Positions 1-64,000 of a stretch of 64,000 nucleotides of DNA are shown here, piece after piece. Source of the stretch: Streptomyces flavofungini (lineage in GTDB: Bacteria; Actinomycetota; Actinomycetes; Streptomycetales; Streptomycetaceae); the NCBI RefSeq assembly GCF_030388665.1, contig NZ_CP128846.1:4662501-4726500 (forward strand), read 5' to 3'. Below the pieces are notes generated by a model. That model saw only the letters and a program-made list of their open reading frames with translations. It was not told the origin of the DNA and ran no database searches. Each line of letters begins with the position of its first letter. Positions within the stretch are counted from its first letter, which is position 1. The position numbers were made by a program, and so were the translations under genes.

Positions 1-2
1 CC

Positions 3-98
3 GAGGTCGACGGCCTGAACGGGGCCATCTCGTGCGACACCGTGTACGCGGTCCCCCAGCACGAGGAGCTGACCTGGCGGCACTTGCCTGGCCGCTAG
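3..98 (+). CDS. C-terminal fragment of a gene entering from the left edge
   Basis: An open frame runs from the window edge to a TAG at 96-98 and gives 31 residues ending in LTWRHLPGR. The stretch GLNGAISCDTVYAVP recalls the C-terminal strand of MazF/PemK-type toxins, in which a small residue, then SCD, then a valine-rich strand precede the end. The match is weak and the rest of the gene lies outside the window, so no function is assigned. From 99 to 206 nothing recognisable is seen. Confidence 0.35.
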   Translation, partial: EVDGLNGAISCDTVYAVPQHEELTWRHLPGR

Positions 99-206
99 GC
101 GAAGTACTTGGAGTCGGCGATGAACGCCTCCAGGGAGGTCATGCTCCGGCTGATGGCGGTGCCGCTTCGTCGCTGGCTACGGGGGCAGTGCGCTTCGGGG
201 CCTACG

Positions 207-875
207 TCACCGGGGCCGGTCAGCCGGTTGCGGCGCTTCCTGATATCCGAGAGGGACAAAAACGATCAAATACTCCTCGAAAACCTGCTCATGGAAATCG
301 TCGAACTCGCCGTCCTCAGAGTCGTCATCCTCGGCTTCCTTGTCGTCCTCAGACACATCGTCGGCCAGATACTCCTCCCACCGAGCATGCGCATCTTCAC
401 GTCCCTTGGCATACACGTGCACCGTGTAAGTCCGGCCCGGGGATAACTCCAGTCGCACCTCCGGGGTCGCCGGGCCTGTCGTACATCCGAGGACCCGCAT
501 CCCGCCGTGGTACACCGGCCGGTACTCCACTGAATCAAGGAGTGCCCATTGATCAGCAAGGGGCGGCAACCCCACGTCGGCAGATGCCCGGCAAAGAGTT
601 ACAGGCGCGTAGTGCCACTGCACCTCGCTACAAATCGTGATCTCCCCAGGTGTAACGAGCACTGGGTTCCCACTGGCGAAATCACGATCTGCCCGAGGGA
701 CGTCAAAGTCCGAATCAGGCTCCTCAATCACGTAAAACTGCCGGTAATCGATGCTGATCACACCCTGGTGCGACTCCAAATCCCTCCTCGGCCAAGACCG
801 GATCAACCGCATAGACGCTAGTCGACGGACCGCCTCAAGTCCCCCTCTTTGAACGGCCTCTTCCCACCGAGGCAA
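207..875 (-). CDS. hypothetical acidic protein
   Basis: This 222-residue frame is not recognised as a named family. Its body (about residues 36-160) has soluble beta-rich character, with EITICSEVQWHYAPVTLC and RLELSPGRTYTVHVYAKG resembling strands of a small sandwich domain. A very acidic stretch of Asp/Glu (about 172-190) precedes the C-terminal strand EEYLIVFVPLG. There is no signal peptide or membrane segment. An internal ATG (about position 812, MRLIRSWPRR) could be the true start, because the first 21 residues run almost into the divergent gene at 883, leaving only 7 bp for two promoters. It lies in the accessory block outside the conserved core. Confidence 0.55.
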   Translation of the reverse strand: MPRWEEAVQRGGLEAVRRLASMRLIRSWPRRDLESHQGVISIDYRQFYVIEEPDSDFDVPRADRDFASGNPVLVTPGEITICSEVQWHYAPVTLCRASADVGLPPLADQWALLDSVEYRPVYHGGMRVLGCTTGPATPEVRLELSPGRTYTVHVYAKGREDAHARWEEYLADDVSEDDKEAEDDDSEDGEFDDFHEQVFEEYLIVFVPLGYQEAPQPADRPR

Positions 876-882
876 GTGAGCT

Positions 883-1416
883 GTGCGCTACACGACCACT
901 GTTCTGGGTGGGCTCGCTTCCCTGATCGCGGAGGCCGGGCTGGCCATGTACAGGCCCGACGGCGTGTACGCGGCGTCGGAGGTCGGTGTGCTCTTCTCCG
1001 TCGCTCCGCACGCACCGGACGGCGTCATCGCCCTAACCGCGTACCCGGTCGAGGACGCCAACGGCGATGCCGTTCCCACCAGTTACGAGCTCGACGGCAA
1101 CGACATCGTTCAGACCGTAGAGACCAACGACAAGACGGCGTTTCCGGTAGTCGCGGACCCCAAGTTCACTTGGGGCATTGTCACCGGCACCGTCTACTTC
1201 AAGAAGAGCGAAACGTCGAAGATCGCGAACACTGGCGCGGCCGCGGCGTTGGTCGGCTGGGCCCTGCCCCCGGGGCTGAATGCCTACGTGAGCGCGCATG
1301 CCGCGGCCATCACCAAGGTGGCGATGCGCGCCAAGGCCAACAAGCGCTGCATCAAGATCAAGATTGCTGGTGGGCTCTTCGTGCCAGGTGATTATTCTGG
1401 CGGCTACTGCAAGTAG
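883..1416 (+). CDS. export-type protein with VVADP motif, unknown function
   Basis: This 177-residue protein starts with GTG. The region around VPTSYELDGNDIVQTVE followed by AFPVVADPKF matches, from memory, a recurring module of actinobacterial secreted proteins of unknown role, in which a strand pair leads into a conserved VVADP and a Cys/Gly-rich tail. The C-terminus has an Ala/Gly-rich hydrophobic helix (about 128-150) and ends with two cysteines (RCIKIK and GGYCK) that could form a disulfide. Homologues usually carry a signal peptide that is not obvious here, so the N-terminus may have been lost. A small membrane protein follows 17 bp downstream, suggesting an operon. Confidence 0.6.
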   Translation: MRYTTTVLGGLASLIAEAGLAMYRPDGVYAASEVGVLFSVAPHAPDGVIALTAYPVEDANGDAVPTSYELDGNDIVQTVETNDKTAFPVVADPKFTWGIVTGTVYFKKSETSKIANTGAAAALVGWALPPGLNAYVSAHAAAITKVAMRAKANKRCIKIKIAGGLFVPGDYSGGYCK

Positions 1417-1433
1417 AAGCTGAGGTTCTAAAC

Positions 1434-1697
1434 ATGTGGGTTCTGTACAGCGCCTGTATCGCCGTCGTCGTCTCCATCACAATCCGGCTGATCGTGGGGC
1501 GGAATTCGGTCATTCCGCCGTGGCGTGATGTGACCTCGATCGCGACTGGCGTCCTCGTTGCAGCCGTCGTCTACATAACTGCGGCTGTCGCAGCGCATGT
1601 TGAGAGCCCGATCGCTTTCAGCTCGGCCGCGCTGTGGCTCACAGCCTCAATCACCGGTGTCCACGCCGTCAGGGAGTCACGACGCTCCCGCAGCTGA
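1434..1697 (+). CDS. small membrane protein
   Basis: This 87-residue protein starts with ATG and is mostly hydrophobic. Three segments could span the membrane: about 2-20 (YSACIAVVVSITIRLIV), 36-55 (IATGVLVAAVVYITAAVAA) and 60-78 (IAFSSAALWLTASITGV). It ends with a basic tail (RESRRSRS), which favours a cytoplasmic C-terminus. The family is not recognised. It follows the VVADP-type protein closely on the same strand, so a paired role such as anchoring or self-protection is possible but is only inference. Confidence 0.55.
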   Translation: MWVLYSACIAVVVSITIRLIVGRNSVIPPWRDVTSIATGVLVAAVVYITAAVAAHVESPIAFSSAALWLTASITGVHAVRESRRSRS

Positions 1698-2461
1698 AGA
1701 TTTGCCGCACAGCTGCCCACGCCCAACTCGTAATGAGGCGCGGGCAGCTGTGTGCATAGGGGCCGTGTACGAGGTTTGGACGATCGAGCAGATACTCAGC
1801 GTCTCCGAGAACCTGGCTTGTCTCAGGAGCTCCAGGAGATCGGTGTCGTCGTGAACTCGTTGAACTGGCGAGCGCCTTGTGCACCGCGCGCTCGTACACC
1901 GACGGCGAGAGCCGCCGCGCGACCTGCTGCTGGGAGCATCCCGTCTCCAGTTCCCGGAGGATCCGGCGCTGGAAGTCAGTGCTCGTTACCTCCCTGGCTG
2001 CGGGGTCCAGGTCCTGCCAGCGCGTGGCCCGCCACCAGAACATCTCGTACACCGACCGCGCCCAGGCGACCACGGCGCAGTCCGTGACGTGCCAGCCCGC
2101 GTCCGGCTCGCTGTGCTCGCTGCTCGGCTCGTTGTCGATGAAGAGGTGCTGCGCATCGACGATGATCATGCGCGGTACGCGGGCCGCCTTGGACGGTACA
2201 CAGCTCACGCGTGGCGGTCGCCAGGACTTCGCCGATGCGGGCGTTCATCTCGCCGCGGCGGGGCAGGAACTCGCTCCCCGGGCCGCTGTACATCCGGTGG
2301 GGCTCGAAGTGGACGGCGAGGAGTTCCAGGGCCGGGAGCCGGTGGAGGCGGCGGAGGGTGCGGTCCAGGAGTTCGTGCTCGGCGCTGATGAGTCGGCGGG
2401 CGACGGCCCGCGGGTCACAGGCGATGAAGCCTGCGGGGAGGTGGGGGCGTACTGCTGCCAC
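1669..2461 (-). pseudogene. decayed transcriptional regulator with C-terminal HTH
   Basis: Two overlapping minus-strand frames hold consecutive parts of one regulator. The first (from GTG at 2461) gives a helical stretch and GEMNARIGEVLATATRELCTVQ, which resembles the sensor region of TrmB/LuxR-like actinobacterial regulators. Translation then has to change frame near 2180-2200 to continue as MIIVDAQHLFIDNEP and the HTH-like ILRELETGCSQQQVARRL. A second frame change near 1860 would be needed to finish. The region between sensor and HTH is also shorter than usual, suggesting an internal deletion. It overlaps the tail of the membrane-protein gene by 29 bp. The decay is clear; the exact family is uncertain. 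Confidence 0.5.
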
Positions 2462-2592
2462 AGTAGGGGCGGCGTGCTGGGTTCCGCACCATCATGTTCC
2501 TGCAAGATCATCAGATGGTGCGCCCAGGAAGTGCTGCCGCTTCGGCCTCGGGGGTTCCGGACAGATTCTGGATTCTCAAGATCAACACATGT

Positions 2593-2629
2593 AGACGCCC
2601 GGTAGATCCTCAGGATCTACCGGGCGTCT
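2593..2629. terminator. perfect hairpin beside the tRNA 3' fragment
   Basis: An 18-bp perfect inverted repeat (arms 2593-2610 and 2612-2629, AGACGCCCGGTAGATCCT and its complement) lies 18 bp beyond the left att repeat. Read on the minus strand it would follow the original 3' end of tRNA-Ile, so it is probably the ancestral tRNA terminator, now cut off from the tRNA by the inserted element. Confidence 0.6.
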
Positions 2630-2647
2630 GACCTGGCCTTAGGCCAT

Positions 2648-2692
2648 TGTGGGGCTAACAGGATTTGAACCTGTGGCCTCATCCTTATCAGG
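2648..2692. repeat. left att repeat (tRNA-Ile 3' fragment)
   Basis: These 45 bases are identical to 7439-7483. They contain the T arm and the 3' side of the anticodon arm of tRNA-Ile, including the anticodon region, but diverge right after it (TCGGTC instead of GATGCG). This is the att site at the far end of the element and not a functional tRNA. Confidence 0.9.
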
Positions 2693-2708
2693 TCGGTCAT
2701 GGGCGGCC

Positions 2709-2811
2709 GTTGATGTCGGCTGACCTTCATCTCGTGCCTGTTGAGCAGCCGTTGGCGTTCCCGCTCGACCGCCCCTGTTCGCGCGTGTTGATGTCAGGTG
2801 CTGATGTCAGC
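2709..2811 (+). repeat. direct repeats inside the left end, possible integrase arm sites
   Basis: Three related 11-12 mers lie just inside the left att repeat: GTTGATGTCGGC (2709-2720), GTTGATGTCAGG (2787-2798) and CTGATGTCAGC (2801-2811). The same motif occurs just inside the right att repeat. Integrases of this class bind short arm-type repeats beside the core site, so these are candidate Int or Xis binding sites. Confidence 0.55.
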
Positions 2812-2980
2812 GATCACAGGCACCCTTGACAGATCAGACGCGCTTCGCTGCGAACTATCGGCGTGCGGGTCGCTGAGGTCTCCTGGCCTGGTCGACGAGT
2901 CGCTGAGGGCCGCTGAGGACCGCCGAGGGTCGGCAGGGTTGCGGTACTTCTCTGCTGTACAGCAGTCTCGCAGTACGACG

Positions 2981-3229
2981 TCAGGATGCTGGCGTTCTGA
3001 CGTGCCCTATGGCGAGCAGCCCTATTCCAATGACGGCGATGGTCGCAGACCAGAAAGCACCGACCACCAGCAGCAACGCACCGGCTCCCCACACTCGCGG
3101 CTGCTTGACGTGACGCTGCAGCCACATGCCGGGCAATCGGCCGAGCGCAAGCCCGTGGATGCCGAGCACCGCGCAGGCCAGCGCGAGTGTGAACAGCACG
3201 CCTGCCGCGACCAACATGATGACTCCCAT
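2981..3229 (-). CDS. small two-helix membrane protein of the element
   Basis: This 82-residue protein begins at ATG 3229 with a good purine-rich site (GAGGGG) just upstream; the frame is open further upstream but without such a signal. Two hydrophobic helices are seen, about residues 4-24 (IMLVAAGVLFTLALACAVLGI) and 48-72, separated by a basic loop (RLPGMWLQRHVKQPR). It is the only gene of the element on the minus strand and lies closest to the left end. Small membrane proteins are common in elements of this kind, but no specific role can be read from the sequence. Confidence 0.65.
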   Translation of the reverse strand: MGVIMLVAAGVLFTLALACAVLGIHGLALGRLPGMWLQRHVKQPRVWGAGALLLVVGAFWSATIAVIGIGLLAIGHVRTPAS

Positions 3230-3318
3230 GGCCCCCCTCACGGAACTCCGCCTTCGCGGTTCGGCGCCAGTGTCGCAGAGGGACAGGCGCACTCCTGCGC
3301 GAGGTCGGTGGAGCGGCT

Positions 3319-3642
3319 TTGGGCTGGAGCTGCTTTGGGGCGAGTGATCATGGCCCCTTACGCTCGCCGCGATTCGGGCAGTCTCGGGTCGGCGCGATCG
3401 TCCCGTGCTCCTGCCACTACCTGACCGAGGCGACCCCGCTGCACCGCCCATGCCCCGTCTGCCGCTGCGTGGGCCCTTGTCTGGACTACGCCCAGTGCGG
3501 GCGCGACTGGTGGGCCGGTACCTGGGTGGACTGCCCGACCTGTGACCACACCGGGTTCGAGCACACTCCGAATCTCACGGCCTGGTGCCGCACCTGCCGG
3601 GGCGCTCGCTGGCTGCGCGCCTCCCAGGCGGTGTCGGCATGA
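3319..3642 (+). CDS. cysteine-rich zinc-knuckle-like protein of the element
   Basis: The frame contains repeated cysteine pairs: PCSCHY, CPVCRCVGPC, CPTCDHTGF and CRTCRGARW. The spacing resembles DnaJ-type zinc knuckles, so it probably binds zinc and may contact DNA or protein. The start is uncertain: TTG 3319 is the first in-frame candidate, and the conserved part begins only at about residue 28. Its stop overlaps the start of the next gene (ATGA at 3639), placing it at the head of the rep-xis-int transcription unit. Similar short Cys-rich proteins occur in Streptomyces integrative elements; the function is not known to me. Confidence 0.55.
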   Translation: MGWSCFGASDHGPLRSPRFGQSRVGAIVPCSCHYLTEATPLHRPCPVCRCVGPCLDYAQCGRDWWAGTWVDCPTCDHTGFEHTPNLTAWCRTCRGARWLRASQAVSA

Positions 3643-4037
3643 CCACCTCCACGATCACGCTGTCCGTGGAGGCTCCGCCCACCCCGGTGCGTGCACTGTG
3701 TACGGCGGACACGCCTCTTGCCCATGCCCGGGCTGCGCGTGGCTGGTCTCAGTGCAAGGTGGTTCGCGCGCTGACGCTGCTGGCTGAGCACTGGGGTTGG
3801 GACATCGCCTGTGAGTCGTCGCTGAAGACTCAGCTCTCCATGTGGGAGAACGACGCGCGGCGCCCGGGACCGAAGTATCAGGTCCTGCTGTGCGCCCTCT
3901 ACCACTCGACCCCGGATGAACTCGGCTTCACGCGCAAGGGCCGTCCGCCCACCAGGGCTGCGCTCGCCGATCGGGTGGCCACGTTGGAAGCCCTCCTGGA
4001 ACGCCTCGTGGCCCAGTCCGGGGCGGTGGTCGTATGA
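3639..4037 (+). CDS. Xre-like helix-turn-helix protein of the element
   Basis: This 132-residue protein starts at ATG 3639, overlapping the previous stop. Residues about 25-90 look like a Cro/C1-type HTH: LAHARAARGWSQCKVVRAL, then SSLKTQLSMWENDARRPGPKYQVLLCALYHSTPDELGF, where QLSMWENDARRP matches the usual end of the recognition helix region. A C-terminal helix (ALADRVATLEALLERLVAQ) could act as a coiled coil for dimers. It sits directly before rep with a 4-bp overlap, so it may control replication or excision of the element. The role as regulator is inferred from fold and position. Confidence 0.75.
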   Translation: MTTSTITLSVEAPPTPVRALCTADTPLAHARAARGWSQCKVVRALTLLAEHWGWDIACESSLKTQLSMWENDARRPGPKYQVLLCALYHSTPDELGFTRKGRPPTRAALADRVATLEALLERLVAQSGAVVV

Positions 4038-5453
4038 CCCGTCTGCCTGTTGCCCCGGCCGCTGTTGCTGACATGGCGGCGGCCTTCGGCACTGCCCCGG
4101 TCACCCTTGCGGACATGCTCCGGGTCGCTGCCGCTCCCGGTTTCGACAAGTGGCAAGACCAGATCCGCCGCACAGGAGGTTGCACGAGCCCGATCCGTCT
4201 GGCGGGCTGGAGCACCACCGTGGACACCCGTACCGGTGAGGTCTGGGACTACTCGACCGCCAAGGAACCGGGCGGAGTTCTCCGGGTCGCCTGCGGCAAC
4301 CGCCGTGCCTCACGCTGCCCGGCCTGCGCCTGGACGTACGCGGGCGACACCTACCACCTCATCCGCTCCGGCATCACGGGCGGCAAGTCCGTCCCCACCT
4401 CGGTGCGCGCCCCCCCGAGTCTTCGCGACTCTGACCGCTCCGAGCTTCGGTCCAGTGCACAACCGGCCCACCTCCGGCCGCTGCCGCTGTGGTGCCGCAC
4501 ACGGTGAAAATGACCGCGCCCTCGGCACAGCCCTCGATCCTAACCGCTACGACTATGCGGGCGCCGTGCTGTGGAACAACCACGCAGGCGTGCTCTGGCA
4601 GCGCTTCACCATCTACCTGCGCCGTGAGATCGCCAAACAGGCGAGGATATCCCAACGGGCCCTCGCAGATCACTGCCGGGTGTCGTTCGGGAAGGTCGCC
4701 GAGTTCCAGAAGCGCGGCGCGGTCCACTTCCACGCGGTCGTACGCCTTGATGGTCCCGACGGGCCCGACACCGAACCGCCCCCGTGGGCCTCGTTCACGC
4801 TGCTCGATAAGGCGATCCGCTCGGCCGCTGCTCGAGTAACCCTGTCGCTGCCCCCGGCCGGCCGCTATCCGGCCCGCACCCTCAAGTGGGGCACGCAGGT
4901 GGACGTCCAGCCCATCGGCGCTCTCGCACAGGACGACCTGACCGAGGAGACGGTGGCCGCGTACGTCGCCAAGTACGCCACCAAGGCCGCCGAGACCACG
5001 GGCACCGTGGACCGCCGGATCGGGGAGCTGTGCGAGCTCGACCGCATGCCGGATCTGCCCGGCCACACCCGGCGCCTGATCGAAGCGTGCTGGGAGCTGG
5101 ACGCGGCCTACCCGGATCGGCTGCTCGCGCACTGGTCGCACATGCTCGGCTTCCGCGGCCACTTCTCCACCAAGTCGCGCCGCTACTCCACCACCCTCGG
5201 AGCCTTACGGCAGGTCCGCGCCGACTACCGGGCCAAGCAAGAACGCAAGGCACGCGGCATGGAAGACCTCGACGACGCCCCGGAGGGCACCACGCTCGTC
5301 CTCGCGCACTGGGAGTACGCCGGACACGGCCACACCCCCGGCGAATCCCTCCTCGCCGAATCGATCGCCCGCGACATCCGCCTCAACCGGGAGTTCGCGC
5401 GCGAAGCACGCGCCGACCTGGGCGCCCAAGAGGCCTGGGAGGTGTGCGCATGA
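4034..5453 (+). pseudogene. repSA: RepSA-type replication initiator, frameshifted
   Basis: Full length would be about 470 residues. The first part (frame of 4034) reads MTRLPVAPAAVADMAAAFG and continues through a Cys motif (CPAC) to GKSVPTSVRA. After a run of seven C at about 4411-4417 the protein continues only in the +1 frame as RVFATLTAPSFGPVHNRPTSG, then YDYAGAVLWNNHAG, RFTIYLRREIA and FGKVAEFQKRGAVHFHAVVRLDG, the last being typical of rolling-circle-type initiators of pSAM2-like elements. The break fits one added C or two lost bases. The first product would end at 4507. A TTA (leucine) codon lies at 5205-5207. The next gene, xis, overlaps the stop. Confidence 0.85.
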
Positions 5454-5635
5454 CTGACGAGCTGCTCACGGTCCCGGACGTCATGGCGTGGCTCAAGGTC
5501 GGCCGTACGACGGTCTACGACCTGATCCGCACTCATCGCCTGCCCTCGCTCACGATCGGGCGGAGTCGCCGAATTCCTGCCGCTGGTGTGCGGGAGTACC
5601 TCGCTTCTCGGCTCGAATACGAGAGGGCGGCCTGA
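5450..5635 (+). CDS. xis: excisionase
   Basis: This 61-residue protein starts at ATG 5450, overlapping the rep stop, and ends in the ATG of the integrase. It is a single winged HTH of the MerR/excisionase type: LLTVPDVMAWLKVGRTTVYDLIRTHRLPSLTIGRSRRIPAAGVREYLA, including the usual I/L-G-R-S-R-R-I strand that leads into the last helix. Such proteins bind near att and steer the integrase toward excision. It appears intact, unlike rep and int on either side. Confidence 0.9.
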   Translation: MTDELLTVPDVMAWLKVGRTTVYDLIRTHRLPSLTIGRSRRIPAAGVREYLASRLEYERAA

Positions 5636-6792
5636 TGACCAAGCGTCGCCCCAATGGTGGGGGAACAATCACCAAGCGCAAGGACGGCCGCTATCAGGGC
5701 GCCACGTACGTCACGAACACCGAAGGCCACCGGGTCCGGAAGTTCGTGTACGGCTTCACGCACGACGAAGCAGCCGAGAAGCTCGGCAAGCTCCAGGATC
5801 AAGAGCGGAACGGTGTCCCCGTCCCGGCGAAGACCTGGTCACTCGGTGAGTGGCTGGCCTAATGGCTTGAGCACATCGTGAAGCCCGAGCGCGAGCACAA
5901 CACGTACGTGAAGTACGAGTCCAAGATCCGGCTCTACCTCGTGCCTCACCTCGGCAAGAAGCCGTTGTCCAAGCTCACCCCGGCGCAGATCCGGACGTTC
6001 ATGGCCACGCTCACCCGCGAGAAGGTCGGAGCCTCAACCCGCTTCGAGGTGCTGCGCGTCCTCCGGAACGCTCTCAACCGAGCCATGCGCGAGGAGCTGC
6101 TGACGCGGAACGTCGCCCTGCTCGTGGACATGCCCAAGGTCACCAAGGGCAAGGTCAAGCCGTGGAACGCGCGTGAGGCGATCACGTTCCTTCGTACCGC
6201 TCGTGCCCATCGGCTCTATGCGGCCTGCGTCCTGGTGCTCGTCATCGGACTGCGACGGAGTGAGGTCCTGGGCCTGCGCTGGCAGGACATCGACTTCGAG
6301 GCTCGCCAGTTCGAGCCGGTCATGCAGGTACAGCGAGAGAAGGGCATCGGCCTGGTGCTCAAGAAGCTCAACACCGACTCGTCGCAAGCGACGCTGCCGC
6401 TTCCCGAGTTCTGCGCCCGTGCCCTCGAAGAGCGGCGAGAGCTCCAGGAGCTGGAACGGAAGATCGCTGGCAACCACTGGAAACAGCAGCCGGACCAAGA
6501 CCTGATCTTCTCGTCCGAGCATGGCGGGATGATCGACCCCGTGGGCTTCTCCCGGACCTTCGGCCGGCTGGTGAAGCGTGCTGGCGTCCGTCGGATCACG
6601 GTCCGCCTTGCCCGGCACACCTGCGGCACCTTGCTGGCCTTCCTGAAGGTGCATCCCAAGGTCGCTCAGGCGATCCTCCGGCACAGCCAGATCAGCATGA
6701 CCATGGACGTCTATACCCACGTAGTGGGCGACGGTGAGCGCGAAGCCGTGTCGATGCTCGCAGAGCTGCTCGAAGATCCGCTCATCGGCTAG
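5635..6792 (+). pseudogene. int: tyrosine recombinase (integrase) with an in-frame stop
   Basis: The frame from ATG 5635 to TAG 6792 would encode 385 residues. A TAA at 5860-5862 interrupts it after WSLGEWLA; the same frame resumes at once with WLEHIVKPEREHNTY. Family members normally have an aromatic residue here, so a Tyr codon probably became TAA. The N-terminal part carries the AP2-like arm-binding domain (GGGTITKRKDGRYQGATYV). The catalytic domain shows GLRRSEVLGLRW, ARHTCGTLLAFL, ILRHSQISMT and the nucleophile in MDVYTHV. The usual His of the HxLR box reads Arg (VRLAR), a possible second lesion. A GTG at 5878 could restart a protein lacking the arm-binding domain. Confidence 0.88.
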
Positions 6793-6826
6793 GAGCATCC
6801 CGCCTGTCGCATGCCAGGATCAGCGC

Positions 6827-7375
6827 ATGAGCGAGTACTCATGGCCGTCAGAGAACGGCTACGAAGCATCGGAGGCAACTCTTACCTGGGCCGAGATCAT
6901 CCAGGCCCTGCCCATCGGCACCTTGATCACCGGTGAGGTGAGCGGAAGGCAACCCTTCGGGGTGTTCGTCGACCTGGACGGTCATTCCGTCACTGCACTG
7001 GCGCGAATAGATCGAATGCCCCCGTGTATGGAGCTACCGGCCGTCGGAGCGCGGGTTGCCGGTGAGGTGGTCTGGCACGCTGACCACAACGAGCAAGTGG
7101 GCATCACGCTCGACGAATGGGGTCGACACGTCGACCTGTTCCCGCCGTTCAGAGAGCGCGTCGGCGAGATCGTGACTGGACGCGTCGTGAAGATCGCCTC
7201 GATCGGGCTCTTCGTGCGCCTTGCCGACTGCGTCGGAGGCCTTGTGCCTCTCGATGAGTCTGCTGGAGCTCTTGCCGAGACTGCCCGGGAGGGACAGGAG
7301 ATCCGAGTACGGATCATCAAGGTAGATGCAGAGCCGTCGCGAAAGATCCTGCTGGCTGTTCACCCGGCTTCGTAG
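6827..7375 (+). CDS. S1 RNA-binding-domain protein carried by the element
   Basis: This 182-residue protein begins at ATG 6827. It holds two S1-like OB folds. The first (about 20-95) reads GTLITGEVSGRQPFGVFVDLDG and VGARVAGEVVWHAD. The second (about 103-175) reads VGEIVTGRVVKIASIGLFVRLAD, GGLVPLDE and GQEIRVRIIKVDAE. G-x-V-x-x-I-x-x-F/L-G-x-F-V is the S1 signature. It is not part of the core mobility set, sits between int and the right att repeat, and ends next to arm-type repeats and a terminator, so it looks like cargo. It may bind RNA or modulate host translation; this is inference. Confidence 0.8.
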   Translation: MSEYSWPSENGYEASEATLTWAEIIQALPIGTLITGEVSGRQPFGVFVDLDGHSVTALARIDRMPPCMELPAVGARVAGEVVWHADHNEQVGITLDEWGRHVDLFPPFRERVGEIVTGRVVKIASIGLFVRLADCVGGLVPLDESAGALAETAREGQEIRVRIIKVDAEPSRKILLAVHPAS

Positions 7376-7377
7376 CC

Positions 7378-7403
7378 GTTGATGTCAGCCGTAGATGTCA
7401 AAG
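7378..7403 (+). repeat. direct repeats inside the right end, possible integrase arm sites
   Basis: GTTGATGTCAGC (7378-7389) and GTAGATGTCAAAG (7391-7403) repeat the motif seen inside the left end at 2709-2811, in the same orientation. They lie between the cargo gene and the right att repeat. Confidence 0.5.
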
Positions 7404-7434
7404 ACCCCCAGCCGTGATCGACTGGGGGTCTTTT
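7403..7434. terminator. rho-independent terminator, works in both directions
   Basis: Arms GACCCCCAG (7403-7411) and CTGGGGGTC (7422-7430) are followed by TTTT. On the plus strand it ends the element operon. On the minus strand it lies 7 bp past the tRNA 3' end and is preceded by the same T run in complement. It therefore supplies the rebuilt tRNA-Ile with a new terminator. Confidence 0.75.
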
Positions 7435-7438
7435 CGCA

Positions 7439-7483
7439 TGTGGGGCTAACAGGATTTGAACCTGTGGCCTCATCCTTATCAGG
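7439..7483. repeat. right att repeat (within tRNA-Ile)
   Basis: Identical over 45 bp to 2648-2692. It covers the 3' end of the tRNA-Ile gene up to the anticodon stem, so integration left a complete tRNA gene at this end. Confidence 0.9.
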
Positions 7484-7514
7484 GATGCGCTCTAACCAAC
7501 TGAGCTATAGCCCC
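7441..7514 (-). tRNA. ileT: tRNA-Ile (GAT)
   Basis: Read on the minus strand the 74 bases fold as a full cloverleaf: acceptor GGGGCTA pairs with TAGCCCC, D arm AGCTCAGTTGGTTAGAGC, anticodon loop CTGATAA with anticodon GAT, T arm with GGTTCAAATCC, discriminator A. CCA is not encoded. It lies downstream of DUF3566 and gyrA, its usual place in Streptomyces, and serves as the integration target of the adjacent element. Confidence 0.95.
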
Positions 7515-7657
7515 GCCGCGCTCTTCGGGGTGGCCCCGCGCGCTGACCACTGAAGATTAGCGCACGTCCGGGCCAGTCCCAAAATCGATGGATGCCGAGG
7601 GGCCGAGCGCACCCCCGACGCCTCGCGCCGAGCCCCCCGAAGGACCGTAAAGCCCGC

Positions 7658-8407
7658 CTACTCGTCCTCGGCCAGCGTCAGCTCGATGCCGCCCACGAAG
7701 CCCGCCGACAGGTTGTAGATGAACGCGCCGAGGGTCGCGAGGGCCGTCGCGAGGACGACGTCGATGACCGCGATGATCGACGTGAAGATCAGGACGCGCG
7801 GCAGCGAGAGGAAGGCCTGGAGGTCGAAGCCGTTGGACTCGTTCGACCCCGTGGCCTCGGAGATCGTGCCGCCGACCGTGGAGAAGACGCCCATCGCGTC
7901 CATGACCATCCACAGCACGGCCGCGGCGACGATCGTGCAGATGCCGAGGGCGATGGAGAGCAGGAAGCTGACCTTCATCACCGACCAGGGGTCGGCCTTG
8001 GCCACCCGCAGCCGCGCCTTGCGCGTGCGCGGGGTGGTGCGCGCCCCCGTGCGGGGACGCCGCACCGCGCCCGCGGGTGCGGCCTGGTAGGCCTGCGGCG
8101 GGTGGTACGGCTGGTTGCTCTGCTGCGGCTGCCGCTCTCCCGGCAGCGCCCCGGACCCACTGTCCCCGGCCCGCTTGCCGGAGGCTCCGCCCCCGGAGGT
8201 CCCGTCCCCGGCGCGCCCCCCAGCAGCCCCGGGACCGGCGTCCCGACCGTCGGTGTCCGTGCCCGTCCGGCCTCGGGTGTCCGTCACAGTCCCCCCCTGG
8301 GATCCATGAGACTCATGCGAGTCGGGTGCGTCGGTGGCGGAGCCACGGGCACCTTCCGTGCCGGTTCCACTCGTCCCGGCGGATCCGGCGCCCGTGGCTC
8401 CACTCAC
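7658..8407 (-). CDS. DUF3566 membrane protein
   Basis: This 249-residue protein starts at GTG 8407, 19 bp after the gyrA stop, with GAGGAG upstream. The first 135 residues are Gly/Ser/Pro/Arg-rich and probably disordered. The DUF3566 domain follows: ARLRVAKADPWSVMKVSFLLSIALGICTIVAAAVLWMVMDAMGVF forms the first helix, and a second helix (RVLIFTSIIAVIDVVLATALATLGAFIYNLSAGFVGGIELTLAEDE) ends the protein. The domain is found right after gyrA across actinobacteria. Its function is unknown, but the link to gyrA suggests co-transcription. Confidence 0.9.
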   Translation of the reverse strand: MSGATGAGSAGTSGTGTEGARGSATDAPDSHESHGSQGGTVTDTRGRTGTDTDGRDAGPGAAGGRAGDGTSGGGASGKRAGDSGSGALPGERQPQQSNQPYHPPQAYQAAPAGAVRRPRTGARTTPRTRKARLRVAKADPWSVMKVSFLLSIALGICTIVAAAVLWMVMDAMGVFSTVGGTISEATGSNESNGFDLQAFLSLPRVLIFTSIIAVIDVVLATALATLGAFIYNLSAGFVGGIELTLAEDE

Positions 8408-8426
8408 GATGACTTCACTCCTCGCG

Positions 8427-11015
<2,589 letters not shown>

Positions 11016-11088
11016 GGCCGGTCAAGATCCTTTCGGTGCGGTCAGCAGCCAGTAGTCGGCAGTCGGCGACTTCGAGTGCCTGACCGGC

Positions 11089-13485
<2,397 letters not shown>

Positions 13486-14076
13486 TCATCCGTAGGTGTC
13501 GCCGGGACCCGTGCTGCCGGGCGCGCGCAAGGGTCCGAAGCGGTGCGCGGGGCCCCCGGGGCCGAGGACCTTGATGATGCGCACGGTCCCGTGGCCCAGG
13601 TCCTCGTTGAGGCGCGCGACCAGCTGCGGAGCCAGCAGGCGCAGGTTCGTCGCCCAGGCCGTGGAGTCGCACTGCACGGTCAGGACCCGCTCGTTCTCGT
13701 CGTACCGCTGCGGTACGCAGTGCTTGGCCAGGTCGTCGCCGACGATCTGGGGCCAGCGGCCCATCACACCGCCCACGGCGGCCGGGGTCTCCCAGCCACG
13801 CTCGGTGATCAAGCGGTTGATCGCGGAGCCGAGGGGCAGCGGGTCGCGCCCGTCCGCCCGCGCGCCGGAGCGCAGTCCGCCGCGGCGGGCCTGCTTCTTC
13901 TGCTGCGTCGCGTCTCCCCGCGCGCGTGCCTGCTCCTTGGCGGCGCGCAGGGCGACACGGGCGAGGTCCACTCCGGAGGGCTCGGGGGTCTTGGGGGTGT
14001 CCGGGGCACCGGGCGCGTTCGCGGTCCCGCCCGTCTTCGGGGCGTCGCGCTCCGGCTGCGGCTCCTGGCCGGTCAT
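13486..14076 (-). CDS. dciA: DciA-like DUF721 protein
   Basis: This 196-residue protein starts at ATG 14076, overlapping the recF stop by 4 bp (ATGA). The N-terminal 80 residues are charged and Pro/Ala-rich, with [20 protein letters not shown]. The DUF721 domain (about 85-175) reads [67 protein letters not shown] and VRIIKVLGP. DciA homologues load the replicative helicase in bacteria that lack DnaC; dnaB is also in this window. From memory the locus corresponds to SCO3875. Confidence 0.9.
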
Positions 14077-15197
14077 ACGCGCTCCACAGCGCCCTCGGCC
14101 ACGGCATACCGCACGCCCGCCAGGACGTCCGGCACGTCGTCGTCCACAGCCGCCGTCACGAGGACCTGCTCGCCGGGCGCCACCAGCTCCGCGAGCCGCT
14201 CCCGGCGGCGCGCGTCCAGCTCGGCGAAGACGTCGTCGAGGACGAGCACCGGCTCGTTGCCCTCGGCCCGGAGCAGGTCGTACGAAGCGAGGCGCAGCGC
14301 GAGGGCGTACGACCAGGACTCTCCGTGGCTCGCGTATCCCTTCGCGGGAAGCTGGCCAAGTTTGAGCAGTAGTTCGTCGCGGTGCGGCCCGACCAGCGTG
14401 ACGCCCCGCTCGATCTCCTGCTTGCGGGCCTCCACGAGGGCGGCGATCAGCTGCTCGTACAGCTCCTCGCGCGCGTGGCCGACGATGCCCGGCGAGGAGG
14501 GTTTGTAGTCGAGCGTCACGGGGCCGCCGCCGGGCGCCAGCTGTTCGTACGCCTTGTCGGCCAGCGGCTGGAGCGCGGAGATCAGGTCGAGCCGCTGGGC
14601 GAGGAGCTCGGCGCCCGCGCGGGCGAGGTGCTGGTCCCACACGTCGAGCGTGGACAGGTCCATGGAGCGGCCGCCGTGGCGGCGGGCGAGGGCGGCCGAC
14701 TTCAGGAGGGTGTTGCGCTGCTTGAGGACGCGGTCGTAGTCGGAGCGGACGCCCCCCATGCGCGGGGAGCGCGCGGTGATCAGCTCGTCGAGGAACCGCC
14801 GCCGCTCCCCGGGGTCGCCCTTGACCAGCGCCAGGTCCTCGGGCGCGAACAGGACTGTGCGCACGATGCCCAGGACGTCGCGGGGCTTGACCTGCGAGGA
14901 CCTGTTGATGCGGGCGCGGTTGGCCTTGCCCGGGTTCAGTTCGAGCTCGATCAGCTGCTGGCGCTCGCCCTGTCGGACGGCGGCCCGGATGACGGCGCGG
15001 TCAGCGCCCATGCGGACCAGCGGGGCGTCCGAGGAGACCCGGTGGCTGCCGAGGCTGGCGAGGTAGCCGACGGCCTCGACGAGGTTCGTCTTGCCCTGGC
15101 CGTTGGGGCCCACGAACGCGGTGACGCCCGGGTCGAGCGGGACCTCGACCCGGGCGTACGAGCGGAAGTCGGCCAGCGACAGATGCGTGACGTGCAT
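14073..15197 (-). CDS. recF: DNA replication and repair protein RecF
   Basis: This 374-residue protein is an SMC-like ATPase that helps load RecA at gaps. It starts [24 protein letters not shown], has Walker [20 protein letters not shown], the signature region RRRFLDELI and Walker [20 protein letters not shown]. Length and domain order are normal. It overlaps dciA by 4 bp and lies 91 bp from gnd. Confidence 0.97.
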
Positions 15198-15288
15198 GGT
15201 GTGCGCCGACCTCCCCCGGCCTACTTCACGTGCTTTCGGTTCCGCACCGCCCCACAGGCTGTGGACAAGGAACCGTACGGGCTGTGGA

Positions 15289-16173
15289 TCAGTGCTCGCT
15301 CTTGGACTCCACCGCGTGGCCCCCGAACTGGTTGCGCAGCGCGGCGATCATCTTCATCTGCGGGGAGTCCTCCTGGCGCGAGGCGAACCGGGCGAACAGG
15401 GACGCGGTGATCGCGGGCAGCGGCACGGCGTTGTCGATCGCCGCCTCCACCGTCCAGCGGCCCTCTCCGGAGTCCTGCGCGAAGCCGCGCAGCTTGTCCA
15501 GGTGCTCGTCGTCGTCAAGGGCGTTGACAGCGAGGTCCAGCAGCCAGGAACGGATGACCGTGCCCTCCTGCCAGGACCGGAAGACCTCACGGACGTCGGT
15601 GACCGAGTCCACGGCTTCCAGGAGCTCCCAGCCCTCGGCGTAGGCCTGCATCATCGCGTACTCGATGCCGTTGTGGACCATCTTCGCGAAGTGGCCCGCG
15701 CCGACCTTGCCCGCGTGCACCGAGCCGAAGTCGCCCTCCGGCTTGAGCGCGTCGAAGATCGGCTGCACCTTGGCGACGTTCTCCTTGTCGCCGCCGTACA
15801 TCAGCGCGTAGCCGTTCTTGAGGCCCCAGACGCCGCCGGAGACGCCGCAGTCGACGAAGCCGATGCCCTTGGCCGCCAGCTCCTCGGCGTGCTTCTCGTC
15901 GTCCGTCCAGCGCGAGTTGCCGCCGTCCACGACGACGTCGCCGGGCTGCAGGAGCTCGCCGAGCTCGTCGATGGTGGACTGCGTCGCGGCTCCGGCCGGC
16001 ACCATGACCCACACGACGCGCGGGCCCTTGAGCCTGCCCACAAGCTCTTCGAGGCTGTGGACGTCCGCGACGTCCGGGTTGCGGTCGTATCCGATGACGG
16101 TGTGGCCTGCGCGGCGAATGCGCTCGCGCATGTTGCCGCCCATCTTGCCGAGACCGACGAGACCGAGCTCCAT
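15289..16173 (-). CDS. gnd: 6-phosphogluconate dehydrogenase, short decarboxylating form
   Basis: This 294-residue protein oxidises 6-phosphogluconate to ribulose 5-phosphate. ATG 16173 gives [19 protein letters not shown], the Rossmann glycine motif at the N-terminus as expected; the open frame further upstream is not used. [32 protein letters not shown] and [18 protein letters not shown] carry the substrate-binding and catalytic residues (Ser-Gly-Gly; Lys and Asn). At about 300 residues it is the short class rather than the 470-residue enzyme. Its place between dnaN and recF is typical of Streptomyces. Confidence 0.95.
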
Positions 16174-16305
16174 CAGTGCGTTCCTAACTAGCGATGTGGC
16201 GTGACGGTACGTCGCCGCCGCTCGTCGTCGAGCGGCACACGCACCCGCGGCACTTTCGTACCCGCGTCCGAGCCTACGCCCGGACGCGGCCACACACCTG
16301 TGGGC

Positions 16306-17436
16306 TCAGCCGCTCAGACGTACGGGCATGATCAGGTACTTGTACGCGTCGTCCGCCTCGGCGTCGAGCGCGGGCTTGCCGCTCAGGAGCGCGGGCTTCG
16401 TGGACGTCGTGAACGAGAGCTGGGCGACCGGGGAGTCGATCGCGCTCAGGCCGTCGAGCAGGAACGTCGGGTTGAAGGCGATCGAGATGTCGTCGCCGTC
16501 GAGCTGGGCGTCGACCCTTTCCACAGCCTGTGCGTCGTCGCTGGAGCCGGCCTCCAGGATCAGCACGCCCTGCTCGAAGCTGAGGCGCACCGGGGTGTTG
16601 CGCTCGGCGACGAGGGCCACGCGCTTGACGGCCTCCACGAAGGGGGGCGTCTCGATGACCGCGACCGAGTTGAACTCCGTCGGGAACAGCGTGCGGTACT
16701 TCGGCAGGTCGCCCTCGAGCAGACGCGTGGTCGTGCGGCGGCCCGCGCCCTCGAAGCCGATCAGGCCCTCGCCCGCGCCGGAACCGGAGAGCGCCAGGGT
16801 GACCGTGTCGCCGCTCGTGAGGGCCTTGGCGGTGTCCTGGAGGGTCTTGGCGGGCACCAGGGCGACCGCGGACGCCTCCGGGTCCTCCGGCTTCCACAGG
16901 AACTCGCGGACCGCGAAGCGGTAGCGGTCGGTGGAGGCCAGGGTGACCTTGTCGCCCTCGATCTCGATCCGCACACCCGTGAGCACCGGGAGGGTGTCGT
17001 CGCGGCCCGCGGCGATCGCCACCTGGTTCGCGGCGGCCGCGAAGACCTCACCGGGGACCGTGCCGGTCGCCGTGGGCATCTGCGGCAGTGCCGGGTACTC
17101 CTCCACAGGGAGGGTGTGGAGTGTGAATCGCGAGGAGCCGCAGACCACCGTCGCCCGTACACCGTCTGTGGAGATCTCCACCGGGCGGTTGGGCAGGGCG
17201 CGGCAGATGTCGGCGAGCAGGCGGCCGGAGACGAGGACCGTGCCCTCCTCGTCGACCTCGGCGTCCACGGAGACGCGGGCCGAGACCTCGTAGTCGAAGC
17301 TGGACAGGGAGAGAGCGCCCTCCTCGGCCTTCAGCAGCAGGCCCGCGAGGACGGGCGCTGGCGGCCGAGCCGGGAGGCTGCGTGCCGCCCACGCCACCGC
17401 CTCCGCGAGTACGTCGCGTTCCACCCGGATCTTCAC
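16306..17436 (-). CDS. dnaN: DNA polymerase III sliding clamp (beta subunit)
   Basis: This 376-residue protein forms the ring clamp that tethers polymerase to DNA. It begins MKIRVERDVLAEAVAWAARSLP, contains the three clamp repeats (for example VSGRLLADICRALPNRPVEI and FPTEFNSVAVIETPPFVEAV), and ends YKYLIMPVRLSG, which matches the typical MPVR(L/M) C-terminus that lines the partner pocket. The promoter must lie in oriC directly upstream. Confidence 0.97.
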   Translation of the reverse strand: MKIRVERDVLAEAVAWAARSLPARPPAPVLAGLLLKAEEGALSLSSFDYEVSARVSVDAEVDEEGTVLVSGRLLADICRALPNRPVEISTDGVRATVVCGSSRFTLHTLPVEEYPALPQMPTATGTVPGEVFAAAANQVAIAAGRDDTLPVLTGVRIEIEGDKVTLASTDRYRFAVREFLWKPEDPEASAVALVPAKTLQDTAKALTSGDTVTLALSGSGAGEGLIGFEGAGRRTTTRLLEGDLPKYRTLFPTEFNSVAVIETPPFVEAVKRVALVAERNTPVRLSFEQGVLILEAGSSDDAQAVERVDAQLDGDDISIAFNPTFLLDGLSAIDSPVAQLSFTTSTKPALLSGKPALDAEADDAYKYLIMPVRLSG

Positions 17437-18354
17437 TTAGCCGCCCTCCTGCTGTTGCTGGCACTGGGGACCAGTCTGACGCACCGCACTGACAGCTGGT
17501 GCCCGTCGGGGTCAAGTCGTGCCGAGAGGTCGCGGAGGGCCGAGCCGAGAGTTGTGCACAGCCCCAACTTCGAAACGGATTCCCAGGTGACTCTAGGGGG
17601 CAGTAGTAGTAGGGCCTGTGGAAACCGTGGATAACCGCGAATGCGCAGGTCAGCGCCCATTTTTTGTCCACGGGCCCTGTGGGCGGCAGCGGTGGACAAC
17701 CCGGTGGATCTGTGGACGGGCGAAAGTTCTGCACACCCGATGCACAGGAGGCGGGTACTTCTCCCCAGCCCTGTCCCCAGCTTTACCCAGCTTCCCCACA
17801 GGCCAACCCGGCACCTTTGTGTGACGCCTTTCACTCGTCCCGGTGAGAGGGCGCGTCGCATTGCCGAACAGTGGACAGCCCTGTGGGGAAGCTGGGGAAA
17901 GCTGGGGACAACCGGGCCGAGCCTGTGGGCCGCCGGTGGACAACTCCGGATCGGCCCTGTGGACGCGATCTTCATCCACAGTCTGTGGAGAGTCTTCGTC
18001 CACGAATCCACAACCGCCTGACCTGGCCTGATGATCAATCAGCAGAGTCCCCTGTGGACACGATCTGGACAACTCTCCAGTCCCCAGGGTGTGGAAGGCG
18101 CAAAGGCCACAGATCTGTGGAGAACGTCCTCAGCACGAGACATATTCGAACGGAAGATGTCGGGAAGGTCGCGGCCGGGACGGGCTTTCCGTTGTGCACA
18201 GCTGTGGGTACGCGCGCGTAGGCGGGCTTCCTTCCCGTGTGCGGGCAGCCTGGGCGTGCGTGGGCGGGCAGTCTGGGCACGCGCGCGTGGACAACGAGAA
18301 GGGCGCTCCGGGATGTGCTCCGGAGCGCCCTGAGGCTGCGTAAGGCCTCGGTTG
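17437..18354. other. oriC: chromosomal origin oriC with many DnaA boxes
   Basis: The dnaA-dnaN gap of 918 bp holds at least 18 sequences close to the box TTGTCCACA, in both orientations. Clear ones: TTGTGCACA 17552-17560, CGTGGATAA 17627-17635, TTGTCCACG 17664-17672, GGTGGACAA 17691-17699, TTCCCCACA 17792-17800, TGTGGGGAA 17882-17890, GGTGGACAA 17935-17943, TCATCCACA 17972-17980, TGTGGACAC 18053-18061, TGTGGAGAA 18116-18124, TTGTGCACA 18192-18200 and CGTGGACAA 18286-18294. Many boxes with weak matches and no strong AT-rich 13-mers fit Streptomyces origins. A 15-bp near-identical direct repeat (18241-18255, 18264-18278) lies at the dnaA end. No gene is present. Confidence 0.95.
18301..18330. 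terminator. dnaA terminator hairpin
   Basis: Arms GGGCGCTCCGG (18301-18311) and CCGGAGCGCCC (18320-18330) form an 11-bp stem 24 bp beyond the dnaA stop (minus strand). There is no long T run, as is common in Streptomyces. It separates dnaA transcription from the DnaA boxes of oriC. Confidence 0.7.
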
Positions 18355-20334
18355 TCAGCCGTTCTTGATGCGGTTGGTCAGCTCGGTGACCTGGTTGTAG
18401 ATGGAGCGGCGCTCGGCCATCAGCGCGCGGATCTTGCGGTCGGCGTGCATGACGGTCGTGTGGTCGCGGCCGCCGAACTGCGCGCCGATCTTGGGCAGCG
18501 ACAGGTCGGTCAGCTCCCGGCAGAGGTACATGGCGATCTGGCGTGCCGTCACCAGGACCCGGCTGCGCGAGGATCCGCACAGGTCGTCCACCGTGAGGCC
18601 GAAGTAGTCCGCGGTCGCCGCCATGATGGCCGTCGCCGTGATCTCCGGGGCCGCGTCCTCGCCGCCGGGGATCAGGTCCTTGAGGACGATCTCGGTGAGG
18701 CCGAGGTCCACCGGCTGCCGGTTGAGCGAGGCGAACGCCGTGACCCGGATCAGCGCGCCCTCCAGCTCGCGGATGTTGCGCGAGATGCGGGACGCGATGA
18801 ACTCAAGGACCTCCGGCGGGGCGTTGAGCTGCTCCTGCACCGCCTTCTTACGGAGGATCGCGATACGCGTCTCCAGCTCCGGCGGCTGGACGTCGGTGAT
18901 CAGACCCCACTCGAAGCGGTTGCGCAGCCGGTCCTCCAGCGTCACCAGCTGCTTGGGCGGCCGGTCGCTGGACAGCACGATCTGCTTGTTCGCGTTGTGG
19001 AGCGTGTTGAAGGTGTGGAAGAACTCCTCCTGCGTCGACTCCTTGTCCGCGAGGAACTGGATGTCGTCGACCAGCAGGATGTCCATCTCGCGGTACCGCT
19101 TGCGAAAGCTGTCGCCCTTGCCGTCGCGGATGGAGTTGATGAACTCGTTGGTGAACTCCTCGGAGCTCACGTAGCGCACGCGCGTGCCGGGGTACAGGCT
19201 GCGGGCGTAGTGCCCGATGGCGTGCAGCAGATGCGTTTTGCCGAGCCCCGACTCCCCGTAGATGAACAGCGGGTTGTACGCCTTGGCCGGTGCCTCGGCC
19301 ACCGCGACCGCGGCCGCGTGCGCGAACCGGTTCGAGGCGCCGATGACGAAGGTGTCGAAGAGGTACTTCGGGTTCAGGCGCGCGGTGGGCTCACCGGGAC
19401 CCGTCGCCGGCGCGGGCTGGGCGGCCAGCGGCCCCGGCGCGCCGCTCGACGCGGGCAGCGGGGTGCCGCCGCGGCCCACGGGGCCCGCGGGACCGCCGTG
19501 CCCGCCCTGTCCCCCGTGCCGCCCCGTGCCGCCGTGCTCGCCGGAGCCCGCGCCGCCGGACGGCTCGGGCATCCCGTGCCGCTCCCTGCGGTCGTGCTGG
19601 TCGTGCCGGTCCTGCTGGGGACGGTCCGGGAGCTGCTGGTCGTAGGGCCCGCGGTCCTGCGGCGGCTGCGGGCGGTAGTCGTGCTGGGGCTGCTGGGGCG
19701 GGCTCGCGTACGGGTCGCGCTCGGGGTAGCCGAGGCGGGGCTGCTGCCAGCCGTAGTCGTCCTGGGGCTGCTGGGGCCAGGCGCCGGGGCGCTGGTAGTC
19801 CGGGTAGGCGGGGCGGGCCGTCGGCAGCTGGTCGGGGCGGCCGCCGTGCTCGTCGCCGGGGTGGCGGCCATAGCCGTCGTAGGTGTCATGCCCCTGACTG
19901 GAGGAGGTCGGCTCCTGGTCCTCGTACCGCGGCGGGCGCTCCTCGTACCGGGAGGACTGGTGGGAGGGCTGGTCCTCGTACCGGGACGGCTGCTCGTCGT
20001 ACCGCGGCTGCTGCCGGGGCTGCTGCTGGACGGGGGGTGCCGGTGGGGTCGGCTCGCCCACGGAGTCGTCGACCGTGATCGCGATGCGGATCGGGCGGCC
20101 GCACTCGCGGCTCAGCGTCTCGCTGACGACCGGGGCGAGACGGCCCTCCAGGACGCCCTTGGCGAACTCGTTCGGCACCGCGAGAAGGGCGGTGTCGGCG
20201 ACGAGGGCCAGCGGCTGGCACCGTTTGATCCAGTGCTCGTCCTTCGCCTCGACCCCTTGCCCCCGTCCCTCTCCGAGAAGTTGTTCCAGAACCCGTGGCC
20301 ACACTGCGGCAAGATCGGCAGGTACGTCAGCCAC
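18355..20334 (-). CDS. dnaA: chromosomal replication initiator DnaA
   Basis: This 659-residue protein binds DnaA boxes and opens oriC. Domain I (1-90) starts [20 protein letters not shown]. Domain II (about 91-318) is a very long Pro/Gln/Tyr/Gly-rich linker, the hallmark of Streptomyces DnaA. The AAA+ domain begins at [17 protein letters not shown], with Walker [10 protein letters not shown] (360-368) and Walker [11 protein letters not shown]. Domain IV carries the DnaA signature, ending [19 protein letters not shown], and the protein ends in NRIKNG. A DnaA box lies beside its promoter. Confidence 0.98.
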
Positions 20335-20711
20335 AGGGCACGCTCTCTCACAGGTCCCACGAAGGTGTGGTTCTTGGGACGGGTAGGGACGGAAGTCGAC
20401 AGGGGCGGGGGGAAGGGAACGAAACGGAGTTCAGCCACGGTAGTCAGGGCGACGGGTGCGGTTCAAGTTGTTGTCCACAGGCTGTGCACAGTGTCTCTCC
20501 ATGGCGGCTGGTTTGACCGGATGGCGTAGCCCCGCGTACCGTAACCAGGTCGAGTTGTCGATGGCTGCTGCCGCCTGCCTCCGATGGGCAAAGATCACGA
20601 TCTGTGATTGTGAAGCGGTGCACTCGGTGCGTATACGCGAGCTTCTCGTGGGCGCACGGTGACAGCCAGGCGATGCCCCGCCACCACACACATCATTTCT
20701 GGAGCCCCCGA
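20335..20711. other. divergent dnaA-rpmH control region
   Basis: This 377-bp gap holds the dnaA promoter (minus strand) and the start signals of rpmH (plus strand). Besides the dnaA promoter and its DnaA box, an interrupted inverted repeat (ATCAC at 20594-20598 and GTGAT at 20604-20608) lies about 105 bp before rpmH. A purine site GGAG (20700-20703) precedes the rpmH GTG. No open reading frame here looks real. Confidence 0.6.
20437..20490 (-). promoter_or_regulatory. dnaA promoter with adjacent DnaA boxes
   Basis: On the minus strand TTGAAC (20461-20466) and TACCGT (20437-20442) are spaced by 18 bp, a good -35/-10 pair about 100 bp upstream of dnaA. Immediately upstream lies a perfect TTGTCCACA (20471-20479) and a weaker CTGTGCACA (20482-20490). 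Binding of DnaA there would repress or tune its own promoter. Confidence 0.65.
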
Positions 20712-20849
20712 GTGAGCAAGCGCACCTTCCAGCCGAACAACCGTCGTCGCGCGAAGACCCACGGCTTCCGGCTGCGGATGCGCACCCGTGCCGGCCGCGC
20801 CGTCCTGGCGTCCCGCCGTAGCAAGGGTCGCGCCCGCCTGTCCGCCTAA
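20712..20849 (+). CDS. rpmH: 50S ribosomal protein L34
   Basis: This 45-residue basic protein starts at GTG 20712 ([25 protein letters not shown]) and ends [11 protein letters not shown], the full L34 length and sequence pattern. It is divergent from dnaA and leads the rpmH-rnpA-yidD-yidC-jag unit; rnpA follows after 20 bp. Confidence 0.98.
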
Positions 20850-20869
20850 GCGCATTAGGTCATGACGTC

Positions 20870-21241
20870 GTGCTGCCTACCGAGCATCGGCTGAGGCGGC
20901 GCGAAGACTTCGCGACCGCGGTACGACGGGGTCGTCGGGCCGGACGCCCGCTTCTCGTCGTCCACCTACGCAGCGGTGCAACGGACCCGCACGTGTCGGG
21001 GGAGAGCCTTCCCCCGACACGTGCGGGTTTCGTCGTGAGCAAGGCCGTGGGTGGAGCCGTCGTCCGCACCGCGGTCAAGCGCAGACTCCGCCATCTCATG
21101 CGCGACCGACTGGCCTCGTTGCCCCCCGGTAGCCTGGTAGTCGTACGAGCGTTGCCCGGCGCGGGCGATGCCGACCATGCACAGCTGGCCCGAGACCTGG
21201 ATGCCGCCCTGGAGCGGCTGCTGGGAGGGGGCGCGCGATGA
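20870..21241 (+). CDS. rnpA: ribonuclease P protein component
   Basis: This 123-residue basic protein helps the RNase P RNA to mature tRNA 5' ends. It starts at GTG 20870 ([21 protein letters not shown]) and has the RNR-type motif as [19 protein letters not shown], followed by VVRALPGAG. Its stop overlaps the yidD start (ATGA). Confidence 0.96.
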
Positions 21242-21597
21242 AGTACCCGCTGCTGGCGCTGATCAAGCTGTACCAGTGGACGATCAGTCCGCTCCTCGGC
21301 CCAGTCTGCAAGTACTACCCGTCGTGCTCCCACTACGGCTATCTGTCCATCGATCGGCACGGCGCGATCAAGGGCACAGCGCTCACTGCCTGGCGCATCC
21401 TGCGGTGCAATCCGTGGTCGCTCGGCGGTGTCGATCATGTACCCCCGCGCAAGCGCCCGCGGTGGCACGAGATGCTGCGCGCCGCCTGGCGCGAACGCAA
21501 GGGCGGGCCCTCCGCCGCTGGCGTGCCGTCCGGAGACCTTCCCCCGGCTCCCACGAGCCCGGCCGCCGAGACCCCGTCCCATGCTCAAGGAGCTTGA
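21238..21597 (+). CDS. yidD: membrane protein insertion efficiency factor YidD
   Basis: This 119-residue protein starts [42 protein letters not shown], the conserved YidD core with its cysteines (C-x-Y-x-P-S-C-S-x-Y), then [17 protein letters not shown]. The tail after residue 80 is Pro/Ala-rich and extends beyond the usual length of about 70-85. It aids YidC at the membrane. It overlaps rnpA by 4 bp and ends 3 bp before yidC. Confidence 0.96.
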
Positions 21598-21600
21598 TTA

Positions 21601-22938
21601 GTGGACACGATTGCCGGTTTCTTCAGCTTCATCACGACACCCGTCTCCTGGGTCATCGTGCAGTTCCACAAGCTGTACGGTGCGATCTTCGGCCCCGATA
21701 CGGGCTGGGCCTGGGGCCTGTCGATCGTGTCTCTGGTGATCCTGATCCGCATCTGCTTGATCCCGCTCTTCGTGAAGCAGATCAAGGCGACCCGGGCCAT
21801 GCAGACGCTGCAGCCTGAGATGAAGAAGATCCAGGAACGCTACAAGAGCGACAAGCAGCGTCAGTCCGAAGAGATGATGAAGCTGTACAAGGAGTCGGGC
21901 ACCAACCCGCTCTCCTCGTGCCTTCCCATCCTGGCGCAGTCCCCGTTCTTCTTCGCGCTGTACCACGTGCTGAACGGCATCGCGTCGAACAAGAAGGTCG
22001 GTGTCATCGACCAGCAGCTGCTCGACAGCGCTCGTGACGCCCACATCTTCGGTGCCCCGCTCGCGGTGAAGTTCACGGACAGCGCCGACAAGGTCGCCTC
22101 CCTCGGTGCCTCGCTGACCGACGTCCGCGTCGTGACCGCGCTCATGATCATCCTGATGTCGGCGTCGCAGTTCTTCACCCAGCGTCAGCTGATGACGAAG
22201 AACGTGGACACGACGGTGAAGACGCCGTTCATGCAGCAGCAGAAGATGCTGATGTACGTCTTCCCCGTCATGTTCGCCGTCTTCGGCATCAACTTCCCCG
22301 TCGGTGTCCTCGTCTACTGGCTGACCACCAACGTGTGGACCATGGGCCAGCAGATGTACGTGATCCGCCAGAACCCGACGCCGGGCTCCAAGGCCCAGGC
22401 GGCGTATCTGGAGCGCCTGCAGAAGCACGTCACGGAGGCCAAGAAGACCCGCGGCCGTGGCCAGGCCCGCGCCATCAAGGCCATCGTCGCCAAGGGGCGC
22501 GACCGCAACGAGTACGAGCGCAAGTTCATCAACGGCCTGAACAAGGCCGGCCTCGCGGCTCAGGCCGACGGCACGGTCGTGGTCAGCGACACCGTGGCCA
22601 CCACCGAGGACGGCACCCCGGCCGCCGGTGGCGCGCCCAAGCGGCAGCAGCCCAAGCGCCAGAGCAAGGCCAAGCGCCAGGCCGGTCCGACCGCCGGAAC
22701 CGCGAAGACGGACGCGGAGCCCAAGCCCTCGCTGACCAAGTCCGAGGACGGCTCCGCCGGCCAGGCCGCCAAGGCCGCGAACAAGTCCGGTGAACCCAAG
22801 GACGCCGCGGCCAAGGACGCGGGGAACAAGGGCAAGTCCGGCGCCTCCGGTCAGCAGCCCGGCCAGGGCACCCGCAGCAAAGCCAAGTCCGGGCAGCGCA
22901 AGGGCCAGCAGCGGCCCAAGCACCCGTCCAAGAAGTAG
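21601..22938 (+). CDS. yidC: membrane protein insertase YidC (Oxa1 family)
   Basis: This 445-residue protein starts at GTG 21601 ([26 protein letters not shown]). The Oxa1/YidC core shows [25 protein letters not shown] (helix with the conserved Arg), [46 protein letters not shown], and later helices near [25 protein letters not shown]. The C-terminal 110 residues are Lys/Ala/Gly/Gln-rich and basic, suited to contact ribosomal RNA. It inserts membrane proteins with or without SecYEG. Confidence 0.96.
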
Positions 22939-22952
22939 AAGGAGTCCATCCC

Positions 22953-23468
22953 GTGACGGAAGGCACCACCACCTCCGCCGCTGCTGAGGCAGGCGACACC
23001 ATGACCCGCCTCGAGCAGGAGGGGGAGATCGCGGCGGACTACCTCGAGGGTCTGCTGGACATCGCCGACCTCGACGGCGACATCGACATGGACGTCGAGG
23101 CCGACCGCGCCGCCGTGTCGATCATCAGCGACACCGGCAGCCGTGACCTGCAGAAGCTGGTCGGCCGCGACGGTGAGGTCCTGGAGGCGCTCCAGGAGCT
23201 GACCCGGCTCGCGGTGCACCGCGAGACCGGCGACCGCAGCCGCCTCATGCTGGACATCGCGGGCCACCGTGCGAAGAAGCGTGAGGAGCTCTCCGAGCTC
23301 GGCGCCAAAGCCGCGGCCGACGTGAAGAGCTCCGGCGAGCCGGTGAAGCTCAAGCCGATGACGCCCTTCGAGCGCAAGGTCGTGCATGATGCGGTCAAGG
23401 CCGCCGGCCTGCGCAGCGAATCCGAGGGCGAGGAGCCCCAGCGCTTCGTCGTGGTCCTCCCCGCCTGA
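22953..23468 (+). CDS. jag: Jag/KhpB RNA-binding protein
   Basis: This 171-residue protein starts at GTG 22953, 14 bp after yidC. It has a KH-like domain (LVGRDGEVLEALQELTRLAVHRETG) and a C-terminal R3H domain with R-x-x-x-H (ERKVVHDAVKAAGL) and the final strand RFVVVLPA. The acidic N-terminus (LDIADLDGDIDMDVEADR) is typical of actinobacterial members. KhpB homologues bind RNA and affect cell-wall growth in other bacteria; that role is inferred here. Confidence 0.92.
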   Translation: MTEGTTTSAAAEAGDTMTRLEQEGEIAADYLEGLLDIADLDGDIDMDVEADRAAVSIISDTGSRDLQKLVGRDGEVLEALQELTRLAVHRETGDRSRLMLDIAGHRAKKREELSELGAKAAADVKSSGEPVKLKPMTPFERKVVHDAVKAAGLRSESEGEEPQRFVVVLPA

Positions 23469-23483
23469 TCACACGCGTTTTCC

Positions 23484-23513
23484 CCGGCCCCGTCTGTTCG
23501 CAGGCGGGGCCGG
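23484..23513 (+). terminator. terminator after jag
   Basis: CCGGCCCCG (23484-23492) pairs with CGGGGCCGG (23505-23513), and inner CTG/CAG pairs extend the stem; TCTTTGT follows. It ends the rpmH-jag unit before rsmG. Confidence 0.8.
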
Positions 23514-23567
23514 TCTTTGTCAGCCTGATAGTCAGCGAACCCAGTGCGGTACGGAAGGACGGTCCCC

Positions 23568-24284
23568 GTGACGGAGGCAGCGGAGCTCCCCCCGGCGCCG
23601 GAGCAGGCGCGGACAGTTTTCGGTGAGCGGTTCCCCGATGCGGTCCGTTATGCGGAGTTGCTGGCCGAGACGGGCGTGCAGCGCGGCCTGATCGGCCCCC
23701 GTGAGGTTCCCCGGCTGTGGGAGCGGCACCTGCTGAACTGCGCGGTGCTGTCCGAGGTGGTCCCCGAGGGTGTGACGGTGTGCGACGTGGGCTCCGGCGC
23801 CGGGCTCCCCGGCATCCCGCTCGCTCTGGTCCGGGAGGACCTGAAGATCACGCTGCTTGAGCCGCTGCTGCGCCGCACGAACTTCCTGACCGAGGTGGTC
23901 GAGCTGCTCGGGCTCGACCATGTGACGGTCGTCCGGGGCCGCGCCGAGGAAGTCCTCGGCAAGCTGCCGCCCGTTCATGTGGTGACGGCACGGGCCGTCG
24001 CCCCGCTGGACCGGCTCGCTGGCTGGGGTGTGCCGCTGCTGCGTCCGTACGGCGAGATGCTGGCCCTCAAGGGCGACACCGCTGAGGAAGAGGTCAAGGC
24101 AGCGGGGGCTGCCCTGAGCAAGCTCGGCGCGGAGTCTGTCTCCGTCGTGCAGGTAGGCGAGGGCGTGGTGGATCCGCTGTCCACTGTGGTGCGGGTCGAG
24201 GTCGGGGAGAGCCCGGGCGGTGTGCGCTTCGCGGCCAAACGGGCCAAGGCCGCACGGGTGGGGCGGACGCGACGCCGTCGCTGA
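23568..24284 (+). CDS. rsmG: 16S rRNA (guanine-N7)-methyltransferase
   Basis: This 238-residue protein (also called GidB) methylates G527 of 16S rRNA using S-adenosylmethionine. GTG 23568 was chosen because GGAAGGA lies 8-14 bp upstream. It shows EVPRLWERHLLNCAVLSEVVPEG, the SAM site VCDVGSGAGLPGIPLALVRED, and VVTARAVAPLDRLAGWG. The basic tail ends RTRRRR. It lies between jag and parA as in other actinobacteria. Loss of RsmG is linked to low-level streptomycin resistance in the genus. Confidence 0.96.
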   Translation: MTEAAELPPAPEQARTVFGERFPDAVRYAELLAETGVQRGLIGPREVPRLWERHLLNCAVLSEVVPEGVTVCDVGSGAGLPGIPLALVREDLKITLLEPLLRRTNFLTEVVELLGLDHVTVVRGRAEEVLGKLPPVHVVTARAVAPLDRLAGWGVPLLRPYGEMLALKGDTAEEEVKAAGAALSKLGAESVSVVQVGEGVVDPLSTVVRVEVGESPGGVRFAAKRAKAARVGRTRRRR

Positions 24285-24588
24285 GAGGCGACGATGCTGA
24301 TGCGCCGACCACCGCGCCGTCGCTGATCCGTCCTGACGACGAGCCGTACTCCACAAAAGCTGTCAAACGTACGCATACCGGGGTGTCGCACCAGCGGCAC
24401 CCCGGTCGCCGTGCATCGTGTTTCACGTGAAACGTCGCTCACTGCTGCATGGCATCATCAGCCGCGGCCGCGCTGCGGAACCCCGCGAACGTCGGCCGCT
24501 TGGTTCCCTCGACAAGGGCACGGAGTTGTCCACAGAGGGGGATTCGTCCACAGAAGACCGGGCCTCGCTGGTTCACGACCCCGAAAGC
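24285..24588 (+). other. rsmG-parA gap with a parS site and the parAB leader
   Basis: This 304-bp gap has no gene; the open frame upstream of parA here is read as leader. It carries parS at 24420-24433 and, 100 bp later, a box-like TTGTCCACA at 24526-24534. The parAB promoter must lie here, but no clear -35/-10 was picked. Confidence 0.5.
24420..24433. other. parS: parS site 1
   Basis: Perfect GTTTCACGTGAAAC, the ParB-binding palindrome, about 170 bp upstream of the parA start chosen here. ParB loads at such sites and spreads to build the segregation complex. Confidence 0.97.
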
Positions 24589-25665
24589 ATGGGAGGCTCT
24601 GTTCATTGCGAGCCTGAAGTCGAGGAGAGTGAATCCTTGCGGTCCGACGCCAACATCGCGGGACCGATGACCGATCCGGTCCCCGGTCCCCGTACCGAGT
24701 CGGCGGGGGAGGATGTTTCACGTGAAACACCGAGCCCGATGGACGACACCCCCATTGGTCGTGCCGCCCAGCTGGCGGTGGAAGCCCTGGGCCGTGCAGG
24801 CGAGGGCCTGCCGCGACCGGATCAGACCCGAGTCATGGTGGTCGCCAACCAGAAGGGCGGGGTAGGCAAGACGACGACAACCGTCAACCTTGCCGCTTCG
24901 CTCGCTCTGCACGGCGCGCGCGTGCTGGTGATCGACCTCGATCCACAGGGCAATGCGTCCACGGCTCTCGGTGTCGACCACCACGCCGAAGTCCCCTCCA
25001 TCTACGACGTGTTGGTCGAGAGCAAGCCTCTCTCCGAGATCGTCCAGCCGGTCCCTGATGTCGAGGGCCTCTTCTGCGCCCCGGCGACCATCGATCTCGC
25101 GGGTGCGGAGATCGAGCTGGTGTCCCTGGTGGCACGGGAGAGCCGTTTGCAGCGAGCGATCCAGGCCTACGAGCAGCCGTTGGATTACATCCTCATCGAC
25201 TGCCCGCCGTCGCTGGGGTTGTTGACGGTCAACGCTCTGGTGGCCGGTGCGGAGGTACTGATCCCGATCCAGTGCGAGTACTACGCACTGGAGGGCCTGG
25301 GGCAGCTCCTGCGCAACGTCGACCTGGTGCGCGGGCACCTCAACCCGCTGCTGCATGTGTCGACGATCCTGCTCACCATGTACGACGGCCGGACCCGACT
25401 GGCCTCGCAGGTGGCGGACGAGGTGCGCAACCACTTCGGCGACGAGGTGCTACGCACGAGCATCCCGCGCTCCGTGCGTATCTCCGAGGCGCCCAGCTAC
25501 GGCCAGACCGTGCTGACTTATGATCCGGGCTCCAGTGGTGCCCTGTCGTACTTCGAGGCAGCGCGCGAGATCGCCCTGCGCGGAGTCGGCGTGCGCTACG
25601 ACGTGCAGCACGCCCATGTGGGCAACCAGAACGAACAGCAGAACATGACGGAGGGGATGCAGTGA
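24589..25665 (+). CDS. parA: chromosome partitioning ATPase ParA
   Basis: This 358-residue protein is a Walker-type ATPase that moves ParB-bound origins, in Streptomyces mainly during sporulation. ATG 24589 (MGGSVHCEPEVEES) gives the length remembered for S. coelicolor ParA (about 357); the earlier frame start at 24418 lies on parS 1. The first 80 residues are a flexible extension. The ATPase core shows NQKGGVGKTTTTVNLAASLA (deviant Walker A, about 88-107), IDLDPQGNASTALG and YILIDCPPSLGLLTVNAL. Codons 43-47 (VSRET) are parS site 2. Its stop overlaps parB. Confidence 0.95.
   Translation: MGGSVHCEPEVEESESLRSDANIAGPMTDPVPGPRTESAGEDVSRETPSPMDDTPIGRAAQLAVEALGRAGEGLPRPDQTRVMVVANQKGGVGKTTTTVNLAASLALHGARVLVIDLDPQGNASTALGVDHHAEVPSIYDVLVESKPLSEIVQPVPDVEGLFCAPATIDLAGAEIELVSLVARESRLQRAIQAYEQPLDYILIDCPPSLGLLTVNALVAGAEVLIPIQCEYYALEGLGQLLRNVDLVRGHLNPLLHVSTILLTMYDGRTRLASQVADEVRNHFGDEVLRTSIPRSVRISEAPSYGQTVLTYDPGSSGALSYFEAAREIALRGVGVRYDVQHAHVGNQNEQQNMTEGMQ
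24715..24728. other. parS: parS site 2, inside parA
   Basis: Perfect GTTTCACGTGAAAC lying in frame in the parA N-terminal extension, where it encodes Val-Ser-Arg-Glu-Thr. Confidence 0.97.
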
Positions 25666-26780
25666 GCGAGCGACGGAGAGGGCTGGGCCGTGGTCTCGGC
25701 GCTCTGATCCCTGCGGCTCCTACGGAGAAGTCGGCACCCCCGGCCGCGGGTGGAGGTTCCACCTCGCCCTCGTCCGTGCCGGTGCTCACGGCTGAACGAG
25801 GCGTGGCGGCCGCCAAGGTGGCCTCGCTTCCGCAGCACCCGGTTTCCCAGGAACCGGACGAGCCCACGAACGGCACCGTGACCGAGGAGCCGATGCGCCC
25901 GGCCGGAGCGCACTTCGCGGAGCTTCCCCTTGACTCCATCAAGCCCAACCCGCGGCAGCCGCGTGAGGTGTTCGACGAGGACGCCCTCGCGGAGCTCGTG
26001 ACCTCCATCAAGGAAGTCGGTCTCCTCCAGCCCGTCGTCGTACGGCAGTTGGGCCCCGCGCGCTACGAGCTCATCATGGGTGAGCGGCGCTGGCGAGCTT
26101 GCCGTGAGGCGGGTCTGGAGCGCATCCCGGCGATCGTCCGGGCAACGGAGGACGACAAGCTCCTCCTGGACGCGCTCCTGGAGAACCTGCACCGCGCCCA
26201 GCTGAACCCGCTGGAAGAGGCTGCGGCCTACGACCAGCTACTCAAGGACTTCAACTGCACGCACGACCAGCTGGCCGACCGGATCGGGCGGTCGCGTCCG
26301 CAGGTCTCCAACACGCTGCGACTGCTCAAGCTCTCGGCGACCGTGCAGCGCCGGGTCGCCGCCGGTGTCCTCTCCGCGGGCCATGCGCGGGCACTGCTCG
26401 CTGTGGAGGACCCGGAGGAGCAGGACCGACTCGCACACCGCATCGTGGCCGAGGGGCTCTCGGTGCGTGCAGTGGAGGAGATCGTGACCCTGATGGGGTC
26501 GCGGCCGCAGAGCAAGCCCAAGGCGAAGGGCCCCCGCGCCGGCGGAATCGTCTCCCCTGCCCTGACCGGCCTGGCCTCACGCCTCTCCGACCGGTTCGAG
26601 ACCCGGGTGCGCGTCGATCTGGGCCAGAAGAAGGGCAAGATCGTCGTCGACTTCGCCTCTCTGGAAGACCTGGAGCGGATCCTCGCCACGCTCGCCCCGG
26701 AAGAGGGCCCGGTGCTCAGGAACGGACTCGCCGAGGCAGAAGCCGAGGCCGGGAAAACCTCGGAGGACGAGCGGGGCTGA
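25662..26780 (+). CDS. parB: chromosome partitioning protein ParB
   Basis: This 372-residue protein binds parS and is a CTP-dependent clamp. GTG 25662 overlaps the parA stop (GTGA). It starts [17 protein letters not shown], the ParA-contacting N-terminus. The ParB/Srx domain reads LPLDSIKPNPRQPREVFDEDALAELVTSIKEVGLLQPVVVR and YELIMGERRWRACREAGL (CTP-binding GERRxRA). The HTH region follows (LADRIGRSRPQVSNTLRLLKL), and the C-terminal dimer domain ends VDFASLEDLERILATL. Confidence 0.97.
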   Translation: MSERRRGLGRGLGALIPAAPTEKSAPPAAGGGSTSPSSVPVLTAERGVAAAKVASLPQHPVSQEPDEPTNGTVTEEPMRPAGAHFAELPLDSIKPNPRQPREVFDEDALAELVTSIKEVGLLQPVVVRQLGPARYELIMGERRWRACREAGLERIPAIVRATEDDKLLLDALLENLHRAQLNPLEEAAAYDQLLKDFNCTHDQLADRIGRSRPQVSNTLRLLKLSATVQRRVAAGVLSAGHARALLAVEDPEEQDRLAHRIVAEGLSVRAVEEIVTLMGSRPQSKPKAKGPRAGGIVSPALTGLASRLSDRFETRVRVDLGQKKGKIVVDFASLEDLERILATLAPEEGPVLRNGLAEAEAEAGKTSEDERG

Positions 26781-26832
26781 GGCCCATGAGGCCACGGGAG
26801 AGGCCCTGGGGCGAAGCGCCCTGAACCCTCAG

Positions 26833-26880
26833 AGAGCAGGCCGTGTCCGGTGTGTGCCGGAACACGGCCTGCTCTTTCCT
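26833..26880 (+). terminator. terminator after parB
   Basis: AGAGCAGGCCGTGT (26833-26846) pairs with ACACGGCCTGCTCT (26862-26875), and TTCCTTT follows. The stem is 14 bp and perfect. Confidence 0.85.
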
Positions 26881-26899
26881 TTCTTACGGTTTCGGCGCA

Positions 26900-26923
26900 A
26901 TCGCATCGTGGATACGATGCGAT
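26900..26923. promoter_or_regulatory. perfect inverted repeat, possible operator
   Basis: Arms ATCGCATCGT (26900-26909) and ACGATGCGAT (26914-26923) are separated by 4 bp. It lies between the parB terminator and the acetyltransferase gene, without a T run, so an operator is more likely than a terminator. Confidence 0.45.
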
Positions 26924-27118
26924 CGGGTACGGCGCATTCACCTGACGGCACCTCTTAGGGGAGGCAGGGGCCATGCGATCGGTGAGCCGCACAGGACTGA
27001 TGACCGCCGGGCTCGGGCTTGGAGCGGTCGGTGGTTTCGTCGGCAGCCTGCTCCGGGAACGGAGCGCACTGACAGCCGCTCGTGGCGCCGCGAGCGAAGG
27101 AAGTGAGGAACCGCCTTC

Positions 27119-27736
27119 ATGGGGCGACGGCTCGTACCGCTCACGCTGGACAACCTTCCGGACCTTCCCAAGCGTTGTCGCACGTGTGTCTTCTGGGAGC
27201 TGGACCCGGTCAGCGGCCAGGCCGCAGTAAAGGCCGGTACACCGGAGCTGGAGAAGGAGGCGTGGATCTCCGCCGTCCTGCTGGAGTGGGGGTCCTGCGG
27301 CCGAGTGGTCTACGTCGACGACGTGCCCGTCGGCTTCGTGCTGTACGCGCCGCCCGCGTATGTGCCGCGCTCGACAGCCTTCCCCACGAGCCCCGTCTCA
27401 CCGGACGCCGTGCAGCTGATGACCGCCTGGATCATGCCGGGCTACCAGGGGCAGGGACTCGGCCGCGTCATCGTGCAGACCGTCGCGAAGGATCTCCTGC
27501 GCCGGGGGTTCAAGGCCATTGAGGCGTTCGGTGACGCGCGCTGGGAGAAGCCCGCCTGTGTACTGCCTGCGGACCATCTGCTGGCCGTGGGCTTCAAGAC
27601 GGTTCGCCCACACCCCTCCTACCCTCGACTGCGGCTTGAGTTGCGGACGACGCTGTCATGGAAGGAAGACGTAGAGCTGGCACTGGACCGGCTCCTCGGG
27701 GCGGTCCAGAAGGAGCCTGCGCTGCGGCCGCTGTAG
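27119..27736 (+). CDS. GNAT-family acetyltransferase
   Basis: This 205-residue protein starts at ATG 27119 (MGRRLVPLTLDNLPDLPKRCRTCVFWELD). The GNAT fold is seen in VVYVDDVPVGFVLYAPP, then AVQLMTAWIMPGYQGQGLGRVIVQTVAKDLLRRGFKAIEAFGD, where Q-G-Q-G-L-G is the acetyl-CoA loop. The N-terminal Cys pair (CRTC) and WEKPACVLPADHLLAVGFK are features of the actinobacterial group found after parB. The substrate is unknown. It converges with trxA. Confidence 0.85.
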   Translation: MGRRLVPLTLDNLPDLPKRCRTCVFWELDPVSGQAAVKAGTPELEKEAWISAVLLEWGSCGRVVYVDDVPVGFVLYAPPAYVPRSTAFPTSPVSPDAVQLMTAWIMPGYQGQGLGRVIVQTVAKDLLRRGFKAIEAFGDARWEKPACVLPADHLLAVGFKTVRPHPSYPRLRLELRTTLSWKEDVELALDRLLGAVQKEPALRPL

Positions 27737-27780
27737 TCCGAATGCGCGCGCTGGGGGCTTCAGGGCGGGCGACATACGGC

Positions 27781-27812
27781 GAAGGGGCCAACCTCGTGAG
27801 GTTGGCCCCTTC
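27781..27812. terminator. bidirectional terminator between the acetyltransferase and trxA
   Basis: GAAGGGGCCAACCTC (27781-27795) pairs with GAGGTTGGCCCCTTC (27798-27812). The perfect 15-bp stem serves both converging genes. parS site 3 begins 2 bp later. Confidence 0.85.
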
Positions 27813-27814
27813 GT

Positions 27815-27828
27815 GTTTCACGTGAAAC
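27815..27828. other. parS: parS site 3
   Basis: Perfect GTTTCACGTGAAAC in the convergent gap before trxA, directly beside the terminator stem. Confidence 0.97.
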
Positions 27829-27861
27829 ATTGCCTGCCGCCGTGCGCGGCTGGCTCTGCGA

Positions 27862-28194
27862 CTAGTCGGCGATGAACTCGGTCAGATCGCGCTCCAGAGC
27901 CGCCTTCGGCTTGGCGCCGACGATCGTCTTGACGACCTCGCCACCCTTGTAGACGTTCAGGGTCGGGATCGACATGACGCCGTACTTGGCGGCCGTCCCG
28001 GGGTTCTGGTCGATGTTGAGCTTGACGATCTCGATCTTGTCGCCGTGCTCGGCGGCGATGGCCTCAAGAGACGGCGCGATCTGGCGGCACGGGCCGCACC
28101 ACTCGGCCCAGAAGTCGACCAGTACGGGCTTGTCGCTCTTGATCACGTCCTCCTCGAAGGAGGCGTCGGTCACGTGCTTCAGGGTTCCGGCCAC
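27862..28194 (-). CDS. trxA: thioredoxin
   Basis: This 110-residue protein starts with GTG 28194 (MAGTLKHVTDASFEEDVIKSDKPVLVDFWAEWCGPCRQIAPSLEAIA). WCGPC is the redox site, and MSIPTLNVYKGG carries the cis-Pro. It reduces disulfides in the cytoplasm and is itself reduced by TrxB, which lies 46 bp upstream in the same operon. Confidence 0.98.
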   Translation of the reverse strand: MAGTLKHVTDASFEEDVIKSDKPVLVDFWAEWCGPCRQIAPSLEAIAAEHGDKIEIVKLNIDQNPGTAAKYGVMSIPTLNVYKGGEVVKTIVGAKPKAALERDLTEFIAD

Positions 28195-28240
28195 GAGGGG
28201 CTCCTAACTTGGTGCTGCGGTGGGGCTGGGGGCAGTCGGG

Positions 28241-29203
28241 TCAGACAGTCGCGGCGGCAGCGTTCTCGCTGTCCACGGCGGCGGCGAGGAAGCGCTCGGC
28301 GTCCAGAGCGGCGGAGCAGCCGGTGCCCGCCGCCGTGATCGCCTGGCGGTACGTGTGGTCGACGACGTCACCGGCACCGAAGACGCCGGAGAGGTTCGTC
28401 CGGGTCGACGGCGCGTCGACCTTCAGGTAGCCCTCGTCGTCCAGCTCCAGCTGGCCCTTGAAGAGCTCGGTGCGCGGGTCGTGGCCGATAGCGATGAACA
28501 GACCAGTCACCGGCAGCTCGGAGGTCTCGCCCGTCTTGAGGTTGCGCAGGGAGAGACCGGAGAGCTTCTGGTCGCCGTGGATCTCGGCGACCTCGCTGTC
28601 CCAGATGAACTTGATCTTCGGGTCGGCGAAGGCACGCTCCTGCATGGCCTTGGAGGCGCGGAGGGCGTCGCGGCGGTGGACCACGGTCACGGACTTGGCG
28701 AACCGGGAGAGGAAGGTGGCCTCCTCCATCGCCGTGTCACCGCCACCGATCACCGCGATGTCCTGGTCCTTGAAGAAGAACCCGTCGCAGGTCGCGCACC
28801 AGGAGACGCCACGTCCGGAGAGGGCGTCCTCCCGCGGCAGGCCCAGCTTGCGGTGCTGCGAGCCCGTCGTGACGATGACGCTCTTCGCGCGGTGCACCGT
28901 GCCCGCCGTGTCCGTGACCGTCTTGATCTCGCCCGACAGGTCGACGGCGACCACGTCGTCGGGGACGAGCTCGGCACCGAAGCGCTCGGCCTGAGCCCGC
29001 ATGTTGTCCATGAGGTCGGGGCCCATGATGCCGTCCCGGAAGCCCGGGAAGTTCTCCACATCGGTGGTGTTCATCAGCGCACCGCCCGCGGTGACGGCAC
29101 CTTCGAACACCAGGGGCTTCAGCGAGGCGCGCGCGGTGTAGAGCGCCGCCGTGTAGCCGGCGGGCCCGGAGCCGATGATGATCACGTTACGGACGTCGGT
29201 CAC
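28241..29203 (-). CDS. trxB: thioredoxin-disulfide reductase
   Basis: This 320-residue FAD/NADPH enzyme recycles thioredoxin. It starts at GTG 29203 ([29 protein letters not shown] site), has the redox pair in WCATCDG, the NADPH site [19 protein letters not shown] followed by VVHRRD, and the C-terminal FAD motif [25 protein letters not shown] SigR promoter precedes it. Confidence 0.97.
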
Positions 29204-29273
29204 GGCTTGATTCCTCGTCTCTGGGGACTACTGCGTACTGCCGGGGGCCTGTCTCAGGTCTCTCACCCCACCC

Positions 29274-29299
29274 AACGGATCCTACGGGGCGAGCATTCC
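29274..29299 (-). promoter_or_regulatory. SigR promoter of trxBA
   Basis: On the minus strand GGAAT (29295-29299) and GTT (29274-29276) are separated by exactly 18 bp. This matches the SigR consensus GGAAT-N18-GTT for the Streptomyces disulfide-stress sigma factor, whose known targets include trxBA. It lies about 70 bp upstream of the trxB start. Confidence 0.88.
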
Positions 29300-29407
29300 C
29301 CACGTGTCCGAGCACACGGAAGGAACGCGTGCCGGGGCACGAGAAGAGGGCCCGGCACCGTAGATCGGTAAGCACTGGGAAGGGGGTCAGGAGGGGGCCT
29401 GAGTGTC

Positions 29408-30442
29408 TCAGGGGCGTGCGTAGGACTCCGTGAGCAGGACCTTGCCCGTGGCGTCGGCCGACGCGGACGCGCTCGCACAGGCAGCGTCCACGACATACGC
29501 GGAGACCTTCGCTCCGTCGGTGTCGTGCGGCACGACGACGAGGTAGGCGTTCGTTCCCTCGTACGTGCCCTTGCTGACGGCCAGGGGCGTACGTCCGCCG
29601 AGGCCCTTTTCGATGCAGGCGGGCACCTCGACGTACTCCTCGCGCATCGTGGACCCCTTCTGCGGGGTACCTTCGGGGCTGGACCGGGTGTCGAAGGAGG
29701 GCTTCTTTCCCCCTGTGTCCGTGCCCGAGATCTTCTGCTCCTCGGAGAGGAGATCGGAGATCTGAGCTTCGAGCTTGCCTTTCGAGAAGGTGTCCTTGCT
29801 CGTAGAGGAGGCGCTGGGGGGCTCGGTCGAGTCGTCGCTCCACGGCTGGATCAGCAGGGCACCCAGGCCGAGTGCAGCGGCGGTGAATACGGCGCCGATC
29901 ATTGTCGTACGGCGTCGGCGGCTTCGCGGACGTCCGCCGCGACCCGGGCCGGTGGCCGCGCGCGGGTGTCCGGCGGGGCCGTGCACCGAGGAGCCGCTCG
30001 CGGATGCACCGGGCGGGGCGCCCGCGCCGGACCCGGCGGTCGGCTTGAACGCGTCCGCAGGCGATGTTTCACGTGAAACATGCACGGTGGGCTCGGCAAG
30101 AGTTTCACGGTCGGCGTCGGAGGCGATGTCGCGGTCGGAGCCGTCGAGGCCCGCTCCCTCAACTTCGGTGACGGTCGCCGTGGCAGTCGCGTCGAGCAGT
30201 GCTTCCGCTGCCAGGGCCGCGTCGATGCGCTCCGCGACATCGGTGGGCATGCGGGGCGGCCCAGGCAGCGAACCGAGCATGCCGCGGATCTCTTCGAGGG
30301 AGGCGTAGACGTCGGCGCAGAGCGGGCAGTCGTCCAGGTGCCGACGCACGTCCAAGGTGCGCGACGGGGACAGCAGGCCTTCGGTGAGGTCGGAGATCTC
30401 GGCGACGTCCGGGTGCCCAGCTGAGTCTGTCGTCGTGGTCAC
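29408..30442 (-). CDS. anti-sigma factor with zinc-binding and membrane domains
   Basis: This 344-residue protein starts at GTG 30442, overlapping the sigM stop. Residues 10-60 form a zinc anti-sigma domain with H35-x3-C39-x2-C42 (RRHLDDCPLCADVY). A disordered Pro/Gly/Ala region follows, then a basic RPRSRRRRTT and a transmembrane helix (about 181-200). The outer part (about 205-344) ends ACASASASADATGKVLLTESYARP. Codons 122-126 (VSRET) are parS site 4. It probably holds SigM inactive at the membrane until an envelope signal. Confidence 0.88.
   Translation of the reverse strand: MTTTTDSAGHPDVAEISDLTEGLLSPSRTLDVRRHLDDCPLCADVYASLEEIRGMLGSLPGPPRMPTDVAERIDAALAAEALLDATATATVTEVEGAGLDGSDRDIASDADRETLAEPTVHVSRETSPADAFKPTAGSGAGAPPGASASGSSVHGPAGHPRAATGPGRGGRPRSRRRRTTMIGAVFTAAALGLGALLIQPWSDDSTEPPSASSTSKDTFSKGKLEAQISDLLSEEQKISGTDTGGKKPSFDTRSSPEGTPQKGSTMREEYVEVPACIEKGLGGRTPLAVSKGTYEGTNAYLVVVPHDTDGAKVSAYVVDAACASASASADATGKVLLTESYARP
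30066..30079. other. parS: parS site 4, inside the anti-sigma gene
   Basis: Perfect GTTTCACGTGAAAC read in frame as Val-Ser-Arg-Glu-Thr in the disordered linker of the anti-sigma factor. The palindrome extends to 18 bp (30064-30081). Confidence 0.97.
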
Positions 30443-31200
30443 GCTCGCCCACCTCCACCCTTCACTGCCGCTGAGTCGCTGGGTCCCGCATCCGAAGGGG
30501 GCCCCGCGTCCTGAGGTTCCGCTGCCGGTGGGACGGTTGTCCCCTCGGTCCGGTTCCGTCCCGGGGCGTTCTTTCTGGGGGCGTCCTTCTCTCCGCTGCC
30601 CGTGTCGTTCTCACGTCGGGACGGTGCTTCCGTCCGAAGATGCGTGAGAAGCGGCAGGAGCCGGGCTCTGCCGCGCGCACAGCGGCTCTTCACCGTGCCG
30701 GTCGGGACGTCGAGGACCCGGGCCGCCTCGGCCACGGGATAGCCCTGCATGTCCACCAGGACGAGGCAGGCGCGCTGATCGGGCGGCAGGGTACCGAGCG
30801 CCTCCAGGAGCTCCCGGTGCAGATCGCCGCGCTCGACGGGCGCCGCAGCCGACTCGTGCGGTTCGAGGAGCTGGTCCAGGCGCTCGGCGTCGTCGACGGG
30901 AGAGGTCTTCCGGGACGCCGCCTTGCGGGCCCGGTCGAGGCAGGCGTTCACGGTGATGCGGTGCAGCCAGGTCGTCACGGCGGACTGGCCGCGGAACGTG
31001 TGCGCGGCGCGGTAGGCGGAGACGAGGGCGTCCTGGACAGCGTCCGCGGCCTCCTCACGGTCCCCCAGCGTGCGCAGAGCCACGGCCCACAGCCGGTCGC
31101 GGTGGCGGCGGACGATCTCACCGAAGGCGTCCTCGTCACCGTCGACATGGCGGGCAAGGAGCTCCTGGTCGCCCAGCTCACCGAGCTCGGTGCTGTCCAA
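30439..31200 (-). CDS. sigM: ECF RNA polymerase sigma factor SigM
   Basis: This 253-residue protein starts at TTG 31200, with GGGGAGGGG 8 bp upstream. Region 2 reads EDAFGEIVRRHRDRLWAVALRTLGDREEAADAVQDALVSAYRAAHTFRGQSAVTTWLHRITVNACLDRARK. Region 4 reads LLEALGTLPPDQRACLVLVDMQGYPVAEAARVLDVPTGTVKSRCARGRARLL. A disordered Ser/Pro-rich tail of about 70 residues is unusual for an ECF factor. The anti-sigma gene follows with a 4-bp overlap. The name is from the SigM locus in S. coelicolor and is by position and similarity. Confidence 0.9.
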   Translation of the reverse strand: MDSTELGELGDQELLARHVDGDEDAFGEIVRRHRDRLWAVALRTLGDREEAADAVQDALVSAYRAAHTFRGQSAVTTWLHRITVNACLDRARKAASRKTSPVDDAERLDQLLEPHESAAAPVERGDLHRELLEALGTLPPDQRACLVLVDMQGYPVAEAARVLDVPTGTVKSRCARGRARLLPLLTHLRTEAPSRRENDTGSGEKDAPRKNAPGRNRTEGTTVPPAAEPQDAGPPSDAGPSDSAAVKGGGGRA

Positions 31201-31241
31201 TCTGGAACCCCTCCCCTCACCCCTCAGCGTTGGCCGGACGG

Positions 31242-32954
31242 TCAGCCCTTGAACTTCACGTCCGTGATGCCTTGCTTGTAACCCGCGCTGTAGTAGCCGT
31301 CCGTGCCGGACCTCGGCACGTGCGTCACCCAGAGAAGCACGTACTGCGTCTTGACCGGCTTGTCGGCCTTGATGTTCAGGCTCGTGCCCGTGGTCGTGCC
31401 GTCACCGATCTTCTTCATCGAGTCGACGGACCCGGTCGGCGACAGCGAGTCGGCCGCGTACAGCGCCGCCGTGGTCTTGTGGCCCGGGTACTTCAGGCCG
31501 AGCGACGCAGCCGTGACGCTCTTCGCGGAGCCGAGATCGTAGACGATTCCGACGCCTGCGCGGTACGGGGCCAGCCGAGGGCCGTCCACGTACGACTTGG
31601 TGCGCCAGAGCGTGGAGGTGTCTCCGTCGTACGTCTTCGAGACGTTCTCGGGGTCCTGCAGTTTGCCGCCGAGCGCGGACTCCTGCGCGTTCTGGATCGC
31701 GATCGGCTTCGGCGGCTTCGGCTGCTTCTTGTCGTCGCCGTCCGTCGTCTTCGTCGTACCGGAGTCGCCGCCCTTGTTCTGGTCCATGAGCGCGTCCGCG
31801 AGCTGCCAACTGCCCAGGCCCAGCGCGGCGATGAGCAGCGCGGAGACGGCCCACTTGAGAGCCTTGCCGGTGCGGCTCTGCAGCGGGGGCGGCGGGGCGG
31901 GGACGGCCTGGGTGGTGCCGGGGGGCTGGGCGCCGCGGCCGTAGTTGCCCTGCTGGTACGTCGTGCGCTGGTACTCCGGAGGGGCCGTGAAGGCGGGCTC
32001 CGGGGGCCGGATGCGGGGCAACTCGGCGATGGCCTTGACCAGGTCGTCCGGCGTGGGGCACGCGGGCTCCTGGCGGGACGCTGTCGCGCCGTCGTTGGCG
32101 AGCGCGCGCATGGCGAGCTCTGACAGGCCGCGGTGCACCCCGGCGCGGACCTGGTCCGGCGGGAGCAGGCCGACGTCCTTGGGGAGGCCGGAGAGGCCGT
32201 AGGCGTCGCTGTCGTACGGCCAGCGCTGGGTGAGCGCGGCGTACAGCAGGGCGCCGATCGCTTCGGTGTCCGTGCGCTGCGGGGTCTCGGAGCTGATGCC
32301 GCGCAGCGCGGCGTTCACGGCGAGGCCGCGGATGCGGTACTGGCCCGATGAGGTGCGCAGGACGGCGCTCGGCGTCAGTCGCAGATGCGCGAGGCCCTCG
32401 CGGTGGGCGGCGGCCATCGCCTGGGTGACTTGGCTGACGAGTTGGTAGGCGTCGTGGGCGTCGAGGGGCCCTGCCGCGAGCAGTGCGGTCAGTTCCGTGG
32501 CGTCGGGCAGCCACTCGTGCACGACGTAGACGAGGTCGTTCTCCTCGACCGCGTCCAGGACCTGCACGAAGCGGGGGTCACCGAGCAGCGCCGCGGAGCG
32601 GGCCGCGGCGAGCACCGAGCGGGCCCGGGGATGGTCGGCGGGCAGCAGGTGCACACCCACGGCCCGGCGCAGTTTCTCGTCGACCGCACGCCAGCTGCTG
32701 AAACCGTCCAGACGGGTGACGCACTCTTCGAGGCGATAGCGTCTGGCGAGCTTGTGACCGCTGTGCAGTTCCGGGGGAGTTGTCACCCCGGGCGCGTTGG
32801 TGGGCTCGTTCGTGTTGGCTGTTCCGTCGTCTGCCGTGTCCCGCTCCCGGGTCTGGGCCACCCCGTCGGCCGTGGACTGCTCCGCCTGCGCGGTCAGCGG
32901 CTTGTCGCCGCTGTTGTCTGCCACGTCGACGGCAGCCGTGCTCCGTTCCGCCAC
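31242..32954 (-). CDS. MurJ-linked pseudokinase with C-terminal extracellular domain
   Basis: This 570-residue protein has a kinase-like fold (about 68-300): GHKLARRYRLEECVTRLDGFSSWRAVDEKLRRAVGVHLLP. The ATP-binding Lys of the third strand is absent (RAVGVHLL), the HRDLKPxN loop reads HLRLTPSAVL, and DFG is replaced by RGLAVN, so it cannot be a normal kinase. A Pro/Gln-rich linker and one transmembrane helix (GKALKWAVSALLIAALGLGSWQLADALM) lead to an outer discoidin-like domain. It corresponds to the pseudokinase part of mycobacterial MviN (Rv3910), which binds FhaA; here it is a separate gene before sigM, next to murJ. Confidence 0.85.
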   Translation of the reverse strand: MAERSTAAVDVADNSGDKPLTAQAEQSTADGVAQTRERDTADDGTANTNEPTNAPGVTTPPELHSGHKLARRYRLEECVTRLDGFSSWRAVDEKLRRAVGVHLLPADHPRARSVLAAARSAALLGDPRFVQVLDAVEENDLVYVVHEWLPDATELTALLAAGPLDAHDAYQLVSQVTQAMAAAHREGLAHLRLTPSAVLRTSSGQYRIRGLAVNAALRGISSETPQRTDTEAIGALLYAALTQRWPYDSDAYGLSGLPKDVGLLPPDQVRAGVHRGLSELAMRALANDGATASRQEPACPTPDDLVKAIAELPRIRPPEPAFTAPPEYQRTTYQQGNYGRGAQPPGTTQAVPAPPPPLQSRTGKALKWAVSALLIAALGLGSWQLADALMDQNKGGDSGTTKTTDGDDKKQPKPPKPIAIQNAQESALGGKLQDPENVSKTYDGDTSTLWRTKSYVDGPRLAPYRAGVGIVYDLGSAKSVTAASLGLKYPGHKTTAALYAADSLSPTGSVDSMKKIGDGTTTGTSLNIKADKPVKTQYVLLWVTHVPRSGTDGYYSAGYKQGITDVKFKG

Positions 32955-33072
32955 CGTCGCTCCTGCCTCCCCATCCGTTGCGCTTCGTCAGACGCCAAAG
33001 CCAATTGTGCCCACAGTCCGGCGCTATGCACGACACGCGGTGGGCGACGATGGTTGTGCGGACTCCTTCACA

Positions 33073-35817
33073 TCAGCGCCCCAGTCGTCCGCGCACCATA
33101 CCGACCAGCGAGTTCAGCTCCTGGATCCGCATGCGCCGCGCGGCCACGAAGAAGACCCCGAAGAGCACGGCCAGACCGACGATCAGCGCGGCCAGGGAGC
33201 CGAAGAGCCCCTGCCCGAGCGCCTTCGTGATCGCGTACCCGGCTCCGGCGCCGAGAATCGCCCCCGGCACGGAGGCCAGCGCGAGCCGGGCATAGGTACG
33301 GATCACGTTCGCCCCGTCCAGATCGCCGCCCAGGCGCTTGCGCAGCCGCTGCCAGGCGACGCCCACACCGATCGCGTACGCGGCGCCGTAGGACAGTGCC
33401 ATGCCCGCCACGGCCCAGCGGGCGGGCAGCACCAGGTAGCAGACCCCGGAGGCGGCGGCGTTGAAGGCGGCCACGATGACCGTGTTGTAGAAGGGGGTGC
33501 GGGTGTCCTCGTACGCGTAGAAGGCGCGCAGGACGACGTACTGCACGGAGTACGGGATCAGGCCGAGGCCGAAGGCCATCAGCATGTAGCCCATGCGAGT
33601 GGCGCCGTTGACGCCGGACGAGCCGAAGATGAGCGTGCACATCGGGATGCCGAGTGCGAGGAAGCTGAAGGCGATCGGCACGATCGCGACGGCCGAGGTG
33701 CGCAGGCCCTGCGAGATGTCGTCCCGCACGGCCCCGGTGTCGCCCTCGTGGGCCGAGCGCGACAGCCTCGGCAGCAGGGCGGCCATCAAGGAGACCGTGA
33801 TGATGGCTTGCGGGAGTCCCCAGATGAGCTGGGCGTTGGCATAGGCGGAGAAGCCGGTGCCGTCCATACCGGAGTGCTTGACCGCCGCGGTGCCGAGCTG
33901 GGTCACGACGATCGCGCCCGCCTGGTTGGCGAGGACGAAGAGCATCGTCCACTTGGCGAGCATGGCGGCCTTGCCGAGGCCCTGGCCCTTCCAGTCGAAG
34001 CGCAGCCGCAGCTTGAAGCCGGTCTCGCGCAGGTAGGGGAACATCGCGAGCGACTGCACGACGAGACCGAGCAGGACGCCGACACCGAGGAGCCGCACGC
34101 CGTCGTCGGGGATCGACGTGACGCGCATGCCCGACTTCTCGGATGTGCCGTACACCCAGAGGAACATGCCGAGCGTCGCGATGATGACGATGTTGTTGAG
34201 GACCGGGGTCCACATCATCGCGCCGAACTTCCCGCGGGCGTTGAGAATCTGTCCCATCACGACATGGATGCCCATGAAGAAGATCGACGGCAGGAAGTAG
34301 CGGACGAAGGTGATGGCGACCTCGTTGGCCGCCGGGTCGCTGGCGACCGGGGTGGAGAGGGCGTGGACCAGCAGCGGCGCGGCGATCCAGCCGAGCACCG
34401 TGAGCACGCCGAGCGCCACCATGACGAGCGTCAGGAGCCGGTTGGCGTACGCCTGGCCGCCGTCCGCGTCGTTCTTCTGGGCGCGCACGAGCTGCGGCAC
34501 GAAGACCGAGTTGAGGCCGCCGCCGACGGTGAGGATGTAGATCATCGTCGGCAGCTGGTAGGCGACCTGGAAGGTGTCGCCGAGCAGGCCGATGCCGAGC
34601 GCCGAGACGATCATCGCCGAGCGGACGAAGCCGGTGAGGCGGGACACCATCGTGCCCGCGGCCATCACGGCGCTGGACTTCAGCAGGCTGGACGCGCGGC
34701 CCCCGGACTTCACCGCGGGCGCTGCCGGAGCCGACGAGGGCGCCTTGGCGGGCGGCGGGACGGCCGGGGACGCCGGCGCCTCCTGCCCCGCGGGCGGGCG
34801 CGTGCCGGCGTGCTGGGGCTCCTGGTGGTAGCCGCCCTGGTCCGGGTACTGGCCGGGGTCCGGGTACTGGTTCGGGTCCTGGTAGTAGCCACCGGCCTGC
34901 TGGTTGGCGTACGGAGCGCCCTGCTGCGCGTACGGGGCGCCCTGCTGCTCGCCGTACGCGGGGTCGCTCTGCGGGTACGCGTACGGCGTGCCGTGCTGCT
35001 GGTCAGCGTAGGCGCCCTGCTGGTGGGCATAGCCGGCACCATGCTGCTGCTGGTCCGGGTAGGCGGCCTGGCCGGGCTGCTGCTGGTAGGGGTAGGCGGC
35101 GCCCTGCTGGTCCTGGTATCCGGCGGGCTGTCCCTGGTATCCGGCACCGGGCTGGCCCTGGTAGCCGCCCGCCTGCGGGTCCTGGTACCCGGCGCTCTGG
35201 GCGGGCTGCTGGCCCTGGTATCCCCCGCCGTGGGCGCCCTGCTGCCCCTGGTACGGGGCGTTCTGCTGGCCGTCGTAGCCCTGCTGGGCTCGCGGATCGG
35301 CGGCCTGGGGGTCGCCGTAGCCCGCCCGCGGGTCGCGGTGTCCGCTGCCCTGCTGGTCCCGGAAGAGGTGGGCGAAGGCGTCCGGCTGGTGCCGCTCCTC
35401 GCCCGCCTGCGTGACGAGGTCGTCCACGCCCACGTACTGGGTGGTGCGCGGGTCGTCGCCGTAGGGGAGGTGACGGGTGGTGCCGTCCGGCTCCGGCGGC
35501 GGGGTCTGGGCCCAGACGCGGGGGTCCGGCTGGTACTGGGCCGACGGCGGCTGGGCGTAGAGCTGCTGCGGGTCGGGGTAGCTCCCGGGCGGCGGCGGGG
35601 GGTGGGCCGCGCGGTCGTAGAGCGCCTCGGCCACCGGGTCCTGGGCCGAGAGGTCCTGGGCCCGATAGGGGTCCTGGGCGTACGCGTCCTGGAGGTAGGC
35701 GTCAGGCGCGTGCTGCGGCGGCACCTGACCGTCCTCGTGAGGGCCGGGAGGCGGGTCCCCGGCCGCACCGGAGCTGCCCGCGCCCTGGCCGCGCTCACCG
35801 TCGTACGGCGCGTTCAT
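33073..35817 (-). CDS. murJ: lipid II flippase MurJ (MviN)
   Basis: This 914-residue protein moves lipid II across the membrane for peptidoglycan synthesis. The first 375 residues are a cytoplasmic Gln/Tyr/Pro/Gly-rich region with many YQGQQ and AYPDQQ-like repeats. The flippase core begins KSSAVMAAGTMVSRLTGFVRSAMIVSALG, continues with about 14 helices, including QVAYQLPTMIYILTVGGGLNSVFVPQLVRA, and ends GVFFVAARRMRIQELNSLVGMVRGRLGR. It lies between the DUF6049 gene and the pseudokinase gene. Confidence 0.94.
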   Translation of the reverse strand: MNAPYDGERGQGAGSSGAAGDPPPGPHEDGQVPPQHAPDAYLQDAYAQDPYRAQDLSAQDPVAEALYDRAAHPPPPPGSYPDPQQLYAQPPSAQYQPDPRVWAQTPPPEPDGTTRHLPYGDDPRTTQYVGVDDLVTQAGEERHQPDAFAHLFRDQQGSGHRDPRAGYGDPQAADPRAQQGYDGQQNAPYQGQQGAHGGGYQGQQPAQSAGYQDPQAGGYQGQPGAGYQGQPAGYQDQQGAAYPYQQQPGQAAYPDQQQHGAGYAHQQGAYADQQHGTPYAYPQSDPAYGEQQGAPYAQQGAPYANQQAGGYYQDPNQYPDPGQYPDQGGYHQEPQHAGTRPPAGQEAPASPAVPPPAKAPSSAPAAPAVKSGGRASSLLKSSAVMAAGTMVSRLTGFVRSAMIVSALGIGLLGDTFQVAYQLPTMIYILTVGGGLNSVFVPQLVRAQKNDADGGQAYANRLLTLVMVALGVLTVLGWIAAPLLVHALSTPVASDPAANEVAITFVRYFLPSIFFMGIHVVMGQILNARGKFGAMMWTPVLNNIVIIATLGMFLWVYGTSEKSGMRVTSIPDDGVRLLGVGVLLGLVVQSLAMFPYLRETGFKLRLRFDWKGQGLGKAAMLAKWTMLFVLANQAGAIVVTQLGTAAVKHSGMDGTGFSAYANAQLIWGLPQAIITVSLMAALLPRLSRSAHEGDTGAVRDDISQGLRTSAVAIVPIAFSFLALGIPMCTLIFGSSGVNGATRMGYMLMAFGLGLIPYSVQYVVLRAFYAYEDTRTPFYNTVIVAAFNAAASGVCYLVLPARWAVAGMALSYGAAYAIGVGVAWQRLRKRLGGDLDGANVIRTYARLALASVPGAILGAGAGYAITKALGQGLFGSLAALIVGLAVLFGVFFVAARRMRIQELNSLVGMVRGRLGR
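34813..35325 (-). repeat. low-complexity repeats encoding the MurJ N-terminal tail
   Basis: This stretch of murJ encodes residues about 165-335, built from degenerate units such as GYQGQQ, GYQDQQ and PYAQQG. The DNA shows frequent CTGCTG/CTGGTA triplets on the plus strand. Repeat copy number is likely to vary between strains. Confidence 0.7.
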
Positions 35818-35864
35818 GGTTTACCCCACCTCATGGTCCGCGGGCCCACCGGCCACGACATCGC

Positions 35865-38381
35865 TCAACGGTCCACTCTCTCACCCGTGTGCGAAGGCTC
35901 GGTGCTTTCCACAGCGGTGTCCGGTGTCGGGTCACTCGGCTGCTCGGGATCGGCCGAACCGGGGTCGGTGCCGGGAGAGGTGTCGGGGGCGGCGTCGGAA
36001 TCACCGTCGGGGCCGCCGTCCGGGCCTGCCTCCGCCTGCCGCCGCGCCGCGCGCTTGCGCTGGGTGTACATGCGGAATCCGGCGAGGACGAGGAGCAGCA
36101 CACCGCCGCCGATGACCAGCATCACCGTCGCGGTGAACTCGGTGACGTTGACGTCGAAGCGGACGGGCTCGCCGTAGGGCTCGTTGTCCTCGGTGTACAG
36201 CTGGGCGTAGACCGTGACCGGGCCGTTGGCGTTGGCGGTGGTGGTGAACTTCACGGACTGGGTGTGGCCGCCGCCCGTGATCCTGACGGGCTGCTCCTCG
36301 TAGAGTCCGTCGCCGACCTTCAGGCGGGTGGGGTTGGTCGACGTCAGGCGCAGCACGAGGTGGTCGACGCCCTGCACCAGGTTGTTCTGCACCGTGACCG
36401 GGATGGTCGCGCTGCGGCCCGACAGCTTCACGTCGGACTTGTTGATCAGCTTCACCTGCTGGATGAGGCTCGTCAGATATCCCTGCACGCCCTTGCGGAA
36501 GTTCTGGGCGTCGGTCGGGCGGCCGCGCCACGACGTGGACATCTCACGGTCCATCGCCCGCCCGAAGGGGGTGATGACGCGGTCCGGCTCGGAGAGGATC
36601 TGCTTGAAGCGGTCGAGCTTGCCCTGGGTGTTCTGGACCTCCTCGAACGCGGAGCGGGGCAGCTCCTGCTTGCGCAGCGTCGACGGGTAGGACCGGGCCG
36701 AGGGGACCTGGGTGGTGGCGTCCGGGTCCGGCTCGGCCTTCGCGGCCGCCGTCAGGGACTGCGGCTGCGACCAGCGCTTGTCGTCGAGGGCGGCGAGCGC
36801 CCGCGCCATGGTCTGGGCCTGGCTGGCCGAGGGCATGCGCTGCGGGGCGACCACGATGCTTCGCTGCTTGTCCGGATCCTGCAGGGTGATCATGAGACTT
36901 TGGGCCAGGAACTCCTGGGTGGCGAGGGTGGAGTCCTCGGCCCTCGTCATGTCGCCGCGGAAGGCGGTCGAGAGGCGCGCGTCGGCGACCACGGCGGTCG
37001 TCCCGCCGCCGATGGGCCGCGCGGCGCTCGGGGTGTACAGCAGCCCGCCCGTCTCCCGCAGACTGTCGCTGCGGGCGATCACCGAGTGGGCACCCGCCGA
37101 GGTGGCGACATCCACGACCGACGGGTCGACAGCGCCCTCGGCGGGCCAGGCGAAGTCCGAGGTCGGCTTGACGTTGAGGATGTCCTCCACGGCCTGGGCG
37201 CCGACCTCGGTGGCTTCCTTGAGGTGGCCGAGCGAGCCCTTGACGGCCCTGCCGTTGTGGGCGAGCGAGGCGAGATCGGGGTCGGCGAAGGGCAGCGCGA
37301 CGACCTTCTTGCCCTTGACGGCCTTGTGGAGCTGGTTGAGCCACTGCTTCGCGAGGGCCTGGTGCTTGCCGGCGACGGTCGTGCCGTCCGGTCCCTCGAC
37401 GTCATAGCTCGTCGTCATCGCGTCGACGGAGACCAGCAGGTCCGGGTCGATGACCCAGGCGACGTCGAGCTGGCTGCCGAGCGTCAGGAGCTGCTGCAGC
37501 CGCCCGCCGGTCTGGAGCTCCTTGGCCAGGCTCTCGTCCTTGAAGAGCGGCGTCTGCTCCTCGTCGGAGCGTGTCCTCGACGTGAGGTGCGTGGTGGACA
37601 TGAGCGGCCACAGGTACGTCGTCTTGGTCTTCGTGTCGGCTGCCCCGTCCTGCCACGGCAGGAAGGTCCGCTCGATGCCGAGCACCTGCGGGTAGGGCTG
37701 CGCGGCGGTCTGGCCGGTCAGCGTCACGCCGAGCTGGTAGACGCCGTCCATGCCGAGGTGCAGGGCGCTCACAGGCACGGAGATGCTGAAGTCGTACGGG
37801 ACGCCCGGGGCGAGCCGGGAGAACTTCTCGACGTACTTCCCGCCGACCTCGGAGCCGTCGAGCCCCGGCTGGTACGTGGTGCGCTTCGCGGCGCTGTCGA
37901 TGTCCGTGCGGCCGCCCAGGGCGCTGCCCACACGGAGGCCCACGTGGGCGTCGGTGATCGCCTGGCGTCCCTCGTTGGTGATCTTTCCGGAGACCACGAC
38001 GGTGTCACCCTTGCGCGGCGCGCTGGGCGTGAGGGAGTCCAGGGAGACGTCGACGGTACGGGAGCCGGTGGGGGCGGTCTTCGTGCCCGTGGCGGCCTTG
38101 CGCGCGCTCGCGGCGACACCCGTGGTACTCGACGTGCCCGCCGACCCGGTCGCGGTGTTTGCCCTCACGTCCGTTCCGGCAGCGTGCGCGGAGGGGCTCA
38201 CGGGCACCTGGAGCAGCCCGGCCAGCAGTGGTGCCCCGGCCAGCAGTGTCGCTGCCCGCCGGAACCACCGGCGGGCAGGTGAGGGGCTGGTCCCCGGGAA
38301 ATCTGCCGCCTCGGCCACGCGTTGCCCGTCCCTCGTCGTCGTCAGCTGTGTCGGTGGTTGTCGTTCGCTGCGTCCACGCAT
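35865..38381 (-). CDS. DUF6049 family secreted/membrane-anchored protein
   Basis: This 838-residue protein probably starts at ATG 38381 (MRGRSERQPPTQ); GTG 38318 (VAEAADFPG), which has GAGGGACGGG upstream, is a serious alternative. A signal sequence (RRWFRRAATLLAGAPLLAGLLQVPVSPSAHA) leads to beta-rich outer domains, including VDVSLDSLTPSAPRKGDTVVVSGKITNEG (an NEW3/CARDB-like fold). The C-terminus has a transmembrane helix (TVMLVIGGGVLLLVLAGFRM) and an acidic Pro/Ser tail. It lies 47 bp before murJ and is conserved there in actinobacteria. The function is unknown but is likely linked to envelope growth. Confidence 0.82.
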   Translation of the reverse strand: MRGRSERQPPTQLTTTRDGQRVAEAADFPGTSPSPARRWFRRAATLLAGAPLLAGLLQVPVSPSAHAAGTDVRANTATGSAGTSSTTGVAASARKAATGTKTAPTGSRTVDVSLDSLTPSAPRKGDTVVVSGKITNEGRQAITDAHVGLRVGSALGGRTDIDSAAKRTTYQPGLDGSEVGGKYVEKFSRLAPGVPYDFSISVPVSALHLGMDGVYQLGVTLTGQTAAQPYPQVLGIERTFLPWQDGAADTKTKTTYLWPLMSTTHLTSRTRSDEEQTPLFKDESLAKELQTGGRLQQLLTLGSQLDVAWVIDPDLLVSVDAMTTSYDVEGPDGTTVAGKHQALAKQWLNQLHKAVKGKKVVALPFADPDLASLAHNGRAVKGSLGHLKEATEVGAQAVEDILNVKPTSDFAWPAEGAVDPSVVDVATSAGAHSVIARSDSLRETGGLLYTPSAARPIGGGTTAVVADARLSTAFRGDMTRAEDSTLATQEFLAQSLMITLQDPDKQRSIVVAPQRMPSASQAQTMARALAALDDKRWSQPQSLTAAAKAEPDPDATTQVPSARSYPSTLRKQELPRSAFEEVQNTQGKLDRFKQILSEPDRVITPFGRAMDREMSTSWRGRPTDAQNFRKGVQGYLTSLIQQVKLINKSDVKLSGRSATIPVTVQNNLVQGVDHLVLRLTSTNPTRLKVGDGLYEEQPVRITGGGHTQSVKFTTTANANGPVTVYAQLYTEDNEPYGEPVRFDVNVTEFTATVMLVIGGGVLLLVLAGFRMYTQRKRAARRQAEAGPDGGPDGDSDAAPDTSPGTDPGSADPEQPSDPTPDTAVESTEPSHTGERVDR

Positions 38382-38545
38382 GGTAACGAGGTGCGCCGGG
38401 GCTAAGTGCCGCGGACTGGACCACAAGATCGGAAGAGCTGGCGGCGATGTCCACAAGGCCGGTGGTGAGCGCCGTGCGCGGCCCTGACGAGGCCCGTGGA
38501 AATCAAGGCGGCCCCGGGCGCCCGGGCCACGTACCCTTTTCTGTT

Positions 38546-40015
38546 GTGCCGAACGCCAACGAAGACAATCCCCGTGCCCTGAGCCAGGCGCAGGACCGCG
38601 CCGTGAGCGAGCTGCTGCGCGTCTCCCCCGTCGCGGACGACCTCGCCCGCCGTTTCCAGGAGGCCGGGTTCTCGCTCGCCCTGGTGGGCGGCTCGGTCCG
38701 GGACGCGCTCCTGGGCCGGCTCGGCAACGATCTGGACTTCACGACGGACGCCCGCCCCGAGGACGTGCTGAAGATCGTCCGGCCATGGGCCGACGCGGTC
38801 TGGGAGGTCGGAATCGCCTTCGGGACGGTGGGCTGCCAGAAGGACGCCCGCGTGGACGGCGCCGAGCAGCGCTTCCAGGTCGAAGTGACGACATATCGAT
38901 CGGAGGCGTACGACCGGACCTCGCGCAAGCCCGAGGTGTCGTACGGCGACTCCATCGAGGAGGACCTCATCCGACGTGACTTCACCGTGAACGCGATGGC
39001 CGTCGCGCTCCCGGAGAAGACGTTCATCGACCCGCACGGCGGCCTCGGCGACCTGGCCGAGCGCGTCCTGCGGACCCCCGGCACCCCCGAGGACTCCTTC
39101 TCGGACGACCCGCTGCGGATGATGCGGGCCGCGCGCTTCGCCGCGCAGCTGGACTTCGAGGTGGCCCCCGAGGTCGTCGTGGCGATGAAGGCGATGGCCG
39201 GGCGTATCGAGATCGTCTCCGCCGAGCGGGTCCGGGACGAGCTGAACAAGCTCATCCTGTCCGCGCACCCGGCCAAGGGCCTCGCCCTGCTCGTGGACAC
39301 CGGACTCGCCGATTACGTCCTGCCGGAGCTTCCCGCCCTGCGCCTCGAGCGTGACGAGCACCACCGGCACAAGGACGTCTACGACCACACGCTGATCGTC
39401 CTTGAACAGGCGATGGCGCTGGAGACCGAGGGCCCGGACCTGACGCTGCGGCTCGCCGCGCTGCTGCACGACATCGGCAAGCCGAAGACGCGCCGCTTCG
39501 AGTCGGACGGGCGGGTCTCGTTCCACCACCACGAGGTGGTCGGGGCGAAGATGACCAAGAAGCGCATGACCGCCCTGAAGTACTCGAATGAGCTCATCAA
39601 GGACGTCTCGCGGCTCGTGGAGCTGCACCTGCGCTTCCACGGCTACGGCGAGGGTGAGTGGACGGACTCCGCGGTCCGCCGCTACGTCCGCGACGCGGGC
39701 CCGCTCCTCACCCGCCTGCACAAGCTAACCCGATCCGACTGCACCACCCGCAACAAGCGCAAGGCCAACGCCCTGTCGCGCGCGTACGACGGCCTGGAGG
39801 AGCGCATCGCCCGCCTCCAGGAGCAGGAGGAGCTGGACTCCATCCGCCCCGACCTCGACGGCAACGAGATCATGGAGATCCTGGGCGTCCGCCCGGGCCC
39901 GGCCGTCGGCCAGGCGTACAAGTTCCTGCTGGAGCTGCGCCTGGAGAACGGGCCGATGGAGCGGGGCGCGGCGGTGGCGGCGCTCAAGGAGTGGTGGGCC
40001 GCGCAGGAGCAGTAG
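38546..40015 (+). CDS. cca: CCA tRNA nucleotidyltransferase
   Basis: This 489-residue protein adds or repairs the tRNA 3' CCA end. GTG 38546 (VPNANEDNPRALSQAQ) fits homologues. There is no purine site upstream and TACCCT lies 9 bp before it, so the message may be leaderless. The nucleotidyltransferase head reads LVGGSVRDALLGRLGNDLDFTTDA (GGxVRD and DxD), and RRDFTVNAMA follows. The C-terminal HD domain reads LAALLHDIGKPKTR and FHHHEVVGAKM. It is divergent from DUF6049 and converges with the LppU-like gene. Confidence 0.95.
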   Translation: MPNANEDNPRALSQAQDRAVSELLRVSPVADDLARRFQEAGFSLALVGGSVRDALLGRLGNDLDFTTDARPEDVLKIVRPWADAVWEVGIAFGTVGCQKDARVDGAEQRFQVEVTTYRSEAYDRTSRKPEVSYGDSIEEDLIRRDFTVNAMAVALPEKTFIDPHGGLGDLAERVLRTPGTPEDSFSDDPLRMMRAARFAAQLDFEVAPEVVVAMKAMAGRIEIVSAERVRDELNKLILSAHPAKGLALLVDTGLADYVLPELPALRLERDEHHRHKDVYDHTLIVLEQAMALETEGPDLTLRLAALLHDIGKPKTRRFESDGRVSFHHHEVVGAKMTKKRMTALKYSNELIKDVSRLVELHLRFHGYGEGEWTDSAVRRYVRDAGPLLTRLHKLTRSDCTTRNKRKANALSRAYDGLEERIARLQEQEELDSIRPDLDGNEIMEILGVRPGPAVGQAYKFLLELRLENGPMERGAAVAALKEWWAAQEQ

Positions 40016-40026
40016 GGCCGGGCATG

Positions 40027-40068
40027 CGAGAGGGCGCTGTGTTTCACGTGAAACACAGCGCCCTCTCG
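40027..40068. terminator. 42-bp perfect palindrome with parS at its centre
   Basis: The arms run 40027-40047 and 40048-40068 without a mismatch. The core 14 bp (40041-40054) is parS; the outer parts (CGAGAGGGCGCTGT and complement) are a G+C-rich stem as in Streptomyces terminators. It lies 12 bp after cca in a convergent gap, so it should stop transcription as well as bind ParB. Confidence 0.7.
40041..40054. other. parS: parS site 5
   Basis: Perfect GTTTCACGTGAAAC at the centre of a 42-bp palindrome; 47 bp centre to centre from parS site 6. Confidence 0.97.
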
Positions 40069-40072
40069 ATGT

Positions 40073-40116
40073 GCGCGGAGAGGCGATGTTTCACGTGAAA
40101 CATCGCCTCTCCGCGC
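40073..40116. terminator. 44-bp perfect palindrome with parS at its centre
   Basis: Arms 40073-40094 and 40095-40116 match completely, with GCGCGGAGAGGCGAT before the core parS and its complement after it. It lies 12 bp beyond the stop of the minus-strand LppU-like gene and faces the 42-bp palindrome on the cca side. Confidence 0.7.
40088..40101. other. parS: parS site 6
   Basis: Perfect GTTTCACGTGAAAC at the centre of a 44-bp palindrome. Confidence 0.97.
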
Positions 40117-40128
40117 GCGCAGGCTTGC

Positions 40129-40652
40129 TTACTTCTTCAGCTTCGACAGGCAGAGGGTGAAGTCGTCACCACGACCGCTCTCCCGGTACGTGGCGTACTT
40201 CGTGATGTCGCAGGTCCCGCTGTCCTTCTTCTCCGCGACCTTGTACGCGGCCTTGCTGTCGCCGCAGTCCACGATCTTCAAGTCCGGGTCGGTGGAGCTC
40301 GTCGGGTTGCCGACGCTCATGCAGTCGCCAACCTCGGCTGCGGCTGCCTCGTCCTTCCCGGCCAGGACCACGCCACCCGCGATGAGGGCGACGACGGCGA
40401 CGCCCACGATGGAGAATTTGAGCTTCTTCTTGCTCTTGCGCGGGGCCTGCGGGTCCGGACCACCCTGGTAGAACGGCACGCTCGGCTGCTGCGGAGCGCC
40501 TGGCTGTGAGGGGTACGGAGTGCCGGGAGCCTGGCCGTAAGGGGCGCCCTCACCCTGAGGCTGGCCGTACGGCGCACCACCTTGCGGCGGCTGGCTGTAG
40601 GGCTGCTGGCCCTGGGCGAACGGGTTCTGGCCCTGGGCGGCGGAGTGGACAC
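40129..40652 (-). pseudogene. LppU/SCO3897-family membrane protein, apparent frameshift near the start
   Basis: The C-terminal 116 residues (open from GTG 40479) contain a transmembrane helix (KFSIVGVAVVALIAGGVVLAGK) and an outer domain with cysteines (VGDCMSVGN, IVDCGDSKAAYKV, GTCDITKYATYRE, FTLCLSKLKK), as in the LppU/SCO3897 family. Upstream, the same frame reads a typical Gln/Pro/Gly-rich head (QGQNPFAQGQQPYSQPPQGG) but has no start before a TAG. GTG 40652, with AGGGGG before it, begins MSTPPP in another frame; one missing C in the run at about 40635-40637 would join both. Either a real lesion or a sequencing error; GTG 40479 could give a shorter product. Confidence 0.7.
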
Positions 40653-40767
40653 GGGGATCCCCCTATGAAAGAGCGCAAGGCGTGTGGCTGGGATGCGCGA
40701 CGGCGCGAAATGACCCCGTTACCGAGATCCCGAGCGTGGATTGAAGCCCAGCGGGCCTCTGTGACAC

Positions 40768-42024
40768 TTACTGGTCGTCAAAACTGGCCATAGCCACAGC
40801 AATCGCCGAGTAAATCACGGCCACCGTGACAACCAAGAGGGTCGATTTTCCGTCCGGGGGCAGCATCAGGGCGGCCACGCCTGCCGCGCCGACGAAGGAG
40901 ATGTTGAAGAGGACGTCGTAGAGGGAGAAGATCCGGCCTCGGAAACCGTCGTCCACAGCGGCCTGGACGACCGTGTCCGTGGCGATCTTCGCGCCCTGGG
41001 TGGTCAGCCCCAGGACGAAGGCGGCGACGAACATCGGAACCGGGGCGAAGGCCAGGCCGAGCGCGGGCTCCAGGACGGCCGCAGCGGCGGCGCAGAGCAC
41101 CAGCCAGCCGCGCGGCCCGAACCGGCCCGCGGCCCACGGCGTCACCAGGGCCGCCGCGAAGAACCCCGCACCGGAGATCCCCACGGCGACCCCGAGCAGC
41201 GCGAGCCCTTCGTCCTCCGTCGACCCCCACGCGTACCGGCACAGCATCAGCACCATGACCGTGAGCGCGCCGAAGCAGAACCGCATCAGCGTCATCGACA
41301 CCAGAGCGTGCGCGGCAGGACGGCGCTCGGCGAGATGGCGTACGCCTGCGAGAAGACCGCGTGCGGTGCCGGCGAGCGCCGTGCGCAGGTGCGGCTGCAC
41401 CAACTCCGGATCGGGACCGAGGAGTTCGCGGGAGATCCGCAGGGAGGCGAGCGCGGCGCACAGATAGAGCGCGGCGCCCAGAAGGACCACGGCCGCGTCC
41501 GAGTCCGCGGCCACGATGCGTACCGCGAAGGCGAGACCGCCGCCCGCGGTGGCCGCGAGCGTGCCGGCGGTCGGGGAGAGGGAGTTGGCCATGACCAGCC
41601 GGTCGGCGTCCACCACGCGTGGCAGCGCCGCCGAGAGCCCGGCCAGGACGAAGCGGTTGACGGCCGTGACGCAGAGGGCGGAGGCGTAGAACAGCCAGTC
41701 CGGGGTGTCACTGAGGATCAGTACGGCGGTGACGCAAGCGAGGGCGGCGCGCAGCAGATTGCCGTACAGCAGGACCTGGCGTCGTCGCCAGCGGTCGAGC
41801 AGGACGCCCGCGAACGGGCCGACGAGGGAGTACGGCAGGAGGAGCACCGCCATCGCGGAGGCGATCGCCGCGGCGGAGGTCTCCTTCTCCGGCGAGAAGA
41901 CCACGTACGCGGCGAGCGCGACCTGGAAGACGCCGTCCGCGCCCTGGGAGACGAGCCGCACGGCCAGCAGACGGCGGAAATCCCGCAGCCGCAGGAGAAC
42001 GCGCAGGTCACCGACGACAGCCAT
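40768..42024 (-). CDS. MFS transporter
   Basis: This 418-residue protein starts at ATG 42024 (MAVVGDLRVLLRLRDFRRLLAVRLVSQGADGVFQVALAAYV). About 12 hydrophobic helices are seen. The loop after helix 2 reads LLDRWRRRQVLLYGNLLRA, close to the MFS D-R-x-x-R-R motif. It ends AIAVAMASFDDQ. Similarity is to macrolide-efflux or enterobactin-exporter-like MFS proteins; the substrate is unknown. It lies between the LppU-like gene and ino1 on the same strand. Confidence 0.88.
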   Translation of the reverse strand: MAVVGDLRVLLRLRDFRRLLAVRLVSQGADGVFQVALAAYVVFSPEKETSAAAIASAMAVLLLPYSLVGPFAGVLLDRWRRRQVLLYGNLLRAALACVTAVLILSDTPDWLFYASALCVTAVNRFVLAGLSAALPRVVDADRLVMANSLSPTAGTLAATAGGGLAFAVRIVAADSDAAVVLLGAALYLCAALASLRISRELLGPDPELVQPHLRTALAGTARGLLAGVRHLAERRPAAHALVSMTLMRFCFGALTVMVLMLCRYAWGSTEDEGLALLGVAVGISGAGFFAAALVTPWAAGRFGPRGWLVLCAAAAAVLEPALGLAFAPVPMFVAAFVLGLTTQGAKIATDTVVQAAVDDGFRGRIFSLYDVLFNISFVGAAGVAALMLPPDGKSTLLVVTVAVIYSAIAVAMASFDDQ

Positions 42025-42138
42025 GGGGCACAGCCTCACATACGAGCGGGGTCCCCGGCACATACGACCCGGGGACCCCGACTGGCTACCGAAGCGGCCG
42101 ACTCAGCAGTCGGCCCAGCGGTCGGCCTGGCGCTCGAC

Positions 42139-43221
42139 TCAGCGCTCGACCTCGCCCTTGATGAACTTCTCGACGTTCTCGAAGGCCTCGTCGTCGAAGT
42201 ACTGCACCGGCGGGGACTTCATGAAGTACGAGGACGCCGACAGGATCGGGCCGCCGATGCCGCGGTCCTTGGCGATCTTCGCGGCGCGCAGGGCGTCGAT
42301 GATGACACCCGCGGAGTTCGGGGAGTCCCAGACCTCGAGCTTGTACTCCAGGTTCAGCGGGACGTCGCCGAAGGCGCGGCCCTCGAGGCGGACGTACGCC
42401 CACTTGCGGTCGTCGAGCCACGCGACGTAGTCCGACGGGCCGATGTGGACGTTCTTCTCGCCCAGCTCACGGTCGGGGATCTGCGAGGTGACGGCCTGCG
42501 TCTTCGAGATCTTCTTGGACTCGAGGCGGTCGCGCTCCAGCATGTTCTTGAAGTCCATGTTGCCGCCGACGTTGAGCTGCATGGTGCGCTCAAGACGGAC
42601 ACCGCGGTCCTCGAACAGCTTTGCCATGACGCGGTGCGTGATGGTGGCGCCGACCTGCGACTTGATGTCGTCGCCGACGATCGGGACGCCCGCCTCGGTG
42701 AACTTGTCCGCCCACTCCTTGGTGCCGGCGATGAAGACCGGGAGGGCGTTGACGAAGGCGACCTTGGCGTCGATGGCGCACTGGGCGTAGAACTTCGCCG
42801 CGTCCTCGGAACCGACCGGCAGGTAGCAGACCAGGACGTCGACCTTGCGGTCCTTCAGGATCTGGACGACGTCGACCGGGGCCTCGGCGGACTCCTCGAT
42901 GGTCTGGCGGTAGTACTTGCCCAGGCCGTCGTAGGTGTGGCCGCGCTGGACCTGGACGCCGGAGTTCGGCACGTCGCAGATCTTGATGGTGTTGTTCTCG
43001 CTGGCACCGATGGCGTCCGCGAGGTCGAGGCCGACCTTCTTCGCGTCGACGTCGAAGGCGGCGACGAACTCGACGTCGCCGACGTGGTAGTCGCCGAACT
43101 GGACGTGCATCAGGCCCGGGACCTTGGTGTCCGGGTCTGCGTCCTTGTAGTACTCGACGCCCTGGACCAGCGAGGCGGCGCAGTTGCCCACGCCGACGAT
43201 GGCTACGCGAACCGAACCCAT
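42139..43221 (-). CDS. ino1: inositol-3-phosphate synthase
   Basis: This 360-residue NAD-dependent enzyme converts glucose 6-phosphate to inositol 3-phosphate, the first step to mycothiol and phosphatidylinositol. ATG 43221 gives [29 protein letters not shown] (NAD site). [28 protein letters not shown] and [21 protein letters not shown] are conserved family motifs. The padR gene lies 59 bp upstream on the same strand and probably controls it. Confidence 0.96.
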
Positions 43222-43280
43222 TCCGGTTGCTCCCTGTGTGATCTCGGTATTCCGGATGAGACTCCGCGGAATGCGGAGGC

Positions 43281-43961
43281 TCACTTGGTGGTGTCGTCGG
43301 ACGCATCCGGCGGCGGGGTGCTGCCCCGCCGCCGGGGCAGGACGCCCGACTCCCCAGATGTGCTGTTCTGCTGAGCGGAGCCGTCGGAGGCGGACCGTTG
43401 CTGGTCGCGTCCCGCGCGCTCGCTCTCGATGAGCTCGTTCAGCCAGCGCACTTCGCGCTCCACGGACTCCATCCCGTGCCGCTGCAGCTCAAGCGTGTAG
43501 TCGTCGAGGCGCTCCCGGGTGCGGGCCAAGGAGGCGCGCATCTTCTCCAGGCGCTCCTCCAGGCGGCTGCGGCGGCCCTCGAGCACCCGCATCCGCACGT
43601 CCCGCGAGGTCTGGCCGAAGAAGGCGAAGCGGGCAGCGAAGTGCTCGTCCTCGTACGCATCGGGGCCGGTCTGCGAGAGCAGTTCCTCGAAGTGTTCCTT
43701 ACCTTCAGCCGTCAGCCGATAGACGATCTTGGCGCGGCGCCCCGCGAGGGGAGCCAGGGCCTCTCCGGCAGCACCCGATTCCTCGATCAACCAGCCGTTC
43801 GTGACCAGAGTCTTGAGGCATGGGTAGAGCGACCCGTAGCTGAAGGCGCGGAACACACCCAGTGAGGTGTTGAGCCGCTTGCGCAGCTCATAGCCGTGCA
43901 TCGGGGACTCGCGGAGCAGGCCGAGCACGGCGAACTCGAGGATGCCGGAGCGTCTGCTCAA
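43281..43961 (-). CDS. PadR-family transcriptional regulator
   Basis: This 226-residue protein starts at TTG 43961 ([30 protein letters not shown]), with GGGAGG upstream. The winged HTH continues as [27 protein letters not shown] and [19 protein letters not shown]. The C-terminal helical part ([40 protein letters not shown]) is the PadR dimer domain, followed by a disordered tail. A perfect ATGTAT/ATACAT palindrome lies 52-74 bp before it. Confidence 0.93.
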
Positions 43962-44336
43962 CGTCGCCTCCCGTCTGTCCCGGTCTGCCGCACACGGCCC
44001 TTTATGCCGAGCTGATGTATCGGCTCGATACATCACGACGATAGAACGAGGTGCCGCCTGCGACAAGAGGGGGCACGGTGAACGGCATCACATCACCGAT
44101 TCGTAGGAAGTAACTTGCCTGTTTTGGGGTGAACTTCGGTCCTAAGAGGGTTTTGACGGTGCGTAGTCTGTGCGCCATGCATACCGCCGGGAACCAAGTG
44201 ACGCGAGGTGACGTCGCAGGCCCCGGTGCAGTGCGGATGAGTGCCGGAACGGACGCATCCGTACATCGGGGGGACCGGAAACCAGCCGCCGTTTCCAGGC
44301 GCGGACACCCGCGCCTGCCCGAGGAGTAGTCGTTCG
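43962..44336. other. divergent padR-PBP control region
   Basis: This 375-bp gap holds the PadR operator near padR and the start signals of the PBP gene (GAGGAG at 44321-44326). A candidate -35 TTGACG lies at 44153-44158, but no good -10 at the right distance was found. No real gene is seen. Confidence 0.5.
44013..44035. promoter_or_regulatory. PadR operator
   Basis: TGATGTATCG (44013-44022) and CGATACATCA (44026-44035) form a perfect palindrome with a 3-bp spacer. The core contains ATGT and ACAT, the PadR recognition pattern. Its place before padR predicts self-control and control of ino1 downstream. Confidence 0.78.
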
Positions 44337-47042
44337 ATGAGCGAGCACCGTCGCAAACCGCCGCAGCCGCAGGGCGGCGGACGCGCCGCGGCCAGGCGTG
44401 GCGCATCCGGCGCGCCCGGAGGGCCGTCGGGCCGTCGTGCAGCACCGCGAGGCGCCACTGGGGCGCCGTCGTCGCCGTCGGCGTACGGACCGGGGGCCCA
44501 CGAGGGCGAGGAGCGACCCTACGGTGGTCGCGCCGAGGCCCGGCGCGCGGCCCGCAACGGTTCCGTCGGGGGTGGTGGCGGCCGTCGCAGGGCCGCTGAG
44601 AACGTCGGCCGGGGGCGGGGCAGAGGGCGCGGCCAGGAGCCCGTCAAGAAGCGCTTCATCGACTACCCGCGCGCGGGCAAGTTCGGGGCGCGGCGCTGGC
44701 TGCCGTCGTGGCGGCTCGTCACCGGCCTGTTCATCGGGTTCCTCGGCAGCATGCTGGCGGTCATCGGCATCGCGTATGCCCTCGTCGAGGTCCCCGAGGT
44801 CGCCAAGGCGGCGCGGGCCCAGAACAACGTCTACTACTGGGCCGACGGTTCGCAGATGGTCGCGACCGGTGGCGAGACCAACCGCCAGATCATCAAGTAC
44901 GCGGACATCCCGCGGGCGATGCGCAACGCCGTCATCTCGGCGGAGAACAAGACCTTCAACAAGGACAAGGGCGTCGACCCCATGGGCATCGCCCGGGCCG
45001 TCGTCAACATGGCCAAGGGCGGTCAGACCCAGGGCGGCTCGACCATCACGCAGCAGTACGTGAAGAACGCCCGCCTCGACGACCAGTCGCAGACGTTCAC
45101 GCGGAAGTTCAAGGAGCTGTTCATCTCCATAAAGGTCGGCCGGGAGGTGAGCAAGGAAGACATCATGGCGGGCTATCTGAACACCGCCTACTACGGCCGC
45201 AACGCCTACGGCATCCAGGCCGCCGCCCGCGCCTACTTCGGCGAGGACGCCGAGGACCTGGACCCGAGCCAGTGCGCCCTCCTCGCGACCGTGCTCAAGG
45301 GCGCCACGTACTACGACCCGGCCGGCTACCCCGAGATCGACCCCGCGGCCAATCCCAAGGCCAACCGGGAGCGGGCAGAGAAGCGCTGGAAGTGGATCCT
45401 CGACGAGGAGGTCAAGGACGGCCGCCTCAGCGCCGAGGTGCGGAACAAGTACACGAAGTTCCCGAAGCTGGAGAGCCCGCGCTCGAACGTCAAGCTGAGC
45501 GGCCAGATCGGCTACCTGGTCTCGCTCGCCAAGGCGTACGTCATCAACAACAGCGATGTCACCGCCGGGCAGCTCGAACAGGGCGGCTACGAGATCCACA
45601 CGACCTTCGACAAGAAGAAGGTCGATCAGCTCGAGGACGCGGTGGAGAAGGTCCGCAAGGCCAAGATCAAGCCGAAGCTGCGCCCGGACAAGGACACGCA
45701 CGTCCAGTTCGGTGGCGCGTCGGTCAACCCCAAGACCGGGGAGATCGAAGCCATCTACGGCGGTGAGGACGCGACGAAGCACTTCACCAACAACGCGGAT
45801 ACGACCGGTGCTCAGGTCGGCTCGACGTACAAGCCCTTCGTGCTGGCGGCGGCCTTCAAGAACGGCGTCCGGGACAAGGACGGTGGGGAGCTCCAGAGCG
45901 ACAACGAGCGCACCATCGTCAACCCGAAGAGCAAGTACAGCGGCAAGAACAAGCTCAAGATCAAGAACTACAACGGTACGGTCTGGCAGGACAAGGACGG
46001 CAAGGAGTGGCTGCAGACCAACGACGGTCAGCAGTCGTACAACCCGCCGAGCTACATGATCGACCTCCGCGAAGCCATGCGGGAGTCGGTCAACTCCGCC
46101 TACGTTCAGCTCGGCATGGACGTCGGGCTCGACAAGGTGAAGGCCGCGGCCATGGACGCCGGCCTCAAGGACGACAAGTCCATGGCGGGCGCCACCTACC
46201 CGTCCTTCTCTCTCGGTACCTCGTCACCGAGCGCGATCCGCATGGCCGGGGCGTACGCCACGTTCGCCGACCGCGGCAAGCAGCGTGATCCGTTCTCGGT
46301 CAAGGAGGTCAAGAAGGAGGGCGATACGGTCTATCAGCACAAGACCATCACCAAGAGCCCCTTCACCCCTGAGGTGGCGAACAACGTCACCGACGTGCTG
46401 CGGACCGTTGTCGAGAAGGGCACCGGCACCTCGGCCAAGCTGCCCGGGCGTCAGGTGGCGGGCAAGACCGGTACGACCGACGGCAACAAGTCCGCCTGGT
46501 TCGTCGGCTACACCCCGCAGCTGTCGACAGCGATCAGCATGTACCGCCTCGACGACGACGAGAACAACAGCAAGCGCGAGTTCCTGGAGATGTTCGGGAC
46601 CGGCGGCGAGAAGAAGATCCACGGCGCCTCCTTCCCCGCGCAGATCTGGCAGGACTACATGGCGGAGGCCCTCAAGGGGAAGCGCGCTATCCCGTTCCCG
46701 GAGCCGGGCCCGATCGGCGAGATCGTCGGAGACATCCCGCCGCCTTCTCCGACGGCGACCGAGGAGCCCGAGCCGAGCGATTCCCCGTCGCCGACCCCGA
46801 CTCCGACCGAGACCAAGTCGTCCGATCCCCCCGAGCCGACCAAGTCCCCCGACCCGACCGAGTCCTGCAAGCCCTGGGACCCCAGGTGTGAGGACGACGG
46901 TGGCGTGACGGACGGCGGCGGCAATGGCGGTCCCGGCGGTGAGTCACCACCGCCGACCGGCCAGCCGAACGGCGGCAATGGCAATGGCGGGAACAACGGC
47001 AACGACAATGAAGGAACGCTCTTCGCCGGTCCGACCGGCTGA
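44337..47042 (+). CDS. class A penicillin-binding protein
   Basis: This 901-residue protein builds and crosslinks peptidoglycan. The first 120 residues are basic and Gly/Arg-rich in the cytoplasm; one helix follows (about 127-150). The glycosyltransferase domain has SAENKTF (catalytic Glu 203), GGSTITQQYVKN and AYYGRNAYGIQAAARAYFG. The transpeptidase domain has S496-x-x-K (STYKPFVLAAAF), the SVNSA motif and KTGTTDG. A Pro/Ser/Thr tail then a Gly/Asn-rich end (about 160 residues) probably lies in the wall. parS sites 7 and 8 follow the stop. Confidence 0.95.
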   Translation: MSEHRRKPPQPQGGGRAAARRGASGAPGGPSGRRAAPRGATGAPSSPSAYGPGAHEGEERPYGGRAEARRAARNGSVGGGGGRRRAAENVGRGRGRGRGQEPVKKRFIDYPRAGKFGARRWLPSWRLVTGLFIGFLGSMLAVIGIAYALVEVPEVAKAARAQNNVYYWADGSQMVATGGETNRQIIKYADIPRAMRNAVISAENKTFNKDKGVDPMGIARAVVNMAKGGQTQGGSTITQQYVKNARLDDQSQTFTRKFKELFISIKVGREVSKEDIMAGYLNTAYYGRNAYGIQAAARAYFGEDAEDLDPSQCALLATVLKGATYYDPAGYPEIDPAANPKANRERAEKRWKWILDEEVKDGRLSAEVRNKYTKFPKLESPRSNVKLSGQIGYLVSLAKAYVINNSDVTAGQLEQGGYEIHTTFDKKKVDQLEDAVEKVRKAKIKPKLRPDKDTHVQFGGASVNPKTGEIEAIYGGEDATKHFTNNADTTGAQVGSTYKPFVLAAAFKNGVRDKDGGELQSDNERTIVNPKSKYSGKNKLKIKNYNGTVWQDKDGKEWLQTNDGQQSYNPPSYMIDLREAMRESVNSAYVQLGMDVGLDKVKAAAMDAGLKDDKSMAGATYPSFSLGTSSPSAIRMAGAYATFADRGKQRDPFSVKEVKKEGDTVYQHKTITKSPFTPEVANNVTDVLRTVVEKGTGTSAKLPGRQVAGKTGTTDGNKSAWFVGYTPQLSTAISMYRLDDDENNSKREFLEMFGTGGEKKIHGASFPAQIWQDYMAEALKGKRAIPFPEPGPIGEIVGDIPPPSPTATEEPEPSDSPSPTPTPTETKSSDPPEPTKSPDPTESCKPWDPRCEDDGGVTDGGGNGGPGGESPPPTGQPNGGNGNGGNNGNDNEGTLFAGPTG

Positions 47043-47058
47043 GCCGAGCATCGCGTAC

Positions 47059-47072
47059 GTTTCACGTGAAAC
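47059..47072. other. parS: parS site 7
   Basis: Perfect GTTTCACGTGAAAC, 16 bp after the PBP stop; 37 bp centre to centre from site 8. Confidence 0.97.
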
Positions 47073-47095
47073 GGCGTGATCCACGGAAACGGCAT

Positions 47096-47109
47096 GTTTC
47101 ACGTGAAAC
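47096..47109. other. parS: parS site 8
   Basis: Perfect GTTTCACGTGAAAC. Its last base is also the first base of the following terminator stem. Confidence 0.97.
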
Positions 47110-47145
47110 AAGGCCGCCGCATCCGATGAGGGTGCGGCGGCCTTG
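47109..47145 (+). terminator. terminator after the PBP gene
   Basis: CAAGGCCGCCGCA (47109-47121) pairs with TGCGGCGGCCTTG (47133-47145), a perfect 13-bp stem directly attached to parS site 8. Confidence 0.8.
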
Positions 47146-47312
47146 TCGCGCGGACGTGGCGTCGTGCGGGCTGAAGGGCTGAGCGGTCTGTGGGGTCGTG
47201 CGGTCGGCATCGTGCCGGGAGCCCAGGGGCTTTCAGTCGTCTGTCGGCGGTGCGGAGGGTTCTCGGGCACGTACAGCGGGAGTTCTCAGAGCTGTACGGC
47301 AGGATGTGCGCC

Positions 47313-48857
47313 ATGCCCAGCGCAGAAAAGACGCCCCCCACACGCGCGCATCAGTCCGTACCCGAGCAGGGGCCGCAGCCTGTGCTCCCGACGAAGCAGG
47401 ACGAGGTCGCCGCTGCCGGCAGCGAGCTGATCGGCGGACCGATCGGTCGCAGAGCCATCCTGGCGGCGGCCTGGCTGACCCCGGTACGCGTCATCGCACT
47501 GGTCGCGATCGGCATGTTCGCACTCGGCATGGTGCAGAAGATGCCCTGCTACAACGGTGCCTGGTTCGTCGGCGCGAGCTCCCAGTACACGCATGCCTGC
47601 TACTCCGACATCCCCCACCTCTACCAGGGCCGAGGCTTCGCCGATGAGTTGGTGCCCTACTTCGACAAGCTGCCTGCCGACGTCGGCATGGAGTACCTCG
47701 AGTACCCGGTGCTGACCGGCTTGTTCATGCAGGTGGCCGCCTGGCTGACGCCCGGCAGCGGGTCCATCCAGCACCAGGAGAAGGTCTACTGGATGGTCAA
47801 CGCCGGGATGCTGATGGTCTGCACCGTCATCATCGCTGTCTGCGTGACCCGCATCCACCGGCGTCGCCCCTGGGACGCCCTGCTCGTCGCCCTCGCCCCT
47901 GCTTTCGCCCTGACGGCCACCATCAACTGGGACCTGTTCGCGGTCGCTCTGACGGCCCTGGCGATGCTGATGTGGTCGCGTGGCCGGGCCGTGCCCGCAG
48001 GGATCCTCATCGGCCTCGCGGCGGCCGCCAAGCTCTATCCGGCGCTGCTGCTCGGGCCACTGCTCGTGCTGTGCTGGCGGGCCGGGCGCTGGCGGGCCTT
48101 CTGGCTGGCGGCGGGGAGCGCGGTGGGTGCATGGCTCGCGGTGAACCTGCCGGTCATGATCAGTCACGATTCGGCGGGCTTCCACATCCGCGAGGGCTGG
48201 GCGAAGTTCTACACCTTCAGCCAGGAGCGCGGGGTCGACTTCGGGTCGTTCTGGCTGATCCTTTCCCAGCGCATGGACGACCCGCTGACCACGGACACGG
48301 TGAACAAGCTGGCGGCTGCCCTGATGCTGCTCTGCTGCCTGGGAGTTGCCGCCCTGGGCCTGGCGGCGCCCCGCCGTCCACGGCTGGCACAGCTGGCCTT
48401 CCTCGTGGTCGCCGCCTTCATCCTCACCAACAAGGTCTACTCGCCGCAGTACGTCCTGTGGCTGATCCCGCTCGCTGCGCTGGCCCGCCCCCGCTGGCGC
48501 GACTTCCTCATCTGGCAGGCGTGCGAGGTCGCGTACTTCCTGGGGATCTGGGGATATCTCGCGTTCACGACGAGCGGGGACGCCCACAAGGGGTTGCCCA
48601 CCGAGGGCTACCAACTGGCCATTGCGGTCCATCTGCTGGGGACGCTGTACCTGTGCGCCGTAGTCGTGCGCGACATCCTCATGCCGGAGCGGGACGTGGT
48701 GCGGCGGACCGGGGAGGACGATCCCTCCGGAGGCGTCCTCGACGGCGCTCCGGACGTCTTCGTGCTCGGCCCGGCGGCGCATCCACCACGGCAGAACGCC
48801 CCGGACGGGGCGGGGGCATGCGTGCAGTGGGGGACAGGAAGCGACCGTTCGCCCTGA
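47313..48857 (+). CDS. GT87-type polyprenyl mannosyltransferase
   Basis: This 514-residue membrane protein probably starts at ATG 47313 (MPSAEKTPPT); an ATG at 47304 is close and possible. About ten hydrophobic helices follow. The loop after the first helix carries PCYNGAWFVGASSQYTHACYSDIPHLYQGRGFADELVPYFD, and VGMEYLEYPVLTGLFMQVAAW has the acidic residues of GT-C enzymes. PALLLGPLLVLCW and KVYSPQYVLWLIPL are DUF2029/GT87 motifs. It probably transfers mannose from a polyprenyl phosphate to an envelope glycan. The exact substrate is unknown. Confidence 0.85.
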   Translation: MPSAEKTPPTRAHQSVPEQGPQPVLPTKQDEVAAAGSELIGGPIGRRAILAAAWLTPVRVIALVAIGMFALGMVQKMPCYNGAWFVGASSQYTHACYSDIPHLYQGRGFADELVPYFDKLPADVGMEYLEYPVLTGLFMQVAAWLTPGSGSIQHQEKVYWMVNAGMLMVCTVIIAVCVTRIHRRRPWDALLVALAPAFALTATINWDLFAVALTALAMLMWSRGRAVPAGILIGLAAAAKLYPALLLGPLLVLCWRAGRWRAFWLAAGSAVGAWLAVNLPVMISHDSAGFHIREGWAKFYTFSQERGVDFGSFWLILSQRMDDPLTTDTVNKLAAALMLLCCLGVAALGLAAPRRPRLAQLAFLVVAAFILTNKVYSPQYVLWLIPLAALARPRWRDFLIWQACEVAYFLGIWGYLAFTTSGDAHKGLPTEGYQLAIAVHLLGTLYLCAVVVRDILMPERDVVRRTGEDDPSGGVLDGAPDVFVLGPAAHPPRQNAPDGAGACVQWGTGSDRSP

Positions 48858-48905
48858 GCGAACAGATCTGGGGGCGGGCCGGACACGGGCCTGACCCGTT
48901 GAGCA

Positions 48906-48948
48906 AGCCGAAGGGCCGGTACGCGGGATGCGTACCGGCCCTTCGGCT
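48906..48948. terminator. bidirectional terminator between GT87 and the racemase-like gene
   Basis: Arms AGCCGAAGGGCCGGTACGC (48906-48924) and complement (48930-48948) form a 19-bp perfect stem with a 5-base loop in the convergent gap. Confidence 0.88.
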
Positions 48949-48964
48949 GTGCCCCTGGGGCAGC

Positions 48965-49996
48965 TCAGCGGTCGACGATCCGGTCGAACTGCGTGGTCGT
49001 GTGCCGCAGGTGGGCCACCAGCTCCTCGCCCACCTTCGGCTCCGGCGCGTCCGACGGCACGAAGAGCAGTGACACCTGCATGTGGGGCGGCTCGGCGAAC
49101 CAGCGCTGCTTGTCGCCCCAGACGAACGGCGACAGGTTGCGGTTGACGGTCGCGAGGCCCGCGCGGGCCACGCCCTTCGCCCGCGGCATCATGCCGTGCA
49201 GTGCCTTCGGGGCCTCCAGGCCGACCCCGTGCGAGGTGCCGCCCGCGACGACGACCAGCCAGCCGTCGGAGGCGACCTTCTGCTGGCGGTAGCCGAAACG
49301 GTCACCCTTCACGACGCGCGTGACGTCCAGGATGGCTCCCCGGTACTCGGTCGCGTGGTGGTCGCCGAGCCACAGCTGCGTACCGATGCGCGCGCGGAAG
49401 CGCGTCTGCGGGAACTGCTGCTGGAGGCGGGCCAGCTCCCCGGCCTTCAGGTGGCTGACAAACATCGTGTGCAGCGGCAGGCGGGCGGCGCGCAGCCGGT
49501 CCATCCACGCGATGACCTCCTCAACGGCGTCCGAGCCGTCGGTGCGGTCGAGCGGCAGGTGGATCGCGAAGCCCTCCAGGCGCACGTCCTCGATGGCCGC
49601 GTGCAGCAGCGGCAGGTCCTGCTCGCTGACGCCGTGCCGCTTCATCGAAGACATGACCTCGATGACGACACGGGCGCCCACGAGGCCGTGCACGCCGTCG
49701 ATCGACGACACGGAGCGGATGACGCGGTCGGGCAGTGGCACAGGCTCTTCGCCCCGGCGGAACGGCGTCAGGACCAGCAGGTCACCGCCGAACCAGTCCT
49801 TGATCCGGGCGGCCTCGTAGGTCGTGCCGACGGCGAGCACGTCCGAGCCGAATCGCGTGGCCTCTTCCGCGAGCCGCTCGTGACCGAAGCCGTAGCCGTT
49901 GCCCTTGCAGACCGGGACGATGCCCGGGAACTGCTCCAGCATGTGCTTCTGGTGTGCCCGCCAGCGCGCGGTGTCGACATAGAGCGTGAGCGCCAT
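48965..49996 (-). CDS. alanine-racemase-like PLP protein
   Basis: This 343-residue protein starts at ATG 49996 (MALTLYVDTARWRAHQKHMLEQFPGIVPVCKGNGYGFGHERLAEEA). K31 in the K-x-N-G-Y-G loop is the PLP lysine of fold type III alanine racemases; MFVSHLKAGE and RFRARIGTQLWLGD follow. The catalytic C-terminal Tyr region is divergent and the protein is shorter than standard Alr (about 375-390). It lies 77 bp downstream of femX on the same strand, so it may supply or sense an amino acid for lipid II branching. Enzyme activity is not certain. Confidence 0.8.
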   Translation of the reverse strand: MALTLYVDTARWRAHQKHMLEQFPGIVPVCKGNGYGFGHERLAEEATRFGSDVLAVGTTYEAARIKDWFGGDLLVLTPFRRGEEPVPLPDRVIRSVSSIDGVHGLVGARVVIEVMSSMKRHGVSEQDLPLLHAAIEDVRLEGFAIHLPLDRTDGSDAVEEVIAWMDRLRAARLPLHTMFVSHLKAGELARLQQQFPQTRFRARIGTQLWLGDHHATEYRGAILDVTRVVKGDRFGYRQQKVASDGWLVVVAGGTSHGVGLEAPKALHGMMPRAKGVARAGLATVNRNLSPFVWGDKQRWFAEPPHMQVSLLFVPSDAPEPKVGEELVAHLRHTTTQFDRIVDR

Positions 49997-50073
49997 GGCT
50001 GGTCCCGGAACCTTTCTGGTGTCTGCGGTGTAACAGAGGTATGGAAGGAAATGCGGAAGGAAGCGGTGCGGGA

Positions 50074-51195
50074 TCAGCGACGCGACATGTAGATGTCGAG
50101 GGCCTTGTGCAGCAGCTTGTTCAGCGGGAAGTCCCACTCACCGACGTACTCCACGGCCTCGCCGCCGGTGCCGACCTTGAACTGGATCAGGCCGAAGAGG
50201 TGGTCCGTCTCGTCCAGCGAGTCGGAGATGCCGCGCAGGTCGTAGACGGAGGCGCCGAGCGCGTAGGCGTCGCGCAGCATCCGCCACTGCATCGCGTTCG
50301 AGGGCCTGACCTCACGTCCGATGTTGTCGGAGGCGCCGTAGGAGTACCAGACGTGTCCGCCCACGACGAGCATCGTCGCCGCCGAAAGGTTCACGCCGTT
50401 GTGCCGCGCGAAGTACAGCCGCATGCGGTTGGGATCCTCGGTGTTGAGGGCCTGCCACATCTGCTGGAAGTACCCCAGCGGCCGCGGGCGGAACTTGTCG
50501 CGGATCGCGGTGATCTCGTAGAGGCGCTGCCATTCGGCGAGGTCCTGATAGCCGCCCTGGACGACCTCGACACCGGCCTTCTCGGCCTTCTTGATGTTGC
50601 GGCGCCACAGCTGGTTGAAGTTCTTGAGGACGTCCTCGAGCGCGCGGTTGGCCAGCGGCACCTGGAACACATAACGGGGCTGCACGTCACCGAAGCCGGC
50701 GCCGCCGTCCTCGCCCTGCTGCCAGCCCATGCGGCGGAGCTTGTCCGAGACCTCGAAGGCACGCGGCTCGATGGTCGTCGGCTCCACGTCGCGCAGCCGC
50801 TTCACGTCCGGGTTCTGGATGCCGGACTTGATGGCGGGGGCGTCCCAGCGGCGGATGACGACCGGCGGGCCCATCTTCACGGAGAAGGCGCCCTGCTTCT
50901 TCAAGTGCGCCAGCATCGGCTGGAGCCACTCGTCCAGATTCGGGGCGTACCAGTTGATGACCGGACCCTCGGGCAGATACGCGAGATAGCGCTTGACCTT
51001 GGGCAACTGGCGGTACAGGACAAGGCCCACGCCGACGAGCTGGCCGGTCCTGTCGTCGAACCAGCCCAGGTTCTCCGAGCGCCATTCGCTCTTCACATCT
51101 GCCCATGCGGGGACCTGGCAATGGCTTGCCGACGGCAGGCTCTGGATGTACGCCAGATGCTGCTCTCGGCTGATGGTCCTCAGGGTCAGGCTCAT
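50074..51195 (-). CDS. femX: FemX-type lipid II:glycine glycyltransferase
   Basis: This 373-residue FemABX protein has two GNAT-like halves. It starts MSLTLRTISREQHLAYIQSLPSASHCQVPAWADVKSEW and has LAYLPEGPVINW and KMGPPVVIRRW. The second half reads RRNIKKAEKAGVEVVQGGYQDLAEWQRLYEITAIRDKF, VWYSYGASDNIGREVRPSNAMQW and YDLRGISDSLDETDHLFGLIQFKVGTGG. In S. coelicolor the homologue (from memory SCO3904) adds the first glycine to lipid II, which allows the 3-3 or 3-4 crosslinks of this genus. Confidence 0.93.
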   Translation of the reverse strand: MSLTLRTISREQHLAYIQSLPSASHCQVPAWADVKSEWRSENLGWFDDRTGQLVGVGLVLYRQLPKVKRYLAYLPEGPVINWYAPNLDEWLQPMLAHLKKQGAFSVKMGPPVVIRRWDAPAIKSGIQNPDVKRLRDVEPTTIEPRAFEVSDKLRRMGWQQGEDGGAGFGDVQPRYVFQVPLANRALEDVLKNFNQLWRRNIKKAEKAGVEVVQGGYQDLAEWQRLYEITAIRDKFRPRPLGYFQQMWQALNTEDPNRMRLYFARHNGVNLSAATMLVVGGHVWYSYGASDNIGREVRPSNAMQWRMLRDAYALGASVYDLRGISDSLDETDHLFGLIQFKVGTGGEAVEYVGEWDFPLNKLLHKALDIYMSRR

Positions 51196-51382
51196 TCGCG
51201 GCGCTCCTCGGGCTGGTGTGTCCCCATGGGTACAGGGGCTCCGGCTCTCGCGCCGAAGCCTACTGCGCCCTGCGAGCGCCCCGTCTGGGCGTATGGAACC
51301 TTCGTCCCCGGCCGTGCTCCGACCAGGGGCGGTGCGGGTCCCTCAGCGGCAGGTCCGCTGTCGGTTCACCGGAGTTCCCCGG

Positions 51383-51694
51383 CTACCAGAGTCCACCGAA
51401 GAGTCCGCCGTGCGCCATGCCCAGGAAGAAGCCGACTGCCGAGGCGCCGAGCCCGACGATCAGGAAGAACCGCTCGCGGGTCGTCACCGAGATGAACTGC
51501 CCGTAGGCCCCCGTGAAGATCCCGATCAGGCCGGTCCAGGAACTGAGCAGGTGCAGGTTGTGGAACATCGCCGTCACGAAGGCGATGGCCCCGAGCACCA
51601 GCGTCACACCGAGCAGCGTGTCCTGGAGCGGATGGGGCTTGCCGTCGGTGGCGAAGAGAGAGCCCGCGGTGTCACGTCGCATTGCCTGTGCCAT
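51383..51694 (-). CDS. small membrane protein
   Basis: This 103-residue protein starts at ATG 51694 (MAQAMRRDTAGSLFATDGKPHPLQDTLLGVTLVLG), with CAGGAGG upstream. Three hydrophobic helices are seen: about 26-46, 49-72 (LHLLSSWTGLIGIFTGAYGQF) and 77-100 (RERFFLIVGLGASAVGFFLGMAHGGL). It is conserved between femX and rpsF from memory of the S. coelicolor map. Its function is unknown. Confidence 0.7.
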   Translation of the reverse strand: MAQAMRRDTAGSLFATDGKPHPLQDTLLGVTLVLGAIAFVTAMFHNLHLLSSWTGLIGIFTGAYGQFISVTTRERFFLIVGLGASAVGFFLGMAHGGLFGGLW

Positions 51695-51733
51695 GGAGGC
51701 ACCTCCTGCGGAAGGCGGCGCATCGTAGCGCCA

Positions 51734-51750
51734 TACACACCCGATGTGTA
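51734..51750. promoter_or_regulatory. short inverted repeat upstream of the small membrane protein
   Basis: TACACA (51734-51739) and TGTGTA (51745-51750) are separated by 5 bp in the divergent gap between the membrane protein and rpsF. It may be an operator; the arms are short. Confidence 0.25.
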
Positions 51751-51959
51751 CAGATTCTGCCCGCCCACCGCCGGATTTCAACCGGAAGGCAAGGTGCAGG
51801 TAGTCTGTACCGTCTGCACCGGTGTCTGCCCAGGCCACAGCACGCGCCCCCGTCCGCGGGGGCTGATTGTCAGTGGCGGCCGATACCGTTGCGTACGCAT
51901 CACGACCCTCCTGCCACGGAACGACCGTGGCCGCTGAGTCCAAAGGAGGTGGGTTCCAC

Positions 51960-52250
51960 ATGCGTCACTACGAGGTGATGGTCATCCTCGACCCCGATCT
52001 CGAGGAGCGCGCTGTCTCCCCGCTGATCGAGAACTTCCTCTCCGTCGTCCGTGAGGGCAACGGAAAGGTCGAGAAGGTCGACACCTGGGGCCGTCGTCGT
52101 CTCTCGTACGAGATCAAGAAGAAGCCCGAGGGCATCTACTCGGTCATCGACCTGCAGGCCGAGCCTGCGGTCGTCAAGGAGCTCGACCGCCAGATGAACC
52201 TGAACGAGTCGGTCCTCCGGACCAAGGTCCTCCGCCCCGAGATGCACTGA
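51960..52250 (+). CDS. rpsF: 30S ribosomal protein S6
   Basis: This 96-residue protein starts at ATG 51960, preceded by AAAGGAGGT at the right distance; the open frame further upstream is not used. [27 protein letters not shown] and [50 protein letters not shown] match S6. It leads the rpsF-ssb-rpsR-rplI operon. Confidence 0.97.
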
Positions 52251-52353
52251 GCCCTCTGGCTCAGGACCGTTGAGCCCTGGGCTCGACGGCACTCGGGATC
52301 CGAGTAGCAGCAGTAAAAGCAGCCAGCAGCAAACCCGCCGAGAGGTTCCCCCA

Positions 52354-52950
52354 ATGGCAGGCGAGACCGTCATCACGGTTGTCGGCAATCTTGTCGACGA
52401 CCCCGAGCTGCGCTTCACCCCGTCCGGTGCGGCGGTCGCGAAGTTCCGTGTCGCGTCCACCCCCCGCACCTTCGACCGGCAGACCAATGAGTGGAAGGAC
52501 GGCGAGAGCCTGTTCCTGACCTGCTCGGTCTGGCGTCAGGCGGCCGAGAACGTCGCCGAGTCGCTCCAGCGAGGCATGCGCGTCATCGTGCAGGGCCGGC
52601 TGAAGCAGCGGTCCTACGAGGACCGTGAGGGCATCAAGCGCACGGTCTACGAGCTGGACGTCGAGGAAGTCGGCGCCAGCCTCAAGAACGCCACGGCCAA
52701 GGTCACCAAGACCACCGGTCGCGGCGGCCAGGGTGGATACGGCGGCGGTGGCGGCGGCCAGCAGGGCGGCGGCTGGGGCGGTGGCTCCGGCGGCGGTCAG
52801 CAGCAGGGTGGCGGCGGTGCTCCCGCCGACGACCCCTGGGCGACCGGTGCTCCGGCCGGCGGCGGCCAGCAGCAGGGCGGCGGCGGTGGCGGCTGGGGTG
52901 GAAACTCCGGCGGCTCCGGTGGCGGCTACTCGGACGAGCCCCCCTTCTAA
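52354..52950 (+). CDS. ssb: single-stranded DNA-binding protein
   Basis: This 198-residue protein protects single strands in replication. ATG 52354 ([35 protein letters not shown]) begins the OB fold, which continues through [42 protein letters not shown]. The C-terminal part is very Gly/Gln-rich and ends in the acidic partner tip DEPPF. It lies between rpsF and rpsR. Confidence 0.97.
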
Positions 52951-53023
52951 GCCTCGGGCCGCAGGGCCTCAGGGCGAGAAGGCGGGTCGTACCCACACTT
53001 CTTGATCACACAGGAGAAACACC

Positions 53024-53260
53024 ATGGCGAAGCCGCCTGTGCGCAAGCCTAAGAAGAAGGTCTGCGCTTTCTGCAAGGACAAGGTCCAGTACGTGGACTA
53101 CAAGGACACGAACATGCTGCGGAAGTTCATTTCCGACCGCGGCAAGATCCGTGCCCGCCGCGTGACCGGCAACTGCACGCAGCACCAGCGTGACGTCGCC
53201 ACGGCCGTGAAGAACAGCCGTGAGATGGCGCTGCTGCCCTACACGTCCACCGCGCGATAA
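53024..53260 (+). CDS. rpsR: 30S ribosomal protein S18
   Basis: This 78-residue protein starts [49 protein letters not shown]. The C-x-x-C with later Cys and His (NCTQHQRD) makes it a zinc-binding (C+) S18. Streptomyces usually also has a C- copy elsewhere, used when zinc is low. AGGAGA lies before the start. Confidence 0.97.
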
Positions 53261-53278
53261 GGGAAGGGTGACCGACAC

Positions 53279-53725
53279 ATGAAGATCATCCTCACCCACG
53301 AGGTCTCCGGCCTCGGCGCCGCCGGCGAGGTCGTTGACGTCAAGGACGGCTACGCCCGCAACTACCTGATCCCGCGGAAGTTCGCTATCCGCTGGACCAA
53401 GGGTGGCGAGAAGGACGTCGAGCAGATTCGTCGTGCTCGCAAGATCCACGAGATCGCGACCATCGAGCAGGCCAACGAGGTCAAGGCCCAGCTCGAGGCC
53501 GTCAAGGTCCGCCTGGCCGTTCGCTCCGGCGACGCCGGTCGTCTCTTCGGCTCCGTCACCCCGGCCGACGTCGCTTCGGCGATCGAGGCTGCTGGTGGCC
53601 CGAAGATCGACAAGCGTCGTGTCGAGCTGGGCGCGCCGATCAAGACCCTGGGCGCCCACGCGACGTCCGTGCGTCTGCACCCCGAGGTGGCCGCGAAGGT
53701 CAACGTCGAGGTCGTCTCTGCCTGA
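53279..53725 (+). CDS. rplI: 50S ribosomal protein L9
   Basis: This 148-residue protein starts [46 protein letters not shown], the typical L9 N-domain, followed by the long helix and the C-domain ([51 protein letters not shown]). It is the last gene of the operon and a terminator follows. Confidence 0.97.
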
Positions 53726-53755
53726 GTCGCAGCAATGCGCTCGCAGGACTGAGTG

Positions 53756-53786
53756 AAGGGGCCGCACCTACGGGTGCGGCCCCTTT
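53756..53786. terminator. terminator after rplI
   Basis: AAGGGGCCGCACC (53756-53768) pairs with GGTGCGGCCCCTT (53773-53785), followed by T and parS sites 9 and 10 in the convergent gap. Confidence 0.85.
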
Positions 53787-53791
53787 GCCGT

Positions 53792-53805
53792 GTTCCACGT
53801 GAAAC
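53792..53805. other. parS: parS site 9 (one-base variant)
   Basis: GTTCCACGTGAAAC differs from the consensus at one base. The flanks extend the palindrome to 24 bp (53787-53810) with that single mismatch. It lies 22 bp centre to centre from site 10. Confidence 0.85.
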
Positions 53806-53813
53806 ACGGCGTA

Positions 53814-53827
53814 GTTTCACGTGAAAC
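53814..53827. other. parS: parS site 10
   Basis: Perfect GTTTCACGTGAAAC, two helical turns from the variant site 9. Confidence 0.97.
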
Positions 53828-53891
53828 GGGGTTCCAGGAACTCTCGTGCAACACGACGCCGGGACCCTCGCGCAGCACGGCGTCCGGAACG

Positions 53892-55229
53892 TCAGCGCGT
53901 GGCGCCCGTGACGACCCAGCGCCCGGAGCGCGACCGCAGCCACAGGGTCAGCGCCCGCACGGTCATCATGAGCGTCATCGCGGCCCACAGAGCCGTCAGG
54001 CCGCCGCCAAGGGTGGGGACGAGGAGCGCCACGGGGGCGAAGACCGCCAGGGTGGCCAGCATGGCCCACGCCAGGTACGGCCCGTCCCCCGCGCCCATCA
54101 GGACGCCGTCGAGGACGTAGACGATGCCGCAGATGGGCTGAGCGAGGGCTATCACCATCAGTGCGGGCAGAGCCGTGTCCTGGACGGCGGCATCGCCGGA
54201 GAACAGCGGAACGAACACGGGGCGGGCCGCGACGACCAGCAGGCCCAGGGCGGCGCCCGAGACGACGCCCCACTGGATCATGCGGCGGCAGACGTCGCGG
54301 GCGCCTTGTGGATCGTCGGCGCCCAGGTACCGGGCGATGATGGCCTGCCCGGCGATCGCGATGGCGTCGAGGGCGAAGGAGAGCAGGCTCCACAGGGACA
54401 GGACGATCTGGTGAGCCGCCACTTCGGCGTCGCCGAGGCGCGCGGCCACGGCTGTCGCGATGAGTGCGATGGCGCGCAGTGCGAGGGTGCGGGCCAGGAG
54501 GGGGACTCCGGCCTGGGCGCAGGCCCTGACTCCGGCCGCGTCGGGGCGCAGGGAAGCACCGTGGCGCTTGGCGCCGCGGACGACGACGTAGAGGTAGATG
54601 GCCGCCATACCGCACTGGGCGAGGACGGTGCCCCAGGCGGATCCGGCGATGCCGAAGCCGAAGCCGTAGACGAGGAGCACGTTCAGGGCGCCGTTGGCGA
54701 GGAAGCCGCCGACAGCGACGTACAGCGGTGTCTTGGTGTCCTGGAGGCCGCGGAGCACGCCGGTGGCGGCGAGGACGACGAGCATCGCCGGTATGCCGAG
54801 GATGGAGATGCGCAGGTATGTGACCGCGTGCGGGGTCGCTGACTCGGAGGCGCCGAAGAGGTCGACGAGTGCGGGCGCGGCCGGTAGGGAGACGGCGATG
54901 ACGGCGATGCCGAGGAGCAGAGCGAGCCAGATCCCGTCCATGCCCTGGCGGATCGCGGCCGGCAGATCTCCGGCGCCGACGCGGCGGGCGACGGCGGCCG
55001 TGGTGGCGTAGGCGAGGAAGACGAAGACGCTGACGGCCGTCCCGAGGAGAGCCGAGGCGATGCCGAGACCGGCGAGCTGGGCGGTGCCGAGATGACCGAC
55101 GATGGCGCTGTCGGCCATCAGGAAGAGGGGCTCGGCCACGAGCGCGCCGAAGGCGGGGACGGCGAGGGCGACGATCTCTCGGTCGTGCTGTCGCCGGGCA
55201 GCCTTGGGCGCTGCGGGAGCCTGTGTCAT
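53892..55229 (-). CDS. MATE-family efflux transporter
   Basis: This 445-residue protein starts at ATG 55229 (MTQAPAAPKAARRQHDREIVALAVPAFGALVAEPLFLMADSAIVGHLGTAQLAGLGIASALLG), the MATE signature. Twelve helices are seen; the second half repeats the pattern with ARLGDAEVAAHQIVLSLWSLLSFALDAIAIAGQAIIARYLGADDP. It belongs to the DinF-like group. The substrate is not predictable. It converges with rplI. Confidence 0.93.
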   Translation of the reverse strand: MTQAPAAPKAARRQHDREIVALAVPAFGALVAEPLFLMADSAIVGHLGTAQLAGLGIASALLGTAVSVFVFLAYATTAAVARRVGAGDLPAAIRQGMDGIWLALLLGIAVIAVSLPAAPALVDLFGASESATPHAVTYLRISILGIPAMLVVLAATGVLRGLQDTKTPLYVAVGGFLANGALNVLLVYGFGFGIAGSAWGTVLAQCGMAAIYLYVVVRGAKRHGASLRPDAAGVRACAQAGVPLLARTLALRAIALIATAVAARLGDAEVAAHQIVLSLWSLLSFALDAIAIAGQAIIARYLGADDPQGARDVCRRMIQWGVVSGAALGLLVVAARPVFVPLFSGDAAVQDTALPALMVIALAQPICGIVYVLDGVLMGAGDGPYLAWAMLATLAVFAPVALLVPTLGGGLTALWAAMTLMMTVRALTLWLRSRSGRWVVTGATR

Positions 55230-55690
55230 GAGCACCAATCTAATCTTCCACAGGTAAGAGATGCAACTGCCTTAGGACCCTTACTTGGCTCGGGTGTGCG
55301 CATCGGACGGCGCGTGGTTCGTCAAGATCTTGGGCCGACTGGGGAAGTTTTTCTTCTGCACAGCCGGTGGATGGTAAAAGTGCAGGTCGGAGCGGGTGTG
55401 GAAAAGGTCCTGAGGGCTTGTTCACAGGGCTGTCCACCGGGCCGTGCACAGGTTTTGCGGGGTTCTCCACAGCATCGCGCCCGTCATCCACACCGCCTGT
55501 GGATAACCAGATTGGCTGACGGTGCCGACAGGCCTACCGTGGTCCGGCGCCCGCCTCGTCCTGCCATCGCGGAAACCCCGCAAATCCGACGCGTCAGAAC
55601 CGGAGTTGGGCCCCCTTATTTGTCAGTGTCGTGCCGTAGGAAAGAGGGGCACGGCGAGGTCCGCGTGGGCGGACGGGAGGAGGTGGCCCG
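55230..55690. other. MATE-dnaB gap with a cluster of DnaA boxes
   Basis: This 461-bp divergent gap contains within about 110 bp: TTGTTCACA (55418-55426), TTCTCCACA (55463-55471), TCATCCACA (55484-55492) and TGTGGATAA (55498-55506, complement TTATCCACA), with weaker copies such as TGTGGAAAA (55398-55406). They lie 185-290 bp before dnaB. No gene is seen. Confidence 0.65.
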
Positions 55691-57163
55691 GTGAGTATCT
55701 CCGAGCCCTTGGACGACCCGTGGGCCGACAGCGGCCCGGGGGACCGTCTGCCCGTCTCCCGCCCGCGCCGCGACGGCGGACGCGGCCAGGAGCAGCACGA
55801 ACGGGGCAGAGAGGGCGGCTGGGACGGCGGCGGCACGTCCTTCGAGCGCGTCCCGCCACAGGACCTCGACGCGGAACAGTCCGTGCTCGGCGGCATGCTG
55901 CTGTCGAAGGACGCCATCGCGGACGTCGTCGAGGTGCTCAAGGGCCACGACTTCTACCGCCCGGCGCACGAGACGATCTTCATCGCGATCCTCGACCTGT
56001 ACGCCAAGGGCGAGCCCGCCGACCCCATCACCGTCGCCGCCGAGCTCACCAAGCGCGGAGAGATCACCAAGGTCGGGGGCGCCTCGTACCTCCACTCGCT
56101 CGTCCAGACGGTCCCAACGGCGGCGAACGCCGAGTACTACGCGGAGATCGTCCACGAGCGCGCGGTCCTGCGCCGCCTGGTCGAGGCCGGCACACGCATC
56201 ACGCAGATGGGGTACGCGGCCGACGGCGATGTGGACGAGATCGTCAACAGCGCCCAGGCCGAGATCTACGCCGTCACCGAGCAGCGCACCAGCGAGGACT
56301 ATCTGCCGCTCGGCGACATCATGGAAGGCGCGCTCGACGAGATCGAGGCGATCGGTTCGCGCAGCGGTGAGATGACGGGTGTGCCGACGGGCTTCACCGA
56401 CTTCGACTCGCTCACCAATGGTCTGCACCCGGGCCAGATGGTCGTCATCGCGGCCCGTCCCGCCATGGGTAAGTCCACGCTGGCGCTCGACTTCGCGCGG
56501 GCCGCGTCCATCAAGCACAACCTGCCCAGCGTCATCTTCTCCCTGGAAATGGGGCGCAACGAAATCGCGATGCGTCTGCTGTCCGCGGAGGCACGCGTGG
56601 CGCTGCACCACATGCGTTCCGGCACCATGACGGATGAGGACTGGACCCGTTTGGCCCGCCGGATGCCCGAGGTGTCCGCCGCTCCGCTCTACATCGACGA
56701 CTCCCCGAACCTGTCGATGATGGAGATCCGCGCCAAGTGCCGCCGCCTCAAGCAGCGGGCCGACATCAAGCTCGTGATCATCGACTATCTGCAGCTGATG
56801 CAGTCCGGCGGCTCCAAGCGTGCCGAGAGCCGACAGCAGGAAGTCTCGGACATGTCGCGAAACCTGAAGCTCCTCGCCAAGGAGCTCGAGGTGCCGGTCA
56901 TCGCCCTCTCGCAGCTGAACCGTGGTCCCGAGCAGCGCACCGACAAGAAGCCCCAGGTCTCCGACCTGCGAGAATCCGGTTCCATCGAGCAGGACGCGGA
57001 CATGGTGATCCTGCTGCACCGCGAGGACGCGTACGAGAAGGAGTCACCCCGCGCGGGTGAGGCCGACATCATCGTGGGCAAGCACCGTAATGGTCCGACC
57101 GCGACGATCACGGTCGCCTTCCAGGGCCACTACTCGCGCTTCGTGGACATGGCACAGACGTAG
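55691..57163 (+). CDS. dnaB: replicative DNA helicase DnaB
   Basis: This 490-residue hexameric helicase unwinds the fork. It starts at GTG 55691 (MSISEPLDDPWADSGPGD). The N-domain reads VPPQDLDAEQSVLGGMLLSKDAIADVVEVL. The RecA-like domain has Walker A ARPAMGKSTLALDFARAA, Walker B VIIDYLQLMQ and the arginine-finger region near IIVGKHRNGPTATI. There is no intein. Loading is probably by DciA, also in this window. Confidence 0.97.
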   Translation: MSISEPLDDPWADSGPGDRLPVSRPRRDGGRGQEQHERGREGGWDGGGTSFERVPPQDLDAEQSVLGGMLLSKDAIADVVEVLKGHDFYRPAHETIFIAILDLYAKGEPADPITVAAELTKRGEITKVGGASYLHSLVQTVPTAANAEYYAEIVHERAVLRRLVEAGTRITQMGYAADGDVDEIVNSAQAEIYAVTEQRTSEDYLPLGDIMEGALDEIEAIGSRSGEMTGVPTGFTDFDSLTNGLHPGQMVVIAARPAMGKSTLALDFARAASIKHNLPSVIFSLEMGRNEIAMRLLSAEARVALHHMRSGTMTDEDWTRLARRMPEVSAAPLYIDDSPNLSMMEIRAKCRRLKQRADIKLVIIDYLQLMQSGGSKRAESRQQEVSDMSRNLKLLAKELEVPVIALSQLNRGPEQRTDKKPQVSDLRESGSIEQDADMVILLHREDAYEKESPRAGEADIIVGKHRNGPTATITVAFQGHYSRFVDMAQT

Positions 57164-57216
57164 GGCTCAGTCCTCCGCGCGGAGGGCTTTCACCCCATCG
57201 TCTGATGCCGCCTGGC

Positions 57217-58617
57217 TCAAACCAGTTCCGCTTGAGTTTCCGGTTTCCGTTGCCTGACCACTGTGGCCTTCGGCTCCCACACTTTGGTGGTCCGGACGTA
57301 TCCGTAGATCACTGAAGCCATTGCCATCAGCAGCAGCGGCCCGAAGATCCACGGGTTCCTGGCCATCTCCACCGGCAGAAAGCGATACGAGAGCAAAAGC
57401 GCGGCGAATACCGTCGCGCCATAAGCGGTGAAGCGGATTCCGGAGCGGTCCCAGCCGCGGTCGAGCGTGCGCAGTCCCGCCTCGATGGTGAGCGTGAAGA
57501 CCACGCCGGCGATGATATCGACGCCGTAGTGGTAACCGAATCCCAGCGTCGCGCCAAGTGTGGCGACAAGCCAGAATGTGCCCGCGTACCGCAGAATTCG
57601 CGGCCCCTTTCGGGAATGGATGAAGATCGCCGTGGCCCATGCCGTGTGCAGGCTGGGCATGCAGTTGCGCGGGGTGATCTCGTCGAAGGGGAACGCCTGC
57701 GGGGTGCTGATCGACGGCGGTGTGTCCGGCCACAGGTCGGCCACCGCCCACTGTGCGGTGGGGGGCGTGCTCGGCCACAGGTCGGGGTTGGTCCAGTGCT
57801 CGCTTCCGGCGCCGTAGGCGAAGATCGGGCCGACCACCGGGAAGATCATGTAGATGCCGGGCCCGAGCAGGCCGATGACCAGGAACGTGCGCACCAGATG
57901 GTGCCGTGGGAAGCGGCGCTCCACGGACACGCGGCGCAGTTGGTACAGCGCGACCACGACTGCGGCGACCGCGAGCTGGACGTAGACGAAGTCGAGCAGA
58001 CGGATGCCCGTCGGGCCGGTGGCCGCGACCAATCGGCCCACCAACCAGGACGGGTTGCCCAGCGCGTGGTCGGCCGTCGCCACGTACTGGTCGAGCACCG
58101 TCGGGCGGGTCTTCGCCGTGATCAGCAGCCAGGCGTCACCGGTCTTGCGGCCTGCCACGAGCAGCAGGCCGAGGCCGACGCCCTTCAGCAGGAGGGTGCG
58201 TTCCTTGCCGGTACGGCGCGTGAACGCGATGACCACGCAGCCCAGCATCACCCACAGCGCGCCGTTGCCGAAGGTCAGCTTGGAGTCGACCGCCCAGCGC
58301 CCCAGGAAGAAGGGGATGTCGATGGAGACCGCGACGCCGAGCGCGATGAAGCGCTGCCGCCAGGTGAGGACCACCATCATCAACGCCATGCCGGCGTACA
58401 ACAGCGGACCCGAACTGGGCGCGAAAATTGCCTCTTTCGCCTGGTTCGTGATCGGCCCCGGCAGGCCGTAATGCCGCGCGGCGATCTCAAGTGCGATGAG
58501 GAACCCGAGGGCCACCACAGTTGCTGCGGCCCATAGCATCGGCCGTGGTTGGCGCCACGCGGTGAAATTAATTCTGCCTTTTATTCGCGAGAACGCCCGC
58601 GACGAGTGAGGTATCAA
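57217..58617 (-). CDS. PAP2-superfamily membrane protein
   Basis: This 466-residue frame starts at TTG 58617 without a clear ribosome site; an ATG at 58539 is an alternative. At least ten helices are seen. The PAP2/inositolphosphotransferase motifs are RNCMPSLHTAWATAIFIHS and GFGYHYGVDIIAGVVF, with the catalytic histidines. The group recalls inositol phosphorylceramide synthase-like (AUR1-type) enzymes of actinobacteria, which would fit the nearby inositol synthase, but the substrate is unknown. Confidence 0.8.
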   Translation of the reverse strand: MIPHSSRAFSRIKGRINFTAWRQPRPMLWAAATVVALGFLIALEIAARHYGLPGPITNQAKEAIFAPSSGPLLYAGMALMMVVLTWRQRFIALGVAVSIDIPFFLGRWAVDSKLTFGNGALWVMLGCVVIAFTRRTGKERTLLLKGVGLGLLLVAGRKTGDAWLLITAKTRPTVLDQYVATADHALGNPSWLVGRLVAATGPTGIRLLDFVYVQLAVAAVVVALYQLRRVSVERRFPRHHLVRTFLVIGLLGPGIYMIFPVVGPIFAYGAGSEHWTNPDLWPSTPPTAQWAVADLWPDTPPSISTPQAFPFDEITPRNCMPSLHTAWATAIFIHSRKGPRILRYAGTFWLVATLGATLGFGYHYGVDIIAGVVFTLTIEAGLRTLDRGWDRSGIRFTAYGATVFAALLLSYRFLPVEMARNPWIFGPLLLMAMASVIYGYVRTTKVWEPKATVVRQRKPETQAELV

Positions 58618-58958
58618 TTGTTTGGCCGATGTGTGAGAAGCTAGCTAATGGGTAACTCTTCGTGCTCGCTGACGTGCATTTCGGTGAACGCGGGCGATCA
58701 GGGCGATCGTCGTGAGTCGGATCATGTTAGCGGAGCGGCGCGGGTGGGTTTCGCTCGTCGAGGACGGTGCGAAGGTCATACGAGGGCCTGTCGATCCTGT
58801 GCTCGATGATCGGGTGTCTCAGAGGGATCATGAAACTCCCGTCGCCGCCGGGTATGGAGAGCGTCGTGTTGCATGGCGGCTGCAAAGCGTGTGCACAACG
58901 GCGTGAACTGGTTCCTTGAACGGGGGCGGCCACGGGGGAGGCCGCCGGAGGGGGCGGC
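58618..58958. other. divergent gap between the PAP2 and hydrolase genes
   Basis: This 341-bp gap has no accepted gene. Short frames on both strands overlap the neighbours and lack codon character. An octamer GGGCGATC repeats at 58694-58701 and 58703-58710. GGAGGGGG (about 58946-58953) is the ribosome site of the hydrolase. Confidence 0.4.
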
Positions 58959-59729
58959 ATGGACGAACCCGCGCGGCACAGCGTGGACATCGAGGGTCGT
59001 CAGCTGTCGTGCCTCGACTTCGGAGGGAGCGGGCAGCCGCTCCTCGCGCTGCACGGCCATTTCGCGGACGGGCGGACCTTCGCCGCGCTCGCACGTGCAC
59101 TCGGGCCGCGCTGGCGGCTGATCGCGCCGGATCAGCGGGGCCACGGCTGGTCGGAGCGGGCGGCGGAGGTCTCTCGGGACGGTTACGTCGGGGACGCCGT
59201 GGCCGTTCTCGAGCACTTCGGCCTGACGGACGTCGTGGTGCTCGGCCACTCCCTCGGTGGTGTCAACGCCTATCAGCTCGCGGCGCGGCATCCGCGTCTC
59301 GTCCAGGCTCTCGTCATCGAGGACATCGGCGCGGAGGTCGACGGTGACCTGTCCTTCTGCCTGTCGTGGCCGCACCGTGTCCCCACGCGAGCGGCGCTGA
59401 TCGAAACGCTCGGCGACTCGGCCCAGTATGTCGAGGACGCCGTCCGGGAGTACCCGGACGGGTGGGGGCTGGTCTTCGAGGCGAGGGACATGGTTCTGTC
59501 CCAGGAACTCCTCAATGGCGACCACTGGGGTGACTGGCTTGCCAGTGTGTGCCCCGCGCTCCTGGTCCACGGCCGCCACAGCACTGTCCTCAGCGGTCGT
59601 CATGCCAAGGACATGGCCGCGCGCCGCCCCCGTACGCAACTCGTCGAGCTGGCGACCGGGCACACCGTGCGGGAGAGCGACTCGATGGGGTTCGCCGCCG
59701 CGGTCCGGGGCTTTCTGGATGGTTTGTGA
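58959..59729 (+). CDS. alpha/beta hydrolase
   Basis: This 256-residue protein starts at ATG 58959 (MDEPARHSVDIEGRQLSCLDFGGSGQPLLALHGHFADGRTFA). The oxyanion motif is LHGHF, APDQRGHGWSE follows, and the nucleophile elbow is GHSLGG. LVHGRHSTVLS lies near the acid residue and LATGHTVRE carries the catalytic His. The substrate is unknown. Confidence 0.9.
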   Translation: MDEPARHSVDIEGRQLSCLDFGGSGQPLLALHGHFADGRTFAALARALGPRWRLIAPDQRGHGWSERAAEVSRDGYVGDAVAVLEHFGLTDVVVLGHSLGGVNAYQLAARHPRLVQALVIEDIGAEVDGDLSFCLSWPHRVPTRAALIETLGDSAQYVEDAVREYPDGWGLVFEARDMVLSQELLNGDHWGDWLASVCPALLVHGRHSTVLSGRHAKDMAARRPRTQLVELATGHTVRESDSMGFAAAVRGFLDGL

Positions 59730-59771
59730 GGAGGGGGACGCCGATGGGCATTGGTAGGGGTGCACAGCGGC

Positions 59772-59785
59772 GTTTCACGTGAAAC
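59772..59785. other. parS: parS site 11
   Basis: Perfect GTTTCACGTGAAAC between two genes on the same strand, 43 bp after the hydrolase stop. Confidence 0.97.
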
Positions 59786-59857
59786 ATGTCTTGCCAGGTC
59801 AGGCGGCGGTGTTGGAAATGACTCGACGTGCGCCAACCGCACGTATGGACTGGCTCC

Positions 59858-61231
59858 ATGACTCATGAAGAGCTCCTTCCGAGCACCCGCCGGTCTCTGA
59901 TCCATCGCATCGCCACCGCTCAGGCGGAGGGGCGGGCCCCTTCGCTGGTCGCCGCGATCGCCCGGAACGGTGAGTTGGTGTGGACCGGGGCCCGCACCTC
60001 GGTGGCGAGCCACGCACCGGACGAGAACGTTCAGTACCGCATCGGATCGATCACCAAGACGTTCACCGCTGTCCTCGTGATGCGGCTGCGTGACGAGGGC
60101 GTGCTCGACCTCTCTGACCCGTTGGAGAAGCATCTGCCGGGCACCGGGGCGGGCGAGGTGACGATCGCGGAACTGCTCGCACACACAGGTGGGTTGGGAG
60201 CTGAGACACCGGGTGTCTGGTGGGAGCGCAGTTCGGCCTCGCTGCGCCCCGAGCTGAGTGACGTGCTCGGCGAACAGCCCTTCAAACATCCCGTCGGGCG
60301 TCGTCATCACTACTCCAACCCCGGCTACACGCTGCTCGGTTCGCTGGTGGAGGCGTTGCGTGGTGAGCCGTGGGAGGACGTCCTGCGGCGAGAGGTTTTG
60401 GAGCCGCTCGGCCTGACCCGTACTAGCGGCCACCCCCAGGCACCCCACGCCGATGGCTGGGCCGTACACCCGTGGGCGGACGTGCTGCTGCCCGAACCCA
60501 CCGAGGACCTGGGGCTGATGGCACCGGCCGGACAGCTGTGGTCCACCACTGCCGACCTCGCGCGGTTCGGCGTCTTCCTGATGCAGGGCGACGACCGGGT
60601 GCTCGGTGCGGATTCCGTCCGCGAGATGAGGACGCCGGCGGCGCCCGCGGAGACCGGGAACTGGGAGCGGACGTACGGCCTTGGCGTGGATCTGGTCGGC
60701 GGAAAGGGATACACGCTGGCCGGTCACTCGGGTTCGCTTCCCGGGTTCATCGCGTCGCTGTGGACGAGTGAGAAGGACGGGCTGGCGGCGGTGGTCCTTG
60801 CCAACTGCACCTCCGGGCCGCCGGTGGCCCTCGTGGCTGCGGAACTCCTGCAGATCGTGGCGGAGGCCGAGCCGCGCATTCCCGAGCCGTGGCAGCCGCT
60901 GCCGGAGGTCGATCCGGCGGTCCTTGAGCTGGCCGGGCCCTGGTATTGGGGGACCAACGCGTCCGTGCTGCGCCTCGCGGCCGACGGCGCGGTCGAGGTG
61001 GGGCCGCTGTCGGGTGTGGGGCGTGCGTCCCGGTTCCGGCCCAACGGGGACGGTACGTGGACGGGGCTCGACGGCTACTTCGCGGGTGAGCGGCTTGAGG
61101 CTGTGCGGCGGGCGGACGGCTCGGTGAGCCATCTCGACCTCGCGTCGTTCGTCTTCACGCGCGAGCCGTACGAGGCGGGGGCGCCGGTGCCGGGCGGGGT
61201 GGACCCGGAGGGGTGGCGCGGCCTCGCGTAA
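59858..61231 (+). CDS. serine hydrolase, beta-lactamase class C fold
   Basis: This 457-residue protein starts at ATG 59858 (MTHEELLPSTRRSLIHRIATAQAEG). The S-x-x-K motif is in GSITKTFTAVLVMRL, the Y-x-N motif in HHYSNPGYTLLGSLVEAL, and AGHSGSLPGFIASLW is in the place of the K-T/S-G box. No signal peptide is visible, so it is probably a cytoplasmic esterase or peptidase rather than a secreted beta-lactamase. The C-terminal 130 residues form an extra beta domain. Confidence 0.88.
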   Translation: MTHEELLPSTRRSLIHRIATAQAEGRAPSLVAAIARNGELVWTGARTSVASHAPDENVQYRIGSITKTFTAVLVMRLRDEGVLDLSDPLEKHLPGTGAGEVTIAELLAHTGGLGAETPGVWWERSSASLRPELSDVLGEQPFKHPVGRRHHYSNPGYTLLGSLVEALRGEPWEDVLRREVLEPLGLTRTSGHPQAPHADGWAVHPWADVLLPEPTEDLGLMAPAGQLWSTTADLARFGVFLMQGDDRVLGADSVREMRTPAAPAETGNWERTYGLGVDLVGGKGYTLAGHSGSLPGFIASLWTSEKDGLAAVVLANCTSGPPVALVAAELLQIVAEAEPRIPEPWQPLPEVDPAVLELAGPWYWGTNASVLRLAADGAVEVGPLSGVGRASRFRPNGDGTWTGLDGYFAGERLEAVRRADGSVSHLDLASFVFTREPYEAGAPVPGGVDPEGWRGLA

Positions 61232-61312
61232 GTCGTCCGAAGACCGGAAGGGCCGCGCGGGCTCACCTGAGCCATCCAAGGAGGGCCCGGAGGAGGTCAG
61301 GCTCGCGTAAGT

Positions 61313-61356
61313 CGTCGGGGTTGTCCTGTTTCACGTGAAACAGGACAACCCCGACG
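61313..61356. terminator. 44-bp perfect palindrome with parS at its centre
   Basis: Arms 61313-61334 and 61335-61356 match without error (outer part CGTCGGGGTTGTCCT and complement around parS). It lies in the convergent gap between the serine hydrolase and the acetyltransferase, so it is probably both a two-way terminator and a ParB site. Confidence 0.72.
61328..61341. other. parS: parS site 12
   Basis: Perfect GTTTCACGTGAAAC at the centre of the 44-bp palindrome. Confidence 0.97.
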
Positions 61357-61395
61357 CGCGTCGTTCCGGCCGGAGGCCGTCCACCGCTCACGCGC

Positions 61396-61848
61396 TTAGA
61401 GCTGAAGCTTGAAGCCCACGTGCGAGGCCGTGAAGCCCAGACGCTCGTAGAAGCGGTGCGCGTCGGTGCGCTTGGCGTCCGAGGTCAGCTGCACCAGCTG
61501 GCAGCCCTGCCGCCGGGACTCGTCCACGGCCCACTCGATGAAGCGGGTGCCGAGCCCGCTGCCCCGCTCGTTGGCGTGCACGCGGACCGCCTCGATGATC
61601 GAGCGGACCGCGCCCTTGCGGGAGAGGCCCGGCACGATGGTGAGCTGCAGCGTGCCCACCACGCGGTCTTCGCGCACGGCGACGACCAGGTTCTGGTTCG
61701 GATCCTCGGCGAGACGCTCGAACGCCGCCAGATACGGCGTGAGGTCGTCCGGGGACTCGCGCTGGGCACCCAAGGGGTCGTCGGCGAGCATCGCCACGAT
61801 CGCGGGGATGTCATCGGGCACGGCGGGTCGTATCTCAAGATCTCCCAT
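61396..61848 (-). CDS. GNAT-family acetyltransferase
   Basis: This 150-residue protein starts at ATG 61848 (MGDLEIRPAVPDDIPAIVAMLADDPLGAQRE). The acetyl-CoA loop reads VRVHANERGSGLGTRFIEWAVDESRRQGC, and DAHRFYERLGFTASHVGFKLQL closes the fold. The substrate is not known. It lies 72 bp after the marR gene on the same strand. Confidence 0.92.
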   Translation of the reverse strand: MGDLEIRPAVPDDIPAIVAMLADDPLGAQRESPDDLTPYLAAFERLAEDPNQNLVVAVREDRVVGTLQLTIVPGLSRKGAVRSIIEAVRVHANERGSGLGTRFIEWAVDESRRQGCQLVQLTSDAKRTDAHRFYERLGFTASHVGFKLQL

Positions 61849-61920
61849 TGCCGCAGCCTATGCGGGCGCCGATCGGGCGGGCGGAGCCAGGGGGTGCGCG
61901 GGCCAGGAACAGGGCCTGGC

Positions 61921-62379
61921 CTAGGCAGGTGCGCGGACCGCCTCGACCGCCTGGACCAGCGGCGCCAGCTCGGGGTTCTTGGCGGCCTCGTCCAGGGCCT
62001 CGCGCAGCGCCGCGTCATTGGTGGGGCGGGCCTCCCTGAGGAGCGCGGCCCCGCTCTCGCTGACGTCGGTGTAGATGCCGCGCCGGTCGGTGGGGCACAG
62101 GTAGCGCGAGAGGAGTCCGCGCTCTTCCAGGCGGGTGACCAGGCGTGTGGTGGCGCTCTGGCTGAGGACGACGGCGTCGGCGACCTGCTTCATCTGCAGA
62201 TGGCCGCCCTCGCCGTCGTGCTGGCGGTTCAGGACGTCGAGCAGGCTGTACTCCCGCACGCTCAGGCCGTGCTTGGCCTGCAAGGCCCGCTCGACATGGG
62301 CCTCGATCTTGCCGTGGAGCAGGGAGAGAGCGCACCAGCCCTGGGCGAGGGCGGTGAGTGCGGGGTCTGTCGCTGTCAT
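61921..62379 (-). CDS. MarR-family transcriptional regulator
   Basis: This 152-residue protein starts at ATG 62379 (MTATDPALTALAQGWCALSLLHGKIEAHVERALQAKHGLSVREYSLLDVL), with GGAGGAAC upstream. The winged HTH reads MKQVADAVVLSQSATTRLVTRLEERGLLSRYLCPTDRRGIYTDVSESGAALL, including the D-R-R wing. It is divergent from the MFS exporter, a standard MarR layout, and probably represses it. Confidence 0.93.
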   Translation of the reverse strand: MTATDPALTALAQGWCALSLLHGKIEAHVERALQAKHGLSVREYSLLDVLNRQHDGEGGHLQMKQVADAVVLSQSATTRLVTRLEERGLLSRYLCPTDRRGIYTDVSESGAALLREARPTNDAALREALDEAAKNPELAPLVQAVEAVRAPA

Positions 62380-62540
62380 GACTGTTCCTCCGTCTTCCTG
62401 CGCTTCCTGCGTCCTGGACGCCTTCCTGCGGCTCGGACGGGCCTCGTGGTGCAGCTGCTCTCCCATGCCGGCCCGTGCCCGGCCGCGCCCGCGTCCTTGA
62501 GCGGTTGCGTCCAGGATAGTCCACCGCTGCAATATCCAGC

Positions 62541-62600
62541 GCTTGCAAGTAACCCGCGTATGCAACTATTGTGTACGCACGTTAAGCGCACTTGCAACCG
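62541..62600. promoter_or_regulatory. MarR-MFS control region
   Basis: TTGCAA (62543-62548) and TATTGT (62567-62572) with an 18-bp spacer look like the MFS promoter. TTGCA (62543-62547) and TGCAA (62561-62565) form an inverted repeat over it, and TTGCAA recurs at 62592-62597. These are candidate MarR operators. Confidence 0.5.
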
Positions 62601-62616
62601 TCTGGAAGGTAGTTCC

Positions 62617-63828
62617 ATGCCTCTCGCGCTTCTGGCCCTCGCGATCGGGGCCTTCGGAATCGGCACCACGGAGTTCGTGATCATGGGATTGCTGCCCGAG
62701 GTCGCAGGTGACTTCGACGTCTCCATCCCGACCGCCGGTCTGCTCGTCACCGGATACGCCCTCGGTGTCGTCGCCGGAGCCCCGCTCATGACCGTCCTCG
62801 GCCAGCGGATCTCCCGCAAACGAATGCTGATGCTCCTGATGGGCCTCTTCATCGCGGGCAATCTGCTCTCCGCCATCGCCCCCAGCTTCGGCGTGATGCT
62901 CGCGGGCCGTGTCGTCGCCTCGCTCGCCCACGGTGCCTTCTTCGGGATCGGTTCGGTCGTCGCGGCCGAGCTCGTCGCTCCGGAGAAGAAGGCGGGTGCG
63001 ATCGCCATGATGTTCACGGGTCTGACCGTGGCCAACGTGGTCGGTGTGCCGCTCGGCACGTTCGTCGGCCAGGTCGTCGGCTGGCGCGTCACCTTCGTCA
63101 TCGTCGCCGCCCTCGGCGTCCTCGGCCTCGCCGGTATCGCCAAGCTCGTGCCGGACCTGCCCAAGCCCGAGGGTGTACGGCTCCGCGACGAGGTGGGCGC
63201 CTTCCGCAACGTACAGGTGCTCCTCGCCATGGCGATGACCGTCCTCGGCTTCGGCGGCGTCTTCGCGGCCATCACCTACATCACGCCGATGATGACGGAC
63301 GTCGCGGGATACGCGGACTCCTCCGTGACCTGGCTCCTGGTCCTCTTCGGCCTCGGCATGGTCGGCGGCAACCTGATCGGCGGCAAGTTCGCCGACCGCG
63401 CGCTGATGCCGATGCTGTACATCTCGCTCGGCGCCCTCGCCGTCGTGCTCGCCCTGTTCACGGTCACCGCGCACAACAAGGTCGCCGCAGCCGTCTCCGT
63501 CGCGCTGATCGGTGCCCTCGGCTTCGCCACCGTGCCGCCGCTGCAGAAGCGGGTCCTCGACCAGGCCGCCGCCGCGCCGACGCTCGCCTCCGCCGCCAAC
63601 ATCGGCGCCTTCAACCTCGGCAACGCCCTCGCGGCCTGGCTCGGCGGCTTCGTGATCTCCGCAGGCTTCGGCTACACGGCCCCGAACTGGGTGGGCGCCG
63701 CACTCGCCGCCTCCGCCCTCGGCCTGGCCGTCCTCTCAGCCGTCCTGGAGCGCCGGTCCACCTCCCCCGGCAAGGTCGTCGCCGGCGCTGTCCCCCTGAC
63801 CGAGGCCCCGACGCCCGTCCACCACTGA
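62617..63828 (+). CDS. MFS exporter (DHA1/AraJ type)
   Basis: This 403-residue protein starts at ATG 62617 (MPLALLALAIGAFGIGTTEFVIMGLLPEVAGDFDVSIPTAGLLVTGYALGVVAGAPLMTVLGQRISRKRMLMLLMG). Twelve helices are visible; GTTEFVIMGLLP is the mark of the AraJ/chloramphenicol-resistance-like group. It ends in a short polar tail. It probably exports drugs or sugars under MarR control. Confidence 0.93.
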   Translation: MPLALLALAIGAFGIGTTEFVIMGLLPEVAGDFDVSIPTAGLLVTGYALGVVAGAPLMTVLGQRISRKRMLMLLMGLFIAGNLLSAIAPSFGVMLAGRVVASLAHGAFFGIGSVVAAELVAPEKKAGAIAMMFTGLTVANVVGVPLGTFVGQVVGWRVTFVIVAALGVLGLAGIAKLVPDLPKPEGVRLRDEVGAFRNVQVLLAMAMTVLGFGGVFAAITYITPMMTDVAGYADSSVTWLLVLFGLGMVGGNLIGGKFADRALMPMLYISLGALAVVLALFTVTAHNKVAAAVSVALIGALGFATVPPLQKRVLDQAAAAPTLASAANIGAFNLGNALAAWLGGFVISAGFGYTAPNWVGAALAASALGLAVLSAVLERRSTSPGKVVAGAVPLTEAPTPVHH

Positions 63829-63849
63829 CCACACCCCGCACGACCCCGC

Positions 63850-63909
63850 TGCGGGTCCCCCGGGATCCCACATGCCTCCGGTGATGCGGGTCCCCCGAGA
63901 CCCCACATG
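63850..63909. repeat. imperfect 25-bp direct repeats after the MFS gene
   Basis: 63850-63874 and 63885-63909 share TGCGGGTCCCCCG and end in CCCACATG with two mismatches overall; weaker copies follow to about 63960. The window ends with a ribosome site (AAGGAG at 63992-63997), so another plus-strand gene starts just outside. Confidence 0.6.
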
Positions 63910-64000
63910 ACCCCCGATCCGGGCCCATCCGGGATCCCGCACCACACACCGGATCCCCCGCCCCGGGGAACCCCTCCCCGGCAGAACCCCCAAGGAGAAA

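Follow-up and report, generated by a model that had tools for sequence, protein, structure and literature searches.

Introduction

The closest described precedent for a DNA signal that also serves gene-end transcription comes from Neisseria, where, in the available text of PMC2397512, closely spaced inverted DNA uptake sequences (DUS) act as rho-independent terminators. In that arrangement two motifs supply the two arms of the hairpin, and the partner is the uptake system. A second point of comparison is the ordinary intrinsic terminator of Streptomyces itself: according to the accessible portions of a Term-seq study (PMC12207403), terminators of this genus are the longest and most stable and are U-poor, with T runs being rare, loops have a median length of 4 in every species studied, canonical intrinsic criteria are met by only 4-6.6% of Streptomyces RNA ends, and a prominent part may fall to Rho-dependent termination or to processing. 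A third is the Streptomyces partition complex, in which almost all ParB ChIP-seq peaks of S. venezuelae correspond to parS (PMC4852455).

Here we analyzed a 64,000-nucleotide stretch of the Streptomyces flavofungini chromosome (contig NZ_CP128846.1; hereafter the window) in which the parS core GTTTCACGTGAAAC occurs exactly at the center of three long perfect palindromes, clustered with the cognate parAB. Our comparative analysis suggests that, at two conserved gene ends, parS is probably the apex of a U-poor hairpin terminator, and that the same DNA would thus be put to dual use. These sites resemble the partition complex in their exact core and in belonging to a 14-site cluster around parA/parB, and they resemble the long U-poor intrinsic terminators of Streptomyces, as far as these are described in the available text of PMC12207403, in having long and stable stems, loops of 4 nt, a weak U tract and covariation, but differ from ordinary terminators of the genus in that the apex is invariant and is parS. 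As with the Neisseria DUS terminators, a short DNA motif recognized by a protein is also a component of a terminator, and in this sense the kind has a precedent (PMC2397512, in the text available). Unlike DUS, however, parS is a single palindromic motif that forms the tip of the hairpin and is flanked by arms that vary and covary, and the partner is the chromosome partition protein instead of an uptake system. What is apparently new, within the literature searched, is the geometry, in which the tip of a covarying hairpin never varies and is itself a palindromic site for a protein, and the involvement of a chromosomal centromere site as the partner. A search of titles and abstract openings, with the original S. 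coelicolor parS paper outside its scope, found no report of parS inside terminators. The words terminator and hairpin are absent from the available text of PMC4852455, PMC12511625, PMC12207404 and PMC7022226; in that of PMC8743542, terminator occurs 0 times and hairpin 7 times, with no hairpins at parS in its parS section; and the term parS is absent from the main text of PMC12207403 as available.

Three parS-centered palindromes in the window

The genome contains 14 exact parS cores, located between 4552838 and 4751377 of the 9.1-Mb contig, mid-chromosome around parA/parB (Table 1). In the window, cca (closest named match in S. alboflavus, 97% identity) and an LppU/SCO3897-family gene, whose product had no match in a Pfam search, converge on an intergenic gap of 113 bp (40016-40128, between gene ends at 40015 and 40129) that is mostly made up of two palindromes. 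The first-pass annotation had described two parS sites exactly centering perfect palindromes of 42 bp and 44 bp in this convergent gap, and its coordinates were confirmed; it had also placed the palindromes 11-12 bp from stop codons, and we measured 11 and 12 bp. Its further observation that the arms outside the core differ, and hence are no copied block, was borne out by a by-eye count, with 7/14 identical over the first 14 positions outside the core. The 14 or 15 extra matched pairs per site would arise by chance with probabilities of 4e-8 or 1e-8 (assuming a GC content of 0.71). In RNA folding, both strands give hairpins closed by 4-nt loops (z = -14.05 and -13.13), and the folded hairpins, including that of a third palindrome that the first-pass annotation did not contain (61313-61356), agree with the reported Streptomyces terminator style of a long stem and a 4-nt loop.

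We define a parS core as embedded if at least 8 of the 9 positions beyond the core are paired. By this definition, 3/14 exact cores of the genome are embedded, all within the window, while none of the other 11 exact cores or of the 4 one-mismatch cores is; those coming closest are the core at 53792-53805, with 7/9 positions paired, and one core outside the window, with 6/9. The three parS palindromes are the three longest of 12 inverted repeats in the window (arms of at least 11 bp, spacer of at most 8 nt) and the only spacer-free ones; the nine others lack parS and have spacers of 1-8 nt. Other strong, perfect short-loop hairpins without parS were seen at 2593-2629 and 20985-21028 (18- and 19-bp arms). 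Separately, the longest parA frame opens with a GTG that takes in the initial base of a parS core (24418-24433); because this frame reads through that core and another one at 24715, parA probably begins further in.

Table 1 Features of the window, in window coordinates
Feature	Coordinates	Strand	Remarks
parA	24418..25665	+	AAA_31 3.1e-58; true start uncertain
parB, presumed cognate binding protein	25662..26780	+	HTH_ParB 1.4e-35, ParB_N 4.7e-35; 13 kb from the cca/LppU gap
Hairpin, GNAT/trxA convergent gap	27780..27813		Ordinary, 16-bp arms; abuts non-embedded parS 27815-27828; contrast case
cca, CCA tRNA nucleotidyltransferase	38447..40015	+	TIGR02692, 809 bits vs. cutoff 438.8
Palindrome 1	40027..40068		42-bp perfect; proposed terminator hairpin, first met from cca; from inverted-repeat list and RNA fold
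parS core GTTTCACGTGAAAC, center of palindrome 1	40041..40054		Exact core
Palindrome 2	40073..40116		44-bp perfect; proposed terminator hairpin, first met from LppU-like gene; from inverted-repeat list and RNA fold
parS core GTTTCACGTGAAAC, center of palindrome 2	40088..40101		Exact core
LppU/SCO3897 family protein gene	40129..40479	-	NF049863, 60.7 bits vs. cutoff 25
Hairpin, convergent gap without parS	48906..48948		Ordinary, 19-bp arms, 5-nt loop
Hairpin, rplI/MATE convergent gap	53756..53785		Ordinary, 13-bp arms; beside parS-like 53792-53805 (one mismatch) and 53814-53827
Serine hydrolase gene, upstream of third palindrome	59828..61231	+	PF00144 beta-lactamase superfamily and DUF7586
Third parS-centered palindrome	61313..61356		44-bp perfect, same design; starts 82 bp past end of upstream gene
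parS core, center of third palindrome	61328..61341		Exact core
MFS transporter gene, downstream of third palindrome	61420..63828	+	Same strand as serine-hydrolase gene

Conservation of the two gene-end positions across Streptomyces

For the cca position, we used 121 genomes drawn evenly from the genus (121 distinct gaps from 127 loci, with 6 same-genome repeats dropped) together with 80 named Streptomyces records, for a combined set of 194 gaps (13 dropped); in relatives, the gap is taken as the 260 nt past the cca match, or 190 nt for the census of hairpin types. An exact parS is present within 260 nt past cca in 121/121 genus genomes. Two or more parS are found in 104/121 and at least one embedded parS in 95/121, where embedding by chance is expected at about 4e-4 per site (GC 0.71). 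At least two embedded parS occur in 37 of the 104, and the tandem of two embedded parS at cca is not the rule across the genus. One seeming exception, L106, was discarded, being an assembly stretch of N next to an intact parS palindrome.

For the hydrolase position, we surveyed 102 regions 3' of the serine-hydrolase gene, from 95 of the 117 gene-bearing genomes in one draw plus 7 other genus members; the 22 genomes left out were the 21 lowest-scoring and one more, and the sample leans to closer relatives. parS with at most one mismatch was found in 88/102 of these regions, and 48/89 exact cores are embedded. In this survey the exact cores begin a median of 23 nt past the stop, compared with 82 bp for the palindrome in the window.

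Arm pairing is maintained by compensatory changes

Across relatives the arms are diverse: the number of different 10-nt left arms is 110 at cca site 1, 71 at cca site 2 and 83 at the hydrolase site. Over positions 9-16, the paired fraction is 0.70 and 0.85 at cca sites 1 and 2 and 0.69 at the hydrolase site, vs. 0.24-0.39 with the partner slid by 1-3 positions (these hydrolase-site figures are based on 105 entries in which two-core regions are counted more than once, the clean count being 89 exact cores). At the cca sites, paired fractions over positions 8-21 are 0.707 and 0.734, vs. maxima of 0.501 and 0.603 when partners are shuffled (107 distinct gaps from 110 loci after 3 identical ones were dropped, 106 of them with an exact core), and at the hydrolase site the fraction over positions 8-16 is 0.744, vs. 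at most 0.454 after shuffling partners among genomes.

We additionally compared 85 disjoint nearest-neighbor pairs of two-core gaps at cca, considering positions paired in the first member of each pair. At site 1, double changes number 143, vs. 64.4 expected under independence, and 113 of them keep a Watson-Crick pair; at site 2, the same pairs give 102 double changes, vs. 27.4 expected, with 90 keeping a Watson-Crick pair. The arm double changes at cca are compensatory changes, and stem pairing kept by compensatory change, a trait of terminators, is present at both the cca and the hydrolase sites. The comparison across relatives that the first-pass annotation had proposed thus reveals arm pairing conserved beyond the core with strong covariation (143 vs. 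64.4 and 102 vs. 27.4); since the arms change in a compensatory manner, the lack of conserved pairing that it had named as evidence against its reading was not observed.

A G-T mismatch still pairs in plus-strand RNA. In otherwise paired arms, G-T vs. A-C mismatches number 28 vs. 25 at cca site 1 and 18 vs. 12 at site 2, where convergent reading blunts the test, and at the hydrolase locus, which is read in one direction, 10 vs. 10 in the arms and 13 vs. 10 including the core, from few events. Wobble asymmetry was therefore neutral at all three sites as a test of RNA- vs. DNA-level selection, and with the two mismatch types about equal nothing shows selection on RNA rather than DNA. Such a lack of asymmetry is expected if selection sees DNA, that is, if the palindrome serves ParB (as an extended site, through cruciform extrusion, or by holding two dimers in symmetric order) and termination is incidental. 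The spacer-free form of the parS palindromes in the window points the same way, as do the distances between core centers, which are most often 41-47 bp (in 52 of the two-core gaps of the draw), though they range from 24 to 106. The arms, however, have no common sequence, and together with the distribution of embedded sites described below this leads us to regard a purely DNA-level role as distinctly improbable. A candidate link between parS arms and ordinary hairpins through purine content was also rejected, with no match between the arms (0.71) and ordinary hairpins (0.59; other parS flanks, 0.56).

Embedding is nearly restricted to two gene ends

To place the embedded sites among other parS of the same genomes, we considered the 40 kb around cca in 21 genomes (20 single-contig genomes plus the window). 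Embedded parS account for 22/42 in the cca gap and 7/11 in the hydrolase gap, vs. 5/157 elsewhere (Fisher 2e-13 and 4e-7). At other gene ends, embedding was found for 0/20 parS at GNAT/trxA and 1/24 at rplI/MATE. Embedding is nearly restricted to two gene-end positions and is not general to all gene ends. A class-wide survey (30 listed loci of the 59 class genomes with a match, out of 79 searched) gave the same picture, with 57 parS in these 30 loci and no palindrome longer than 26 bp.

Because arms are rare at other parS, both near cca and class-wide, ParB seemingly does not require them; armless sites in the same genomes, and in all 57 sampled class-wide, are difficult to reconcile with a palindrome whose arms exist to serve ParB. 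The rarity of arms also bears on a mutational origin, in which a parS palindrome would seed fold-back or template switching, one arm would be copied onto the other, and the symmetry would reflect mutation. Such correction would be expected to produce perfect symmetry and changes made in concert on the two sides, and template-switch correction may indeed help to keep the arms perfect, but the same seed rarely gives arms at other parS loci, and a mutational by-product would leave the missing separate hairpin of the cca gap (see below) unexplained. We consider it very unlikely that mutation alone accounts for these sites.

parS-centered hairpins stand where other gaps have ordinary hairpins

Next, we compared hairpin types between convergent gaps. 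In the window, the hairpins of other convergent gaps (27780-27813, 48906-48948 and 53756-53785) are ordinary and perfect. In the GNAT/trxA gap, parS is present in 18/21 genomes, with 0 parS-centered hairpins and a separate hairpin in 19/21, and in the rplI/MATE gap parS is present in 15/19, with 2 parS-centered hairpins and a separate hairpin in 18/19. A parS-less convergent gap past a GT87 gene has a hairpin in 14/19, and a dnaB convergent gap, judged in 1 genome, has none. The LppU-like neighbor was recognized beside cca in just 10/21 genomes, 9 of which were usable for this comparison; in these 9, with both genes close, the parS-centered hairpin is present in 8/9 and a separate hairpin in 0/9. 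Separate hairpins are thus found in 37/40 cases at the two other parS-bearing convergent gaps vs. 0/9 at cca/LppU (p = 1e-7). The hydrolase/MFS gap has a parS-centered hairpin in 8/10 and 1 separate hairpin. At GNAT/trxA, parS usually lies directly beside a separate hairpin of terminator-like form, or overlaps it by a little, without being its apex, the hairpin edge lying at most 9 bp from the parS center in 14/16 measured cases.

In the wider set, a parS-centered hairpin of at least 11 pairs is present in 104/121 cca gaps and a separate hairpin in 7/121; the 17/121 gaps without a parS-centered hairpin comprise 4 with another parS-containing hairpin, 1 with another hairpin and 12 with no strong hairpin. 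We also considered complementarity within Streptomyces, in which a separate hairpin would replace a missing parS-centered one, and rejected it as not significant: over 194 Streptomyces gaps, a separate hairpin is found in 2/20 of those lacking the parS-centered one and in 8/174 of the others (p = 0.28).

Outside the genus, 30 genomes from 16 other genera of the family provided 17 cca gaps without exact parS, of which 11/17 have a hairpin. Nine of these 11 hairpins are ordinary (six starting at most 35 nt from the end of the cca match and the others at 51, 61 and 107 nt), and 2 (L231 and L236) are apparently built on imperfect parS cores. Among the 13 other-genus cca gaps with parS, parS is the apex of a hairpin in 6, lies within a larger hairpin in 3, lies beside a separate hairpin in 1, and has no hairpin in 3. 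An ordinary separate hairpin therefore accompanies 9/17 gaps without exact parS vs. 1/13 with parS (p = 0.017, with the grouping made post hoc).

Embedded parS accordingly take the place that ordinary hairpins occupy in other convergent gaps and in roughly half of the cca gaps of other genera that lack an exact parS, which argues for the terminator reading. That embedded sites occupy the places of looped hairpins also weighs against arms selected for ParB at the DNA level. The dual use put forward in the first-pass annotation consequently gains support from covarying arms, restriction to two gene ends and hairpin substitution, with termination being what we infer from them.

Terminator traits and a proposed mechanism

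A stable stem-loop soon after the stop codon is present at both ends of the cca/LppU gap, where the palindromes fold at the distances given above. No terminator-like site with a T run was found in 38000-42000, so the canonical T-run trait is lacking there, and at the hydrolase hairpin the T fraction is 0.21 after and 0.15 before. Such U-poor tails, together with the possible prominence of Rho-dependent termination or processing in Streptomyces noted in the available text of PMC12207403, would suit hairpins that act as mRNA 3'-end stabilizers or mark Rho-trimmed ends in place of intrinsic terminators. Although these roles are inseparable here from intrinsic termination, they would still make the site a dual-use hairpin at the RNA level, and we give them hardly any credence as the whole explanation. 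At a relaxed Rfam threshold, 17 sub-cutoff matches were obtained, 15 of them to miRNA families, and these were set aside as chance hairpin matches. Collectively, a terminator role at the cca/LppU gap is strongly indicated by the comparative evidence, and from the exact core we infer ParB binding at the same place.

In the mechanism we propose, the central 14-16 bp would serve ParB loading in double-stranded DNA, while in RNA from either strand the self-complementary core and the arms would form a long hairpin that is U-poor and capped by the 4-nt loop ACGU, the covarying arms typically extending about 9-12 bp beyond the core and sometimes more. ParB recognition would hold the core and the need for pairing would hold the arms, leaving arm sequence free to change, but in step. 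Being palindromic, each unit would act in both directions, and in the cca/LppU tandem each converging polymerase would meet one hairpin soon after the stop, with the second as a backstop.

A functional coupling can also be imagined, in which the terminator stops converging polymerases from running over the site where ParB loads and clamps of ParB, once loaded at this apex, form a roadblock that sharpens termination; we regard this as a tentative and rather unlikely extension. If true, partition-complex assembly and gene-end transcription would be interdependent at dedicated loading stations conserved genus-wide. Even dual use by itself, if correct, would make a centromere-like site a terminator as well, tying segregation and gene-end transcription together in one sequence, and could explain the fixation of these parS at two gene ends across the genus. 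The sites would then offer a natural test case for the limits that transcription sets on the loading and sliding of ParB, and would carry a warning for segregation studies, as deleting these parS may remove terminators too. Taken with the DUS precedent, they suggest that further motifs serving as DNA signals may be housed in a similar manner.

Variant cores and layouts

The two-motif layout of DUS was not found at the three palindromes of the window, each of which has one core, at the apex. A DUS-like layout does occur in other genera, in L229 and L233, where, within the first 85 nt past the cca match, two parS lie in opposite arms of one hairpin (21- and 25-bp arms). Past cca in L231, a symmetric double-variant core, GTTCCACGTGGAAC, centers a 32-bp palindrome and is followed by a second symmetric variant core. 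The 102 regions surveyed at the hydrolase locus hold five one-mismatch cores, all of which read GTTTCACGTGGAAC on the mRNA strand, a change that leaves a U-G wobble in the RNA; this recurrence possibly reflects shared ancestry, and three of the five GTTTCACGTGGAAC cores sit in paired arms.
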